The notes under the pieces are model-generated. The model was not told the origin of the DNA, searched no databases, and worked only from the letters and a program-made list of their open reading frames with translations. The position numbers and the translations under genes are program-made. Positions 1 to 64,000 of a stretch of 64,000 bases of DNA are shown here, piece after piece. The stretch covers positions 27,667-91,666 of the forward strand of contig JAEEQB010000012.1 in assembly GCA_016285075.1 (NCBI GenBank), read 5' to 3'. Numbering within the stretch: the stretch's first letter is position 1; every line of letters starts with the position of its first letter. This DNA is from Prevotella sp. GTDB lineage: Bacteria; Bacteroidota; Bacteroidia; Bacteroidales; Bacteroidaceae.

Positions 1-1
1 G

Positions 2-214
2 CTCTATTCCTTGGATGATTACTATCTTCCTGTAGACAAGCTGCTTCTCTATTCCCCACACCAGGCAGCAAATGCTGAGACTCAGCAGCTATCTGACTGT
101 ATTATCAGCCGTGACTATGAGATCATTATCCGAGCGTACGACGAATCTACACGTAAGTTCTTACAGAAGGTGTATCACGTGAGTGATGGTCGTCTGTTCA
201 TTCAACAGAAATAG
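2..214 (+). CDS. C-terminal fragment of a CDS starting upstream of the window; function unknown
   Basis: Open frame from the window edge to TAG at 212-214; the in-frame TTG at 11 is not a convincing start. Confidence 0.5.
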   Translation, partial: LYSLDDYYLPVDKLLLYSPHQAANAETQQLSDCIISRDYEIIIRAYDESTRKFLQKVYHVSDGRLFIQQK

Positions 215-220
215 GCGTGT

Positions 221-661
221 TCAGTTCTTCAGCAGTTTCTTGAAGAATTCGTCCAAGTCCTTGTCCAGATCAGCCATCAGCTCTGTGTCAATGATGACGG
301 TATTGTCGTCCACTACATAGAGTTCTGCCTCATTCTCTTTATCGTCGTTTTCTAGAACGAAAGAATAAGGCTTAAGGATGGACATTTCATCTACCAGCTT
401 TTTCTGATGTTCAATGGCTCTGCGCAAGGTGGTTGTGATTTGTTCGTAGAAGTTGTCTTCCTTGTTGTCTATCCACTGCTCCACCACACAACGCGTAATC
501 TCCTGATCGTCATCGTCGAAGGCCATCAGTTCGCCAGTCTCCTGTGTCACGCGGATATGAATGTCAGTCAATTGTGTGGCATCCATGGTAGAAGGATACT
601 TTTCGGCTATCTTTCTGATAGCCCGTTCTAGCTGTTGAAGGGCCTGTTCTGTAGCTTTCAT
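221..661 (-). CDS. Conserved hypothetical protein, acidic, ~146 aa
   Basis: ORF; start set at MKATEQAL (CAT at 659-661) rather than the longer ORF start. Confidence 0.65.
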   Translation of the reverse strand: MKATEQALQQLERAIRKIAEKYPSTMDATQLTDIHIRVTQETGELMAFDDDDQEITRCVVEQWIDNKEDNFYEQITTTLRRAIEHQKKLVDEMSILKPYSFVLENDDKENEAELYVVDDNTVIIDTELMADLDKDLDEFFKKLLKN

Positions 662-839
662 CGTATTTGTTTTTCTCAATTCAGCCGCAAAAGTATAAAA
701 AATGATTTGTAATCGCAAACGATTACGAGTTTTTTTTGAAAAAAAAATGAATATGCCCTCCACGATTCACTATTTATTTGTACCTTTGCAAAGGAAAAAA
801 CAAGGCTTATGTCTCATGTCCTTGGGACTGCAAGAATCT

Positions 840-1259
840 ATGAGTAACAAGATTAGCCATTCTGGCGTGATAGAGAGTATAACTGACGGTTGCGTGAAAG
901 TGCGCATCCTTCAGACTTCTGCCTGCGCAAGTTGCAAGGTGGCTGCCCACTGTCATGCTTCCGAGGCAAAGGTCAAGGTGGTTGATGTGTGTGGCGTTAC
1001 TGACTCTTCAAACCTGTCAGTAGGTCAGTCTGTGGCTGTCAGCACTTCTGGCAACACTGCCAGCCGTGCACTTCTCTTGGGATATGGTTTGCCTTTTCTG
1101 CTGATGGTGGGTGTGCTGGTGGTTGTGCTCAGGCTCACGGACAATGAAGGTGCAGCAGCACTTTCCGCATTAGGGTCACTTATACCTTATTATTTCTTAC
1201 TATGGATCCTGCGTGACCGCATTAGCCGTCAGGTGTCATTTGAATTGGAAGAATCTTAA
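840..1259 (+). CDS. rseC: RseC/SoxR-reducing-system family protein
   Basis: MSNKISHSGVIESITDGCVKVRILQTSACASCKVAAHC; two TM segments; directly upstream of rnfB; start inferred. Confidence 0.8.
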   Translation: MSNKISHSGVIESITDGCVKVRILQTSACASCKVAAHCHASEAKVKVVDVCGVTDSSNLSVGQSVAVSTSGNTASRALLLGYGLPFLLMVGVLVVVLRLTDNEGAAALSALGSLIPYYFLLWILRDRISRQVSFELEES

Positions 1260-1286
1260 AAAACAAACAAATAAACAAAAGCTATT

Positions 1287-2186
1287 ATGAATTTCATTTT
1301 GATTGCAGTGATTGTACTTGGAGCAATAGGCCTGATAGCAGCCCTTGTGCTGTACCTTTGCTCTAAGAAGTTCGCTGTCTATGAAGATCCCCGTATTAGC
1401 AAGGTTAACGCACTGCTACCCGGTGCAAACTGTGGTGGATGTGGTTTCCCGGGCTGCGGAGGAATGGCCGATGCACTTGTCAAAGGTGCCGATGCAGGCA
1501 GCCTTGACGGACTGTTCTGTCCTGTAGGCGGCCAGGATGTGATGGGGCAGGTGGCCGACCTGTTAGGAATGGCCATAGCCAACGGTGAACCTAAAGTGGC
1601 TGTGGTGAGATGTCATGGCACATGTGAGCTACGTCCGAAGATTGCCCAGTATGCAGGCCTGCGTACTTGTGCAGCCATGCATGCCTGTGGTGCCGGCGAG
1701 ACAGCCTGCGGCTTTGGTTGCCTGGGGTGTGGCGATTGTGTGGAAGCCTGCCAGTTTGATTCTATTCACATCAATCCTGAGACGGGCCTTCCGGAAGTCG
1801 ACGAAGACAAGTGTACTGCCTGCGGTGCTTGTACAAAAGCCTGCCCACGCAATATCATTGAGTTGCGCAAGAAAGGGCCGAAGGGTAGGAGAGTGTTCGT
1901 CAGCTGTGTCAATAAAGACAAGGGAGCTGTTTCCATGAAAGCCTGTAAGGTTAGCTGCATCGGATGTGGCAAGTGCGAGAAGGAATGTCCGTTCGGTGCC
2001 ATATCTGTTGAAAACAACTATTCTTACATCGATCCCGACAAGTGCCGTCTCTGCCGTAAATGTGAGAAGGTTTGTCCTACCCATGCCATTGTGGCTGTGA
2101 ACTTCCCGGCTCCCAAGCCCAAACCAGAAGCTCCGGAATCAACGGGTGCTTCGTCTAATGATCAAAAGAAGGAGGAGAACGCATGA
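1287..2186 (+). CDS. rnfB: Rnf electron transport complex subunit B
   Basis: N-terminal TM, NCGGCGFPGCGGMADAL cluster motif, several CxxCxxCxxxCP ferredoxin motifs; operon context. Confidence 0.95.
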   Translation: MNFILIAVIVLGAIGLIAALVLYLCSKKFAVYEDPRISKVNALLPGANCGGCGFPGCGGMADALVKGADAGSLDGLFCPVGGQDVMGQVADLLGMAIANGEPKVAVVRCHGTCELRPKIAQYAGLRTCAAMHACGAGETACGFGCLGCGDCVEACQFDSIHINPETGLPEVDEDKCTACGACTKACPRNIIELRKKGPKGRRVFVSCVNKDKGAVSMKACKVSCIGCGKCEKECPFGAISVENNYSYIDPDKCRLCRKCEKVCPTHAIVAVNFPAPKPKPEAPESTGASSNDQKKEENA

Positions 2187-3550
2187 ATATCAGAACATTT
2201 CGCATAGGTGGCGTACACCCCGAAGAAAACAAATTGACCCATGAGTCAAAGACCCAGGTGGCATCTCTGCCGAAGCAGGCCTTCTTTCCCTTGAGCCAGC
2301 ATATCGGTGCCCCTGCAAAGCCTGTTGTCCAGAAAGGAGACTCCGTGAAGGTTGGTACGCTTATTGCCGAGGCTGGTGGCTTTGTCTCGGCTCCGATCTA
2401 TTCGTCGGTCAGTGGTAAGGTGTTCAAGATTGATACAGCCATTGACGCTACAGGTTATCGTAAGCCTGTTATTATCATTAATGTGGAGGGTGATGAATGG
2501 GAAGAGTCCATCGACCGCTCACCCAAGTTGGAAACAGTGGCGGAGCATCCGGAGCTGACACCAGAGGAAATCATCAACCGAGTCAAAGAAGCCGGAGTGA
2601 CGGGTATGGGAGGTGCTGGTTTCCCCACCTTCATCAAGCTTACTCCACCGCCGACAGCCAAGGCTGAATGTGTGATTATCAATGCCGTGGAGTGTGAGCC
2701 TTACATCACTGCAGACTACAGGCTGATGATGGAGAAGGCTGACGAAATACTTGTTGGTTTGGAACTGCTGATGATAGCAGCCAAAGTAAAAACAGGTTAC
2801 ATCGGCATAGAGACCAACAAGCCTGCTGCCATAGAACTGCTGACCAGTAAATGTGCTGAGGTGTTTGGTAAGACTGACTATCAGGTAGAGGTTGTCCCAT
2901 TGAAGCAACGCTATCCGCAAGGCGGTGAAAAGCAGCTTGTCGATGCAGTGATACGCCGTCAGGTGCCTGCTCCGCCAGCCATTCCTGTCAACGTTGGAGC
3001 AATTGTTCAAAACGTAGGTACTGCCTATGCTGTGTATGAGGCAGTTATGAAGCATAAGCCGCTTTTCGAGCGCTATACAACAGTGACAGGAAAACGCTTG
3101 TCTTCCCCTGGTAACTTCCTCGTTCGTATGGGTACGCCGATGAAGGATCTGATAGATGCCTGTGGTGGCATGCCGGAAGGCGACAACAAACTGCTGGCAG
3201 GTGGCCCAATGATGGGTAAGGCCTTGACTTCCGTCGAGGTGCCTATCTGTAAAGGAACCAACTCTGTGACCATTCTCAGTGGCGAGGATGCCGTGCGCAA
3301 AGAGCCTGAGCCCTGTATCCGCTGTGCCAAATGTGTAGGTGCCTGCCCCATGGGTCTGGAGCCTTACTTGTTGGCCAAATTGTCGGCTTTCAAGAATTGG
3401 GAGAAGTGTGAGCAGGAAGACATTACTTCCTGTATAGAGTGTGGCTCATGTCAGTTTACCTGCCCAGCCCACCGCCCGCTGCTCGACAATATACGCCTTG
3501 GCAAGAGTACTGTTATGGGAATCATACGCAGCCGTGCTGCAAAAAAGTAA
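2183..3550 (+). CDS. rnfC: Rnf electron transport complex subunit C
   Basis: GxGGAGFPTFIK motif and C-terminal 4Fe-4S motifs; overlaps rnfB by 4 nt. Confidence 0.95.
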   Translation: MNIRTFRIGGVHPEENKLTHESKTQVASLPKQAFFPLSQHIGAPAKPVVQKGDSVKVGTLIAEAGGFVSAPIYSSVSGKVFKIDTAIDATGYRKPVIIINVEGDEWEESIDRSPKLETVAEHPELTPEEIINRVKEAGVTGMGGAGFPTFIKLTPPPTAKAECVIINAVECEPYITADYRLMMEKADEILVGLELLMIAAKVKTGYIGIETNKPAAIELLTSKCAEVFGKTDYQVEVVPLKQRYPQGGEKQLVDAVIRRQVPAPPAIPVNVGAIVQNVGTAYAVYEAVMKHKPLFERYTTVTGKRLSSPGNFLVRMGTPMKDLIDACGGMPEGDNKLLAGGPMMGKALTSVEVPICKGTNSVTILSGEDAVRKEPEPCIRCAKCVGACPMGLEPYLLAKLSAFKNWEKCEQEDITSCIECGSCQFTCPAHRPLLDNIRLGKSTVMGIIRSRAAKK

Positions 3551-3581
3551 AAAGGTAAAAGTAAAAAGGAAAATTAATACA

Positions 3582-4586
3582 ATGGGAAAATTGATTGTTT
3601 CTCTTTCGCCACATGCTCATGGAACCGACACTGTCGAGCGCAATATGTATGGCGTTATCATCGCTTTGCTGCCAGCGTTGCTCGTGTCGTTCTACTATTT
3701 CGGCATAGGGTCGGCCATTGTGTGTCTGACCAGTGTGGCAGCCTGCGTATTCTTTGAGTGGGCTATCAATAAATATGTATTAGGTAATGAGCGCTGCACC
3801 GTGCTCGATGGTTCTGCAGCCCTGACAGGTCTGCTCTTAGGCATGAACCTGCCTTCTAATCTGCCTGTATGGATTATCCTGATTGGCGCTCTCTTTGCCA
3901 TCGGAGTCGGCAAGATGACTTTCGGAGGTCTCGGGCAGAATATCTTCAATCCTGCACTCGTAGGACGTTGTGCCCTGCTCGTGGCCTTTCCTGCACAGAT
4001 GACCTCATGGCCAGTGGCAGGACAACTCACCAGTTATCTGGATGCAGAAACGGGTGCCACTCCGCTTTCCATCATGAAGACTGCCATCAAAGAGGGTGAT
4101 CCCTCCGTGCTCCAGCAGCTTCCCGACTCATTGTCGTTGCTGTTGGGTGACCATTCGTTGGCAGGAGGTGCCGGTACCATCGGCGAGGTCTGTGCTCTGG
4201 CGCTGCTCATTGGCCTGGCATATATGCTTTGGAAGAAGATTATTACGTGGCATATCCCCGTGAGCATCATAGCAACGGTATTCGTGTTCTCAGGTCTGAT
4301 GCATCTGGCTAACCCCATCTATGCCGATCCTCTTTCAGAGATACTGAGCGGTGGACTGATGCTGGGTGCCATTTTCATGGCAACCGATTATGTCACCTCA
4401 CCTATGACTCCGAAGGGACAGCTGATCTACGGCGTCTCCATCGGCCTGCTCACCATCATTATCCGTAACTGGGGTGCCTATCCCGAGGGTATGTCGTTCG
4501 CCATTCTCATTATGAACGCATTTACTCCGTTGATTAACAATTATGTGAAACCCAAGCGTTTTGGAGAAGTGCCTGAAAAGAAGTAG
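3582..4586 (+). CDS. rnfD: Rnf electron transport complex subunit D
   Basis: Polytopic; DYVTSPMTPKGQ flavinylation-type motif; start at MGKLIVSLSPHAHG. Confidence 0.95.
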   Translation: MGKLIVSLSPHAHGTDTVERNMYGVIIALLPALLVSFYYFGIGSAIVCLTSVAACVFFEWAINKYVLGNERCTVLDGSAALTGLLLGMNLPSNLPVWIILIGALFAIGVGKMTFGGLGQNIFNPALVGRCALLVAFPAQMTSWPVAGQLTSYLDAETGATPLSIMKTAIKEGDPSVLQQLPDSLSLLLGDHSLAGGAGTIGEVCALALLIGLAYMLWKKIITWHIPVSIIATVFVFSGLMHLANPIYADPLSEILSGGLMLGAIFMATDYVTSPMTPKGQLIYGVSIGLLTIIIRNWGAYPEGMSFAILIMNAFTPLINNYVKPKRFGEVPEKK

Positions 4587-4650
4587 TTCTTTGCAAACGA
4601 ACCGTCCCCCCCTGTGGGTCGGGCAAAAGAAGTTTAGAAGAATAGAAGAT

Positions 4651-5277
4651 ATGAAGAAATTAGAATCATCTTTAACGAATATGGTGCTGGTACTCACAGG
4701 AGTGGCAGTGGTGATGGGTGGTATCCTTGCTTACGTGAACCACCTTACTGAGGGTCCTATCCAGCAGCAGAAGGCGAAGGTGCTGGCCGATGGCATTAAG
4801 GCGGTAATGGCCTGCAATGATGTAACGGTTGCCAGTACAGATACCGTCTGCCAGACCGATGCAAAGGGTAAGGAGCTTACCTATACCATCTATCAGACCA
4901 AGGATGCCCAAGGCAATGATCTCGGTGCAGCAGTAGAAAGCACTACAGGAGGATTCGGCGGCGACCTGAAAATACTTGTGGGTTTCGACCCTGAGGGTAA
5001 GATCCTTGGTTATACGCTTTTGGAACATGCTGAGACTCCCGGCTTGGGTGCCAAGGCCGACAAGTGGTTCCAGAAAGGTGAGAAAGGCGACATCATCGGC
5101 AAGGATCCCAAGGAAAAGCTGACTGTGTCAAAGGATGGCGGACAGGTGGATGCCATCACTGCTTCTACTATTACCAGCCGTGCTTTCCTGCTTGCTGTGA
5201 ACAATGCATACAATGCCTATAAGGCAACTCCTGCTACTGACGGTGAGACCGGTGCAACCAAGCAGACAGAACAATAA
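4651..5277 (+). CDS. rnfG: Rnf electron transport complex subunit G (FMN-binding)
   Basis: FMN-binding domain, ETPGLGAK and DAITASTITSRA motifs. Confidence 0.93.
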   Translation: MKKLESSLTNMVLVLTGVAVVMGGILAYVNHLTEGPIQQQKAKVLADGIKAVMACNDVTVASTDTVCQTDAKGKELTYTIYQTKDAQGNDLGAAVESTTGGFGGDLKILVGFDPEGKILGYTLLEHAETPGLGAKADKWFQKGEKGDIIGKDPKEKLTVSKDGGQVDAITASTITSRAFLLAVNNAYNAYKATPATDGETGATKQTEQ

Positions 5278-5300
5278 TAATGAACTATGATTTTTGAATT

Positions 5301-5885
5301 ATGAATTATATCAATATTATCAAGAATGGTATCGTCAAGGAGAACCCTACGTTCGTCTTGATGCTGGGTATGTGTCCTACGCTGGCCACAACCACCAGTG
5401 CCGTTAACGGTATGGCGATGGGTCTGGCCACGATGGCTGTTCTCATCTGCACCAACGTTGTGATATCCCTGCTGAAGAGTCTTACGCCCGATAAAGTGCG
5501 CATACCGGTTTTCATTGTCGTGATTGCCGCCTTCGTTACTATCCTTCAGATGGTCATCAAGGCTTTTCTGCCTGACATTGACGCAGCCTTGGGACTCTTC
5601 ATCCCTCTGATCGTGGTCAACTGCATTATCCTTGGTCGTGCCGAGGCCTTTGCTGCCAAGCAGAGCCCTGTGGCATCGCTGTTCGACGGCATTGGCATTG
5701 GTCTGGGCTTTACATTGGGCTTGACGCTGCTCGGCATTGTACGCGAGGTATTGGGCTCTGGTTCCATTTTCGGATTCACCCTGTTGCCCGAGACCTATAA
5801 TATCCTGCTCTTCGTGCTGCCTCCGGGTGCTTTCATTACTTTGGGATTCCTCATTGCCATTGTGAATAAGCTGCGCAAGGCGTAA
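5301..5885 (+). CDS. rnfE: Rnf electron transport complex subunit E
   Basis: KNGIVKENPTFVLMLGMCPTLA..T signature; polytopic. Confidence 0.95.
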   Translation: MNYINIIKNGIVKENPTFVLMLGMCPTLATTTSAVNGMAMGLATMAVLICTNVVISLLKSLTPDKVRIPVFIVVIAAFVTILQMVIKAFLPDIDAALGLFIPLIVVNCIILGRAEAFAAKQSPVASLFDGIGIGLGFTLGLTLLGIVREVLGSGSIFGFTLLPETYNILLFVLPPGAFITLGFLIAIVNKLRKA

Positions 5886-5921
5886 TTATCAATTCTCAAT
5901 TTTAAAAATCTCAATTGAGTT

Positions 5922-6524
5922 ATGGAATATATACTGATTTTCATTAGTGCCATCTTCGTCAATAACATCATCCTGGCGCAGTTCCTTGGCATTTGCCCGT
6001 TCCTCGGTGTTTCTAAGAAGATCGATACGTCGTTGGGTATGTCGGCAGCCGTGGCCTTTGTGATGACTTTAGCCACTATCGTCACATGGCTTGTGCAGAA
6101 ATACGTTTTGGAAGCCTTTGGTCTGGAATACTTGCAGACCATCGCCTTCATCCTCGTCATAGCCTCTCTGGTTCAGATGGTTGAGATAGTCCTGAAGAAG
6201 GTGTCTCCTGCCCTCTATCAGGCTCTGGGCATCTTCCTTCCGCTCATCACCACCAACTGTGCTGTCCTGGGTGTAGCCATTCTGGTCATTCAGAAGGACT
6301 TCAACCTCTTACAGTCTGTTGTCTATGCCTTCTCTACAGCCATTGGCTTTGGCTTGGCAATGACAGTCTTTGCAGGCATGCGTGAACAGCTTGAGATGGC
6401 TGCCATTCCCAAGGGTATGCGTGGAATGGCTATCGTTCTCGTCTCTGCCGGTCTGCTGAGCCTTGCTTTCATGGGCTTCTCAGGCGTTGACGGAGGACTG
6501 CGTACACTGTTCGGGCTTGACTGA
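5922..6524 (+). CDS. rnfA: Rnf electron transport complex subunit A
   Basis: VNNIILAQFLGICPFLGVSKK signature. Confidence 0.95.
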   Translation: MEYILIFISAIFVNNIILAQFLGICPFLGVSKKIDTSLGMSAAVAFVMTLATIVTWLVQKYVLEAFGLEYLQTIAFILVIASLVQMVEIVLKKVSPALYQALGIFLPLITTNCAVLGVAILVIQKDFNLLQSVVYAFSTAIGFGLAMTVFAGMREQLEMAAIPKGMRGMAIVLVSAGLLSLAFMGFSGVDGGLRTLFGLD

Positions 6525-6540
6525 TTTATCCCTTTATTGT

Positions 6541-6621
6541 AAAACAACTTGTTTTGGTGCAGTTAAGACTATTCCTTCGTATTGAAGAGACATAGTCTTA
6601 GGAGCCAAAACAAGTTGTTTT
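6541..6621. repeat. 81-bp palindromic element; arms AAAACAACTTGTTTT / AAAACAAGTTGTTTT
   Basis: 17-bp perfect terminal inverted repeat (AAAACAACTTGTTTTGG/CCAAAACAAGTTGTTTT), inner stem AAGACTAT/ATAGTCTT and CTTC/GAAG tip. Confidence 0.9.
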
Positions 6622-6635
6622 TACTTTTGTCTTGC

Positions 6636-6773
6636 TTGAAATTACTCAAACTAATGCGCTATTTTACTCGCTTATTCGTACCTTTGAGCTTTGCTCGAAA
6701 ATAGGCTGCATCTCGGAAAACCAAAAGAAAAATGCTTTTCTTTTGGTTTTTCGCTCGATTTGCACTACCTTTG
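6636..6773. repeat. Direct repeat unit copy 1 (promoter-bearing intergenic repeat)
   Basis: ~114-138 bp nearly identical to 6797-6937, e.g. CGCTTATTCGTACCTTTGAGCTTTGCTCGAAAATAGGCTGCATCTCGGAAAACCAAAAG. Confidence 0.9.
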
Positions 6774-6796
6774 ACTTGTTGTCTTAGGTACTCACT

Positions 6797-6937
6797 CTCG
6801 AAAATACTCAAATTTATTTGGTATTTTGCTCGCTTATTCGTACCTTTGAGCTTTGCTCGAAAATAGGCTGCATCTCGGAAAACCAAAAGAAAAATTGCTT
6901 TTCTTTTGGTTTTTCGCTCGATTTGCACTACCTTTGC
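6797..6937. repeat. Direct repeat unit copy 2, ends ~20 bp before ffh
   Basis: See copy 1; carries TACCTTTG next to the ffh start. Confidence 0.9.
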
Positions 6938-6938
6938 A
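6901..6938 (+). promoter_or_regulatory. Probable Bacteroidetes-type (sigma-ABfr) promoter for ffh
   Basis: TTTTG ...20 bp... TACCTTTG, matching the TTTG / TAnnTTTG consensus. Confidence 0.55.
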
Positions 6939-6959
6939 GCCTAATTAATTAAGGTTTAT

Positions 6960-8312
6960 ATGTTTGAGAACTTAAGTGACAGGCTTGAACGGTCGTTCAA
7001 GATTCTGAAAGGTGAAGGAAAAATCACCGAGATTAACGTAGCCGAAACCCTGAAAGACGTTCGTCGGGCATTGTTGGATGCCGATGTGAACTTTAAGGTA
7101 GCCAAACAGTTTACTGATACTGTGAAGCAGAAAGCTATGGGCATGAATGTACTCACGGCTGTGAAACCGAGTCAGTTGATGGTGAAGATTGTCCACGACG
7201 AGCTGACAGAACTGATGGGTGGTAAGGCTGTAGAGCTGAAGTTGGAGAGCCGTCCCGCCATCATCCTGATGTCTGGTCTGCAGGGTTCGGGTAAGACAAC
7301 GTTCAGTGGAAAGCTGGCCAATATGCTGAAGACACGCCAGCACAAGAAGCCTCTGTTGGTTGCCTGCGACGTTTATCGTCCTGCAGCCATTGAGCAGCTG
7401 AAGGTTGTCGGCGAGAGTGTTGGCGTTGACGTCTATACTGAGGAAGGCAACAAGAACGTTGTGGAGATTGCCCAGAACGCTATCCGCAAGGCCAAGCAGG
7501 AGAGTTATACTGTGGTCATCGTCGATACCGCCGGCCGTCTGGCTGTGGACGAGGAGATGATGAACGAGATAGAGACGTTGAAGAATGCCATTCATCCCGA
7601 TGAGACACTCTTCGTGGTAGACTCGATGACAGGTCAGGATGCTGTCAATACCGCCAAGGAATTCAATGACCGTCTGGACTTCGACGGTGTAGTGCTGACG
7701 AAACTTGACGGTGACACCCGTGGCGGTGCTGCCCTGAGCATCCGTACTGTGGTTACCAAGCCCATTAAGTTCGTGGGTACAGGCGAAAAGATGGAAGCCA
7801 TCGATGTGTTCCATCCTGAGCGTATGGCCGACCGTATCCTCGGTATGGGAGACGTGGTGTCTTTGGTGGAGCGTGCCCAGCAGCAGTTCGACGAGGAAGA
7901 AGCCAAGCGGCTGGAGAAGAAGATCCGTAAGAACAAGTTCGATTTCGACGACTTCATGGGGCAGATCCAGCAGATCAAGAAGATGGGTAACATCAAGGAT
8001 CTGGCATCGATGATACCTGGTGTGGGCAAGCAAATCAAGGATTTGGATATCGATGATGATGCATTCAAGAGTATCGAGGCTATCATCAATTCCATGACTC
8101 CGAAGGAACGGGCTAATCCCGACATCATCAATCAGAGCCGTCGCCTGCGCATAGCCAAGGGAAGCGGTACGAAGATCGAGGACGTAAACCGTCTGATGAA
8201 GCAATTTGACCAGACCCGCAAGATGATGAAGATGGTGAGCGGCATGGGTAGTAGCCGTATGGCACAGATGGCAGCTGCCATGAAAATGAAAGGCGGGATG
8301 CCGAAGATGTAA
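6960..8312 (+). CDS. ffh: Signal recognition particle protein Ffh (SRP54)
   Basis: MFENLSDRLERSFKILKG, GLQGSGKTT, DTAGR, TKLDGDTRGG and Met-rich M domain. Confidence 0.98.
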   Translation: MFENLSDRLERSFKILKGEGKITEINVAETLKDVRRALLDADVNFKVAKQFTDTVKQKAMGMNVLTAVKPSQLMVKIVHDELTELMGGKAVELKLESRPAIILMSGLQGSGKTTFSGKLANMLKTRQHKKPLLVACDVYRPAAIEQLKVVGESVGVDVYTEEGNKNVVEIAQNAIRKAKQESYTVVIVDTAGRLAVDEEMMNEIETLKNAIHPDETLFVVDSMTGQDAVNTAKEFNDRLDFDGVVLTKLDGDTRGGAALSIRTVVTKPIKFVGTGEKMEAIDVFHPERMADRILGMGDVVSLVERAQQQFDEEEAKRLEKKIRKNKFDFDDFMGQIQQIKKMGNIKDLASMIPGVGKQIKDLDIDDDAFKSIEAIINSMTPKERANPDIINQSRRLRIAKGSGTKIEDVNRLMKQFDQTRKMMKMVSGMGSSRMAQMAAAMKMKGGMPKM

Positions 8313-8348
8313 GTTTGCAAGAATGACACAATAGATGTCATCAACTAT

Positions 8349-8390
8349 AATCGCCGCTTTCCTTCATAAGCAATGAGGAAAGCGGCGATT
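8349..8390. terminator. Bidirectional hairpin terminator between convergent genes
   Basis: Perfect 15-bp stem AATCGCCGCTTTCCT/AGGAAAGCGGCGATT with 12-nt loop. Confidence 0.75.
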
Positions 8391-8410
8391 CTGTCACAAG
8401 ACAGCTATTT

Positions 8411-11218
8411 CTATTCCGATAACATCGTCACTTCAATGCAGCGCTTAGAAGCTAAGAGTTGTTTGGCCATACGCTGTATGTCCTCTGGTTTCATCTGTTC
8501 AACCATCTTGCAGTAGTCGCGATCGAAGTCGGTGTCATCATCCAGCTCATGCCAGATGATGTAACTCCAATAATCGTTGGTGATGGCAGCCTGTGCATAT
8601 TGTTTCACCAGATACTCCTTCACTTTTTGCATCGATGTTTCTGCAGGACCATTGTCGGCAATGTTTTTCAACTGCTGATAGACAATCGGATTCAGTTCTT
8701 TATATCTGTTAGGATCGACGTTATACGCAATTTTCATCGTTGCATTTGGCTGATTGTCCTTATCAAGCTCGAAGTCTACGCTGACGCCATAGGTTCCACC
8801 TTTTTCCTCACGGACAGAGTCGGTATAGGCAATTGAGAGACAACGCTTCAAGAAGTCCAGCTCCAGATCACTTTGCGGCGTAAAAGGCACATCAGCTGTC
8901 AAGAAAATGCTGACATTGGCCAATGGAGTTGCTTGCTGCTTGGTGAAACAAGTCTTCTTCTCACCACCCACAATCTGAGGAATACGACTGTAATCGGTTT
9001 GCTCGTGTTGATTAGTAGCAGGTAACGTGGCCAGATATCGGCACAACATTTGGCGAAGATCCTGTTCATCGTAGTTGCCGATGATCACCGTCTTGAAATT
9101 GGCAGCATCGCTGAAACGCTCTTTGTAGATTTGAAGTATGCGCTCGTAATTCACCTTGTCTAACGTAGCCTGCACGACGGGCTCCATACGAGGGTGATGA
9201 CCATAGAGTATAGCGCGGATGGAGTCATTGTAATCCACTTTTGGCGATGCATTACGGTTAGCCAGGAATGCGTGCTGGCGGTTCATGAGACTGGCAAAGG
9301 CTGCAGTATCCTTGCGGGGTTGAGTAAAGTAGAGGTATGCCAGTTGGAACATGGTCTGCATATCCTTAACCGATGAGCTGCCACTGATGCTCTGGCCTTT
9401 GCTGCCAACCGATGGACTGACGCGCACACTCTTACCTGTCAGCATCTTACGCAATGTAACGGCATCAAACTGTCCGACTCCACCTTCTGTAACGCCACTT
9501 GCTATCAGGGCAAAGTTAGGAATGTCCTCGTCGCCATAGAGTGAGGTTCCGCCATCAGCATACATACGCATTGATACGGCATCGGCCTCATAGTCAGTCT
9601 TCTTGGTGTAAACCTTCATACCATTGCTCAGCGTGAGCTCTGTAAAACCGTGTCGATAGGGTTTCTCGCTGACAATCGTGCCTGGCTGAGGAACAACAGA
9701 GATCAGTGACTCGGCCAGCTGTCCTTCCTGATAAGGTGCGTACTCCTGCTGCTGGGCAGCCAGTATGACCTGCTCTATCTGTTGTTCAGATGGTATCTCG
9801 AAGCCTTCCTTGTCAGGTGCATACATAATGACAACCTGGTTCTTGTTGGTGATGAGTTGCTTGACGGCTGCATTCACCTCAGCAAGTGTTACCTCTCGAT
9901 CGAGTTTCCGTGTAAACTCCAACTTGAACTCGACGCTCACCATTGGCTCACTTTCCAGGAAGTTGTCAACACATTCGTTGACATAGTGTGAATTGCGGTA
10001 GTCGTCCTTCATGTTGGCACGACGCTCTGCTGCATTCAGTTGCAAACGTTTGGCACGGTCGAGCTCTGATTGCGTAAACCCATGCTGACGTGCACGTTCA
10101 GCAACACCAACGGCACAGATAATACCTCCAAGGATATTGTCTTTCTTACAGCTGATGCTCAATGAGAATGCATCTTTGGTACGGCTGAGGAAGAACTGCG
10201 AAGCCCTACCCGTAGCACTCTGGAAGGGTGATACGGGCTGTTGGCGCAGTTCTACCAGCCGGTCGTTGAGCATCGTACCAATCAGCCGGTCTATATAGTC
10301 ATCGCGCAGGTACTTCTCGCTGTTTTTCTCATTGTCTGGTGTTGCCTCACGCTTCTGATAGATATGACAGAGGGCAATAGGTTGTTCCTTGTCCTTTTCT
10401 ATGTCGATGATCATCTTCTCGTTGTCGCCTACAGGATAATAGATGCGCTCAGCAGCATTCTTTGGCATAGGGATAGGGGAGAATATCTTCTTGATTTTCT
10501 TCTCAATCTTGTCTACGTCAATATCGCCCACCACTATGATGGCCTGCAGGTCAGGACGATACCATTTGTGATAATAGTCGCGCAGGTCCTGATAGGGGAA
10601 GTTGTCGACGATGTCCATCGAACCGATAGGCAGGCAGTCCTCATACTTTGTTCCCTGATACACCTTAGGCATGGCTTGTTCCTGTAGCCGCTGCACAGCC
10701 ATGCCGGCACGACGGGTGCGCCATTCTTCGTGGATGACGCCACGTTCCTTGTCAATCTCTGCGTCTTCCAGCAACAGATAGTGGCTCCAGTCGTGGAGCA
10801 CTAGCAGACATGAGTCAATGATGCCTTCGCGCTTTAACGGAGCAGAGCCGATGTGATATACCGTCTGGTCGATAGAGGTATAGGCATTCAGGTTGGCACC
10901 AAACTTCACACCGATTGTCTCGCACCATGGCACTATACCCAAACGCTTACCTTTGCCGGGAAAGTTCTTTGTGCCATTAAAGGCCATGTGTTCAAGGAAG
11001 TGAGCCAGTCCACGCTGACGTGGTTCCTCCAGGATACTTCCCACACGCTGTGCAATATAGAAGTCGGCCAGGCCTGCCTCTTTCGCATTATGGCGAATAT
11101 AGTAAGTCATGCCGTTTTTCAGTTTACCCTTGCGGATAGTGGGGTCTTGTGGCAATTGCTGAGCTGACAGGCCAAACGCTGTCAAGAAAAGTAAAAATGT
11201 TACAAATAGCTTTTTCAT
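8411..11218 (-). CDS. M16 family (pitrilysin-like) zinc peptidase, secreted
   Basis: Signal peptide MKKLFVTFLLFLTAFGLSAQ; HFLEHMAFNGT (HxxEH) motif; duplicated M16 architecture. Confidence 0.92.
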   Translation of the reverse strand: MKKLFVTFLLFLTAFGLSAQQLPQDPTIRKGKLKNGMTYYIRHNAKEAGLADFYIAQRVGSILEEPRQRGLAHFLEHMAFNGTKNFPGKGKRLGIVPWCETIGVKFGANLNAYTSIDQTVYHIGSAPLKREGIIDSCLLVLHDWSHYLLLEDAEIDKERGVIHEEWRTRRAGMAVQRLQEQAMPKVYQGTKYEDCLPIGSMDIVDNFPYQDLRDYYHKWYRPDLQAIIVVGDIDVDKIEKKIKKIFSPIPMPKNAAERIYYPVGDNEKMIIDIEKDKEQPIALCHIYQKREATPDNEKNSEKYLRDDYIDRLIGTMLNDRLVELRQQPVSPFQSATGRASQFFLSRTKDAFSLSISCKKDNILGGIICAVGVAERARQHGFTQSELDRAKRLQLNAAERRANMKDDYRNSHYVNECVDNFLESEPMVSVEFKLEFTRKLDREVTLAEVNAAVKQLITNKNQVVIMYAPDKEGFEIPSEQQIEQVILAAQQQEYAPYQEGQLAESLISVVPQPGTIVSEKPYRHGFTELTLSNGMKVYTKKTDYEADAVSMRMYADGGTSLYGDEDIPNFALIASGVTEGGVGQFDAVTLRKMLTGKSVRVSPSVGSKGQSISGSSSVKDMQTMFQLAYLYFTQPRKDTAAFASLMNRQHAFLANRNASPKVDYNDSIRAILYGHHPRMEPVVQATLDKVNYERILQIYKERFSDAANFKTVIIGNYDEQDLRQMLCRYLATLPATNQHEQTDYSRIPQIVGGEKKTCFTKQQATPLANVSIFLTADVPFTPQSDLELDFLKRCLSIAYTDSVREEKGGTYGVSVDFELDKDNQPNATMKIAYNVDPNRYKELNPIVYQQLKNIADNGPAETSMQKVKEYLVKQYAQAAITNDYWSYIIWHELDDDTDFDRDYCKMVEQMKPEDIQRMAKQLLASKRCIEVTMLSE

Positions 11219-11437
11219 CTTCTTAAAATTTGATTGAACTGACTGCAAAGTTATAAATAAAAGGAGTTATCACATATATCCCATTAAGTTTTTTTATATC
11301 AAATCATTAGAGTTAGGTATGGGTATGATCAGTTCTTCTTATTTAGATTACCTATAATTAAGTATTGCGTACGTAAGAGATTGTCATTACCTTTGCAGCC
11401 ACATTTCAGAACACTATTTTTTACTTGATCATTACAT

Positions 11438-14401
11438 ATGGTTATACGGCTCACATCACTGCTCTTTTCCCTGCTGTTTTCTATGACGATGACAGCACAG
11501 CTGACATTGAGCGGTAAGGTGTTGGACGATGCAGGTAACCCCATAAGCTATGCACATGTCGCCATTGTTGAAAACGGCTTGTGGAGTATGAGCAACGAGA
11601 AGGGCCTTTTTATGATAAAAGGTGTGGAGTCGGGAAGAATGACTCTTACCGTTCATTGCCTGGGATATCAGAAGCGCAGTTGGGTGATGACGTTCACCAA
11701 AAGCATCTCTAATCTGAAACTTGTCCTAAAAGAGGAAAACCTGGCCCTTGACGAGGTGATGGTTGTGGCCAAGCGCAAGGCAAACGAGAGCACGACGTCA
11801 TACTCTATTGACCATGTCACTCTGGAGAATCAGCAGATCATCAATGTCAGCGACATCAATGCTTTGCTGCCTGGCGGGAAGACCACTAACCCCACGCTGA
11901 TGAGTGACAACCGGCTGTCGTTGCGTAGCGGTTCGTCGGAAATGGGTAATGCCTCGTTCGGCACAGCCGTTGAAGTGGATGGCATCAGACTTGACAACAA
12001 TGCGACTGCCGGTGAGACGACAGGCCCCTCCACACGTACTGTCAGTACTGCCAATATTGAAAATGTCGAAGTCATCACAGGCATTCCCTCCGTGGAATAT
12101 GGCGATCTGTCGAATGGCGTTGTCAAAGTAAACACCCGCAAGGGTAAGTCGCCGTTTACTATTGACGGAAGGATGAACCAGCACACCAGACAGATAGCTG
12201 TCAGCAAGGGATTTGATTTGGGGCATAGCAAGGGCGTTCTCAACACATCGTTCGAGCATGCCCGTTCTTTCAGCGATGCGGCCTCCCCCTATACAGCCTA
12301 TCAGCGTAATATCCTGTCACTGAATTACATGAACACATTCTTCAAACAGTCCATGCCGTTGACCCTGAATATTGGAGTGACGGGAAACGTCGGTGGCTAC
12401 AATTCGAAGTCCGATCCCGACGAAGAACAGGATGACTACTCCAAAGCACGTGACAATGCCTTGCGTGCCAACCTGACACTCAACTGGCAGTTGGGACGCA
12501 AATGGATTACAAGTCTGCAACTGAAAGGGACATTGTCATATGCCGACCAGTTGTCAGAAACCTATAGTCACACGACCAGTGCATCCACCCAGCCCTATAT
12601 CCACGTGATGACAGAAGGCTACCATATAGCACAACAATTTGACGATCATCCTCAAGCAGACATCATATTAGGCCCTACAGGAGCATGGAACGAACAACAT
12701 TTCGGAAGCAAGAACTGGTATGTTCAGAGCTTTACGGACTCGAAGCCTTTCAACTGGTCGTTACAGATGAAAGGAGACTGGGTGCGGCGTTTCGGAAAGA
12801 TGCTCAACCGTCTCATGGCGGGCTGCGAGTACAAAGGCAATCGCAACTTGGGTAGGGGCAAATATTATGCAGACATGCGCTATGCCCCCACTTGGCGTGA
12901 ATACCGTTACGACGAACTGCCTGCGATGCACAATCTGGCACTCTATGCTGAGGAGAAAGTCAGCATACCCACTACACGGCATGCCACTTTTGAACTGACA
13001 GCAGGACTACGTGACGACATCACACTCATCAAAGGTTCTGATTATGGTACGGTAAGCAGCATCTCACCCCGTTTCAACAGCCGTTACATCTTTTGGAGAA
13101 ACCGCCAGAAATACTTGGTCAGAGACCTGACCATCCATGCCGGCTGGGGAAAGTCCGTGAAGTTGCCTTCTTTCCAGGTGTTATATCCATCCACACGTTA
13201 CTATGATGCGTTGGCATTCTCGTCTCCCAGCACGGCAGACAACACATCGTTCTATGCCTATTACACCCATCCTTCAAAACCGTTTTACAATGCAGGTCTC
13301 CAATGGCAGTACACCCATCAGACGGACATTGGCATAGAGATGGATATAAAAGGATCGCATGTGTCACTCACAGCCTACCATCATCGTACACACCATCCTT
13401 ATATGAGCAGTAGTATCTACACACCTTTTGCCTATAAATATACTCCACCGTCATCACTCAATGGCATGGCCATTGCTTCAGCCAACAGGCAATATGCCAT
13501 TGACAAGCAGACAGGCGTTGTCACCGTAAACGACGTAACAGGTTTACAGTCGCCCAAGACGCTGGACTACAACGAACGGCGCACCTTCCTCACCCATACT
13601 CTCTACGATAATGGAACGGCCGTAGACCGCTATGGAATGGAGTGGATTATAGACTTCAAGCAGATACGTGCCTTGCGTACGTCACTACGTTTAGACGGTA
13701 ACTATTATTATTATAAAGGTATTGAAGAGAAGCTGATGGCAGACATCCCTTATGGCAATCTCACCATGGCCGACGGACAGCCTTACCAGTTCGTAGGCTT
13801 CTATCGGGGTGGGGCATCGGCAGCCAACGGCTCGCTGAAACGTCATTTGAATCTTAACAGCACGCTGACCACCCACATTCCCAAGATCCGGCTGGTCGTG
13901 TCGCTTCGCCTTGAAACCACACTCTATCACTACAGTCGAAGTCTCTCAGAGTATAGCGATGGCATCCGTGCCATTGTCCTAGCAGACAAAGGTGATTACT
14001 TCGGCACACCATACGACGGTGGCAGCGAGAACCAGAACCTTGCTGTCTACCCGGATTATTATATCACCTGGAGCAACCCAGACGAGAAGATACCCTTCGC
14101 CCATCAGTTCCTTTGGGCCAAAGACAACGATGCTTCACTTTATAACGAACTGACGAAGATGGTGGTCAAGACGAACTATGCATACGTCATGAATCCCGAC
14201 AGGATCAGTGCTTACTATTCTGCAAATCTGAATGTGACCAAGGAAATCGGTGACCACATCACGATGTCGTTCTATGCCAACAATTTCTTTAACAACCTAC
14301 GCAAAGTCCACAGCAGTCAGACCGACCGCTACACATCACTCTTCGGCAGCGGATACATCCCCAGCTATTACTACGGTCTGGCCCTGAAACTGAAAATATG
14401 A
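11438..14401 (+). CDS. TonB-dependent receptor with N-terminal carboxypeptidase-regulatory-like domain
   Basis: Signal peptide, GKVLDDAGNPISYAHV, plug domain, long beta-barrel. Confidence 0.88.
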   Translation: MVIRLTSLLFSLLFSMTMTAQLTLSGKVLDDAGNPISYAHVAIVENGLWSMSNEKGLFMIKGVESGRMTLTVHCLGYQKRSWVMTFTKSISNLKLVLKEENLALDEVMVVAKRKANESTTSYSIDHVTLENQQIINVSDINALLPGGKTTNPTLMSDNRLSLRSGSSEMGNASFGTAVEVDGIRLDNNATAGETTGPSTRTVSTANIENVEVITGIPSVEYGDLSNGVVKVNTRKGKSPFTIDGRMNQHTRQIAVSKGFDLGHSKGVLNTSFEHARSFSDAASPYTAYQRNILSLNYMNTFFKQSMPLTLNIGVTGNVGGYNSKSDPDEEQDDYSKARDNALRANLTLNWQLGRKWITSLQLKGTLSYADQLSETYSHTTSASTQPYIHVMTEGYHIAQQFDDHPQADIILGPTGAWNEQHFGSKNWYVQSFTDSKPFNWSLQMKGDWVRRFGKMLNRLMAGCEYKGNRNLGRGKYYADMRYAPTWREYRYDELPAMHNLALYAEEKVSIPTTRHATFELTAGLRDDITLIKGSDYGTVSSISPRFNSRYIFWRNRQKYLVRDLTIHAGWGKSVKLPSFQVLYPSTRYYDALAFSSPSTADNTSFYAYYTHPSKPFYNAGLQWQYTHQTDIGIEMDIKGSHVSLTAYHHRTHHPYMSSSIYTPFAYKYTPPSSLNGMAIASANRQYAIDKQTGVVTVNDVTGLQSPKTLDYNERRTFLTHTLYDNGTAVDRYGMEWIIDFKQIRALRTSLRLDGNYYYYKGIEEKLMADIPYGNLTMADGQPYQFVGFYRGGASAANGSLKRHLNLNSTLTTHIPKIRLVVSLRLETTLYHYSRSLSEYSDGIRAIVLADKGDYFGTPYDGGSENQNLAVYPDYYITWSNPDEKIPFAHQFLWAKDNDASLYNELTKMVVKTNYAYVMNPDRISAYYSANLNVTKEIGDHITMSFYANNFFNNLRKVHSSQTDRYTSLFGSGYIPSYYYGLALKLKI

Positions 14402-14805
14402 CACAAAAGAACAGAAATATGAGAAGACTAATATTGATGGCCGTTCTTCTGCCGTTAATGACGACAGCCTGTAGCTATGACGAGAACATCAGCCTGTGCA
14501 CAGTCTGCGTTCGTCTGGTATATCCAGAAAACTCCACTGGCCCTTATGCAGGTGCCTGCGTGGAATTGAAAGATGCCTCAGCCTCAGTTTTTGAAGGTGA
14601 AACGAACGACTCCGGCATAGTTCTTTTCTCTGTCCCGGCAGGTCTTTACGAGGTCTCCAGCAGCAGCAGCTTCACCGACAAGTCGAGCGACACATGGTGG
14701 CAATATAATTACAATGGGGTACGTAGTCAGATTCTCATCTCGCATGAGTATTCAGAGGACATCGACCTTGAGCTGAAAATGTCGCGGAAGCGCATTGTGC
14801 ATTGA
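14398..14805 (+). CDS. Lipoprotein with Ig/CarboxypepD-reg-like fold, possibly the detached N-terminal domain of a DUF4876-type protein
   Basis: Lipobox LMTTACS; NDSGIVLFSVPAGLYEV; ATGA overlap with the TonB receptor. Confidence 0.6.
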   Translation: MTQKNRNMRRLILMAVLLPLMTTACSYDENISLCTVCVRLVYPENSTGPYAGACVELKDASASVFEGETNDSGIVLFSVPAGLYEVSSSSSFTDKSSDTWWQYNYNGVRSQILISHEYSEDIDLELKMSRKRIVH

Positions 14806-14847
14806 AACAATTACACTCTTTAAATCATAAAAACAAGTAATGAGCTT

Positions 14848-15345
14848 ATGAAAACAAAACAATTCATCACACGGATGGCACTGTCCTGCTTATTGATGTT
14901 GCCCTGTTCCATGCAGGCTGCAACAGTAGACGTGCAGTATCTGGTGCTGACGCAAACTGATGGCACAGTCCACAAGTTTGCACTCCATGAGGCCCCTGTT
15001 ATTACGTTCAGTGGCAGCAGCATGATTGTCACTTGCGGAGAGCAGGTCCTCCAAACCGACATGGCCGGTATTTCCAACAGCGGCTATGTAACAGAACAAG
15101 TGTCAACCGGCATTGACCGAACAGAGCTTTCCGAAAAACCTCGAAATCCGGTCTTCGCCTTTGGTCAGGCAAAGTTCGAGGGTATGGCTCCTGGCAGTCG
15201 TATCGCTGTCTATACCCTCGACGGCAAGATGGTAGCCTTTACCCATGCCGATGCCGAGGGAAAGGCCAACGTCAGTCTTACAGCACTTCAACGTGGTATC
15301 TATGTGCTACGTACACCCACCAGGAATTACAAAATCAGCAAGTAA
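14848..15345 (+). CDS. Secreted protein with C-terminal sorting-like (T9SS-type) tail
   Basis: Signal peptide; C-terminal GSRIAVYTLDGKMV...LQRGIYVLRTPTRNYKISK. Confidence 0.6.
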   Translation: MKTKQFITRMALSCLLMLPCSMQAATVDVQYLVLTQTDGTVHKFALHEAPVITFSGSSMIVTCGEQVLQTDMAGISNSGYVTEQVSTGIDRTELSEKPRNPVFAFGQAKFEGMAPGSRIAVYTLDGKMVAFTHADAEGKANVSLTALQRGIYVLRTPTRNYKISK

Positions 15346-15373
15346 AAACAGTAAAAAGAAAACAAGAACGAAT

Positions 15374-16501
15374 ATGAAAAAAGAAATACTTTCCCTGCTG
15401 GTCATGCTCTGTATGGCAACCAGCGTAAATGCACAGAGTTGGAAGATGGTCATCACCAAGGCCGACGGGTCGCAACAGGAGTTGTACACCGCAGACATCA
15501 AGGACATCAAGTATGTCCAGGAGGTGAAGGAAGACCAGAATGTTGACCAGGTGATCATCAAGGAGCTCTATAGCGGCGGATGTAAGAAAGAAGACGGTTC
15601 CAATTTCCAGTACGACAAGTGCGTCGTCCTGTATAACAACTGCCCTCAGAAAGCTGTCATCAACAACCTTTGTTTCGGTGCCTGCTCACCTGCTAACGCC
15701 CAGGCCAACAACAAGAACTATGGTGAGGACGGAAAGCTGACCTATGAGTCGGAAGGCTTCATACCCGTATGGAACGGCCTGTTCTATTTCCCTGGTGCAT
15801 TGGAGATTGAGCCCTATTCACAGGTAGTAGTCAATGTACATGGTGCCATAGACAACACACAGACCATTCCCAACTCTGTGAACTATGCCAACGCAGACTA
15901 CTATGCCATGTACGACCCGGAGAGCGGCTATAACCATACTGGCTATTATCCCACACCGTCCGAACTCATCCCCACGTCCCACTATCTGAAAGCCGTCCGT
16001 TATGGCTTGGGTACTGGCTGGTCGCTCAGCGTCTCTTCACCAGCTCTGATTGTTTTCCAGGTGAAGGACACTACACCGGCTGAATATGCCACCAACACCT
16101 CCAACCAGTGGTATGACGGTGGTGCCGTAGGTGAACAGGTATGGTGCTGCGTAAAGGTTCCCAACGAATGGATCCTCGATGGTATTGAGGTCTATGCTGC
16201 CGCTTTTCAAGATGGCTGCACCAAGCGTCTTACTGCAGATATCGACGCTGGCTATGTATGGCTCACCAACTACATGGGTCACTCGCTCTATCGTAATGTA
16301 GACAAGGAAGCTACCGAGTCTTTGGCAGAGAATGCCGGCAAACTGGTATACAATTATAGCTTAGGTGTTGACAACAGCACCGATCCCAGTGGTATTGATG
16401 CCGAGGCTAGCATGAAGAAAGGTGCCCATATCGTCTATCAGGACACCAACAACTCTACAGCCGACTTCCACGAACGCCAGAAATGCTCGCTGAAAGACTG
16501 A
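15374..16501 (+). CDS. DUF4876-like secreted protein
   Basis: Signal peptide MKKEILSLLVMLCMATSVNAQ; IIKELYSGGCKKEDGSNFQYDKCVVLYNNC and PSELIPTSHYLKAVRYG; start at 15374. Confidence 0.65.
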   Translation: MKKEILSLLVMLCMATSVNAQSWKMVITKADGSQQELYTADIKDIKYVQEVKEDQNVDQVIIKELYSGGCKKEDGSNFQYDKCVVLYNNCPQKAVINNLCFGACSPANAQANNKNYGEDGKLTYESEGFIPVWNGLFYFPGALEIEPYSQVVVNVHGAIDNTQTIPNSVNYANADYYAMYDPESGYNHTGYYPTPSELIPTSHYLKAVRYGLGTGWSLSVSSPALIVFQVKDTTPAEYATNTSNQWYDGGAVGEQVWCCVKVPNEWILDGIEVYAAAFQDGCTKRLTADIDAGYVWLTNYMGHSLYRNVDKEATESLAENAGKLVYNYSLGVDNSTDPSGIDAEASMKKGAHIVYQDTNNSTADFHERQKCSLKD

Positions 16502-18129
16502 CATATTCACTACTATTCCTGTGCGTGGCTTTCAACGGTCACGCACAGGATTCCCTGACCCTCAGCCGGAACGAGGAATCACCGTCCCTTCTGCTTCGTG
16601 ACTATCAGTTCGTGAAGCATGCTGATGCATGGCTCACCAGTCACAATGCAGCGGGACTGACCAGCTTCCGGTCGCAGAATATTGCTCTGGCAGAGCTGTC
16701 GGTCAACTATGCCACTGGCAGACTTGTTGACTTCGGCGGTGCTGACAAGGCATTGCAGGCCGACGTACATGTAGAATCCTTTTACCGCATCAATCCACGT
16801 ACCATCGTCTTTGGACAGGTAGGCTATACCAACCACACGGGTCGTCACATGACGGGATCAGCCTTCATGCCTTCTTCGACACGACACCTTCCTTTCGACA
16901 TCGTGGAAGACTCACTCACCAATGAAGGCACCAAACACCGTGACACCTACGAGTTATCGGGTGCCGTCGGCATAGACATGGGAAGGGGTGTCTCGCTTGG
17001 CATACGAATGGACTATACTGCTACCAATTACGCTAAATACAAAGACCTGCGCCACAAGAACAAACTCATGGACATGGTTCTTTCCGCAGGCATCCTGGTC
17101 GAACCAACCCAATGGCTGTCCATAGGTGCCGACTACCTTTACCATCGCAGGACGGAAAGCGTATCTTTCAGTCTCTACGGACGGGAGGATAAAGTGTACA
17201 AGTCGTTTATCAACTATGGTCCCTTCATTGGCAAAGTGGAACAGTTCGGCAACTATGGACTGACAGACAAGACAAGAGAAATGCCGCTGGCAGACGACTA
17301 CAACGGATTCGGTCTGCAGATGGCAGTCGACTTCCTGCCAGCACTCTCATTCTATCATCAGTTCACTTACATGCAACGTAAAGGCTATTACGGACGCAAG
17401 TCACCTTATACCATAACCTATACTAACCATCACTCCAAGGTCTATTCATGGAATGGAGAACTGATGCTCTCCACAAAAGCCGCACGTCACAGTCTGACTG
17501 CCTACGTCAGTATTGAGAACCTTGAGAACAATTTCCTGAGCTACCGTGAACTACGTGACCAGAACGATGTCTCCTATTATGAGTATTATGATCCTGTAAA
17601 GACTGGTAATCGGCTGTGGGTGAACAGCAGCCTGACTTACACCGGACATTACGGCATCCGACACGAACTACCCACATGGACGGTTACGGCATCGTTTTCC
17701 AATGACAGACGCAAGCAAACGGCCTATTTCTATCCCTTCTTCCGCCGGCAAGACCTGTCTGCCAGAAAGATCAATGGTAGCATCACGCGGAATATCGTCC
17801 TCCAGCAAGGAATATGGTCGGTGATGCTGAATGCCGGTTTCCAGAAAGGATCGGGCGAACCCTGTGAAGACGGTACCTTTGTTCAGCCAAGCAGTAAACA
17901 GACAGAACCGGCAACAATGGAGCCATTCTTCTGGCAGGACTACCATCTGCTGACTGCTCCTCAGTATCATCTTGGTCTTCAGTTGAAGTATTCCTTCCAC
18001 TTTCCTGGTACACAACTGCTAACCTATATTCGCGGAGACTTCCAGTATCGCAAGGCAAACAGTCTGCAGAATGAGTACTGCGGCAGGGATCGGGCTGTCT
18101 ACACCATGGCCTTGGGCAGCACATTCTGA
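16483..18129 (+). CDS. DUF6850-like outer-membrane beta-barrel protein
   Basis: Alternating beta-strand pattern, C-terminal aromatic (GSTF); overlaps the preceding gene. Confidence 0.6.
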   Translation: MLAERLTYSLLFLCVAFNGHAQDSLTLSRNEESPSLLLRDYQFVKHADAWLTSHNAAGLTSFRSQNIALAELSVNYATGRLVDFGGADKALQADVHVESFYRINPRTIVFGQVGYTNHTGRHMTGSAFMPSSTRHLPFDIVEDSLTNEGTKHRDTYELSGAVGIDMGRGVSLGIRMDYTATNYAKYKDLRHKNKLMDMVLSAGILVEPTQWLSIGADYLYHRRTESVSFSLYGREDKVYKSFINYGPFIGKVEQFGNYGLTDKTREMPLADDYNGFGLQMAVDFLPALSFYHQFTYMQRKGYYGRKSPYTITYTNHHSKVYSWNGELMLSTKAARHSLTAYVSIENLENNFLSYRELRDQNDVSYYEYYDPVKTGNRLWVNSSLTYTGHYGIRHELPTWTVTASFSNDRRKQTAYFYPFFRRQDLSARKINGSITRNIVLQQGIWSVMLNAGFQKGSGEPCEDGTFVQPSSKQTEPATMEPFFWQDYHLLTAPQYHLGLQLKYSFHFPGTQLLTYIRGDFQYRKANSLQNEYCGRDRAVYTMALGSTF

Positions 18130-18201
18130 CAGTTTTTTTGCTGAAAGTTTGGCAGTCTGAGGTTATTTGTGTAACTTTGCCACCCCAATAAGATTATTTG
18201 T

Positions 18202-19080
18202 ATGCAGTTAATTGATGGAAAAGCAACGGCAGCGGCTATCAAGGCCGAGATTGCCGAAGAAGTAAAGCAGATTGTGGCACAGGGTGGCAAGCAGCCTCAC
18301 CTGGCAGCTGTGTTAGTGGGTCACGACGGTGGTTCGGAGACTTATGTGAAGAACAAGGTGCTGGCCTGCGAGGCTTGCGGTTTCAAGAGCACGCTCATTC
18401 GCTATGAGGATGATGTGACAGAGGAAGAGCTGCTTGCCTGTGTGGACCAGTTGAATCGTGATGACGACGTGGACGGCTTCATTGTCCAGCTGCCTCTGCC
18501 GAAACATATCGATGAGCAGAAAATCATTGAGGCCATAGATTACCGGAAGGATGTGGACGGTTTCCATCCCATCAACGTAGGTCGCATGGCCATCGGTCTG
18601 CCCTGTTTCATCTCAGCCACGCCCCTCGGCATCCTGACCCTGCTGAAACGCTATCATATTGAGACCAGCGGTAAGAAGTGCGTCATCCTGGGACGTTCCA
18701 ATATTGTAGGCAAACCCATGGCGCAGCTCATGATGCAGAAACAATACGGCGACGCTACGGTGACTGTGTGCCACTCTCGTTCGAAGACCCTGAAGGAAGA
18801 GTGCCGCGAAGCCGACATCATCATTGCCGCCATCGGTCAGCCCGACTTCGTGACGGCCGACATGGTGAAGGAGGGGGCTGTCATTGTGGATGTGGGTACG
18901 ACCCGTGTGCCTGATGCCACCCGTAAGAGTGGCTTCCGTCTGAACGGTGATGTGAAGTTCGACGAGGTAGCCCCCAAGTGCAGTTTCATTACCCCGGTTC
19001 CTGGTGGGGTAGGGCCTATGACCATCTGCTCGCTGATGAAGAACACCCTCGCCGCAGGCAAGAAGGAATACTATAAGTAA
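18202..19080 (+). CDS. folD: Bifunctional methylenetetrahydrofolate dehydrogenase/cyclohydrolase
   Basis: [35 protein letters not shown]. Confidence 0.98.
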
Positions 19081-19114
19081 TTGACAATTGATCATTGGCA
19101 ATTGACAATTAGCT

Positions 19115-19294
19115 ATGACTGCGGAAGAGTATTACCAGAAAGGCAACGAGGCTCGCAAGCAGGGCTTGTGGCACGAAGCCATCAACAACTATATACAAGC
19201 TATTGCGCTTGACCCTGACAGTCCTGCTGTCGAGGCCAAGCGCATGCTTGATGATATCATGTCCTTCTATTGTAAGGACATGTACAATCCCTGA
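19115..19294 (+). CDS. Small TPR-like protein, 59 aa
   Basis: MTAEEYYQKGNEARKQGLWHEAINNYIQAIALDPDSPAVEAKRMLDDIMSFYCKDMYNP; below the ORF-track cutoff. Confidence 0.65.
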   Translation: MTAEEYYQKGNEARKQGLWHEAINNYIQAIALDPDSPAVEAKRMLDDIMSFYCKDMYNP

Positions 19295-19299
19295 TTCAT

Positions 19300-20805
19300 C
19301 TATACACGGAGGTCAAGTACAAAGCGAGTACCTTTCGTGAAGGCCGGGTCAATGTCCAGGTCACCATTCATCTTCAGGGCCATCTGTTTGCAGATGGGCA
19401 GTCCAAGTCCGTCGCCTGTAGTAAGATCCCTGATTTCAAGGAAGGGCTTGAACACGTCCTCACGCTTTTCCTCTGGTATGCCACAACCGGTGTCTGACAC
19501 CAGGAACTGGTAGGACTGGGGACCACGTTTCTTGAAGTCCAGCCAGATGGTTCCACCGGCAGGGGTGTATTCTGCAGCATTGTTCAGCAGGTGCAGAATG
19601 ATGTGCGATACATATTCCTTGTTGATCTTGGCACTCATGTTGGGTGAGTTGACATTCAGCGTGACATCGCTCTTTACCTTGCCGCGTATCTGGTTCATCA
19701 GGCTTTCGCAGAACTGCGGGATCTGTGTGTTTTCATATTCTATTTCGGTCTTGGGCTGATTCTCCAGCTCCGACAGCGTATGAATGTGTTCCGAGAAATC
19801 CAGCAGGGCCTTTGCCTCGGGTATGCTGCTGTCGAATTTCTTCAGCGTCGGCTCCAGCTGGGCAGAAATATTGCTGATGAACTTTGCCTTGAGGGCATTG
19901 CTTTCGTTGAGCAGCTTGATGTTCTTCTTCTGCCTGCGTGTCAGTAGGATATAGCGCATCAGGACGATGGCTCCGAGAATGAGTGCTCCGGCTAAGACGG
20001 CTGCCAGGATGCAGAGTCCTACGATGATGACCCAGCGGGTGGTGAGCGAGCTGTCCTTGTCGGCGATGGAAGCCTCGTTGTCAGCAATCTGTTTCTTCAA
20101 TGCGGCAATTTCGTCAGCATGCTTGATGGCACTGGTAGAGTCTTTCCAGGCAATATAGTTGCTATACGACTGGGCTACCATGTTGGCGCTGTTGCTCTTG
20201 CGACCGTTGGCTATCAGCGTCTGGTACACCTCGTCCACCTTGTCATACTCCTTCACGGCAGTCAGCTTGTCGGCCATCTCCTTGAACACGGCATTGCCCT
20301 GGGCGTTCATCCCGAAGGTATAGTAATAGATGGCTTTGTTGTAGAGCAGGTCGTTCTTCACATTCTCGTCGTTTGACTGGTTGGCCTGGCTCTCCATCAC
20401 GTTGAGCTGTTCCTTGGCATTCTGGGCCTTCCTCAGCTTCAGGTACATCTGCATACGCTCCTTCGTGGTCAGGTAATGCAATGCAGCCTTCTCGTTGGCA
20501 GACAGCTTTCCGGAATTGATGGCGTCGTCAGCATGACGCAACAGGTCAAAGGCTTCCTTATAGTAGTTCTCCTTATAATAAAGGGCGGTGGCTTTCACAG
20601 CACATTCCACGCCCGGACGTATCTGCCCCTTGTTGGCATAGTCGTTGAAGGCATGGATAAACAGGGAACGGGCTTGGGCAATGTTTTTTTTCGGATCTAC
20701 GGCCTCTGCACGTTCTTGGAGACTACTTTTCTGGTTCTCCTGGGCAGTGATATAGGCACAGCAGAGAAACAGATTGACTAGCAAAAACAGTACTTTCTTT
20801 TTCAT
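19300..20805 (-). CDS. TPR-containing membrane sensor with histidine-kinase-type ATPase domain; phosphoacceptor His apparently absent
   Basis: Signal peptide, TPR-like helices, TM, HLLNNAAEYTP N-box, DTGCGIPEEK, GDGLGLPIC; FISNISAQLEP in the H-box position. Confidence 0.8.
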   Translation of the reverse strand: MKKKVLFLLVNLFLCCAYITAQENQKSSLQERAEAVDPKKNIAQARSLFIHAFNDYANKGQIRPGVECAVKATALYYKENYYKEAFDLLRHADDAINSGKLSANEKAALHYLTTKERMQMYLKLRKAQNAKEQLNVMESQANQSNDENVKNDLLYNKAIYYYTFGMNAQGNAVFKEMADKLTAVKEYDKVDEVYQTLIANGRKSNSANMVAQSYSNYIAWKDSTSAIKHADEIAALKKQIADNEASIADKDSSLTTRWVIIVGLCILAAVLAGALILGAIVLMRYILLTRRQKKNIKLLNESNALKAKFISNISAQLEPTLKKFDSSIPEAKALLDFSEHIHTLSELENQPKTEIEYENTQIPQFCESLMNQIRGKVKSDVTLNVNSPNMSAKINKEYVSHIILHLLNNAAEYTPAGGTIWLDFKKRGPQSYQFLVSDTGCGIPEEKREDVFKPFLEIRDLTTGDGLGLPICKQMALKMNGDLDIDPAFTKGTRFVLDLRV

Positions 20806-20957
20806 AACATAACTATAATTCTTGTTTCTGAGTGCAAAAGTAAACAATTATTTGATAAATGCCAAGCATTTTTTGTTATTTTTGCAGCGCCGCCTTTGCT
20901 TGTAGAACAATTTTCAGGTTTAACCCGAATCGGTCATTAGCGTTATGATGAAGGCAG

Positions 20958-21019
20958 ATCATGGGGACAGGTTTTTGAATGAATTCACGTGAATTCATTC
21001 AAAAACCTGTCCCCATGAT
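20958..21019. repeat. REP-like perfect 62-bp palindrome
   Basis: ATCATGGGGACAGGTTTTTGAATGAATTCAC | GTGAATTCATTCAAAAACCTGTCCCCATGAT, no spacer. Confidence 0.97.
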
Positions 21020-21070
21020 TCTGTTTGTTTGATGCCATCGAATAAAAATACTAGATATTGTTTGCTATTA

Positions 21071-21092
21071 TCAAACAAATTTATTACCTTTG
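21071..21092 (+). promoter_or_regulatory. Candidate -7 promoter element upstream of the ATPase gene
   Basis: ATTACCTTTG, TAnnTTTG consensus. Confidence 0.4.
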
Positions 21093-21132
21093 CCCTTGAT
21101 TTGATGATGTCTTGATAATATTGTGTTCTATT

Positions 21133-22401
21133 ATGGCAATAACGAAAGAAACGTTCCGTACCCTGATTCATGAGGGACAGGAGGAGATAAGAGACGTGGA
21201 ACTCTACGACCGTCCGTTTGAGTTCGAAGAGAATGGACGCTATGTGCTTGTTGGTGTTCGACAGGCTGGTAAGTCATATATGCTGTACAAACGTGCCCGA
21301 CAGATGATGGCGGCAGGCTATCAGTTAGAGGATATGGTGTATATCAACTTTGACGATGAGCGTCTGATGGGCTTGACGGCAGACGAACTTGACCTTATTC
21401 TACAAGCCTATCAGTCTGTTTACAATCGCATACCTGTTTTTTTCTTTGATGAGATACAAAACGTGGATGGTTGGGAACATTTTGTCCGACGTTTGGCCAA
21501 CAAGAAATATCATGTCTATGTCACTGGCAGCAATGCCAAGATGCTGAGTCGCGATATACAGACAGTTCTTGGCGGTCGCTTCCTCGATGCACTCATATAT
21601 CCCTACAGCTTTTCAGAATATTTGGAGGCAAAGGGAGTAGCATTGGAAAAGGAATGGCAGTACGGCCGTCAGCGTGCCATCGTACAACAAGCCTTTGTGG
21701 ATTATATGAAGTGGGGCGGTTTCCCGGAACTGCTGTTATTCCGCAACAAACGCACTTGGCTTAACGGCCTCTACGAAAAGATTCTATTGGGTGACATCAT
21801 TCTGCGCAACAAGGTAAAAAACGAGATGGCATTACGACTGACCATGAAGCGATTCGCAGAAAACGTCATGCAGCCAATATCATATAATCGCGTTGCCAAC
21901 CTGATTCGCTCTACAGGAACAAGTATCGCCGTTTCTTCCGTCAGCGACTATGTACGTTATGCGCAGGAAGCCTGCATGTTGTTCTCATTGGAGAACTATG
22001 CTTCGAAGTTTGTGGAGAAAGAGACGGTGAAGAAGCACTATTTTGTAGATAATGGCCTGCTGAGCATTTTCCTCTTTAGCGGCGAAACTGCTCTGCTGGA
22101 AAATCTTTGCGCCATACACCTGCGCAAGAAATATGGTGATGAACTATGTTTCTACAATAAGAACATAGAGGTGGACTTCCTTGTAGCTGAAGAAGGCTAT
22201 GCCGTTCAAGCTTCCTATTCCATCTATGGTGAGGGCATGCAAGAAACTTTCGAACGTGAAACCAAGGCATTGAAGCAGTTGGATGCCTTTCTCTCAATGA
22301 AGCGTATGGTGATTGTCACTTACGACGAAGAGGGTACGGTGTCTTTAGATAACGGTAAGCTGATTGAGGTAATTCCTGCCTGGAAATGGCTGCTTGAATA
22401 A
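21133..22401 (+). CDS. AAA+ ATPase with C-terminal DUF4143-like domain
   Basis: Walker A GVRQAGKS, Walker B VFFFDEIQN, VTGSNAKMLS, EVDFLV near C-terminus. Confidence 0.88.
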   Translation: MAITKETFRTLIHEGQEEIRDVELYDRPFEFEENGRYVLVGVRQAGKSYMLYKRARQMMAAGYQLEDMVYINFDDERLMGLTADELDLILQAYQSVYNRIPVFFFDEIQNVDGWEHFVRRLANKKYHVYVTGSNAKMLSRDIQTVLGGRFLDALIYPYSFSEYLEAKGVALEKEWQYGRQRAIVQQAFVDYMKWGGFPELLLFRNKRTWLNGLYEKILLGDIILRNKVKNEMALRLTMKRFAENVMQPISYNRVANLIRSTGTSIAVSSVSDYVRYAQEACMLFSLENYASKFVEKETVKKHYFVDNGLLSIFLFSGETALLENLCAIHLRKKYGDELCFYNKNIEVDFLVAEEGYAVQASYSIYGEGMQETFERETKALKQLDAFLSMKRMVIVTYDEEGTVSLDNGKLIEVIPAWKWLLE

Positions 22402-22407
22402 CATCAC

Positions 22408-22460
22408 TGGGGACAGGTTTTTGAATGAATTCAGCGAATTCATTCAAAAACCTGTCCCCA
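22408..22460. repeat. REP-like palindrome, second copy, 7 nt after the ATPase stop
   Basis: TGGGGACAGGTTTTTGAATGAATTC AGC GAATTCATTCAAAAACCTGTCCCCA; arms identical to 20958-21019. Confidence 0.97.
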
Positions 22461-22467
22461 TGATCTC

Positions 22468-22545
22468 TCAATCAAATGATTCCACAATCTCGCTCTCGCT
22501 CAACTTGTAGATTGAGAAGCGTTCCAGAAACTCAAAGTCCACCAT
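22468..22545 (-). pseudogene. Possible N-terminal stub of a GNAT-type toxin truncated at the REP-like element
   Basis: MVDFEFLERFSIYKLSESEIVESFD*; resembles the FDCGDxDLxxF start of Bacteroidales GNAT toxins; downstream of the antitoxin-like ORF. Confidence 0.4.
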
Positions 22546-22550
22546 GAATA

Positions 22551-22703
22551 TCAGAAGTTTGCGGTTGCCCTAAGTGTCTTGTAAATCATATCCATCTCGG
22601 CTCTTTCTTCAACCGAAATACGGCGCCGCTCCTGCATCCGTGCCTCAAAGCGTCGTGCGTCCTCACCGTAAAGGATTGGGGTTTCTTTTATCGGTCTTGC
22701 CAT
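22551..22703 (-). CDS. Small antitoxin-like protein, 50 aa
   Basis: MARPIKETPILYGEDARRFEARMQERRRISVEERAEMDMIYKTLRATANF; resembles short Bacteroidales ORFs upstream of GNAT toxins; below the ORF-track cutoff. Confidence 0.55.
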   Translation of the reverse strand: MARPIKETPILYGEDARRFEARMQERRRISVEERAEMDMIYKTLRATANF

Positions 22704-23036
22704 AAATAAATACGTATTTAACATTAGAATATTCTAGTGCAAAGGTATAAAAAATAATTCAAATTACCGCAGGAATTCTCCTAAATTATCGAGAAATGGG
22801 GAAATTCTTGACCTCTGCGTCCCCTCATAATGATTCTTCTATGTTAACATCACTTCCTATATAACAGCTTGTCATATAGGTTGTTATTTTTGGTGTATAT
22901 AAAATAATTGTACTCACTATTTGTGATGTTATTAATGGTTTCCATGCAAAAGTATTGCCAATTATGGTGTTACTGAGGGTTCTTTTATTGACAGAACACG
23001 TTTGAAAGAAAGTTTACAAAATATCACTCTGAAAGT

Positions 23037-23117
23037 AAAACAAGTTGTTTTACTTATGTAAACCCCATACTTTTACATCGTTAACCCGATAGCTACCAAG
23101 GTAAAACAACTTGTTTT
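23037..23117. repeat. 81-bp element bounded by AAAACAAGTTGTTTT / AAAACAACTTGTTTT, second locus
   Basis: Perfect 20-bp inverted repeat AGTAAAACAAGTTGTTTTAC/GTAAAACAACTTGTTTTACT; same 66-bp centre spacing as 6541-6621. Confidence 0.92.
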
Positions 23118-23195
23118 ACTGTAAGAGCAGACTTGTCTACGCAGGGATTTGCTGTTTCGGCGAAGGCTAATGGACATAAAAGTGATGTTGAAAGA

Positions 23196-23255
23196 ATTAC
23201 CATCACTCCCATAAAACATTCGTAACCAGTAGATTGCAAAGAAAGTGATGGTAAT
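23196..23255. repeat. 12-bp inverted repeat
   Basis: ATTACCATCACT ... AGTGATGGTAAT. Confidence 0.8.
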
Positions 23256-23356
23256 GCACTTCTCCCAACTGTTTCTGTACTATGAGGTTGAACGATAACA
23301 TGACCGTTGCGCGGTCAACGCTCAGGATTCGAACTTGTAGGCTTGGCTTGGCCAAG

Positions 23357-23431
23357 GAGAATCAGGGGGACAGGTTTTTGAATGAAACCATAAAATGGAT
23401 TTCACTTCAAAAACCTGTCCCCCTGATTCTC
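23357..23431. repeat. REP-like hairpin, third copy
   Basis: GAGAATCAGGGGGACAGGTTTTTGAA / TTCAAAAACCTGTCCCCCTGATTCTC, 26-bp perfect stem; pairing continues in the tip. Confidence 0.93.
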
Positions 23432-23495
23432 TGTCCCAAGAAAAGCTCAAATAAATTTGGCTTTTCTCTCTTTTATTCGTAACTTTGCAGCGAAT

Positions 23496-24392
23496 ATGAG
23501 AATGAATACAGGATATAACCGCGAGGGTGAATACGATCACTATGTGGTGGAGCAAGGCGGTCCGCTGCTGGATTGGCTGCTTGAGAATCTGGGGCAGAGC
23601 CGTTCGAAGGTGAAGGCAACGCTTCAGGGCAGGGGTATCAAAGTGAACGGCAAGACGGTGAGTCAGTTTGACTTCCTGTTGGAGCCTGGTATGAAGGTGG
23701 CTGTGAGCCGTACAAAGCGCAACCAGCAGGGATTCAAGAGCCGCTGGGTGCGGATAGTATATGAAGACCGGTGGCTGATAGTGGTTGAGAAAGCAGAGGG
23801 CATTCTCTCGATGGCAGGAGGACATGCAGCACTGAACGTGAAGTCTGTGCTTGACGACTATTTCCACAAGTCACATCAGAACTGCCGGGCTCATGTGGTG
23901 CACCGGCTGGATCGTGACACGAGTGGACTGATGGTCTATGCGAAGGACATGGAAACGGAGCAGGTGTTGGAACACAACTGGCACGACATTGTGTACGACC
24001 GCCGCTATGTGGCTGTCTGCTCGGGCGAGATGGAGCAGGACGAGGGGACGGTGGAGAACTGGCTGAAAGACAACAAGGCCTATATGACCTATTCTTCACC
24101 GGTGGACAACGGAGGGAAACTGGCCATCACGCATTTCCATGTGTTAGACCGCACGACGGAGCATACGTTGGTGGAGTTCCGGCTGGAGACCGGGCGTAAG
24201 AACCAGATACGTGTCCATTCTGCCGACATGGGACATCCGGTTTGTGGCGACGTGAAATACGGCAATGGTGATGATCCGCTGCACCGTCTGTGTCTGCATG
24301 CCTGGCTGTTGTGCTTCTACCATCCTGTTACTCATGAGCCGATGGAGTTTGAGACACCTATACCTGTGGCATTCAAGAAACTATTCAAATAG
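23496..24392 (+). CDS. RluA-family 23S rRNA pseudouridine synthase
   Basis: HVVHRLDRDTSGLMVYAK and LETGRKNQIRVH; S4-like N-terminus. Confidence 0.92.
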   Translation: MRMNTGYNREGEYDHYVVEQGGPLLDWLLENLGQSRSKVKATLQGRGIKVNGKTVSQFDFLLEPGMKVAVSRTKRNQQGFKSRWVRIVYEDRWLIVVEKAEGILSMAGGHAALNVKSVLDDYFHKSHQNCRAHVVHRLDRDTSGLMVYAKDMETEQVLEHNWHDIVYDRRYVAVCSGEMEQDEGTVENWLKDNKAYMTYSSPVDNGGKLAITHFHVLDRTTEHTLVEFRLETGRKNQIRVHSADMGHPVCGDVKYGNGDDPLHRLCLHAWLLCFYHPVTHEPMEFETPIPVAFKKLFK

Positions 24393-24407
24393 AAGCAGAG
24401 AAAGGAA

Positions 24408-24560
24408 ATGGAAAATCTGACCCAATATATTGTGGCATTACTTGCCATTATCATTGCCTTTGTGATTATCAAGAAGGTGGCAAGCTGCCTGATTCGTACG
24501 GTGGTTGGCATTGTGCTGGTAGCTGTGCTTGCCTATATATATATAATGTATATGCAATGA
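24408..24560 (+). CDS. Single-pass/hairpin membrane microprotein, 50 aa
   Basis: MENLTQYIVALLAIIIAFVIIKKVASCLIRTVVGIVLVAVLAYIYIMYMQ; ATGA overlap with the next gene. Confidence 0.6.
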   Translation: MENLTQYIVALLAIIIAFVIIKKVASCLIRTVVGIVLVAVLAYIYIMYMQ

Positions 24561-26161
24561 CGAGTGAATACCAGATCAGGGTGCTGCCTCAGGTGGCAGC
24601 GAGTGAGCAGTCGCTGAAGTCGTGGCTGGCTGAGGACAAAGGCTTGGATGTTCGAACGATAACGGCTGTACGTATCCTTAAAAGAAGTATCGACGCACGG
24701 CAGCGTACTATCTATGTGAACCTGAAGGTGCGCATGTATGTGAACGAGGAGCCTGTGGATGACGAATATCAGCCGGTTGATTATCCTGACGTTAGCCAGA
24801 AGCCTCAGGTGATTGTCGTAGGAGCAGGCCCTGGAGGTCTTTTTGCTGCACTTAGACTGATTGAGCTGGGATGGCGACCTGTTGTCTTGGAACGCGGCAA
24901 GGATGTTCACCAGCGTAAAAAGGATCTGGCCGCCATCAGCCGGACGCAGTGTGTGGACGAAGAAAGCAACTACTGCTTTGGAGAGGGTGGGGCTGGTGCC
25001 TATTCCGATGGAAAGCTCTACACACGTTCAAAGAAACGCGGCTCGGTAGAGAAGATCCTGAATGTGTTCTGTCAGCATGGAGCCAGCACATCCATCCTGG
25101 CCGATGCTCATCCACATATCGGTACCGACCGTTTGCCGAAGGTCATCGAGGCCATGCGTAACACGATTATCCGTTGTGGCGGTGAGGTGCATTTCCAGAC
25201 GAAGATGACAAGGCTGATCCTGAGTAACACCAGTAACGGTGGGAACACGGCAGGGAGGGTGATCGGTGTCGAAGCCATCAGCCATCAGCCATCGCCTCAG
25301 GAACAGCAGTTCTTCGGCCCTGTTATTCTTGCAACGGGTCATAGTGCACGTGACGTCTACAGATATCTGGCTGAAGCCAGGATTGAGATAGAACCTAAGG
25401 GAATAGCCGTGGGCGTAAGACTGGAACATCCTGCAGAGTTGATTGACCAGATACAATACCATTCCCGCAATGGACGCGGACGCTATCTCCCAGCAGCAGA
25501 GTATACATTCGTGACCCAGGTGGAGGGTAGGGGGGTCTACTCTTTCTGCATGTGTCCGGGTGGCTTTGTCATACCAGCTGCCACGGGGCAGGAGCAGATC
25601 GTGGTCAACGGCATGAGTCCCGCTAATCGTGGTACACAATGGTCGAACTCGGGCATGGTGGTGGAAATCAGGCCAGAGGACGTGGCAAACGATGACCCTT
25701 CACCATTGTGCATGATGGCGTATCAGGAAGAGTTGGAACGTCTGTGCTGGCAGCAGGGAAACAGGAAGCAGACAGCACCAGCCCAACGGATGGCCGACTT
25801 TGTGAATGGCAGGCTGAGCTACGACCTTCCTCGTACATCCTATGCTCCCGGAGTCATCTCTTCTCCATTGCATTTCTGGCTGCCACCCTTCGTGGGCAAG
25901 CGACTGCAAGAGGGGTTCCGGACATTTGGACGCCAGGCTCACGGATTCCTGACCAACGAAGCCATGCTCATTGCCATAGAGACGCGTACTTCGTCTCCCG
26001 TACGTATTCTCCGTACTCCGGACACCTTGCAGCATGTACGTCTGCAAGGATTGTTCCCATGTGGTGAAGGGGCAGGCTATGCAGGAGGCATCGTCTCGGC
26101 AGCCATTGACGGAGAACGATGTGCAGAAATGTGTGCGGAATACTTGAAAGGTGGTGAGTAA
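24557..26161 (+). CDS. NAD(P)/FAD-dependent oxidoreductase
   Basis: VIVVGAGPGGLFAALRLIELG Rossmann motif; FGEGGAGAYSDGKLYTRSK; C-terminal GEGAGYAGGIVSAA. Confidence 0.9.
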   Translation: MTSEYQIRVLPQVAASEQSLKSWLAEDKGLDVRTITAVRILKRSIDARQRTIYVNLKVRMYVNEEPVDDEYQPVDYPDVSQKPQVIVVGAGPGGLFAALRLIELGWRPVVLERGKDVHQRKKDLAAISRTQCVDEESNYCFGEGGAGAYSDGKLYTRSKKRGSVEKILNVFCQHGASTSILADAHPHIGTDRLPKVIEAMRNTIIRCGGEVHFQTKMTRLILSNTSNGGNTAGRVIGVEAISHQPSPQEQQFFGPVILATGHSARDVYRYLAEARIEIEPKGIAVGVRLEHPAELIDQIQYHSRNGRGRYLPAAEYTFVTQVEGRGVYSFCMCPGGFVIPAATGQEQIVVNGMSPANRGTQWSNSGMVVEIRPEDVANDDPSPLCMMAYQEELERLCWQQGNRKQTAPAQRMADFVNGRLSYDLPRTSYAPGVISSPLHFWLPPFVGKRLQEGFRTFGRQAHGFLTNEAMLIAIETRTSSPVRILRTPDTLQHVRLQGLFPCGEGAGYAGGIVSAAIDGERCAEMCAEYLKGGE

Positions 26162-26283
26162 GAGGTGTGAAGTGAAAAGTTTTGTGCCTTTTCACATATT
26201 TTATCACTTATCATCTGCTCAATATCACTTCTTTTTTGTATCTTTGCAAACGAAGATAAGAACCTAAAAAGACTATTACGCTT

Positions 26284-26904
26284 ATGAATAAGGAGGAGAA
26301 GTTTGTGATTACCATCAGCCGCCAGTTCGGAACAGGCGGTCATGAGATTGGCGCAGAGCTTGCCCGTAGGCTGGGCGTCAAGTTGTTGGACAAGCAGATA
26401 CTCAATGAGGTTGCCCGACGGGCAGGCGTCGTAGAGGAGGCTATGGCGAAGCTGGAAGCACGCAATCCGCTATGGCGTGACGACTTTACCAACTTCTATC
26501 GTAACTACATGTCGCGTGCAGAGTACAACGGACAAGAGCAGGATCAGACTTCACACGAGCTGTTTGATGCACAGGCAGAGACAATCCGGCGTATTGCTAA
26601 CGAGGAGTCGTGTGTCATCATCGGCCGTTGTGGATTTGATATCTTTGCCAACCATCCCAATGCGCTGAAGATTTTCATTCACTCCACCATTGACTGCCGC
26701 AAGCGCAGGATTGCTGAGCGTTATGGCATCAGCGAGCAGGATGCTGCAGCAATGATCGTGGACAATGACTATTCGCGCGAACTCTACACCAAGACCTTTA
26801 CAGGACGTGACTGGACCGATGCCCGCAATTACGACGTCTCGCTTGATGTACGTAAGTTCGGAGTCAACGGAGCGGTGAGGTTCCTGCTACAGTGTATAGA
26901 ATGA
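26284..26904 (+). CDS. Cytidylate kinase-like family protein
   Basis: ITISRQFGTGGHEIGAELARRLG. Confidence 0.88.
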   Translation: MNKEEKFVITISRQFGTGGHEIGAELARRLGVKLLDKQILNEVARRAGVVEEAMAKLEARNPLWRDDFTNFYRNYMSRAEYNGQEQDQTSHELFDAQAETIRRIANEESCVIIGRCGFDIFANHPNALKIFIHSTIDCRKRRIAERYGISEQDAAAMIVDNDYSRELYTKTFTGRDWTDARNYDVSLDVRKFGVNGAVRFLLQCIE

Positions 26905-28196
26905 AGGGATTCCTTATAGCAGCGCCATCAAGCGGTTCGGGTAAGACTACTATTGCCCGGGGCTTGATGGCATTGTTTGTTGGAAAAGGTCTGAAGGTTC
27001 AGCCGTTCAAGTGCGGACCTGACTACATTGACACGAAGTTCCATACTGCCGTCTGTGGTCGCCCGTCAGTGAACCTGGACACCTTCATGGCTACTTCATC
27101 GCATGTGAGACACTTACTTTGCCGTTATGGCAAGAACACAGATATGTGTATTGTTGAAGGCATGATGGGGCTTTACGACGGCTATGACCGCTACCATGGT
27201 TCTTCAGCAGAGATTGCCCAGGTGTTGCGTATACCCGTGGTGCTGGTAGTGGATGCCCGTTCAGCTGCTTATTCACTGGCACCGTTGCTGTCGGGTTTTC
27301 TGAATTTCCGTCAGGATGTGAACATCTGCGGCGTTATTTTCAATAAGGTTGGCTCCGGACGTCATGTCCAGATGTTGCGTCAGGTATGCGACGAACTGGG
27401 GGTGACGTGTTTCGGATGTATTCCCAAGGATGCCTCCATAGAGCTGGGAAGCCGGTATCTGGGGCTTGATTTCTCTGAGGAAGCCGATAACCACCGGTTG
27501 GTTGAGCTACTGGAAGCACATCTGGATGTTGATGCACTCATGGGGCTCTCTTTTGAACTGGACGGTCAGGATGAACTGTTGCCAGACAGCTCTTCTGCCC
27601 ATGATCCGGGCAAGGTGTTGGTGGCTCGTAATGCAGAGTCGTTCTCATTCCTGTATCAAGAAACGATAGATGGCTTCACTGATGTCAGTTTCTTCGACCC
27701 CGAAAGCGATGTGCCACTTTTGGATGATGTCAGTCTGCTTTATCTGCCTGGCGGCTATCCCGAAAAACATCTGGATGCGCTGGTGGCCAATGAGACAGCC
27801 CGGCAAGCCATTCACCAATATGCGGAAAGAGGAGGACGTGTGGTGGCTGAGTGCGGTGGCATGATGTATCTATGTGACAAAATTGTGACGGACGATGGCG
27901 AATATCCCATGTGTGGCGTACTGCCTTATGTCATTTCTGCCCGCAAGGCCGACCGTAGACTATCATTAGGCTATCGGCGATTCATGCTTGACGATCAGGA
28001 GTTTAAAGGCCATGAGTTCCATTACACTCAGTTCCTTGAAGAAACACCCACGTCGGCAGCCCAGGTCTATAATGCTCTTGGAAATCCTGTGGATACACCC
28101 GTGTTCCGCTATCAGAATGTTTTGGCCAGCTATACGCATTTGTATGCGGGCTTTGCATTGAAGAGAAATATGCAGGCATCATTACAAAAGGAATAA
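26901..28196 (+). CDS. cbiA: Cobyrinate a,c-diamide synthase
   Basis: SSGSGKTTIARGLMAL, FKCGPDYIDTKFH, C-terminal glutamine amidotransferase VVAECGGMMYL. Confidence 0.95.
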   Translation: MKGFLIAAPSSGSGKTTIARGLMALFVGKGLKVQPFKCGPDYIDTKFHTAVCGRPSVNLDTFMATSSHVRHLLCRYGKNTDMCIVEGMMGLYDGYDRYHGSSAEIAQVLRIPVVLVVDARSAAYSLAPLLSGFLNFRQDVNICGVIFNKVGSGRHVQMLRQVCDELGVTCFGCIPKDASIELGSRYLGLDFSEEADNHRLVELLEAHLDVDALMGLSFELDGQDELLPDSSSAHDPGKVLVARNAESFSFLYQETIDGFTDVSFFDPESDVPLLDDVSLLYLPGGYPEKHLDALVANETARQAIHQYAERGGRVVAECGGMMYLCDKIVTDDGEYPMCGVLPYVISARKADRRLSLGYRRFMLDDQEFKGHEFHYTQFLEETPTSAAQVYNALGNPVDTPVFRYQNVLASYTHLYAGFALKRNMQASLQKE

Positions 28197-28252
28197 GTGG
28201 GTTTCGCACAGAACAGAAAAAAGAAACAAATCATAAGAGAGAGAAACGAACA

Positions 28253-29785
28253 ATGGGAAATGAGAAGCACCTTCATCCCCTCATGCTTGCAGGGACGGGC
28301 AGCGATGTAGGCAAAAGCATCGTGGCTACAGCCTTTTGTCGCATCTTCCTGCAAGACGGTTATCATCCTGCTCCTTTCAAGGCCCAGAACATGGCACTCA
28401 ACTCGTTTGCTACGCCCGAGGGACTGGAGATTGGTCGTGCTCAGGCGGTACAGGCCGAGGCTGCAGGCATCCCCTGCCATACGGACATGAATCCCTTGCT
28501 GCTGAAACCTCAGAGCGACCATACCAGTCAGGTGGTGCTTAACGGTAAACCTATTGGCAGTAAGAATGCCTATGATTACTGGAGAAGAGGGGAGGGTAGA
28601 GACGATAACGGCACAACAATAGATTTCCGTAAGGAGGTGTGTGCTGCCTTTGACCGTTTGGCCTGCCGATACAATCCCATCGTGATGGAAGGGGCTGGCA
28701 GTATTTTAGAAATCAATCTGCGCGACACCGACTTGGTGAATCTTCCCATGGCCCGTCATGCGGGAGCTGACGTGATACTTGTCGGCGACATAGACCGTGG
28801 AGGTGTCTTTGCATCAGTCTATGGTAGTATTGCCTTGCAGACAAAACAGGACCAGCAGCTCATCAAAGGTATTATCATCAACAAGTTCCGTGGAGACATG
28901 CGTCTCTTCGATTCAGGGCGCCGTATGCTGGAGGAAATATGCGGTGTTCCTGTATTGGGTGTGATACCCTATTATAAGAACATACATATCGAGGAGGAAG
29001 ACAGTGTGGCATTAGCCCAGAAATCGATGGCGCTGGAACAGGGAAAGGTGAATGTGGCTGTCATCATGTTGCAGCATCTGTCGAACTATACTGATTTTGA
29101 CGCCCTGGAACAGGATTCGCGCATCCATCTTTTCTATACCAATAATGTCAGCGACATTCAGAAAGCTGATATCATCATCCTTCCTGGGACAAAATCCACC
29201 CTGCACGATCTATACGAACTGCGCCGCAATGGCTGTGCACAGGCAATTGCCAGTGCTGCACGTGGAGGAACGACTGTACTGGGCATCTGTGGCGGTTACC
29301 AGATGATGGGTGTGGAAGTGTGTGACCCTGACCATGTGGAAGGTGACATCAGCCGTCTCCCCGGACTGGGGCTGCTTCCTGTTACAACTACATTGAGTGG
29401 TGAGAAGGTGACCCGTCAGGTTTCCTGTTCACTTGCAACAAGTCTACAGAACCTGTCCTCCCTTCATGGCTATGAAATCCATATGGGCAAGACCTTGCCT
29501 TTCGGTGATGCAAAAGCCTCTCCACTACTTCTACTGGAAGACGGAAACGAGGACGGCTACATGGTCAGTCCTCACTGCATGGGTACTTATGTCCATGGCA
29601 TTCTCGACAATCAGTCCTTTGTCGATTTCATATTGGAGCCTTTTAAGGAAAAATTCAATACCCAAGAAAAAACGTTTGACTACCAAGCGTTTAAGGAAAG
29701 ACAGTACGATTTGTTAGCAGAACATGTTCGACGCCATGTGGATATGGAACGCATCTACCGCATTCTTCGCGGAGAAGACTGTTGA
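28253..29785 (+). CDS. cbiP: Cobyric acid synthase
   Basis: GTGSDVGKSIVATAFCRI, FKAQNMALNSF, GICGGYQMMG. Confidence 0.96.
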   Translation: MGNEKHLHPLMLAGTGSDVGKSIVATAFCRIFLQDGYHPAPFKAQNMALNSFATPEGLEIGRAQAVQAEAAGIPCHTDMNPLLLKPQSDHTSQVVLNGKPIGSKNAYDYWRRGEGRDDNGTTIDFRKEVCAAFDRLACRYNPIVMEGAGSILEINLRDTDLVNLPMARHAGADVILVGDIDRGGVFASVYGSIALQTKQDQQLIKGIIINKFRGDMRLFDSGRRMLEEICGVPVLGVIPYYKNIHIEEEDSVALAQKSMALEQGKVNVAVIMLQHLSNYTDFDALEQDSRIHLFYTNNVSDIQKADIIILPGTKSTLHDLYELRRNGCAQAIASAARGGTTVLGICGGYQMMGVEVCDPDHVEGDISRLPGLGLLPVTTTLSGEKVTRQVSCSLATSLQNLSSLHGYEIHMGKTLPFGDAKASPLLLLEDGNEDGYMVSPHCMGTYVHGILDNQSFVDFILEPFKEKFNTQEKTFDYQAFKERQYDLLAEHVRRHVDMERIYRILRGEDC

Positions 29786-29809
29786 CAACGAATAACCATC
29801 ACTTGTTCT

Positions 29810-30778
29810 ATGGGTAGTGTGTTCTCATTGATTTCTGGATGGATACTTGACCTCCTCTTTGGCGACCCGGTACGTTTGCCCCATCCCGTAGTTTGGTTTG
29901 GCAAAGCGATCTCTCTTTCCGAGCATCGGCTGAACAAGGGAGGCTGTCGCAAGCTGAAGGGGGCAATGATGGCTATTATGTTTATAGCTGCTGTCTTCGC
30001 ACTCACTTGGCTACTACGATACGGCATCATATACGTACAGCATACTATTACAGACCTTTTCTGCCCTGCATGGGTTGGATTCTGCCCGTTGCTTGTTTTG
30101 TTTGATGCTATCATTGTCTTCTACTGTCTGGCAGGCACCACCTTGATCCGAGAGGTACGTCAGGTGTTTCTAGCCGTGGACCGCTCTTTGGAAGAAGGAC
30201 GCCAACAGGTGGCCCGTATTGTTGGTCGAGACACATCAGAACTGTCGGCACAGGAAGTGCGTACCGCAGCCCTTGAGACACTGGCCGAGAATCTGAGTGA
30301 CGGTGTCATTGCACCGCTCTTCTGGTTTGCTTTGTTAGGTACGCCGGGTATGATGGCCTACAAGATGGTGAATACGCTCGACTCCATGATAGGCTACCGT
30401 ACTGACAGGTTCCGTGACTACGGCTGTTGGGCAGCCCATATTGATGACTTGGCAAACTATCTGCCAGCGCGGCTGACTGCCCTGCTGATGATTCTCCAGC
30501 AACCATCGTCCTTCATCCGTCATCTCCGTTTCGTACTCCGTTACGGACGTCAGCACGCCAGTCCCAACAGCGGCTATCCCGAGGCAGCATTGGCAGGAAT
30601 CCTCGATTGCCGTTTCGGCGGACCACACCACTATTTCGGCCAGCTTTTCCCCAAGCCCTACATCGGCAGCAACGACCGTCAGCTCTCTACCCAGGACATG
30701 AAAACAGCCATCAGTGTGAATAGATTTGCAGAGATTGTGATGGTTATTCTCACCGCTCTTACCGTTTTTATTTGTTAA
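29810..30778 (+). CDS. cbiB: Adenosylcobinamide-phosphate synthase
   Basis: LLFGDPVRLPHPVVWFGKAI and VNTLDSMIGYRTDRFRDYG. Confidence 0.95.
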   Translation: MGSVFSLISGWILDLLFGDPVRLPHPVVWFGKAISLSEHRLNKGGCRKLKGAMMAIMFIAAVFALTWLLRYGIIYVQHTITDLFCPAWVGFCPLLVLFDAIIVFYCLAGTTLIREVRQVFLAVDRSLEEGRQQVARIVGRDTSELSAQEVRTAALETLAENLSDGVIAPLFWFALLGTPGMMAYKMVNTLDSMIGYRTDRFRDYGCWAAHIDDLANYLPARLTALLMILQQPSSFIRHLRFVLRYGRQHASPNSGYPEAALAGILDCRFGGPHHYFGQLFPKPYIGSNDRQLSTQDMKTAISVNRFAEIVMVILTALTVFIC

Positions 30779-30885
30779 ATATCCTTATTTGTTTTGCTGA
30801 CTGCCAAAAAAACCGTACCTTTGGGCATCAAAATCTAAAACAAATAAAGTAATTATAGATAAGAAAACCTTATAACTGAGGAACT

Positions 30886-32835
30886 ATGAGTTATTTACGA
30901 TTTGAAAAAGCCGTGATGACCAACCTTGAGGAAAGTCTCCGTCGTGAATTTCTCCGCACCAATCGTTCTGGCGCGTACAGCTCTTCTACGCTCGTAGATT
31001 GCAATACACGCAAGTACCATGGCCTGCTGGTGGTTCCTGTGCCTGAGCTTGACGACGAGAACCATGTTCTCCTGTCATCACTCGACTGCACAGTACTACA
31101 GCACGGGGCGGAATTCAACCTCGGTCTCCACAAGTATCAGGGCAACAACTTCAGTCCCAAGGGACACAAGTACATCCGTGAGTTTGACGCTACCCGTGTA
31201 CCGACAACTACGTATCGCGTGGGTGGCGTTGTGTTGAAAAAGGAAGTGATTTTCCAGCATTACGAGGACCGTATCCTCATTCGGTATACGCTGGAGGATG
31301 CACACTCTGCTACTACATTGCGCTTCCGTCCGTTCCTGGCATTCCGTTCCGTGCGTGCCTTCACTCATGAGAACATGACGGCAAGCCGTGAGTACAGCCA
31401 GGTGGACCATGGCATCAAGACCTGTATGTATGCAGGATATCCTGACCTCTACATGCAGTTCTCCAAGAAGAACGAGTTCATCTTCCATCCCGACTGGTAT
31501 CGTGGCATTGAATATCCCAAGGAGCAGGAGCGTGGCTATGCCTCCAACGAGGATTTGTATGTGCCTGGCTATTTTGAGATGCCTATCAAGAAGGGCGAGA
31601 GCATTATCTTCTCTGCATCTACATCGCAGATCAAGGCTACTACGCTGAAGAGCCTGTTCGATGAGGAAGTGAACGAACGCGTACCACGCGACAATTTCTA
31701 CCATTGTCTGGTCACTGCTGCCCATCAGTTCCACAACCGTAAGGACAACGACGACCGCTACCTGCTGGCGGGTTATCCGTGGTTCAAGGCACGTGCCCGT
31801 GACACGTTTATAGCACTGCCCGGACTGACGTTGGCCATTGGCGAGCAGGACTACTTCGAACTGGTGATGAAAACCGCCGAGAGAGGCCTTCGTGAGTTTA
31901 TGAAGGGTATGCCCCTGTCGGTGAAGATTTACGAGATTGAACAGCCCGATGTACCCTTGTGGGCCGTGTGGGCCATTCAGCAGTATTGCAAGGATGCCGG
32001 CAAGGACAAATGCTACGAGATGTACGGCAAACTGTTGAACGACATCGTCGACTATATCATTGCCGGAGGTCATCCCAACCTGCGTCTTGACGAGAACGGG
32101 CTGCTCTATTCTAATGGACGTGACCGTGCTGTGACATGGATGAACTCAACAGCTAACGGACGTCCAGTAGTGCCTCGCTCCGGCTATATTGTCGAGTTCA
32201 ATGCCCTGTGGTACAACGCACTGAAGTTCTGTGCAGCTATGGCTGCCGATCAGGGTGACCAGAAGAGACAGGAGGATTTAGAACAGCGTGCTGCTCTTTG
32301 CAAGAATTCATTTGTCGAGACTTTCGTGAACGAATACGGATATCTGCTTGACTATGTGGATGGTACCAATATGGATTGGAGCGTTCGTCCAAACATGATT
32401 TTTGCTGTGGCACTCGACTACTCACCCTTGTCCCAGCAGCAGATGAAGAGCGTAGTTGATATATGTACGCGCGAGCTGCTCACCCCGAAGGGACTGCGTT
32501 CTCTCTCGCCGAAGAGCGGTGGCTACAATCCTATGTATGTAGGTCCGCAGACGCAGCGTGACTATGCTTATCATCAGGGTACTGCATGGCCGTGGCTGGG
32601 AGGATTCTATATGGAAGCCTGCCTGAAACTCTATAAGCGCTCGCGCCTCTCGTTCATCGAGCGTCAGCTCGTGGGCTACGAGGACGAGATTGACTATCAT
32701 GCCATTGGTACTATCTCGGAGCTGTTCGACGGCAACCCGCCCTTCCACGGACGTGGTGCCATGTCGTTTGCTATGAACGTGGCCGAGATTCTGCGCACGC
32801 TGAAGCTCATGGACAAGTATTCGTATCAAAAATAA
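30886..32835 (+). CDS. Glycogen debranching enzyme (amylo-alpha-1,6-glucosidase)
   Basis: N-terminal LRREFLRTNRSGAYSSSTLVDCNTRKYHGLLV; GH133-type C-terminal region. Confidence 0.92.
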   Translation: MSYLRFEKAVMTNLEESLRREFLRTNRSGAYSSSTLVDCNTRKYHGLLVVPVPELDDENHVLLSSLDCTVLQHGAEFNLGLHKYQGNNFSPKGHKYIREFDATRVPTTTYRVGGVVLKKEVIFQHYEDRILIRYTLEDAHSATTLRFRPFLAFRSVRAFTHENMTASREYSQVDHGIKTCMYAGYPDLYMQFSKKNEFIFHPDWYRGIEYPKEQERGYASNEDLYVPGYFEMPIKKGESIIFSASTSQIKATTLKSLFDEEVNERVPRDNFYHCLVTAAHQFHNRKDNDDRYLLAGYPWFKARARDTFIALPGLTLAIGEQDYFELVMKTAERGLREFMKGMPLSVKIYEIEQPDVPLWAVWAIQQYCKDAGKDKCYEMYGKLLNDIVDYIIAGGHPNLRLDENGLLYSNGRDRAVTWMNSTANGRPVVPRSGYIVEFNALWYNALKFCAAMAADQGDQKRQEDLEQRAALCKNSFVETFVNEYGYLLDYVDGTNMDWSVRPNMIFAVALDYSPLSQQQMKSVVDICTRELLTPKGLRSLSPKSGGYNPMYVGPQTQRDYAYHQGTAWPWLGGFYMEACLKLYKRSRLSFIERQLVGYEDEIDYHAIGTISELFDGNPPFHGRGAMSFAMNVAEILRTLKLMDKYSYQK

Positions 32836-32847
32836 GGAGGGACGACT

Positions 32848-34119
32848 ATGAAAGTATTAATGTTTGGATGGGAGTATCCTCCTCACGTATTTGGTGGACT
32901 CGCTACTGCTAACTATGGAATATCCGAGGGCCTGAAGGCCCAGGGTGATATCGAGACCGTGCTCTGCCTGCCTCACCCCTTTGGCGACGAGAGTCAGCAT
33001 GCATGCCGCATCGTGGCTATGAATGCAGTGCCTATTGCCTGGCGCGATGTTGACTATGACTATGTCAAGAACCGCGTGGGCAACATCATGGACCCTGACT
33101 ACTATTTCAAGCTCCGTGAGCATATCTATGCCGATTTCAATTACATGAACGTCAATGACCTGGGCGCCATGGAGTTTGCCGGTGGCTATCCTGGCAATCT
33201 GCATGAGGAGATTAACAACTACTCCATCATTGCCGGACAGGTGGCACGTGCCGAGGAGTTCGACATTATCCACGCTCACGACTGGCTCACCTTCCCTGCA
33301 GGCATCCATGCCAAGCAGGTATCGGGCAAGCCCCTGTGCATCCATGTCCATGCTACCGACTTCGACCGTTCGCGTGGCAAGGTGAACCCCACAGTCTATT
33401 CCATCGAGAAAAATGGTATGGACTGGGCCGACTGCATCATGTGTGTGTCCGAACTTACCCGTCAGACCGTCATCAACCAGTATCATCAGGACCCGCGCAA
33501 GTGCTTCACCGTTCACAACGCCGTTTATCCGTTGCCGCAGGAGTATCAGGACATTCCGCGTCCCGACCACACCGGCAAGGAGAAGGTGGTGACCTTCCTC
33601 GGACGTATCACCATGCAGAAAGGTCCCGAGTACTTCGTCGAAGCTGCCAATATGGTGCTCCATCGCACCCGCAATGTACGTTTCTGTATGGCTGGTTCGG
33701 GCGACATGATGGATGCCATGATCTACCTGGCTGCCGAGCGCGGCATTGCCGACCGTTTCCATTTCCCCGGATTCATGCGCGGCAAGCAGGTCTATGAGTG
33801 CCTGAAGGACAGCGATGTCTATGTAATGCCCTCTGTGTCAGAACCCTTCGGCATTTCGCCCCTGGAGGCTATGCAGTGCGGCACGCCTTCCATCATCTCC
33901 AAGCAGTCGGGCTGTGCCGAGATCCTTGACAACTGCATCAAGGTAGACTACTGGGACATCCACGCACTGGCTGACGCCATCTACTCCATCTGCCACAACG
34001 AGTCGCTCTTCCAGTATCTCAAGGAAGAGGGCAAGCGCGAGGTAGACCAGATTACCTGGGAGAAGGTAGGCACATGGATTCGCACCCTCTATCGCCGTAC
34101 ATTAGGCTGGGAAGAATAA
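32848..34119 (+). CDS. GT4-family glycosyltransferase (glycogen synthase-like)
   Basis: GWEYPPHVFGGLATANYGI; C-terminal SEPFGISPLEAMQCGTPSI. Confidence 0.92.
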   Translation: MKVLMFGWEYPPHVFGGLATANYGISEGLKAQGDIETVLCLPHPFGDESQHACRIVAMNAVPIAWRDVDYDYVKNRVGNIMDPDYYFKLREHIYADFNYMNVNDLGAMEFAGGYPGNLHEEINNYSIIAGQVARAEEFDIIHAHDWLTFPAGIHAKQVSGKPLCIHVHATDFDRSRGKVNPTVYSIEKNGMDWADCIMCVSELTRQTVINQYHQDPRKCFTVHNAVYPLPQEYQDIPRPDHTGKEKVVTFLGRITMQKGPEYFVEAANMVLHRTRNVRFCMAGSGDMMDAMIYLAAERGIADRFHFPGFMRGKQVYECLKDSDVYVMPSVSEPFGISPLEAMQCGTPSIISKQSGCAEILDNCIKVDYWDIHALADAIYSICHNESLFQYLKEEGKREVDQITWEKVGTWIRTLYRRTLGWEE

Positions 34120-34157
34120 TCAAGGTAAAATAGTAATAAGGTAAAAAAGTAAAAGAT

Positions 34158-35549
34158 ATGAAAACGATTTGTTTATATTTCGAGATACATCAGATTATCC
34201 ATCTGAGGCGCTACCGTTTCTTCGATATCGGTACCGACCATTACTACTACGATGACTATGAGAACGAGCGTAGCATCACGGACATTGCAGAGCGCAGCTA
34301 TATGCCTGCCCTGAACACCCTGCAACAGATGATTGAGGAGAACGGCAAGTACTTCAAGGTGGCCTTCTCGCTCTCGGGTACCGGCATCGAGCAGTTGGAG
34401 TATCATGCTCCACAGGTCATTGCCAAGCTCCAGCAACTGGCACAGACGGGATGCGTGGAGTTCCTGGCAGAGCCTTACAGCCACGGACTCTCGTCGTTGG
34501 CCAATGAAGAGACCTTTGCCCTCGACGTGAAGAAGCAGTGCCAGAAGATAGAAGAGCTCTTTGGACAGAAGCCTACCGTTGCCCGTAACTCCTCGCTGAT
34601 TTACAGCGATGATATCGGCTCGCAGATTGCTGCCATGGGCTTCAAGGGCATGCTCACCGAGGGTGCTAAGCACGTGCTGGGATGGAAGTCTCCCCACTAT
34701 GTCTACAACTGTAACATCGCTCCCAACCTCAAGCTGCTGTTGAGAGATGTCGAGCTCTCAGACGATATCTCACTGCGCTTCAACAACTCTGAGTGGGACG
34801 GCTATCCCCTGTTTGCCGATTCATACATCGACCGCATTTCACGTTTCCCCGAGGAAGAAAAGATTATCAATATCTTCATGGAACTCAGTGCATTGGGCAT
34901 TGCACAGCCCCTCAGCTCCAATATCCTCGACTTCATCCATGCACTACCTGCCTGTGCCAAGGAGAAGGGTATCGACTTCGCCACACCTACGGAAATCTGC
35001 ATGAAGACCAAGAGCGTGGGAGCTATCGATGTGCCTGACACCCTTTCGTGGGTCGACGAGGAACGCGACTGCTCTTGTTGGCTAGGTAATGCCATGCAGC
35101 GCGAGGCCTTCCAGAAACTCTACAGCGTGGCTGACCGTCTGCGCATTGCCAACGACCCGCGCATCAATCAGGACTGGGATTACCTGCAGGCTTCCAACAA
35201 CTTCCGTTTCATGACCACTAAGCCCTCTAACGTCGGGCTCGATCGTGGCATCTACACCGGACCGTTCGATGCCTTCACCAACTACATGAACATCCTCGCC
35301 GACTTCATCAACAGGGTCAACGAGCTCTATCCGCTCGACATCGACAACGACGAGCTCGAGGGACTGCTCACCACTATCAAGAACCAGGGTGATGAGATCG
35401 AGATGAAGGACAAGGAGATTACCCGTCTGAAGGCAAAGCTCGAGAAGCTGGAGACAGCCAAGCCCGCCAAGGCTGCAGCTGCCAAGAAGGCTCCTGCCAA
35501 GAAAGCCGCCCCGAAGAAGGCTGCCAAGAAGGCCGATAAGGAAGCTTAA
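34158..35549 (+). CDS. GH57 family glycoside hydrolase with Lys/Ala/Pro-rich C-terminal tail
   Basis: ICLYFEIHQIIHLRRYRFFDIG; tail AKPAKAAAAKKAPAKKAAPKKAAKKADKEA. Confidence 0.88.
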   Translation: MKTICLYFEIHQIIHLRRYRFFDIGTDHYYYDDYENERSITDIAERSYMPALNTLQQMIEENGKYFKVAFSLSGTGIEQLEYHAPQVIAKLQQLAQTGCVEFLAEPYSHGLSSLANEETFALDVKKQCQKIEELFGQKPTVARNSSLIYSDDIGSQIAAMGFKGMLTEGAKHVLGWKSPHYVYNCNIAPNLKLLLRDVELSDDISLRFNNSEWDGYPLFADSYIDRISRFPEEEKIINIFMELSALGIAQPLSSNILDFIHALPACAKEKGIDFATPTEICMKTKSVGAIDVPDTLSWVDEERDCSCWLGNAMQREAFQKLYSVADRLRIANDPRINQDWDYLQASNNFRFMTTKPSNVGLDRGIYTGPFDAFTNYMNILADFINRVNELYPLDIDNDELEGLLTTIKNQGDEIEMKDKEITRLKAKLEKLETAKPAKAAAAKKAPAKKAAPKKAAKKADKEA

Positions 35550-35569
35550 GTTATTGTTCTTTCTATGCG

Positions 35570-37426
35570 TCAGGCATAGATATTCCCATCGTCATCGATG
35601 AGTAGCACTGTCAGTCCCCCATTCACAATAAGGGGCTGACAGTGTTTTTTACAGTGTCCTATCACCACCCTGGCAAAGTCCTGCAGCTTCTCTGCAGGAA
35701 TGGCTTTCCACAGTTCACGTGCCAGGGGTAGCCCGCTGTTCGCCACGTCCAGTTCACAGTGGGCTTCATCTATCATCTGCTGAATGAATCCCTTGTCCAT
35801 GGTAGCCCTGCGGCTGTGAGTGTCTAGGTGTCCTGCTGCCAGTTTCACTGCCTTGCCCAGCATCACGCCCAATGTCACGTGTTCAAACCCCAGTTCACTC
35901 GCCATCTTCAGCGTCTCGCCTATATAGTTGCCGTATTCCACAAATGCCTGGCGAGGCAGGGCAGGGTAGAGCGTCTTCACAAAACGCTCGCTCTTGGCAC
36001 CGCTGTTGATGACCACACGGTCAGTACCGCTGGCCTTTGCCACGTTCATACATTTGCGGATGCTTTCGATAAAGGCTTCTTCCGAGAAAGGTTTCACGAT
36101 GCCTGACACGCCGATGATGCTGATGCCACCCTCAATGCCCAGGCGTGGATTGAATGTCCTGCGGGCTATCTCTGCCCCGTTGGGTACCGATATGGTGACA
36201 GCAAGCCTGCAACCCTCCTCCCCACATGGCAGCCAGCTTTTAAGGGTAGGGCACGAAGCTATGAGCGATGAATATGACGTTAGCAGAAGGCATAGGTTCC
36301 GGTGAATCATCTCGCGTGGTGACTTGTTTATGGCAGGAGAGCCTGGTGGAAAGTCAAAGCCCGGCAGCGTGATGGTGCCTACACCTTCGCCACCCAGTAT
36401 CTGAAACGAATCAGCCGTCTCTACACTTGCCCTCACCTCAATACCATTCGTCACGTCGGGGTCGTCGCCGGCATCTTTGCGGCAAGCAGCATAGCCCTCG
36501 CCGTAGCTCACTGGTACGTCAATGGTCTCACCATTGGGCAGCATGACTGGAACGGTAGGTGGAAGGATGATGGTTGATGAAGGCATGGTGTCGAATGATG
36601 AAACAGGCATGAAGTGTTTGGCCTCATGCTTCATCAGTTGCAGCGCAGCTGCCATCGCGGCAGCAGTGGCACAGGTGCCTGTGGTCAGTCCGCTGTGTAG
36701 GGTATAGAACTCTGGCAGGAGCTTCTCCACCGCTCTCCTCAATCCGTGGGGACCGTTCACCCTCATTGTCGTCTCAGGCAGCTGCGGGCGTTTTATCACT
36801 ATCACCCTCATGCCCTTACTCTGTGCAGCAGACACCTTATCGGCAAAACCTCCCGACAGTCCGCTCTCCTTCAGCAGAATGGCATCGGCATTCACCTCTA
36901 TCTGTCCACTGTCCTTATAGTAGCACAACTGTTCGCTTGCTGCTCCCTGTCTCAAGGCCAAAGATATCGACGAATCCCTGTTGAGTATACGGTAATAAAC
37001 CCTGATGCCTTCATCCTCTAAAGGTTTCAGCCGGGCAATACTCTGCACACCCGTCGTGGCCAGCAGACTGTGAATGTCACGGGGAATCTCCTCGTAGTCG
37101 TCAATCCAGATAAAGTCGGGGTTACGTGGCGGATAGATACGTTCATAGCGCACCACGTCAATCCCTGCCATATCTGCCGTGCGGGCAATTGTCTGGTGGA
37201 GCTGCCGTGCGAAGGGATGGGCAGCATCAACGATGAGCCGTATGTCGTGCTCCTGGCAGAAGACCAACATTGCTTCTTCATCCATGGCACCATCAACACA
37301 CTGTCCATAGTGCAGCGTCAGTTCCTGCTCACCCATCTTTGTGCTGTAGAAAAAGCCCTTTCCTGCCTCCTCCAGCACCTCGGCAGCCTTGCGACCCTCT
37401 GTGGTTCCTCCAAAGACCAGTATCAT
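35570..37426 (-). CDS. CobK/CbiJ (precorrin-6A reductase) - CbiD (cobalt-precorrin-5B methyltransferase) fusion
   Basis: N-term MILVFGGTTEGRKAAEVL, DAAHPFA; C-term SGLTTGTCATAAAMAA, NPRLGIEGGISIIGVSG. Confidence 0.93.
   Translation of the reverse strand: MILVFGGTTEGRKAAEVLEEAGKGFFYSTKMGEQELTLHYGQCVDGAMDEEAMLVFCQEHDIRLIVDAAHPFARQLHQTIARTADMAGIDVVRYERIYPPRNPDFIWIDDYEEIPRDIHSLLATTGVQSIARLKPLEDEGIRVYYRILNRDSSISLALRQGAASEQLCYYKDSGQIEVNADAILLKESGLSGGFADKVSAAQSKGMRVIVIKRPQLPETTMRVNGPHGLRRAVEKLLPEFYTLHSGLTTGTCATAAAMAAALQLMKHEAKHFMPVSSFDTMPSSTIILPPTVPVMLPNGETIDVPVSYGEGYAACRKDAGDDPDVTNGIEVRASVETADSFQILGGEGVGTITLPGFDFPPGSPAINKSPREMIHRNLCLLLTSYSSLIASCPTLKSWLPCGEEGCRLAVTISVPNGAEIARRTFNPRLGIEGGISIIGVSGIVKPFSEEAFIESIRKCMNVAKASGTDRVVINSGAKSERFVKTLYPALPRQAFVEYGNYIGETLKMASELGFEHVTLGVMLGKAVKLAAGHLDTHSRRATMDKGFIQQMIDEAHCELDVANSGLPLARELWKAIPAEKLQDFARVVIGHCKKHCQPLIVNGGLTVLLIDDDGNIYA
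35606..35650 (+). terminator. Intrinsic terminator for the + strand genes, inside the 3' coding end of the convergent cobK-cbiD gene
   Basis: CACTGTCAGTCCCC ... GGGGCTGACAGTG followed by TTTTTT. Confidence 0.75.
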
Positions 37427-37716
37427 TTCTTCCTCAGTTCCCAGTCCACATCGAAGTCACTGCCGGAGTCGTCCACCGTTAGGTCGTATTCAACGTCCTT
37501 GCCATTCAGCTTGCCGGTAAGCACACCTTTGTAGTTCTTCCCCTCGCTTTTCTCGAGTTTCAGGTCTGTCACCTCCAAGCGGTTCCCCTGCTGTTGTTCA
37601 TACTCCACGATGCCCTGCGTCACCTTGTCCGTCAGTTTCTCTTCCGACACCACGCATCCGTTCAGCAACACCAGTGCCGAACATGCCAAAACCATTGAAA
37701 TCAATACCTTTTTCAT
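37423..37716 (-). CDS. Small lipoprotein
   Basis: MKKVLISMVLACSALVLLNGCVV lipobox; overlaps the start of the cobK-cbiD fusion. Confidence 0.75.
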   Translation of the reverse strand: MKKVLISMVLACSALVLLNGCVVSEEKLTDKVTQGIVEYEQQQGNRLEVTDLKLEKSEGKNYKGVLTGKLNGKDVEYDLTVDDSGSDFDVDWELRKK

Positions 37717-37750
37717 TGTCATATACCGTTTAATGCCACAAAGTTAACAA

Positions 37751-37939
37751 TTATTTCTCAAACGGCAAAGGGATTACCCGATAATTCTGCTTTTCCACTT
37801 CTCCTGTACCCCTCCAGTTCATGTAGTATCGGATTTCTTGCGTTTCGGGTTCATCGGAAACTATGTGAAAGATGGTCGGATAATTGTCATCAGATGAGAA
37901 AAACATGCCCAATTCGTTCACGACGGAAATCTGTATCAT
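37751..37939 (-). CDS. Hypothetical protein
   Basis: 62 aa ORF only. Confidence 0.3.
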   Translation of the reverse strand: MIQISVVNELGMFFSSDDNYPTIFHIVSDEPETQEIRYYMNWRGTGEVEKQNYRVIPLPFEK

Positions 37940-38291
37940 GTTTGACGGATTTCCGCCGCTTCCTTTTCAATCATATTTCTTACCTTTGTACCCGACAAAC
38001 TACAATAATATATCATTTTTTGGGTTATAAGGCATAAGTCGTTAGTACAATTAGTTAGAGTTAGTTGATAATTTGTCGTAGATAGCTGTTGGTTTGACAG
38101 AGGTAATAAAGATTTTTTCAGGATGATATAATAGAATGGACCAGATCAGAAAATAAATCAAATGAAGGAAGCAGAATTATTCAAACAGAACGATGTTAAC
38201 CCAGTGTGGCCTTTAATTCCCCAAAAAGTAGTAACTTTGCAGCAACATTGCAACATAAAACCGAATCAAGAAAAATAAGAGATAAAACAGC

Positions 38292-40424
38292 ATGATAAAA
38301 AGACTATTTCTTACACTCGGTCTGATAGTGACGACGGTGTGTGGTGCTTCGGCACAGGAGATGGAGAAGAGTTTGGCACGTCATAATTTCTTCTATGCCG
38401 GACAGAGCAAGCAGCGACGAATGTTCATGGTGAAAAATGGACAGATAAGCTGGCAATATGACGACAAGCTGAAGCGCGGTGAAATCAGCGATGCCGTACT
38501 CATGAGCGACGGGAACATATTGGTTGCCCATCAGTACGGTGTGGCCGAAGTGACGAAGAACTCTGAGACCGTCTGGAGCTATGCAGCACCTGAGGGGACG
38601 GAGATTCACACCATACAACCCATCGGCAGGAAGCATGTAGTGTTCGTGCAGAACGGCAAGCCTGCTAAGGCGGTGGTGATGGAGATACCACAATGTAACA
38701 TCGTCCGTGAGTTCGAACTACCGATCAATGAAAAAGGATCTGTCCACGGTCAGTTCCGTAATGCCCGGCTTACAAGCCGAGGCACATTGCTTGTTGCCAA
38801 CATGGCCATGGGGTGTATCCACGAGTTTACCAGTGACGGAACGGAGGTGGATCGGTGGGGTGACATGCTACCGTGGAGTGTGCAGGAGCTGCCTAAGACC
38901 GGCAACCTGCTCGTTACAGGACGTAAGGGCAGGATTCAAGAGATCAATCGGCAGGGGCAGACCGTGTGGGAACTGAATACGACCGACTATGGCGTGACTC
39001 AGCCACAGAAGACTGTGCGTCTGAAGAACGGCGCACACATCATCAATAACTGGTATAACGAGTGGAACAAACAGCCAATGGACACTGCGAATGCCCCTGT
39101 GCAGGCTATTGAGGTTGGCAAGGACGGTAAGTTGGTATGGCAGCTGAAGGCATGGAAGAATCCCGACTTGGGGCCTTCGACCACCATCCAGTTGCTCGAC
39201 GAGCCTGTCAATCGCGACCGGCTGTTCTTTGGGGATTTTAATCCGCAGAAACCGAAACTTTTTGTCAGTCCCCATGTACCGATAGGCGAGGGAAGAGGCA
39301 TTTTCCCAGGGCGAGTGGCATGGGTTCATGCACCGGGCGTGGCTCAGTGGGACGGTAAGACCGGCCTCTGGGTAGAAGACCGCTGGAACGATCAGACGAA
39401 AGCCGATGCAATGATACCCGAGGCGGTGATGCTATTGACGGGCGAGACCACAGCTAAGAAGGCGTGGCGGGCTTTGTTCAAGCACTTTAACAAAACCCAT
39501 GGATGCGGCAACCGAGGCTATAAGAAAGGAGAAAGCATCGCCATCAAACTGAATCTGAATAATGCCATTACCCACCATGACACCATCGAACTGAACTCGT
39601 CGCCTTTCGTGACGTTGGCACTGGTGCGATCGATGGTTCGCGATGCAGGAGTACGCCAACAGGACATCATCCTCTGCGAACCCAGCCGTGCCATCACAGA
39701 CAGTATATATGATAAGGTTCATCGCGAGTTTCCCATGGTGCGCATGATCGACAATATTGGCGGTGACGGACGTGAGAAATGTGAGTACTATCCAGAACAG
39801 ATAGTTTATTCAGTAGACAACGGGAAAATGGCACGCGGGCTGGCAAAGTGTATTGTCGATGCAGACTATCTCATCAATTCCGCCTTGCTCAAGACACACA
39901 GTGGCCCGGGTGTGACGCTGACCACCAAGAACTGGTATGGGGCAACGGACATCAATCTTCTTTGGCGACAGAACGCCCACAATAACGTGAGCCAAGATAA
40001 GCGTAACGGCAAACCCGGATATAAAACCTTCGTGGACTGGATGGCGCATAAGGACATGGGACAGAAAGCATTGCTACTCCTGATTGATGGAACCTATGGT
40101 TCACGCGATGTCAACGGTGCTCCCAATCCCAAGTGGATGAAGGAACCGTTCAACGGTGACTGGGCATGTTCCATCATCGCCTCGCAGGACGAAGTGGCCT
40201 GCGATGCCGTCGGTATGGACATCATCATCGGCGAGTGGCCGGAGTTCGGCTCGCTGAACTATTGTGATGAGTATCTGCGCGAAGCTGCCTCGTTACCTCA
40301 TGCTCCCAGTGGAACGGTGTACAAGCAGGAGGGCAAACCGGTGGACAGACCACTCGGTCTCTTTGAACATTGGAACAGTGAACATAAGTACACGAAGATA
40401 GACCTCAAATACAAGAAACTATGA
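38292..40424 (+). CDS. Secreted beta-propeller + DUF362 domain protein
   Basis: Signal peptide; repeated propeller-like blades (SDGNILVAHQYGVAEV, SRGTLLVANMAMG); C-terminal KTHSGPGVTLTTKNWYG typical of DUF362. Confidence 0.75.
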   Translation: MIKRLFLTLGLIVTTVCGASAQEMEKSLARHNFFYAGQSKQRRMFMVKNGQISWQYDDKLKRGEISDAVLMSDGNILVAHQYGVAEVTKNSETVWSYAAPEGTEIHTIQPIGRKHVVFVQNGKPAKAVVMEIPQCNIVREFELPINEKGSVHGQFRNARLTSRGTLLVANMAMGCIHEFTSDGTEVDRWGDMLPWSVQELPKTGNLLVTGRKGRIQEINRQGQTVWELNTTDYGVTQPQKTVRLKNGAHIINNWYNEWNKQPMDTANAPVQAIEVGKDGKLVWQLKAWKNPDLGPSTTIQLLDEPVNRDRLFFGDFNPQKPKLFVSPHVPIGEGRGIFPGRVAWVHAPGVAQWDGKTGLWVEDRWNDQTKADAMIPEAVMLLTGETTAKKAWRALFKHFNKTHGCGNRGYKKGESIAIKLNLNNAITHHDTIELNSSPFVTLALVRSMVRDAGVRQQDIILCEPSRAITDSIYDKVHREFPMVRMIDNIGGDGREKCEYYPEQIVYSVDNGKMARGLAKCIVDADYLINSALLKTHSGPGVTLTTKNWYGATDINLLWRQNAHNNVSQDKRNGKPGYKTFVDWMAHKDMGQKALLLLIDGTYGSRDVNGAPNPKWMKEPFNGDWACSIIASQDEVACDAVGMDIIIGEWPEFGSLNYCDEYLREAASLPHAPSGTVYKQEGKPVDRPLGLFEHWNSEHKYTKIDLKYKKL

Positions 40425-43400
40425 AAAAGTGCCTTTGGCTGATATTATCCTGTTTCGTCTGCTGCACGGCCGTCTTCCCTGCAGAAAAGACAATACCCGT
40501 CATTCTGACAGCGGGACAAAGCAATGCCGACGGACGGGTACCCATTAATGAACTTCCCAGGTACATCCATTATGACTACTGTCAGTGGAGCTATGGCAGC
40601 GGAGACTTTGAAACTGCCACTGGCGTGTTCGTACCTTTCAGCCCACACGTTGCAAAAGCAGGAATTGAGGATAGTTGGGGGTTCGATGCTATGGTCTATT
40701 ATCTGTTGGAAGAATACTGGCAGCAACCTTTTTATGTAATCAAACAGACGATGGGCGGTACGGCAGTCGACACTACTTGTACAAAGAGTACCCATGGTTG
40801 GTTTTGGAGTGTTGATGCCAGACAGAAATCCCTATTGAAGGCATTTTGCCAACAGATAGACTTATGCTTAAGTCAGTTACCTCGGAATTATGACATAAAG
40901 TGTTTGCTTTGGCATCAGGGAGAAAGTGATCAGTCTGCAGCCGATCGCTATCACGATAATCTGAAAGCTGTCATAAACCACATCCGCCAGTATCTTGTCA
41001 CCAGGACGGGAAGGAAGGAGTATGCCTCACTGCCCGTTGTCTGTGGCACCTTTGCCAAAGGAAGCCGACAGGGTTCCCCAAAGGTCGTAAAGGCGTTGCA
41101 TCAGTTAGAACACGAGGACAGCCATTTCCACGTTGTCGATGCTAGTGACCTGAGTCTGCAGAAAGACATGTTGCATTTCGACGCCCATGGTGCCGTAGAC
41201 CTGGGTTGGCGGGTGTTTACAAGAATGAAGGAAGAAGGCATTGCCGGTGACTGTTTACAAAGGGGAAAAGATGCCTTCAAAGGCATTTGGCCTGTGACCG
41301 ACCCCACCATGAAGAAGAGCCTGAATGGTGAGTGGCAACTGGAGGTGAACGGGAAAAAGGGAATGATTCCTGTTCCTGGCTGCTGGGAGACATTTGGCTT
41401 CTGCAAACCGAGATACGACTATCCCGATTCGCTGACAGGCTGTTACCGCACATCATTCACAGTACCAGAGACTTGGAAAGGTCAGAAAGTCATCATCAGA
41501 CTGGACGGTGTGCTGCGAGGATACGTTCTGTGGCTCAACGGTCATTATGTAGGTAAATGGGAGTCGGGGTATAACACATGTCTGTTCGACCTGACACCCT
41601 ATCTTTCTCAAAAAGCATTTAAAGGAGAGGCCCAGCAACTGACCATGCAGGTCTATTCACGTTTCAAAGGCTATGAGTTCGATTGCTTCGATGACTGGGC
41701 TGCAATGGGCATATTCCGTGACGTGACGTTGATGGTTGTTCCCAAGACCCACCTCAGCGACTTGGAAGTGAATACACGTATGGACGGAACGGTTATTGTG
41801 AAACCGCAGATAGCCAATGCCACGAAACATACTACTGTGAGTTACGAGTTGACGGATGCTGAGGGGCATGTCGTGTCAACAGGAGGACGGGTAAGGCATC
41901 CTCATCTTTGGACAGCCGAGACACCTTATCTATATACCTTATATGTATATGTCAAGGAAAAAGACAGGATACTTCAGACCTTCACCCACAAAATCGGAAT
42001 ACGCGAGATATCCATCGCAGGAAATGTATTGAAGGTGAACGGTCAACCAGTGAAGCTACGCGGCGTGAATGCCCATGCTACAGACCCATACAGAGTGAAG
42101 GTCATTTCAGATAATCTTACCCTGAGGGACATGCATCTGATGAAGGAAGCTTCTGTTAATTTCCTTCGCTTATCCCACTATCCCCGCGAGCCCCGGTTCT
42201 ACGAGTTAGCCGATTCATTAGGCTTCTACCTCGTAGACGAAATACCCTTTGGATTTGGTGACAAACATCTGTCGGACAACAGTTACCAGGAAATATTGAT
42301 GACACGGGCACTGGCAACGGTTCAACGCGACAAACTGCATCCCTCGGTGCTTGTATGGAGTGTAGGCAACGAGAATCCGCTGCCACAGACATGCATCGAG
42401 GTGGGTAATTATGTAGGATCCTTAGACCCATCGCGGCCTTATTGCTTCCCCCAGGTGGGAAGTTACTTCCGGCGTTTCTGGGAATCGGGAGGATTGAAAC
42501 CATCAGAGAACAGTCTTTCCCCCTTCCCTTCTGCTGCTCCTGTTTATGCACCTCATTATCCTACGACGGGTCAGATGGGAGGATTCTACCAACACATGGA
42601 CCGTCCTGTCATCTTCACAGAGTATTGTCACACGCTTGGCATTTCCTTTGAGGACCATGATCGTCAATGGGAAATCATTGAACATACGCCAGGCATTGCC
42701 GGAGGTGCTGTGTGGGAGTGGGCTGATCAAGGCATGAGCCTTGTCTCTGGCTCGTCTCTGACCGGAGAAGATAGTGTTACTCCCAAGGTTGTTTACGGCT
42801 ACGAGGAAAAGGTTCTTACGTTGGGTGGTGGGGGCTTTGAGATGTACGGCAATAAAGGCACTGACGGTTTACTCTATGCCGATCGCACTCCGCTTCCCAA
42901 TTATTTTGAACTGCAACATAATTACGCCCGTGCCTTCGTCAGTTCCGTATGTTGCGATTCCTCAGCAGCTCACCTAACCCTGACCAACCGATACGACTTC
43001 TTGAATCTGAAGGACAATGTCACCTTCCTTTGGGCGCTGACAAATAATCGCGACACCATGATGCGTGGTGCCTTCAGTCCCGATTGCGCGCCCCACTCAT
43101 CGTCCCCATATCAACTGTCTCTCCCATTTGCTGCGATATCATCGCAGACAGGCCACCTCATCCTCCTTCACTTCGAAGTAATGGACACCCAAGGCCGCAC
43201 TTTCCTCCATCAGTCATTCGTTGTGAACAAGACGCAGATGACATGGTCTGGTCATGGCAGCAGTTCCGTTATGATCAGAGATTCATTAATAAGGACTGGC
43301 AGGAAACCAACATTGGCCGAACGACTGACCCAGAAGAACCGGCTACCAAAGAAATACCTACTCCCCCTCACGAATAGTCAGGTGAAAGCCGAAATTCAGC

Positions 43401-43972
43401 GTCGTTCCTTCAATGGTGGCGAGGAGATCAGCTTTACACTGACTCCCGACACTGCCGATATATTCCGTTCGGAACTAGGTCTGGCCTGGCTGCTAGACCC
43501 CGTCATCGACCGTGTGCAATGGATAGGCTTTGGTCCCTTTGCCAGCTATCCAGGTCGCTATCAAGCTAACACCTATGGCTTTTGGGCGAAACATCAGGAC
43601 GATCTGTACTTTGAGGGCAATCATAGTGGCATCGATGCAGCATTCCTTTCGGACAAAGATGGCAACGGAATACTGATAACTGGCGATTCCCTGTCGTTGG
43701 ATTTCGAACAGACAGACCTGGGTATCGTGCTCACAATCAATGCTTCTGTCAGCGGGCAAGGTCCGAAGTTCGCAAAGACCCACTTCCCAGGATGGAAGAA
43801 AGGTGACCCACCAATAGGAGCCACCTTCCAAAGCTATTACATCAAAGCGGATGATACAGATGAAACGCTACACCGCATGTTTGAGCCTGCAGCCAATACG
43901 CCTGCTCCCTTCCATCCGTTCGTAACCCAGTACGATACCTATTTGATGAAATATAAAGATATATCTTGGTAA
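40421..43972 (+). CDS. Fusion of N-terminal SGNH/sialate-O-acetylesterase-like domain and GH2 glycoside hydrolase
   Basis: VILTAGQSNADGRVP, LLWHQGESDQ, FDAHGAVDLG (esterase blocks); GH2 motifs LVWSVGNENP and MDRPVIFTEY. Confidence 0.85.
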   Translation: MKKCLWLILSCFVCCTAVFPAEKTIPVILTAGQSNADGRVPINELPRYIHYDYCQWSYGSGDFETATGVFVPFSPHVAKAGIEDSWGFDAMVYYLLEEYWQQPFYVIKQTMGGTAVDTTCTKSTHGWFWSVDARQKSLLKAFCQQIDLCLSQLPRNYDIKCLLWHQGESDQSAADRYHDNLKAVINHIRQYLVTRTGRKEYASLPVVCGTFAKGSRQGSPKVVKALHQLEHEDSHFHVVDASDLSLQKDMLHFDAHGAVDLGWRVFTRMKEEGIAGDCLQRGKDAFKGIWPVTDPTMKKSLNGEWQLEVNGKKGMIPVPGCWETFGFCKPRYDYPDSLTGCYRTSFTVPETWKGQKVIIRLDGVLRGYVLWLNGHYVGKWESGYNTCLFDLTPYLSQKAFKGEAQQLTMQVYSRFKGYEFDCFDDWAAMGIFRDVTLMVVPKTHLSDLEVNTRMDGTVIVKPQIANATKHTTVSYELTDAEGHVVSTGGRVRHPHLWTAETPYLYTLYVYVKEKDRILQTFTHKIGIREISIAGNVLKVNGQPVKLRGVNAHATDPYRVKVISDNLTLRDMHLMKEASVNFLRLSHYPREPRFYELADSLGFYLVDEIPFGFGDKHLSDNSYQEILMTRALATVQRDKLHPSVLVWSVGNENPLPQTCIEVGNYVGSLDPSRPYCFPQVGSYFRRFWESGGLKPSENSLSPFPSAAPVYAPHYPTTGQMGGFYQHMDRPVIFTEYCHTLGISFEDHDRQWEIIEHTPGIAGGAVWEWADQGMSLVSGSSLTGEDSVTPKVVYGYEEKVLTLGGGGFEMYGNKGTDGLLYADRTPLPNYFELQHNYARAFVSSVCCDSSAAHLTLTNRYDFLNLKDNVTFLWALTNNRDTMMRGAFSPDCAPHSSSPYQLSLPFAAISSQTGHLILLHFEVMDTQGRTFLHQSFVVNKTQMTWSGHGSSSVMIRDSLIRTGRKPTLAERLTQKNRLPKKYLLPLTNSQVKAEIQRRSFNGGEEISFTLTPDTADIFRSELGLAWLLDPVIDRVQWIGFGPFASYPGRYQANTYGFWAKHQDDLYFEGNHSGIDAAFLSDKDGNGILITGDSLSLDFEQTDLGIVLTINASVSGQGPKFAKTHFPGWKKGDPPIGATFQSYYIKADDTDETLHRMFEPAANTPAPFHPFVTQYDTYLMKYKDISW

Positions 43973-43985
43973 GCCGATAGGTGTG

Positions 43986-45572
43986 TTACCGGGCTGATAC
44001 ATATTTGTGGAGTGTCTGACGGACAGCGCCATTACCGGCATAGAGCTCCTTTACCATTCCTTCTATCTGCTCGCCGAGACCAGCTTCGTAGAGGTCAAGT
44101 CCGAAAACATCTTTGCGGCTGTAGAGCTTCTTCAAAGGACTCCAGTCTTGGTCTGCCTTGCCAATCTCGAGAGGAGCTACTATCTGCTGCAGCTCTGCGA
44201 GCATCGGATCGGGTGAGGGCTCGAAAGGAGTGCCGTCGTCCTTAATACCCTTCAGATAGCGGGCATAGCCAGCGAGGGTGAGGGGAATCAGTACAAGGTT
44301 ACTCATGTCAAGTCCACGGGCAAGATACTTTTTGATGGTCTCGCCAAAGCGGATGGGCAGTTTCTGTGACGTGTCCATTGCAATACGCTGCGGTGCATCG
44401 GGCATGAAGGGGTTGGGCAGGCGACGGTTGATAACGGCACCAATGAACTCGTAGGGGTTCAGCACACCTGGATCAGTAACTACCGGCATGGCCTCCATAT
44501 AACCTATCTTTTGGATGAATGGGCGAAGGTCTTCATCGGCCATCTCAGCCGAGATCAATGTGTAGCCCAACATGCAGCCATAAATCGACATCGCCGTATG
44601 CAAGGGATTGAGGCAGGTAGTAACTTTCATTGTCTCTACCTTGTCTACGGTCTCACGAGTGGTATAGAGAGCACCGCCCAGATGGAGTGGGGGACGCCCA
44701 TTGGTGTAGTTGTCTTCAATGACAAGATACTGCACTTCCTCTGCATTTACAAAGGGGGCAGTAAAGGTGTGCTTCTCAGTCTCGATGTAGTCGTTATCCT
44801 CGAAACCATCGGCAGCAAGCATCTCCTTTACCTTCTCGTGAGGGCGAGGGGTGATTTTGTCTATCATCGACCAGGGGAAAGTGATTTTCTTCTCATTTTT
44901 CAGATAGGCAAGGAAAGCCTCGGGCACAAGACCGTCATTGACCCAGCGCTCCGCATAGGCAAAGACTCCAGCCTTGACCTTGTCACCGTTGTGCGAGCAG
45001 TTGTCCATACTCTGTACTGTCAGAGGCAATTCTCCAGCCCTATAACGCTCATAGAGCAGAGCACACACCTTACCCATGGCAAACATGGGACTCATGCCTC
45101 GTGCGAGATCGGATTCATTATAGGTGTAACCCTTTTCGGTGATGGTGAAAGATATCATCTGGAGCGACGGATTGCGGAAGATATCCACCAGACGGTTCCA
45201 ATCGGGGAACTGGGGATCGGCCTTCAGAGCCTCAGTGACACTGGCAATTACTTTTTTCTCGATGGAACCGTCGGAACAGAGGTTCACACAAAGCGAGAGG
45301 TTGTTGAAGGGAGCGTAGGCTTTGTCGACAACTTCGAAATCGAATGTCTCTGCCACAATGACACCACGGTCGTACTTTCCTGTGTTCAATGCATCGTTCA
45401 GGATGGCTGCAGGGAAGGCACGGAAGATGTTTCCTCCGCCGAAGTGTACCCATGTGGGTTCTTTGGCTGTCTTTTCTCTTACAGCTTGAATGTCAAACTT
45501 AGGAAGCTCATAACCTTTCTGCTCCCATTCTGCGGCGTTAAACTGGCCGCTCAGTATATCATTTAACTTCAT
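43986..45572 (-). CDS. uxuB: Mannitol dehydrogenase family protein, probable fructuronate reductase
   Basis: WVHFGGGNIFRAF and ...LVLIPLTLAGYARYLKG; adjacent to uxuA. Confidence 0.8.
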   Translation of the reverse strand: MKLNDILSGQFNAAEWEQKGYELPKFDIQAVREKTAKEPTWVHFGGGNIFRAFPAAILNDALNTGKYDRGVIVAETFDFEVVDKAYAPFNNLSLCVNLCSDGSIEKKVIASVTEALKADPQFPDWNRLVDIFRNPSLQMISFTITEKGYTYNESDLARGMSPMFAMGKVCALLYERYRAGELPLTVQSMDNCSHNGDKVKAGVFAYAERWVNDGLVPEAFLAYLKNEKKITFPWSMIDKITPRPHEKVKEMLAADGFEDNDYIETEKHTFTAPFVNAEEVQYLVIEDNYTNGRPPLHLGGALYTTRETVDKVETMKVTTCLNPLHTAMSIYGCMLGYTLISAEMADEDLRPFIQKIGYMEAMPVVTDPGVLNPYEFIGAVINRRLPNPFMPDAPQRIAMDTSQKLPIRFGETIKKYLARGLDMSNLVLIPLTLAGYARYLKGIKDDGTPFEPSPDPMLAELQQIVAPLEIGKADQDWSPLKKLYSRKDVFGLDLYEAGLGEQIEGMVKELYAGNGAVRQTLHKYVSAR

Positions 45573-45597
45573 AATGCCTTTATATTTATTTGCTTCA

Positions 45598-46851
45598 TCA
45601 ATCGAAAAATCCGGGCTGCTTGTATTCTATTCCTAACTCTCGGTCTACTGTGGCGAGAATACCCTGAACCTGCCCAAGTGCAAACATTCGTCCAAGAAGT
45701 GTGTATCCTGCATTATGTCCATGACTGGACTCGTCCATGATGCCACCCTGCTGGTCGGTGAAGGTCATACCATGATCAACACGCATTGGCAACTGCGGGT
45801 TCTCCTTCTCAAAGATACGGCAAAGCTCGATGAGGTCGGCACGACCACCGAGATGCGATGCCTCCGTGAAGTCTCCGTTGGGGAAGATATGGCAGGAGCG
45901 CAAGTGAACAAAATGAGTACGTGAGGCAAATTTCTTGGCCATTTCCACTACATTATTGTAGGCACCTGCAGAGAGGGAACCTGCGCAGAATGTGAGTCCG
46001 TTGTGCTTATTTGGCACGGCATTAAGGAACCACTGGATGTCCTCCTCGGTACGGACGATACGGGGAAGACCCAGAATCTCGATGGGGGGATCGTCAGGAT
46101 GAACACACATATTCATGTCGCACTCCTCACAGACAGGCATGATGGCCTCAAGGAAGTACTTCATGTTTTCACGTAGCTGAGCCTTGTCGATGCCTTTGTA
46201 GAGATTGAGGAACTCACGGAACTTCTGAATGGGGGCCTCGTCGTTCTCGCTGAAATTTCCGCTGACAAAACCCTGGGTCTTGATAACGATGTTCTCAACC
46301 AGCTTGTGGTCTTTCTCAGGTGTCATCGTCTTGGCCAACTCATCACACTCGGCAAGAACGTTACGACCTTCACCCACACCTGCCGGGAACTGGAACTGTG
46401 CCCATTCCTCACGTGCACCCTCACGTTTCAGGATATAAATGTCGAAGTAGGCAAATTCAGCATAGTTGAAGTAAAGGTTAGTAGATCCATTGGGATTTTC
46501 ATGGAGCAGGTCAGTTCTTGCCCAGTCGAGCACAGGCATGAAGTTATAACAAATACAATGTATTCCCTCAGCCGAAAGGTTACGCAGACTCTCTTTGTAC
46601 ACTTCAATCTGATGATCCCTGTCAGGGCCTCCATATTTGATGGTCTCTACCACGGGCAGGCTTTCTACCACACTCCAGCGCATGCCATAGCTCTCAATGT
46701 ATTCGCGCAGATCACGTATCTTCTCACGGGTCCACACTTCTCCCAAAGGAACATCGTGCAGAGCAGTTACGATGCCCTCAACGCCGATTTGTCTTAACAT
46801 GGCAAGGGTGATCTTATCCTTCTTGCCAAACCATCTCCAAGTTCTTTCCAT
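45598..46851 (-). CDS. uxuA: Mannonate dehydratase
   Basis: WRWFGKKDKITLAMLRQIGVEGIVTALHDVP; VHPDDPP. Confidence 0.96.
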   Translation of the reverse strand: MERTWRWFGKKDKITLAMLRQIGVEGIVTALHDVPLGEVWTREKIRDLREYIESYGMRWSVVESLPVVETIKYGGPDRDHQIEVYKESLRNLSAEGIHCICYNFMPVLDWARTDLLHENPNGSTNLYFNYAEFAYFDIYILKREGAREEWAQFQFPAGVGEGRNVLAECDELAKTMTPEKDHKLVENIVIKTQGFVSGNFSENDEAPIQKFREFLNLYKGIDKAQLRENMKYFLEAIMPVCEECDMNMCVHPDDPPIEILGLPRIVRTEEDIQWFLNAVPNKHNGLTFCAGSLSAGAYNNVVEMAKKFASRTHFVHLRSCHIFPNGDFTEASHLGGRADLIELCRIFEKENPQLPMRVDHGMTFTDQQGGIMDESSHGHNAGYTLLGRMFALGQVQGILATVDRELGIEYKQPGFFD

Positions 46852-46873
46852 AGTTTATAAGTATTTGAAACGA

Positions 46874-48493
46874 TTAGTGATTTCTTTTAATTGAAAAATA
46901 AGCCAACCTGTGGGTGATTCCCTTGCGTCCAAGCGACTTCAGCTGATAGATGCCATCAGGCAGTTGGCTTATATCGAGTTGCTTGTCAGGATAGGGTAGG
47001 GTCTTCAGCTTCTGTCCTTGTATGGTTTCCACAATGACATATTCCGCATCTAGCGTCTTCTGCTTTGTAGGCATATCAAGCCACTTTCCGTTGGTTTTTA
47101 CAATGTGTGTGGAAACCCTGTGCCGTATAGACGAGTTGGCAAGTTGTCTTGGGGCACTTTCCTGACCATAGCGGTCTACAGCGCATACTGCATAATACTT
47201 GCCGGCCTTTACCTTCAGTTGCTCGGCTCTGACGCGGATAGCCACAAGGTTCTCTGGTCGGGAAGTATCAACAGGGTAATTGCTGGAAGCATATACATTA
47301 TATAATAAATAAGGCGAGTCATTCGTCGACTGCGCGCCTCTCCACCATAAGGTCTGCTTTTGCAGATACAATCCTGTCGGAGCTGTCGGCGCAGCTTTTC
47401 CTGCCCACGTCATTGGAGGTACAAGCGCAGGCTGTCGGTTGTGGCGGCAGACGTAGTCGTAGATACCTTTGTGATTGTCTGTCAGGAACTTTGAACGGAA
47501 GAAGCATTGTCCCAGTCCTTCTTGCCGCATCGCCGAAAGCTGGCGTGTCACATCAGACAGCTGCCATCGACCTTCGCGAGGGTCAAGGAAATAGATGCCC
47601 AGTCCTGCTGCCACAGTACGTCCATAGCTGTGCTCCTGCCAGTCAAGCATGAAGGGGAAAAACTGGTTGTCGCGGAAATACATCATGGGGTACAACTGGT
47701 CCATCAGTCCTTGCTGAAGCCATCCTTGTGCGTCTTGACATACTGCTGTATAGGCATTCCATCCATTGGAGCTGTACCGGCTGACATCATCATATTTCCC
47801 TACGGGCGAGCACGACATCTTCACCCAGGGCTTCGACTGTTTTACGGCTTGATGAATCTTACGTACTATGTCAGTGATGTATTGGCGTCCCGTGACTCGG
47901 GGAACACGGATTTTCCAACCGTCAGGATACCGGCAGTAGTCTAAGTGTATGCCATCCACATCGTAGTTTTGGGTAATCTCCTTGCAGATGCGTGCCAGAT
48001 AGTCTCCCGTCTTAGGGTCTTCAGGATTCATAAACCCCGCGTCACCTACATGTTTCACCAGTTTTGGATTGCGTCTGACAAAATCCTTACAGCGCTGCTC
48101 TGTCCACTTACCCACGGGAAGCGTCACAACCCAAGCATGGAATTCCATCCCTCTGCGATGGCACTCGTCAATGCAGTATTGCAAAGGGTCATAGCCAGGG
48201 GACTGTCCGTGTTTGCCTGTCATGCACATGTCCCATGGCTCGATAATGGAAGGGTAGATGACCGATCCACGTACACGTGTCTGCAAAAGCACGGTATTGA
48301 TTCCTGCCTGTTGCAACTGATCTAAGATTGTTGCCAGTTCTTGTTTCTGCTCTGCTGCGGTGTGAGCTCTGGGCCAGTCTATGCCACCAATTGTAGTCAG
48401 CCAAACAGCTCTCACTTCATGCTTCTGGCTTCTGATTGTCGGCGTAGTCAGTAACAGGAATAATATTATAATGTAGAGTGATTTTCTTGCCAA
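46874..48493 (-). CDS. GHL10/DUF187 family putative glycoside hydrolase, secreted
   Basis: EVRAVWLTTIGGIDWP; DGIHLDYCRYP. Confidence 0.88.
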   Translation of the reverse strand: MARKSLYIIILFLLLTTPTIRSQKHEVRAVWLTTIGGIDWPRAHTAAEQKQELATILDQLQQAGINTVLLQTRVRGSVIYPSIIEPWDMCMTGKHGQSPGYDPLQYCIDECHRRGMEFHAWVVTLPVGKWTEQRCKDFVRRNPKLVKHVGDAGFMNPEDPKTGDYLARICKEITQNYDVDGIHLDYCRYPDGWKIRVPRVTGRQYITDIVRKIHQAVKQSKPWVKMSCSPVGKYDDVSRYSSNGWNAYTAVCQDAQGWLQQGLMDQLYPMMYFRDNQFFPFMLDWQEHSYGRTVAAGLGIYFLDPREGRWQLSDVTRQLSAMRQEGLGQCFFRSKFLTDNHKGIYDYVCRHNRQPALVPPMTWAGKAAPTAPTGLYLQKQTLWWRGAQSTNDSPYLLYNVYASSNYPVDTSRPENLVAIRVRAEQLKVKAGKYYAVCAVDRYGQESAPRQLANSSIRHRVSTHIVKTNGKWLDMPTKQKTLDAEYVIVETIQGQKLKTLPYPDKQLDISQLPDGIYQLKSLGRKGITHRLAYFSIKRNH

Positions 48494-48600
48494 AATATCG
48501 TTTTTTTTTGTTTTGAGTGCAAAATTACGATAATTTTTCCATTATCTCAAATAAAAATAGTACTTTTGCACAAAGAAACTTTAAAAAACAATTTGGCCAT

Positions 48601-50037
48601 ATGATTTCTTTTGTTTTGAGCCTTGTCGCTCTTGTAATAGGTTACATGCTCTATGGGCGCTTTGTGGAACGGGTGTTTGGACCTGATGACCGTGTTACGC
48701 CTGCTGTTGCAAAAGCCGATGGGGTAGACTTTATTGTGCTTCCCAACTGGAAGATTTTCATGATTCAGTTTCTCAACATTGCAGGTACAGGCCCCATTTT
48801 CGGTGCCATCATGGGTGCGAAGTTCGGTCCTGCTGCTTATCTGTGGATTGTGTTCGGCTGCATTTTTGCCGGTGCCGTACACGACTACCTCAGCGGTATG
48901 CTCTCTATGCGTCACGATGGTGCAGGGCAGCCGGAGCTGATAGGACACTATCTGGGTCAACCCACCAAGAAGGTGATGCTGGTTTTCTCTGTGTTCCTGC
49001 TCATGATGGTGGGAGCAGTATTTGTATATAGTCCTGCGCTTATTCTCGGTAAGATGTGTAGCGATGGCCTTACCTGGGTATATATCTGGTGCGGCATCAT
49101 TTTCGTATACTATATCATTGCCACGATGCTGCCTATAGATAAGATTATCGGCAAGATATATCCGTTGTTTGCCATTTCCATGCTTTTCATGGCAGTAGCG
49201 TTGATGGCTGTTCTCTTCTATAAGTGGCCGTCCCTGCCGGAACTCTATAATGGACTTGGTGGTGAAGGGTTTACCACTCCTATCTTCCCTGCTCTGTTCA
49301 TAACCATTGCATGTGGTGCCATCAGTGGTTTCCATGCTACTCAGACCCCTCTTATGGCGCGTTGCGTAAAAAGTGAGAAAATGGGGCGTCCTATGTTCTA
49401 TGGTGCTATGATTACTGAAGGTCTTGTGGCACTGATTTGGGCTACTGTGTCTATGTATTTCTTCTATGGAGGTGCTGCTCAGGAACTGAATCAGCCATTG
49501 ACACTCCAAGCTCCTGAGGTGGTGACAGTGGTCAGCGAGGGTTGGCTTGGCACGTTTGGCGGTCTGCTGGCACTCTTAGGTGTTGTGGCAGCCCCCATAA
49601 CCAGTGGCGATACGGCACTACGCTCTGCCCGTCTCATTATTGCAGAATTCATCCACTTGGAACAGAAAACCATCATGAAGCGCATCTGGATTTGCATACC
49701 TTTGTTCGGGGCAACTTTGCTGCTGCTTTTCTATAACATAGAGAATCCTGATGGTTTCAATGTAATCTGGAGCTATTTTGGATGGGCAAACCAGACATTG
49801 GCTGTATTCACCCTTTGGGCTATCACCGTCTATTTGGTACGTGCTAAAAAGGCTTTTTGGGTGACCATGCTTCCTGCATTGTTTATGACAGTTGTGTGTT
49901 CGACATTCATCATGATTTCGCCCAATGCATTCGGCTTCAATATGAATGTAGGTTATGTCGTAGGTGCTGCTTCCTTGCTCGTTGCCGTGGTTTGGTTCTG
50001 CATCTGGTATAGGAAGACTAATATGAATATTCATTAA
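48601..50037 (+). CDS. Carbon starvation protein CstA-family transporter
   Basis: MISFVLSLVALVIGYMLYGRFVERVFG; AGTGPIFGAIMGAKFGP; GAISGFHATQTP. Confidence 0.93.
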   Translation: MISFVLSLVALVIGYMLYGRFVERVFGPDDRVTPAVAKADGVDFIVLPNWKIFMIQFLNIAGTGPIFGAIMGAKFGPAAYLWIVFGCIFAGAVHDYLSGMLSMRHDGAGQPELIGHYLGQPTKKVMLVFSVFLLMMVGAVFVYSPALILGKMCSDGLTWVYIWCGIIFVYYIIATMLPIDKIIGKIYPLFAISMLFMAVALMAVLFYKWPSLPELYNGLGGEGFTTPIFPALFITIACGAISGFHATQTPLMARCVKSEKMGRPMFYGAMITEGLVALIWATVSMYFFYGGAAQELNQPLTLQAPEVVTVVSEGWLGTFGGLLALLGVVAAPITSGDTALRSARLIIAEFIHLEQKTIMKRIWICIPLFGATLLLLFYNIENPDGFNVIWSYFGWANQTLAVFTLWAITVYLVRAKKAFWVTMLPALFMTVVCSTFIMISPNAFGFNMNVGYVVGAASLLVAVVWFCIWYRKTNMNIH

Positions 50038-50055
50038 TAGAAAAATATCAAACTT

Positions 50056-50562
50056 ATGAAAAAGCTGTTTTTAACCCTGATTCTCGGCTTGATGGCCGCA
50101 ACGGCAGTTAATGCCCAGTACTCTACTTATGACACACCACCCTTCGGACAGGGCAAAATCTATGTGGGTGCCTCCATGTCGGGATTCGACATTGGCAGCG
50201 CAAACAAGAACTTCCACGTAGACCTTGCTGCCAAAGGAGGTTATATTGTGATGGACAATATCCTGGCATTGGGAGAACTGTCATATAACTATGTTGAGCA
50301 TAATGATGGCGTAATTTCACTTGGAGCAGGTGCACGCTACTATATTGAACAGAACGGCATTTTCCTTGGTGCAGGAGTACGTCTGGCCAATATGACCAAC
50401 GACCTTGATTTCCAGCCAAATGTCTCTGTTGGTTATGCCTTCTTTCTCAACCGTACTGTCACCGTTGAGCCGGAACTTTACTTTAACCTCTCTACCAAAG
50501 ACTTCGATTACTCCAGCTACGGCCTTCGCATAGGCGTTGGTATTTACCTCTTTAATGAATAG
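50056..50562 (+). CDS. Outer-membrane beta-barrel (porin-family) protein
   Basis: Signal peptide, alternating beta strands, C-terminal YGLRIGVGIYLFNE. Confidence 0.8.
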   Translation: MKKLFLTLILGLMAATAVNAQYSTYDTPPFGQGKIYVGASMSGFDIGSANKNFHVDLAAKGGYIVMDNILALGELSYNYVEHNDGVISLGAGARYYIEQNGIFLGAGVRLANMTNDLDFQPNVSVGYAFFLNRTVTVEPELYFNLSTKDFDYSSYGLRIGVGIYLFNE

Positions 50563-50568
50563 TGTATC

Positions 50569-51417
50569 ATGCTGAGTGTAGATGAATTGGTGGACAGGTT
50601 GATTGACCTGTCGTTTGCTGAGGATATAGGTGACGGTGACCACACAACCTTGTGTTGCATACCCGAGGATGCTATGGGGAAGAGCCATCTTCTCATCAAG
50701 GAAGATGGTATCCTGGCGGGTGTAGAGATTGCCAAAGAAGTGTTCAGACGGTTCGACCCTGAAATGCAGGTAGAAGTGCTCATGGGCGACGGCTCACAGG
50801 TAAAGAAAGGTGACATCGCCATGATTGTAACGGGGCGCGTACGTTCCTTACTACAGACCGAACGCCTGATGCTCAACATCATGCAGCGAATGAGCGGCAT
50901 AGCAACCATGACAAACAGATATGTGGAGCGATTGAAAGGTACAGGCACACGTGTCCTTGATACCCGAAAGACCACTCCTGGCATGCGTATGCTTGAAAAA
51001 CAGGCTGTCAAGATTGGAGGAGGATGCAACCACCGCATCGGTCTCTTCGACATGATTCTATTAAAAGACAACCATGTTGACTTCTCTGGCGGTATTGTTA
51101 ATGCAATCGAACGTTGTCACAACTACCTCAAGGAGAAAGGTCTTGACTTGAAGATTGAAATAGAGGTACGCTCGTTTGAAGAATTGAACCAAGTCCTGCA
51201 ACATGGTGGCGTTGACCGCATTATGCTTGACAACTTCAGTGTTCCCGACACCAGGAAAGCTGTCGAGATTATCGATCATCGCTATGAGACGGAGTCCTCT
51301 GGCGGCATCACATTCGATACCATTCGCGACTATGCTGAACAGGGTGTCGACTTCATCAGTGTTGGTGCGCTTACTCACAGTGTGAAAGGCCTTGATATGA
51401 GCTTTAAGGCATGCTGA
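50569..51417 (+). CDS. nadC: Nicotinate-nucleotide pyrophosphorylase (carboxylating)
   Basis: LDTRKTTPGMRMLEKQAVKIGGGCNHRIGLFDMILLKDNH. Confidence 0.98.
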   Translation: MLSVDELVDRLIDLSFAEDIGDGDHTTLCCIPEDAMGKSHLLIKEDGILAGVEIAKEVFRRFDPEMQVEVLMGDGSQVKKGDIAMIVTGRVRSLLQTERLMLNIMQRMSGIATMTNRYVERLKGTGTRVLDTRKTTPGMRMLEKQAVKIGGGCNHRIGLFDMILLKDNHVDFSGGIVNAIERCHNYLKEKGLDLKIEIEVRSFEELNQVLQHGGVDRIMLDNFSVPDTRKAVEIIDHRYETESSGGITFDTIRDYAEQGVDFISVGALTHSVKGLDMSFKAC

Positions 51418-51465
51418 GGGAAATTGGGAAAATGAGAAATTGAGAAAATGAGAAATGAATTGAAG

Positions 51466-53145
51466 ATGAACAGATTGTTTTTGTCTTTTGCGTTTTTATG
51501 CGCAGCCAATTTCTCATTTTCTCATTCTCTCATTCTCTCAATCTTTCATAGCCCCGTTGACTATGAAATCTCCTTGGCGGGCAATTTTGGTGAACCACGT
51601 CCTCACCATTTTCACGGAGGGCTCGACATTAAAACCGAAGGACGTGAAGGCAAGCATATCTATGCCATCGGTGATGGCTATGTCAGCCGTGTCACCTCTG
51701 GCCTTTACGGATTTGGCAATGCTGTCTACATCACTCATCCTTCGGGCCATACGTCTGTCTATTGTCATCTGAAGTCCTTCTCACCCCGCATCCGGGCAGC
51801 TCTGCTGCGCTATCAGTACCAGCACCAGACATCAGTGTCCGATGCCCGGCTTTCTCCTCTTGATTGTCCCGTCAGTCAAGGGCAGTTCATTGCGCTTAGT
51901 GGAAATACGGGCTCATCCACAGCTCCCCATCTGCATCTTGAGATTCATGACACTCGTACTTGGGATATGCTCGACCCCTATCCGTTCCTGTCAGATTTCA
52001 TCAATGACACTGTTCCACCACGTGCCCATGGTTTTATGGCATGTCCTCAGGACAAGTTTAGTCGTTTCAATGGTAGCAGCAAATTCGCCGTTTTCTATCT
52101 TCAGTCTACAAATACCGCCTGGGGGCGGGTAGGGTTTGCGCTATGGGCTGATGACTATATGCAGGACAGCTATAATCATTATGGTGTGCGAGAGACCCAC
52201 CTCCTGGTAGATGGAAAGGAAGTTTTCAGCAGTTGTGTGGACCGTATCCCGGTGACCCACAACCGTCTTGTCAACTCGTGGGGGGACTATGACCATTGGC
52301 TCCATCGAAGAGCATGGTACTTACGCTCATACAAGGAACCAGGCAACAACCTCTCTATTCTTCATACCGACCAACGTAGGGGAATTGTCGATTTCTCGGA
52401 AGAGCGCGATTATCATCTGGAGTATATCCTCCGTGACTACAAAAACAACGAGGCACGCTATGCTTTCACGGTTCATGCTCAACGCCCTGTCGACTCAAAC
52501 AATTCTGTTTCTAAAGACCGTGACATGACTGCGGCGGGTTTATCCGTTCCCTTCCGTTGGAACCAGACCAATACATACTCTCTTCCTGGCATGCAGCTCA
52601 TCGTGCCTTATGGCCTGCTTACACGTGATGTTACGATTCATCCCTCCATACAGGAGGCTACCGAGATTGACGCACTCTCCGATGCCTTTACTTTCCATGA
52701 CGCTTCGCTGCCATTGGTTTCCGATGCCTCTGTCAGTATCTCTGTTCAGGCACCTGTAGAAGATCCCTCCAAACTGTATGTGACATCCGGAGGGAAGTAC
52801 ATGGGTGGTGAATACGATGACGGATGGGTCAAAGGACATCTGCGTGAGTTGGGGGCTACCTACCAGCTGGCATACGATGCCGAGCCACCTCGTATTTCAG
52901 AACTCTCACTCAATGCTCCGCGTCTTGCCCTCAGCTGTAGTGACAAAGAGTCTGGACTTGACTCATGGACAGCAACCATTGACGGACGGTTCGTGGTGTT
53001 TGAGTCAGTGGAGAAGTCTTCTACCTTTTCCTGTGACCTACGTGAAACGTGGCTTCCCCGTAGCGGAAAGACCCACCAGCTGCTGTTTACTGCAACTGAC
53101 AATCGCCACAATTCACGCACATACCAGGCCTCATTTGTTTATTAA
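51466..53145 (+). CDS. M23 family (LytM-like) metallopeptidase
   Basis: PHHFHGGLDI and HLHLEIHD zinc motifs; start placed at MNRLFLSF. Confidence 0.9.
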   Translation: MNRLFLSFAFLCAANFSFSHSLILSIFHSPVDYEISLAGNFGEPRPHHFHGGLDIKTEGREGKHIYAIGDGYVSRVTSGLYGFGNAVYITHPSGHTSVYCHLKSFSPRIRAALLRYQYQHQTSVSDARLSPLDCPVSQGQFIALSGNTGSSTAPHLHLEIHDTRTWDMLDPYPFLSDFINDTVPPRAHGFMACPQDKFSRFNGSSKFAVFYLQSTNTAWGRVGFALWADDYMQDSYNHYGVRETHLLVDGKEVFSSCVDRIPVTHNRLVNSWGDYDHWLHRRAWYLRSYKEPGNNLSILHTDQRRGIVDFSEERDYHLEYILRDYKNNEARYAFTVHAQRPVDSNNSVSKDRDMTAAGLSVPFRWNQTNTYSLPGMQLIVPYGLLTRDVTIHPSIQEATEIDALSDAFTFHDASLPLVSDASVSISVQAPVEDPSKLYVTSGGKYMGGEYDDGWVKGHLRELGATYQLAYDAEPPRISELSLNAPRLALSCSDKESGLDSWTATIDGRFVVFESVEKSSTFSCDLRETWLPRSGKTHQLLFTATDNRHNSRTYQASFVY

Positions 53146-53211
53146 CTCTCACGTGTATTTTTGAATTTTTGAATTTCACCCTTATCTATCAACTTTAAAC
53201 TTCATATTACT

Positions 53212-53919
53212 ATGACTCCAACTCCCACTCCCCATATCGGGGCCAAGTACGGCGAAATTGCCGAAACAGTAATTATGGCGGGTGATCCGCTGCGTGTGAA
53301 ACTCATGGCCGAGAAGTTTCTCGACCATCCTGTCCTGTTCAACAATGTCCGAGGCATGTTGGGCTATACCGGCACCTATCAAGGAAAGCCCGTTAGTGTT
53401 ATGGGACACGGAATGGGCATACCATCCATAGGCATCTATACCTATGAGCTGTACAATTTCTATGGCGTAAAGACCATCATCCGAGTTGGCTCTGCCGGAT
53501 CCATCAACAAGGATCTGCACATTGGTGATCTGGCCATTGCTATGGGTGCCTGTACCAACAGTAACTTCGCTGCTCAGTACGAGCTTCCTGGCACCTTTGC
53601 TCCTATAGCCGATTTCGGACTGGTCAGGGCTGCAGCTGAGTCGTGCGAGAAGTTCGGTTACCATTACATGGTGGGCAACGTATTGTCTTCCGATATGTTC
53701 TATGGCGAGAACCCTCGTAATGACAAGTGGATCTCCATGGGTGTGCTGGCTATAGAAATGGAAATAGCCGCACTCTATATGAATGCGGCTCGTTCTGGTA
53801 ATCGTGCTCTTGGCATCTGTACCATTTCCGATCATATACTCACGGGTGAGGTTACTACGGCTGAAGAACGCCAAAACAACTTCACACACATGATGGATGT
53901 GGCTTTCTCATTGATTTGA
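53212..53919 (+). CDS. deoD: Purine-nucleoside phosphorylase, DeoD type
   Basis: MAGDPLRVKLMAEKFL; GSAGSINKDLHIGDLAIAMGA. Confidence 0.96.
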   Translation: MTPTPTPHIGAKYGEIAETVIMAGDPLRVKLMAEKFLDHPVLFNNVRGMLGYTGTYQGKPVSVMGHGMGIPSIGIYTYELYNFYGVKTIIRVGSAGSINKDLHIGDLAIAMGACTNSNFAAQYELPGTFAPIADFGLVRAAAESCEKFGYHYMVGNVLSSDMFYGENPRNDKWISMGVLAIEMEIAALYMNAARSGNRALGICTISDHILTGEVTTAEERQNNFTHMMDVAFSLI

Positions 53920-55269
53920 GAAAAGCATCTGAAGCACGGCAGGATTAATCTGCGGACCTTGTGAAGGCATGTTGGGGTAAGGGTTCTTGGGCTGCTTCTT
54001 CAGTTTCTCCAGATAATATTCCCTGACATCCGTCCACTTGTAGTAGGGGTACATGCTCGTTTCGACGGGCATGGTTACTTCGTTTTCGTTAAGCATTGCC
54101 TTCACTAAGATGTCGCCCTTGCCTTTCTTCGGACGGTAGAATACCAACTGAAGGTTGCAGGCTGTGGGAACGGCCATGTAACTGCGGAAGTAGGTGTCAA
54201 GCTCTTCCAGATTGTCTATCGAGCATCCCATGCCTCCCAGTTCCATCAGGGAAATGATAGGCAGCACCACAGTGTCGTGACCAAATCTTAGCGTGGCTTG
54301 CTTTTGTGTTACTGTGTCGGCAGTCTCAATGATGTTCTTAAGCAGGTTGGCATGCATCCACGGCATTACATTACCTGTCTGGGGAGCATTGGCATAGTTC
54401 AGATACCAGTACAGATTGTTGCCATTCCACAGACGGTAGAGTTCCTCTGTTGTAAACAGGTCCAGCAGTGTCCTGTCGTTGTCATGGCTCTGCTGGTTGG
54501 TGGCTATATCATAAATGCTACCCATCAGCTGTGTGGGCATCACGTTCATGTACACCCAGTCCTGATCGTTGAACAGCACCTTCATCAGTCTTCTGGGGTC
54601 TCTCATCTTTGCACTCCATTCGTTCTGTATCGGTCGGGCCTTACCCTCATTCATCCGTTGCAGACCCTCCTTCGGTGGATTCATGTATGCCATGTTGGCC
54701 TCGTTCGCCTCGTTATGAATGTTGGCTGTGGGGTTGGCCTGGGCCAGCTCCTCACATTCCGCAATCATTGAGAGTATACTTCGTATCACCGTCGTGCTGC
54801 GGGCATCGATGCGTACGTTTGGTGCTTTGAAAATCTCGGGAAAGTTCTTGACCATGCGTTTGCCGATAGCGTGGTGCTGAGCTTCACCAACAGGTGAAAG
54901 GTCACCTAGTCTGCCCTTCGACGATTTCTGTATCTCCTCTAACTTGGCCAATGCCTGTTCACCGACAGGTGTCAGTTTCCCTGCCTTCTTCGCGTCTCTC
55001 AGTGTGTTCACAGGACTGGAGTAGTCACGGTCACCCAATAGCCAACGTGAACCGTGACGCCCATAGTGACTCATGTAGTAAGGCTCATAGCCTTTGGGAG
55101 CGGGGGTCAGTGCCTTGCGTGGTAAGCGTTCATAGTCAGTGGCATTACCTCCAGCCAGGAATCTGTCTGCTGTAATCTCCTCTAAGGCGGTTTTCTCATA
55201 CGCCTGTTTCGTCTGGGCTGATAGCGTGAGTGCAGAGACCAGCCCCATGATAGTAATGATAGTTTTCAT
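53908..55269 (-). CDS. Histidine-type phosphatase (acid phosphatase/MINPP-like), secreted
   Basis: Signal peptide; YMSHYGRHGSRW (RHG) motif; LRFGHDTVVLP. Confidence 0.82.
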   Translation of the reverse strand: MKTIITIMGLVSALTLSAQTKQAYEKTALEEITADRFLAGGNATDYERLPRKALTPAPKGYEPYYMSHYGRHGSRWLLGDRDYSSPVNTLRDAKKAGKLTPVGEQALAKLEEIQKSSKGRLGDLSPVGEAQHHAIGKRMVKNFPEIFKAPNVRIDARSTTVIRSILSMIAECEELAQANPTANIHNEANEANMAYMNPPKEGLQRMNEGKARPIQNEWSAKMRDPRRLMKVLFNDQDWVYMNVMPTQLMGSIYDIATNQQSHDNDRTLLDLFTTEELYRLWNGNNLYWYLNYANAPQTGNVMPWMHANLLKNIIETADTVTQKQATLRFGHDTVVLPIISLMELGGMGCSIDNLEELDTYFRSYMAVPTACNLQLVFYRPKKGKGDILVKAMLNENEVTMPVETSMYPYYKWTDVREYYLEKLKKQPKNPYPNMPSQGPQINPAVLQMLFSNQ

Positions 55270-55595
55270 TTTTGTTAGGTTTATGTTAGATAATAAGTAA
55301 TTTCGTTGCAAAGGTACAAATAAGTGCGAACAAAACAAAACTTTTTCTCATGATTCTTCACGTCATGCTGATATCCTTTGGGAAATAATCACATGAGTCA
55401 AGATTCGGAGTCACTTTAGAATTTGGGTGTTCAATGTGATGTACCCAATTTCCGCTTATAAAACACTACAATTAGGTTAAATGTGACTCTATGGATGACT
55501 TATACTGATTTCGGTGACCCTTTTTCAATTTGGTTTTAAACATGATTCGGAATTCTTGACAAATCAGGAAGGCCCGGAAATGGTTATTTTCAATC

Positions 55596-55671
55596 CAGTT
55601 AACTCACTCAATTAATTGAGTTAACTCAAACGATCAATCGAGTTAACTCAAACGACTGATCGAGTTAACTC
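55596..55671. repeat. Four [G/C]AGTTAACTC palindromes at exact 22-bp period
   Basis: Sites at 55596, 55618, 55640, 55662; last two spacers AAACGATCAATC and AAACGACTGATC. Confidence 0.95.
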
Positions 55672-55808
55672 GCGTTTTTGGGGCAGTTATGCCAATTTCC
55701 CTTTTTCATAGCAAAAAGAAAGTAAAATAATTTGACTTTCGCAATTGTGCCCCTTCAGACCGTTTCTTACTTGAGAAAGTTGAGTTCGTTATTCAAAAAT
55801 GCGTAAGC

Positions 55809-55896
55809 ACGCCCTGTAGGGGCGGCCAGCTTATAGCCCAGGGCAACGCCCTGGGTGTGGGTAGGCCACAGCAAACGCCCTGCAAGGGCAAAAGAA
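55809..55896. repeat. GC-rich intergenic repeat element, copy 1
   Basis: CGCCCTGTAGGGGC...TAGCCCAGGGCAACGCCCTGGGT...AACGCCCTGCAAGGGC; related to 63535-63622. Confidence 0.8.
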
Positions 55897-56087
55897 TCAG
55901 CGGTACTGCATCCGCTCAGGCACTGAACCTCGTTCACTCCCGTTCTCTCCTCGGTTCACAAGGGATGTCAACGGCAGAGAGAACGTAAGCGGATAACCGA
56001 GAGTGGCAAGGTGAACAGACTTTTCATTCCTTCGCCTTTTCACTTCTTCACCTTTTCACTCTTTTGCCCCTCCTGAGATAACTCAGA

Positions 56088-56139
56088 TCATGGGGACGGC
56101 TCCTATTAAATATAAATGGGAACCGTTCCCGTGATCATA
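56088..56139. repeat. Degenerate REP-like hairpin
   Basis: ATCATGGGGACGGCTCC...GGGAACCGTTCCCGTGATCAT; related GGGGAC core with mismatched stem. Confidence 0.65.
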
Positions 56140-56183
56140 TGCGTTTCTTAATATAGGTTCAGCGTCTGCAATGCAGAGGCTCT

Positions 56184-56870
56184 TTATGGCCTCACGTATT
56201 TCTTGCCACCACGGATATAGACGCCCTTCTTTTGCGGCTCGCCCTGGAGGCGACGACCCTGGAGGTCGAAGAGACTGTTAGGCTGGAGGTTTGAATCTAC
56301 AGTTACATGATTCATGTTTGCGACAACTCCACTAAACTGATTCGTTGAGAAGACATCCTGTCCTTTATCTGACACCGAAAATTGGTTGTCACCCACAGTT
56401 ATTCCGGTCTGATAAAAAAAGGATATCGGGAGAATGCCAAATCGAGAATCTCCGATTCCTTCAATCCAGGAGTATTCTCCAAAATTGAGGATTCGATACG
56501 TCTCACCACTCACTAAAACATTGTCAATGGACTTTACGCCCTCTTCTCCTATTTTCAGATTGAAGTCAAACCTTTTTACCCATTGGTTGGGGTAACTAAT
56601 ATAGTCATAATAGTTATATACATATACACATCTTGATTCTTCGCAAATATACATTCCCGTAGGACGGCTAACGCTTTCATTCGCTATACGTGCTTTTATC
56701 TGATAACAACTTTTGCCAGACACCTCCACCGGACCATCTAACGAAACAATCAGAGACCCTTGGTCATACGTCCATTGACGATCGGCATCCAACATCTTCC
56801 TGTAACCATCCTGTGCAGATGCAAGAAAGGAAAAGGAAGAAAGAAACATGATAAAGAAAATTTTTTTCAT
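56184..56870 (-). CDS. Secreted hypothetical protein with C-terminal sorting-like tail
   Basis: Signal peptide; C-term SLFDLQGRRLQGEPQKKGVYIRGGKKYVRP. Confidence 0.7.
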   Translation of the reverse strand: MKKIFFIMFLSSFSFLASAQDGYRKMLDADRQWTYDQGSLIVSLDGPVEVSGKSCYQIKARIANESVSRPTGMYICEESRCVYVYNYYDYISYPNQWVKRFDFNLKIGEEGVKSIDNVLVSGETYRILNFGEYSWIEGIGDSRFGILPISFFYQTGITVGDNQFSVSDKGQDVFSTNQFSGVVANMNHVTVDSNLQPNSLFDLQGRRLQGEPQKKGVYIRGGKKYVRP

Positions 56871-56945
56871 AAGCAATTAATTTGATTAAGTGAATTATTA
56901 GAATCAATTCTATTGTCCTCTTGTGTGTTCATTTGTAACACACAA

Positions 56946-59300
56946 TTATTGGCTTCCCATATATAAAGTAGCTCCTTGAGTTACCACAAAGTCGTTCTCA
57001 ATGTTTATGTCGTTACCAATGATCTTTGTTTGGCCACTCACAATATTTACGGCACCCTGTGGTTTGTCTGTGGTTACGTCACTACCAACGAACACATGCC
57101 TTGCCAGAATATTCCTCAAACCACTTATTGCCTCATTCTGAACATAAATGGTATCGAAATAGTTCGTAATATATGGTACATATCCTGGTTTGGTAATGCA
57201 GATGCTGCAATCTACAGCAGGTGTTACAAGTGAGACAGAAGAGACGTTATCATACACTTCATAATGGCTTGCACCATTGTCCTGAATACTCATCACACAA
57301 ATCTTACAGGAATCTACGCCAGGATTGATGACCAGTGAATCATTCCTGAAGAAACATGAAGCATTACTAAAAATCTTTGGCGTATCTATGAACACAGGCA
57401 TTTCCGGGTCTCCAAGAGGATTGACTCCATAAAGCAGCCATCCATACGACCCGAATATTGAAAAATTAAGGAGCCACAATACATTATGCTTCGCTTTCCA
57501 TGCAATCTCTCCAAAATGCTTTTGTTTATCATTGAATAGGAGCTTGTAGAATTCTCCATTAAGTTGATTGGATGTCCCTCTATATGCAATGGTATCGCTA
57601 TACCATCCTTCACGTGAACAACCAAAATAGCCAAGGATGCCACTGTTTGGATTTCTCATAAAAGCCTCGCTGAGACTGGTCGGTCTGTCAAAGGCATTAG
57701 TAAGACAGGCTTCCGTAACGATAATGGTATGTCCTGTGTTTTCAATATTCATGGCATCGGACACTGTAAAGTCAGTTCCTTCCATCTTTATAAGAGTAGT
57801 GTCGCCATGAGTGCGTATATTGACGAATGCATATCCATTATTAATTTGGGCTTGTAGGTTTGAAACATTGAAATCGTACGTAGATCCTCCAAAGTCCGTA
57901 TCTGTATCATAGAATCTTTTTTTTACACCACTCCAATATGGCAAGATATCATCGGTGTACATCCATTCACTTTTGTATTGTGTGTCACTCATGGTCACCC
58001 CATTAACAATATAATAAGGTTTTGAGGAGAGTTGCTTACCTGCAAGAAGTAACTGGCTGTTCCAATTAGTGGTGTCACTTGGATTCTCATAATCAATTAG
58101 GCGACTAATATAATTGTTAGCCTCATTGCTGTTATTAACGGACAGTCTCGTAAGTGAAACATCGGGGATTTTATCTATAATGTCATCTTCATTTTGGGAA
58201 AGATCGCCACCATACTCTCCATAGACGCCATTACCATTAGTATCCCAGTCCAAGCTGTCTAGACATGAATAGAAGAGATCTGCAGGGGTATCTTCTTCAT
58301 ATAGGTACCAAAACGAATGAAAAAATGGGTCTTTTGCATATAAATTTATATGGGCTTCTTGGGCTGGAACGACATCGACATCGCCACCTAACAACACGTA
58401 TTTCAATGGACGTGTTGAATGTGTTTTGTAGTCTTTTATTGCTTTCTTTATCCGAAGTTGCTGACGGTTCCCAGTGTACGCATCATCTATGTCTTCCACA
58501 GTAAGCACTTTTGTCCTAACACCCTTTTGGGTTTTCCAGTCTGCCAATCGTTGGAACGATGTTCTCAGGCTCTCATTTGTGATAATGAGGTATTCATAGT
58601 CATAATCTACTCCAGAACCGTTTACTTTAGCTTTCCTCACAAAGGGTTCTGCCTGTTCCATATTTCCGTAAAGTTCCTCAAGATCATCGCCATTGATAAC
58701 CATACCACGTACCATATCACGAGCCAACAGCCCTTGTTTTCCTGTATTTACATTCTTTTTTCTGCCATCAAATGTAAGCTTCGACGTCAAACGAATATCC
58801 ATTTCTTGTGTCATATAGAGTTTCTTTGTTTTAGCGTCGTAGCGAAATGGACAAACGACGAAAGAAAGGAATCTATAGCCGTCCATATGATGCGTTCCTG
58901 TATATATAACTGCTGAATCAGGATAGACTCGTGGAAGATAACCAGTCATTGATTCATTATGATGAGTCAATGAAATGTTTGTAGGAATCTCCCCTGGAAT
59001 TGGGGCTATATCGACTCCCTCTTTTATCAAGACCTCCTTTCTGTCAATAGTGAAGCCGAACAGTTCATAGTCTGGTGCGACAAGGAACTGAATACCCATA
59101 AAAGGCAACGCAGGGTCACATGGCCTTGAGACAAAGGCCGTCTTATACTTTTCAGTACTGATATACAACTCATTGTTCCTGCTCTTCATACAAAAATCCT
59201 TTTCATCAAACAGCAAATGAATTTCATTTGTTGTCTGAGCCGTAACATACCACGGAATACATAGCAATAAGAGCAGGATAATTAACAAATACTTTTTCAT
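56946..59300 (-). CDS. C25 (gingipain-like) cysteine peptidase family protein
   Basis: YLIITNESLRTSFQRLADWKTQKGVRTKV; VLLGGDVDVVPAQ; candidate catalytic His in NIRTHGD and Cys in VTEACLTNAFD. Confidence 0.85.
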   Translation of the reverse strand: MKKYLLIILLLLLCIPWYVTAQTTNEIHLLFDEKDFCMKSRNNELYISTEKYKTAFVSRPCDPALPFMGIQFLVAPDYELFGFTIDRKEVLIKEGVDIAPIPGEIPTNISLTHHNESMTGYLPRVYPDSAVIYTGTHHMDGYRFLSFVVCPFRYDAKTKKLYMTQEMDIRLTSKLTFDGRKKNVNTGKQGLLARDMVRGMVINGDDLEELYGNMEQAEPFVRKAKVNGSGVDYDYEYLIITNESLRTSFQRLADWKTQKGVRTKVLTVEDIDDAYTGNRQQLRIKKAIKDYKTHSTRPLKYVLLGGDVDVVPAQEAHINLYAKDPFFHSFWYLYEEDTPADLFYSCLDSLDWDTNGNGVYGEYGGDLSQNEDDIIDKIPDVSLTRLSVNNSNEANNYISRLIDYENPSDTTNWNSQLLLAGKQLSSKPYYIVNGVTMSDTQYKSEWMYTDDILPYWSGVKKRFYDTDTDFGGSTYDFNVSNLQAQINNGYAFVNIRTHGDTTLIKMEGTDFTVSDAMNIENTGHTIIVTEACLTNAFDRPTSLSEAFMRNPNSGILGYFGCSREGWYSDTIAYRGTSNQLNGEFYKLLFNDKQKHFGEIAWKAKHNVLWLLNFSIFGSYGWLLYGVNPLGDPEMPVFIDTPKIFSNASCFFRNDSLVINPGVDSCKICVMSIQDNGASHYEVYDNVSSVSLVTPAVDCSICITKPGYVPYITNYFDTIYVQNEAISGLRNILARHVFVGSDVTTDKPQGAVNIVSGQTKIIGNDINIENDFVVTQGATLYMGSQ

Positions 59301-59330
59301 ATTGTTTCCTTCTATATAAATAAGTACTTT

Positions 59331-60422
59331 TTACTTCGACAGAATCATTCGCTTCGTATCAATCTCCCGTCCATTCACTACGAGGGAATACAAGTAGAGG
59401 CCTTCGCCGAGTTCCCATCCGTTAATAGACACGCTGGTCATTCCCAATGATACAGGCAGTTTCTTCAGCATCTTGCCACTCATATCGAAGATGCAGATGG
59501 CAGCATTCGTTGCATCGTCAGCCAAACGAAAACGAATGGTAGTTTGTTCCTTGAAAGGATTCGGCGTGTTCTGATAGAGCACATTACCTGTAGCAACATC
59601 ATTAAAATCTGCATTTTCCTCGCCAACAGAGCGTGTCTTATAATCTGAGCTGCCCTTCACAGCATCCAGTTCCTGCTTCAGTTCCTGAATACTACGCAAA
59701 AGGAGAGGCACCATTTCTATGTAGTTCACTGTCATATAGCCATCTTGTCCTTCTTTAACTAAGTCAGGATATATCTTCTGGAGTTCCAGAGCCGATACGC
59801 CGAAATGTCGTCTGTCAGATAGTTCTTTTGTACTGGGACGCTTTAAGTTGTATTCCATCACCTCCAAGTTCTGGAGTTTTGCCAACGGAGATTGTTCCTT
59901 TGCTACCGAACTCAGAGATGTTACATTCTCATTCAGCCGCATGTCCATTATACAATTTATAATGTATGCAGTAAAATCACCATCCACATAAGTCGACCCA
60001 TAGAAGAAGCCTGCATAGCCACCAGAAGGAATGGCTATTGACTCTACATTACTCCCATATATGGCAGCACCACTTGCATTATATTTAATAGTACCAATCA
60101 CTCCGTATTTTTTGCCGCTGAGTCCTATTCCATTTCCCCAAATTCCAATGGAATTTCCTGTATTTCCATTCTTTAATCCTTCAGCCAATACAGCAACTGA
60201 TCCTATCGATGTACCCGACTCATGGTTGTATGACCATATACCTTTTGAATAATTGCCAAAATCACTGTTGAAAGATGAATTTGAACTATCCCCAATATTC
60301 AATTTAGCATTAAAGTTTGTACTATTTTTAATACCTACTTCACCAGACTGATTAACTTTCAGCTGAGCTGAAGCTAAAGCGGGAACAACAAAGGCGAGCA
60401 GTAGAAACAAATCTTTTTTCAT
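59331..60422 (-). CDS. Secreted protein with S74/tail-fibre-chaperone-like region and T9SS-type C-terminal domain
   Basis: RRHFGVSALELQKIYPDLV...GYMTVNYIEMVPLLLRSIQELK; C-term YQNTPNPFKEQTTIRF...GLYLYSLVVNGREIDTKRMILSK. Confidence 0.8.
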   Translation of the reverse strand: MKKDLFLLLAFVVPALASAQLKVNQSGEVGIKNSTNFNAKLNIGDSSNSSFNSDFGNYSKGIWSYNHESGTSIGSVAVLAEGLKNGNTGNSIGIWGNGIGLSGKKYGVIGTIKYNASGAAIYGSNVESIAIPSGGYAGFFYGSTYVDGDFTAYIINCIMDMRLNENVTSLSSVAKEQSPLAKLQNLEVMEYNLKRPSTKELSDRRHFGVSALELQKIYPDLVKEGQDGYMTVNYIEMVPLLLRSIQELKQELDAVKGSSDYKTRSVGEENADFNDVATGNVLYQNTPNPFKEQTTIRFRLADDATNAAICIFDMSGKMLKKLPVSLGMTSVSINGWELGEGLYLYSLVVNGREIDTKRMILSK

Positions 60423-60465
60423 GTTTTTTGTTTTTTAAGTTTATAAATTACTGTTGTTAATAGAA

Positions 60466-60506
60466 GTGCCGACACACCGGTGTTTAGCTTCTTTGCCGGC
60501 ACACCG
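60466..60506. repeat. Intergenic repeat with pseudoknot-order arms, copy A
   Basis: GTGCCG / CGGTGT / CGGCAC / ACACCG, order a-b-a'-b'. Confidence 0.7.
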
Positions 60507-60574
60507 AAAAGAGGGATTAGCTTAAACTATGTACATGAGTACAAGTTATTTAGGCACATCAAAAAGGAATATAA

Positions 60575-61075
60575 TTATTCTTGAAGAATGACAGTATAAT
60601 CTGGGGTCATTTCCACTTCAATTGGTAGTGTTTCCACTTTCGGAAATATCTTCCAGAAATACATATCGAATGCCATGCACCAGCTCCAATCTGTTGGTTC
60701 CACATCAAGAACCAGTATATATTTCTCTTCCTGCCTGATAAGTTCCTGCTTCAGCACGTTACACTCTCTTGCGACATAACGTTGACCAATAAGGAGAGTT
60801 TTGTCTGAGAAATCAATATTGGGGAGTTCCTTTGTTCCCGAATATATGCTCTTCAGTTCTTCCATGCTATTTATTAGATAGATGTTATTGGAATTACGCT
60901 CGTTCACAAAAAACGAAGCCGATTCTTCAAGATATACAGGCAATTCGGAAGAAAGAAAAGATGTGATGGAGTCATCGGAAGCAAAAACATCCTTTGGCTC
61001 ATCAACTTCAACAGTGTCATTCCTTTCACATGAGATAACTGTTAAAAAGCATGTTAAGAATAGAATTTTTCTCAT
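60575..61075 (-). CDS. Hypothetical lipoprotein
   Basis: MRKILFLTCFLTVISCERN lipobox. Confidence 0.75.
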   Translation of the reverse strand: MRKILFLTCFLTVISCERNDTVEVDEPKDVFASDDSITSFLSSELPVYLEESASFFVNERNSNNIYLINSMEELKSIYSGTKELPNIDFSDKTLLIGQRYVARECNVLKQELIRQEEKYILVLDVEPTDWSWCMAFDMYFWKIFPKVETLPIEVEMTPDYTVILQE

Positions 61076-61114
61076 TTTAATTAATGTTTGAATTAATACT
61101 TAATACGTTACAAA

Positions 61115-61156
61115 GTGCCGACGCTTTGGAGTTGCACCATCAACACCGGCACTCCA
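61115..61156. repeat. Intergenic repeat with pseudoknot-order arms, copy B
   Basis: GTGCCG / TGGAGT / CGGCAC / ACTCCA, order a-b-a'-b'. Confidence 0.7.
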
Positions 61157-61172
61157 AATAAGATAGATTGCC

Positions 61173-61548
61173 TTACAGCGTGATATAGCCATAGAAGAGC
61201 AAACTGCCAGAGATTAGCTCTATGCGGTAAGTGCCGCTGAGCGTGGTGGGTAGCCAGACCTGGGTCTGCAACGAGGGAACGACAACCATATAGACCACGT
61301 TGTTCGAAGTATCAACAATGCGGAGCAAATAGTCGACATGGGTGCCGTGGAAATCCAAAAGGTAGCCATTCTGCCATAGATGGGGCATTAGGATGGGTGT
61401 CTTTGGATTGCCTGGTGTATCAGGAGTAGGATCTCCCCAATCAATACTGAATTCAATTTCTTCCTCCTCTGGTTCTTGCGCATACGTAGGAATGCCCAAG
61501 AAAAGAGAACTAAATAATAATAACGTAAGTAATAATTTTTTTCTCATA
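61173..61548 (-). CDS. DUF3244-like small secreted protein
   Basis: Signal peptide MRKKLLLTLLLFSSLFLGIPTYAQ; short beta-rich domain GTYRIELISGSLLFYGYITL. Confidence 0.6.
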
Positions 61549-61726
61549 GTTGTTAATGTTCTTGTTTGTAAATAACCAGAATTGCAATTCGGCTGCAAAT
61601 ATATACATTAACAAATAAAGCATCAAGAAAAAAGTGAGCTAAGAATTTACCAAGAATTTACCACAACAGAAAACCCGCTTAAAACGAGCGGGTTATGATA
61701 ATTTACCATAAATTTACTCCTTGGAG

Positions 61727-63403
61727 TTACAATGGTGATTGCTCGTGAATCGACCTCAACAGCCGGTCGAAATCCTTACTGTCACCATCGCCTTTAAACA
61801 GTTTTGTGTGAAGGCGCTTGCGGGTTTTAGTCACCGTTGCTTCATCTATCCCTAAGATTCCGGCGCAAGATTTAACGGAGATGTAGAGTCGGGTAAGAAG
61901 ACAGATATGGTATTCATTGTCAGTCAAAGAGGTCTTCTGTTCTGTTATGAAATGATAGAAGTTGGGAAACTCTTCCTTAAGCAATTCGTGGACATTCTGC
62001 CAATCTCCTTCCGTCATTTGTATACCGCGTCTAGCCTTTTTTGCGAATACCTGATATTTGCTGTTTTCATTAATGCGTGTCAGTTCGTCTTTGAAGGCTT
62101 TGCCGGAAAGCGTTTCTTTCAGGTATTCGTATTTAGTCAAAGCACTCTGCAAGTCAGCTATTTCTGCAGTCTTTTTTGTAATCAGCTCGTCAAGGTTGGC
62201 ATCATTCGCACGCAAGATCTCCAACTCTTCTTGTGCTTTCTTAAGGTGGGACTGGAGCTCAAGGTATCGGGCTGTTTCAGCCTTACGCTTTTTCCGCTGT
62301 AAATGATACATCACCGCAATGGCGCCAGAGACAATCAGCAGTAATAAGGCAATCACACTGACAATAAGTAGCCGGATGGTTTGCATGTCAGCTTTGTTCT
62401 TTTCTTGCTGCGCTATCTCTTGCTGGCTGCTATAGTCGTACATGGCCTTGGCCTGTTCAACCTCGTGTGTAGTCATCTGGACAAAGCAAGAATCGTTCAT
62501 GTCGTATGCATAGAGGGCATACTTGGCGGCAGAGTCCGACATGTGCTTTTGTTGGTATAGCAGGGCAAGGCCTCTTGATCCATAATTCTGATTGTTAAAG
62601 TCTCGTCCAGTACGCAGTTCTTTGCGAAAGAAGAATTCTGAAGAGTCCAGTTGTTGTTCTCTCAAATAATAAAGACCTTTAAAGAAATAATAGACTTCTC
62701 GACCCGCCGAGATATTCATTGCATCATCAAAATAGCCCGAATAGAGTTCGTGCTCTATCATATATGGTAAGGCCTTGTCATCTTCACCTTTATCAATGAG
62801 TGTTTTTGCAAGAGCTCCTGAATAGCCTGCTGCAACCTTATTATAATTATATGCTTTCATTTGACTAATAGCATCCATATAAATAAAGATTGCAGAATCT
62901 TTCATTTGTAGCTGTTCGTAGGCAGATGCTTTCATGGCATAACACTGTAAAGCTGCCAAAGTGTCGTTTTCTCGCCATGCATAAGATGATGCAAGATCCT
63001 CATATTCCAGCTGGTTTCGATACAGACCCTGCTGATAGAAGATAGTAGCGCTTTGCCCATACACTCGGCTGAGTTGGGCGAAGTCGCAGTCGGGGCTAAG
63101 TGTGTCGGCACGGGTGATGGCCTCCTGGTAGCAGTGGAGGGCCATGGGAGCCTCGCGCATATCGGCGTAGCAGCGGCCCAAGAGGTAGTGGGCCAGCAGC
63201 TGGTCGTTGGGTGTGCCGTGGCTGTCGAAATAATCAGCAAGGGTCTGTGCCTCGTTGCGCTCCTTGACGGTGAGCACGGAGTCGGCACGGTTCAGCTCGT
63301 TCAGCGCATCAAGCCGCTGGCGCATCTCGCTGTACTGACCGCCGCCTGAACAGGAGGCCAGCGTGATCAGTATCAGGAGCACTGTGTATGAGATTCTTTG
63401 CAT
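61727..63403 (-). CDS. Lipoprotein/membrane-anchored TPR protein with coiled coil and C-terminal LuxR-like HTH
   Basis: Lipobox ITLASCSGG, TPR repeats, TM LLIVSVIALLLLIVSGAIAVMYHL, C-term SLTDNEYHICLLTRLYISVKSCAGILGIDEATVTKTRKRLHTKLF. Confidence 0.78.
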   Translation of the reverse strand: MQRISYTVLLILITLASCSGGGQYSEMRQRLDALNELNRADSVLTVKERNEAQTLADYFDSHGTPNDQLLAHYLLGRCYADMREAPMALHCYQEAITRADTLSPDCDFAQLSRVYGQSATIFYQQGLYRNQLEYEDLASSYAWRENDTLAALQCYAMKASAYEQLQMKDSAIFIYMDAISQMKAYNYNKVAAGYSGALAKTLIDKGEDDKALPYMIEHELYSGYFDDAMNISAGREVYYFFKGLYYLREQQLDSSEFFFRKELRTGRDFNNQNYGSRGLALLYQQKHMSDSAAKYALYAYDMNDSCFVQMTTHEVEQAKAMYDYSSQQEIAQQEKNKADMQTIRLLIVSVIALLLLIVSGAIAVMYHLQRKKRKAETARYLELQSHLKKAQEELEILRANDANLDELITKKTAEIADLQSALTKYEYLKETLSGKAFKDELTRINENSKYQVFAKKARRGIQMTEGDWQNVHELLKEEFPNFYHFITEQKTSLTDNEYHICLLTRLYISVKSCAGILGIDEATVTKTRKRLHTKLFKGDGDSKDFDRLLRSIHEQSPL

Positions 63404-63517
63404 TAAATAATCGAATTAAATAATTAGTCCGATTCACAGCAGTTGGCGCAGTCTCTGCTCGGACGGTGCAAAGGTAATGAAATTTATACAGAACACCAAA
63501 TTTTTGGTGATTTTTAT

Positions 63518-63985
63518 TTAATCTGACCCCCTAACGCTCCGAAGGGGCAACAGCAGTAAGCCCGAGGCATTGCCCTGGGTGATAGGTATGGCGCGGATAA
63601 CGTCCTGCGAGGGCAATACATTCTCAATATACGATTTAATATGCTTGGCAAATTCGCCCCTGAAGAGCCTTTTTACAGGAACCCTTTGCTTACGGAAGAA
63701 ACTGTCTGCATCTCCAGAGATAATAGAGTCCAGCATGACAATGGCTCTTTTGTCTCGTTGATAATGCCTGTAGGCAATTCATTTGCCCACATTTATTGTG
63801 GATAGGTAACTGACACCAACATCTGGAGTGTAGTCACTCAGATGCTCTTTTTCCATGTAGGAAACGAGGTGGTAGACACTCGTCATTAGCCTGTTTTGGG
63901 AGTCTCCAGACACCTCGTAACCTGACAAGGATTGACGAACCTTATTAAAAAGGTCATCTCGTGAAACCTTGATAAATTTACCCAT
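63518..63985 (-). pseudogene. Possible tyrosine-recombinase N-terminal (SAM-like) remnant with in-frame TGA; 3' end encoded by the GC-rich repeat
   Basis: MGKFIKVSRDDLFNKVRQSLSGYEV...TINVGK*IAYRHYQRDKRAIVMLDSIISGD...; both ORFs share a frame across TGA at 63779-63781. Confidence 0.4.
63535..63622. repeat. GC-rich intergenic repeat element, copy 2
   Basis: CGCTCCGAAGGGGCAACAGCAGTAAGCCCGAGGCATTGCCCTGGGT...AACGTCCTGCGAGGGC; related to 55809-55896. Confidence 0.7.
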
Positions 63986-64000
63986 AATACTGATAGTTTT

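Follow-up and report, generated by a model that had tools for sequence, protein, structure and literature searches.

A solitary gene for an AAA_14/DUF4143 ATPase lies between two near-identical palindromes in the 64-kb stretch of DNA analysed here, and this arrangement raises the question whether the palindromes bound a mobile unit that carries the gene or belong to a repeat family with a history of its own. The whole stretch (hereafter the window) corresponds to bases 27667-91666 of contig 67 in a genome of 4.33 Mb (101 contigs, 97.7% complete). The closest named relatives of the RluD protein encoded downstream of the ATPase gene are from rumen Prevotella and Xylanibacter ruminicola (best identity 85%). 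We consider it highly likely that the palindromes are TIRYT-type repeats (TIRYT, terminal-inverted-repeat tyrosine transposase) around an ATPase gene that moves independently of them. Coordinates are collected in Table 1.

Table 1. Features at the ATPase locus (window positions) and transposase relics elsewhere in the same genome (G000).
Feature	Position	Strand	Details
Left palindrome, TIR/REP-like element	20958..21019	.	62 bp, two perfect 31-nt arms
ATPase promoter region	21024..21132	+	two similar upstream elements (TTTGTTTGATGCCATCGAATAAAAA, TTGTTTGCTATTATCAAACAAA) and TATTACCTTTG; aligns with four other species
AAA_14 + DUF4143 ATPase gene	21133..22401	+	Pfam AAA_14 E 2e-32, DUF4143 E 8.5e-12
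Right palindrome, TIR/REP-like element	22408..22460	.	53 bp, two perfect 25-nt arms and 3-nt tip
Truncated start of GNAT toxin-like gene	22471..22545	-	reading stops at right-palindrome edge
Antitoxin-like gene (MARPIKETPILYGEDARRFE...)	22551..22703	-	intact antitoxin + GNAT pair in L338
Third palindrome, same family	23357..23431	.	75 bp, subtype with CCATAAAATGG tip
Y1-group transposase relic	G000:C18:51985-52349		middle missing
Y1-group transposase relic	G000:C69:793-960		C-terminal piece

The first-pass annotation had reported two near-identical palindromes bracketing the ATPase gene, and the positions, arms and tips were all confirmed. The 25-bp arms are identical in the left and right palindromes, the tips differ, and the right palindrome starts 7 nt after the stop codon of the ATPase gene. 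The first-pass annotation had overlooked the third palindrome, 0.9 kb downstream of the bracket. Folded as single-stranded DNA with 2 nt of flank, the left palindrome reaches -33.1 kcal/mol (z = -13.3) and the right one -28.2 kcal/mol (z = -12.0). With up to three mismatches allowed, the 21-mer GGGGACAGGTTTTTGAATGAA has six matches in the window, as compared to 0.00 in shuffled sequences. Other repeats in the window are a direct repeat of 117 nt with 87% identity and internal palindromes (6635-6913), and short inverted and direct repeats clustered around GAGTTAACTC (55592-55670).

The palindromes belong to a large family in this genome. The 21-mer occurs 69 times genome-wide, and ATCANGGGGACAGGTT has 71 and 73 matches on the two strands (about 143 arms), with none for the reversed control. 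In the fetched regions of the genome, the arms were grouped into at least 66 element places. Arms start with (G)AATCAN/GATCAN-GGGGACAGG; subtypes vary at the base preceding GGGG and at the tip, and some copies are nested within others. Among the papers listed by a literature search on the letters GGGGACAGG, none was relevant.

Elements are located between genes, preferentially behind them. None of the called genes contained an element (n = 66 places), and 61 places were attributable to a gap flanked by called genes on both sides; the median distance was 24 nt to the 3' end of a gene and 226 nt to a 5' end. Elements were present in 17 of 35 convergent, 30 of 179 tandem and 8 of 30 divergent gaps, shares that are inflated by a sample chosen around elements; genes in these fetched regions were called with a simple custom caller. 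Several gaps hold two elements each, and in the densest cluster about 16 elements alternate with single genes of ordinary function over 24 kb of contig 41 (L034, 0-24 kb). Adjacent copies shared a subtype more often than under shuffled labels (13 versus 7.2, P = 0.013, and 11 versus 6.0, P = 0.022, uncorrected for two tests), a pattern expected from local hopping or local duplication. Clustering, shared subtypes and placement near 3' ends fit local hopping into gene gaps. No target duplication was readable at the palindromes.

An intact transposase is associated with this palindrome in a related species. A search of the own genome with Pfam Y1_Tnp gave nothing above the cut-off in the 101-contig assembly, in which a copy could fall into a gap. 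Y1_Tnp was found in many relatives, and in several of them inverted repeats with GGGGACAG at their head lie on both sides of the transposase gene. A profile made from six such proteins detected only two decayed relics in the own genome, each with a different repeat type at its flanks (GGGGTCGG... and AGGGGACTCTGATC), neither of them the present palindrome. The scan for a RAYT/IS200-like transposase suggested in the first-pass annotation thus turned up two dead genes, and none over the Y1_Tnp cut-off. The 15-mer GGGGACAGGTTTTTG is present in 25 of 399 genomes of the genus, 15 of which were checked for the transposase, and the longer repeat pattern in 3 of 60 related genomes. In one genome of the same genus, a single contig (G140), an intact Y1 transposase gene (C1:1135484-1136278) lies between two palindrome copies that are 92-94% identical to the host copies over 63 bp and share the exact 21-mer; in another (G093), an intact transposase gene lies between variant copies. 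The link to Y1 transposases that had been proposed for the palindromes is therefore borne out in kind. Neither a genome with 30 copies of the 15-mer (G200) nor one with 7 copies that is only 73% complete (G124) had a match to the transposase profile; high repeat copy number without a transposase gene occurs more than once, with the incompleteness of the latter genome as a caveat.

Two known classes of repeats come into question. TIRYTs have been described (Di Nocera et al., 2013, PMC3733652) as proteins of the RAYT type between inverted repeats that have GGGGWSAS in common; some of these repeats also make up families at a distance from the gene, with solitary as well as clustered copies. Most TIRYTs fall in TnpA_Y1 subclass 2.1 (PMC6006769). 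The GGGGWSAS motif is matched by GGGGACAG in every arm of the present family (by construction of the search). TIRYT (TIRtron) transposases exceed the usual RAYTs in length, and those of subclass 2.1 have a C-terminal part resembling a helix-turn-helix. The related-species proteins found here have about 265-283 aa, with NHVH and YIHQNP motifs and Y1_Tnp E-values mostly of 1e-11 to 1e-12. C-terminal helix-turn-helix matches in the transposase are weak (MarR_2 E 0.087, HTH_31 E 0.22), and the curated REP transposase model NF047646 gave 62-67 bits for the related-species proteins, below its cut-off of 80. The Y1/HUH gene between inverted repeat copies that characterizes TIRYTs is found in G140 and G093, and not in the own genome. 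Unlike known TIRYTs, the present family has its many arms spread over dozens of places with no intact transposase assembled, and its elements are complete palindromes, often with further copies nested inside.

Canonical GTAG REPs with their RAYTs are likewise short intergenic palindromes tied to a Y1 transposase. REPs favour convergent and co-directional gaps and are found more often behind genes (PMC3733652), and the order of gap types in the host agrees with the REP order in that study. However, the present elements have no GTAG/GGAG foot (GT[AG]G in 7 of 153 upstream flanks), and an assignment to canonical GTAG REPs was rejected for this reason. Because of the GGGGACAG head, the length of the HUH transposase and the missing foot, we would file the palindromes, on sequence features, as TIRYT-type repeats. 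They would then represent a large TIR family, apparently an orphan, of an already known kind.

The ATPase gene is a unit with edges of its own. Translation most likely starts at the ATG at 21133. The candidate promoter proposed in the first-pass annotation, TTACCTTTG, is credible, as this stretch and the upstream elements line up with positions that are conserved in four further species. Two similar elements at window 21024-21095 (TTTGTTTG-TG--ATC-AATAAAA) are conserved in other species and could possibly serve as an operator for self-regulation of the ATPase. Homologues with 91%, 89% and 76% identity are present in three other species at unrelated sites, and a partial copy with 86% identity in a fourth. 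DNA homology to the three species begins at window 21024, just past the left palindrome, and ends at 22404-22406, so that its edges lie within 3-4 bp of both palindromes. In two genomes without a palindrome there (G190 and G023), homology spans 21024 to 22404, with 4-5 bp to the left palindrome and 3-4 bp to the right one, and two homologue-bearing species have identical edges in common, again without any palindrome. Because palindrome-free species show the same edges, the edges appear to be a property of the gene unit, from the duplicated promoter element to the stop codon, and not of the palindromes. Elsewhere, the homologues do not adjoin the genes that flank the unit in the window, those for a histidine kinase and RluD. 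Domain order and length are those of known AAA_14/DUF4143 ATPase genes; compared to these, nothing is unusual except the solitary, position-independent occurrence with an own promoter.

Bracketing by palindromes is probably not a mark of cargo. The first-pass annotation had considered that palindromes scattered with no enrichment as flanking pairs would speak against a cargo unit. Such a pattern was not observed, as 8 single-gene brackets were seen in the fetched regions versus 1-2 under random placement (60-80 elements among 3300 gaps, with 3300 genes assumed), alongside clustering at all scales. Accessory content alone, as expected for cargo, was not found: the bracketed genes include those for BipA/TypA, acetate kinase (at the end of contig 28), a GH43 enzyme, a LytTR regulator, an ACT-domain protein and an S24 peptidase. 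In G331, the closest relative identified (51 genomes remained unscored for the DNA query with the BipA region), BipA adjoins a convergent fucose-pyrophosphorylase/GHMP-kinase gene across a different short spacer that has no palindrome. Since the bracketed set is mixed and includes BipA/TypA, and since the site in this relative is palindrome-free, bracketing is probably a by-product. Searches for an empty site by way of the downstream RluD gene (80 genomes, up to 7 kb of flank) and the upstream histidine kinase gene (29 relatives, about 1.5 kb of flank) found neither the ATPase gene nor a conserved gene order, and no same-locus empty site that would date the ATPase insertion was found in these neighbourhoods.

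The first-pass annotation had considered plausible a transposase acting in trans that moves the whole segment from palindrome to palindrome as one unit. The two palindromes are indeed of the same subtype and hug the edges of ATPase homology, single-gene brackets exceed the random expectation, the transposase gene itself lies between two such palindromes in G140 and G093, and three palindromes on contig 65 enclose two small gene pairs whose upstream regions of about 150 bp are nearly identical. Nevertheless, we regard this explanation as very unlikely and the cargo claim as unsupported, given that other species have homologues with these edges and no palindrome, that conserved housekeeping genes are among those bracketed, that palindromes also cluster with no intact gene in between, and that the two palindromes differ in their tips. 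The more general proposal that the palindromes delimit cassettes of single genes or toxin-antitoxin pairs that are mobilised in trans, with a transposase of this group carrying host genes, seems likewise very unlikely to us. The gene pairs on contig 65 (L042:10085-11996) encode a PIN_3 protein with a 73-aa partner, and proteins of 98 and 75 aa without Pfam match; the genes differ despite the near-identical upstream regions.

If the palindromes served the host as RNA elements where transcripts end (3' stabilisers or two-way terminators), their position beside genes would be accounted for, and the short distance to 3' ends, the preference for convergent gaps (in a sample picked around elements) and the very stable hairpins are consistent with such a use. 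However, neutral tolerance predicts the same placement, no T run follows the palindromes in the window, and the left palindrome lies upstream of the ATPase promoter. Moreover, most relatives all but lack the pattern (3 of 60 genomes; 25 of 399 for the shorter pattern), which is therefore not in general use across the genus. We consider this explanation improbable.

Recombination between scattered palindromes, and not transposition, could have joined the ATPase unit to the broken antitoxin/GNAT-toxin pair on its right, which the first-pass annotation had missed. The first 25 codons of the GNAT toxin-like gene are left, and the frame ends with SFD where the outer arm of the palindrome begins; an intact antitoxin and GNAT pair on a viral contig reads SFDCGD at the break point. 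A plasmid search with the antitoxin gave no match, and the missing GNAT half was not found in the parts of the own genome that were searched, a coverage that limits its weight as evidence for recombination. The right palindrome thus marks a breakpoint. Insertion followed by deletion yields an identical picture, and we regard recombination as a possible but unlikely origin of this junction. Both transcript-end use and recombination are compatible with TIRYT-type repeats around an independent gene, and our confidences in the several readings therefore need not add up to one.

Together, the above observations are best explained by high-copy, short mobile elements of the TIRYT kind, that is, terminal inverted repeats of a Y1/HUH tyrosine transposase related to REP/RAYT systems. 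We infer that a transposase now missing from the assembled genome spread the palindromes through hairpins in single-stranded DNA, that copies landed by local hopping in gene gaps, preferably downstream of stop codons and in many cases close to a copy already present, and that the transposase was subsequently lost. The ATPase gene would be a separate, solitary gene that moves alone as a promoter-plus-gene unit, and it would have come to lie between two palindromes because the gaps on both sides tolerate insertions and because copies cluster. The tight fit of the palindromes at the edges of ATPase homology counts against this reading, as do the lack of an intact transposase in the assembled genome, the lack of a readable target duplication and the finding that neither neighbour gene keeps its surroundings in relatives, none of which shows this locus as it was before insertion.

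For the interpretation of similar loci, near-identical palindromes on either side of a gene are weak evidence of a mobile unit. The present repeats extend the TIRYT group, which has been little studied, by a large family in rumen Prevotella. The transposase persists together with two repeats in one related species, and the host has many copies and only dead relics, which makes for a natural test of repeat persistence after loss of the mobiliser.
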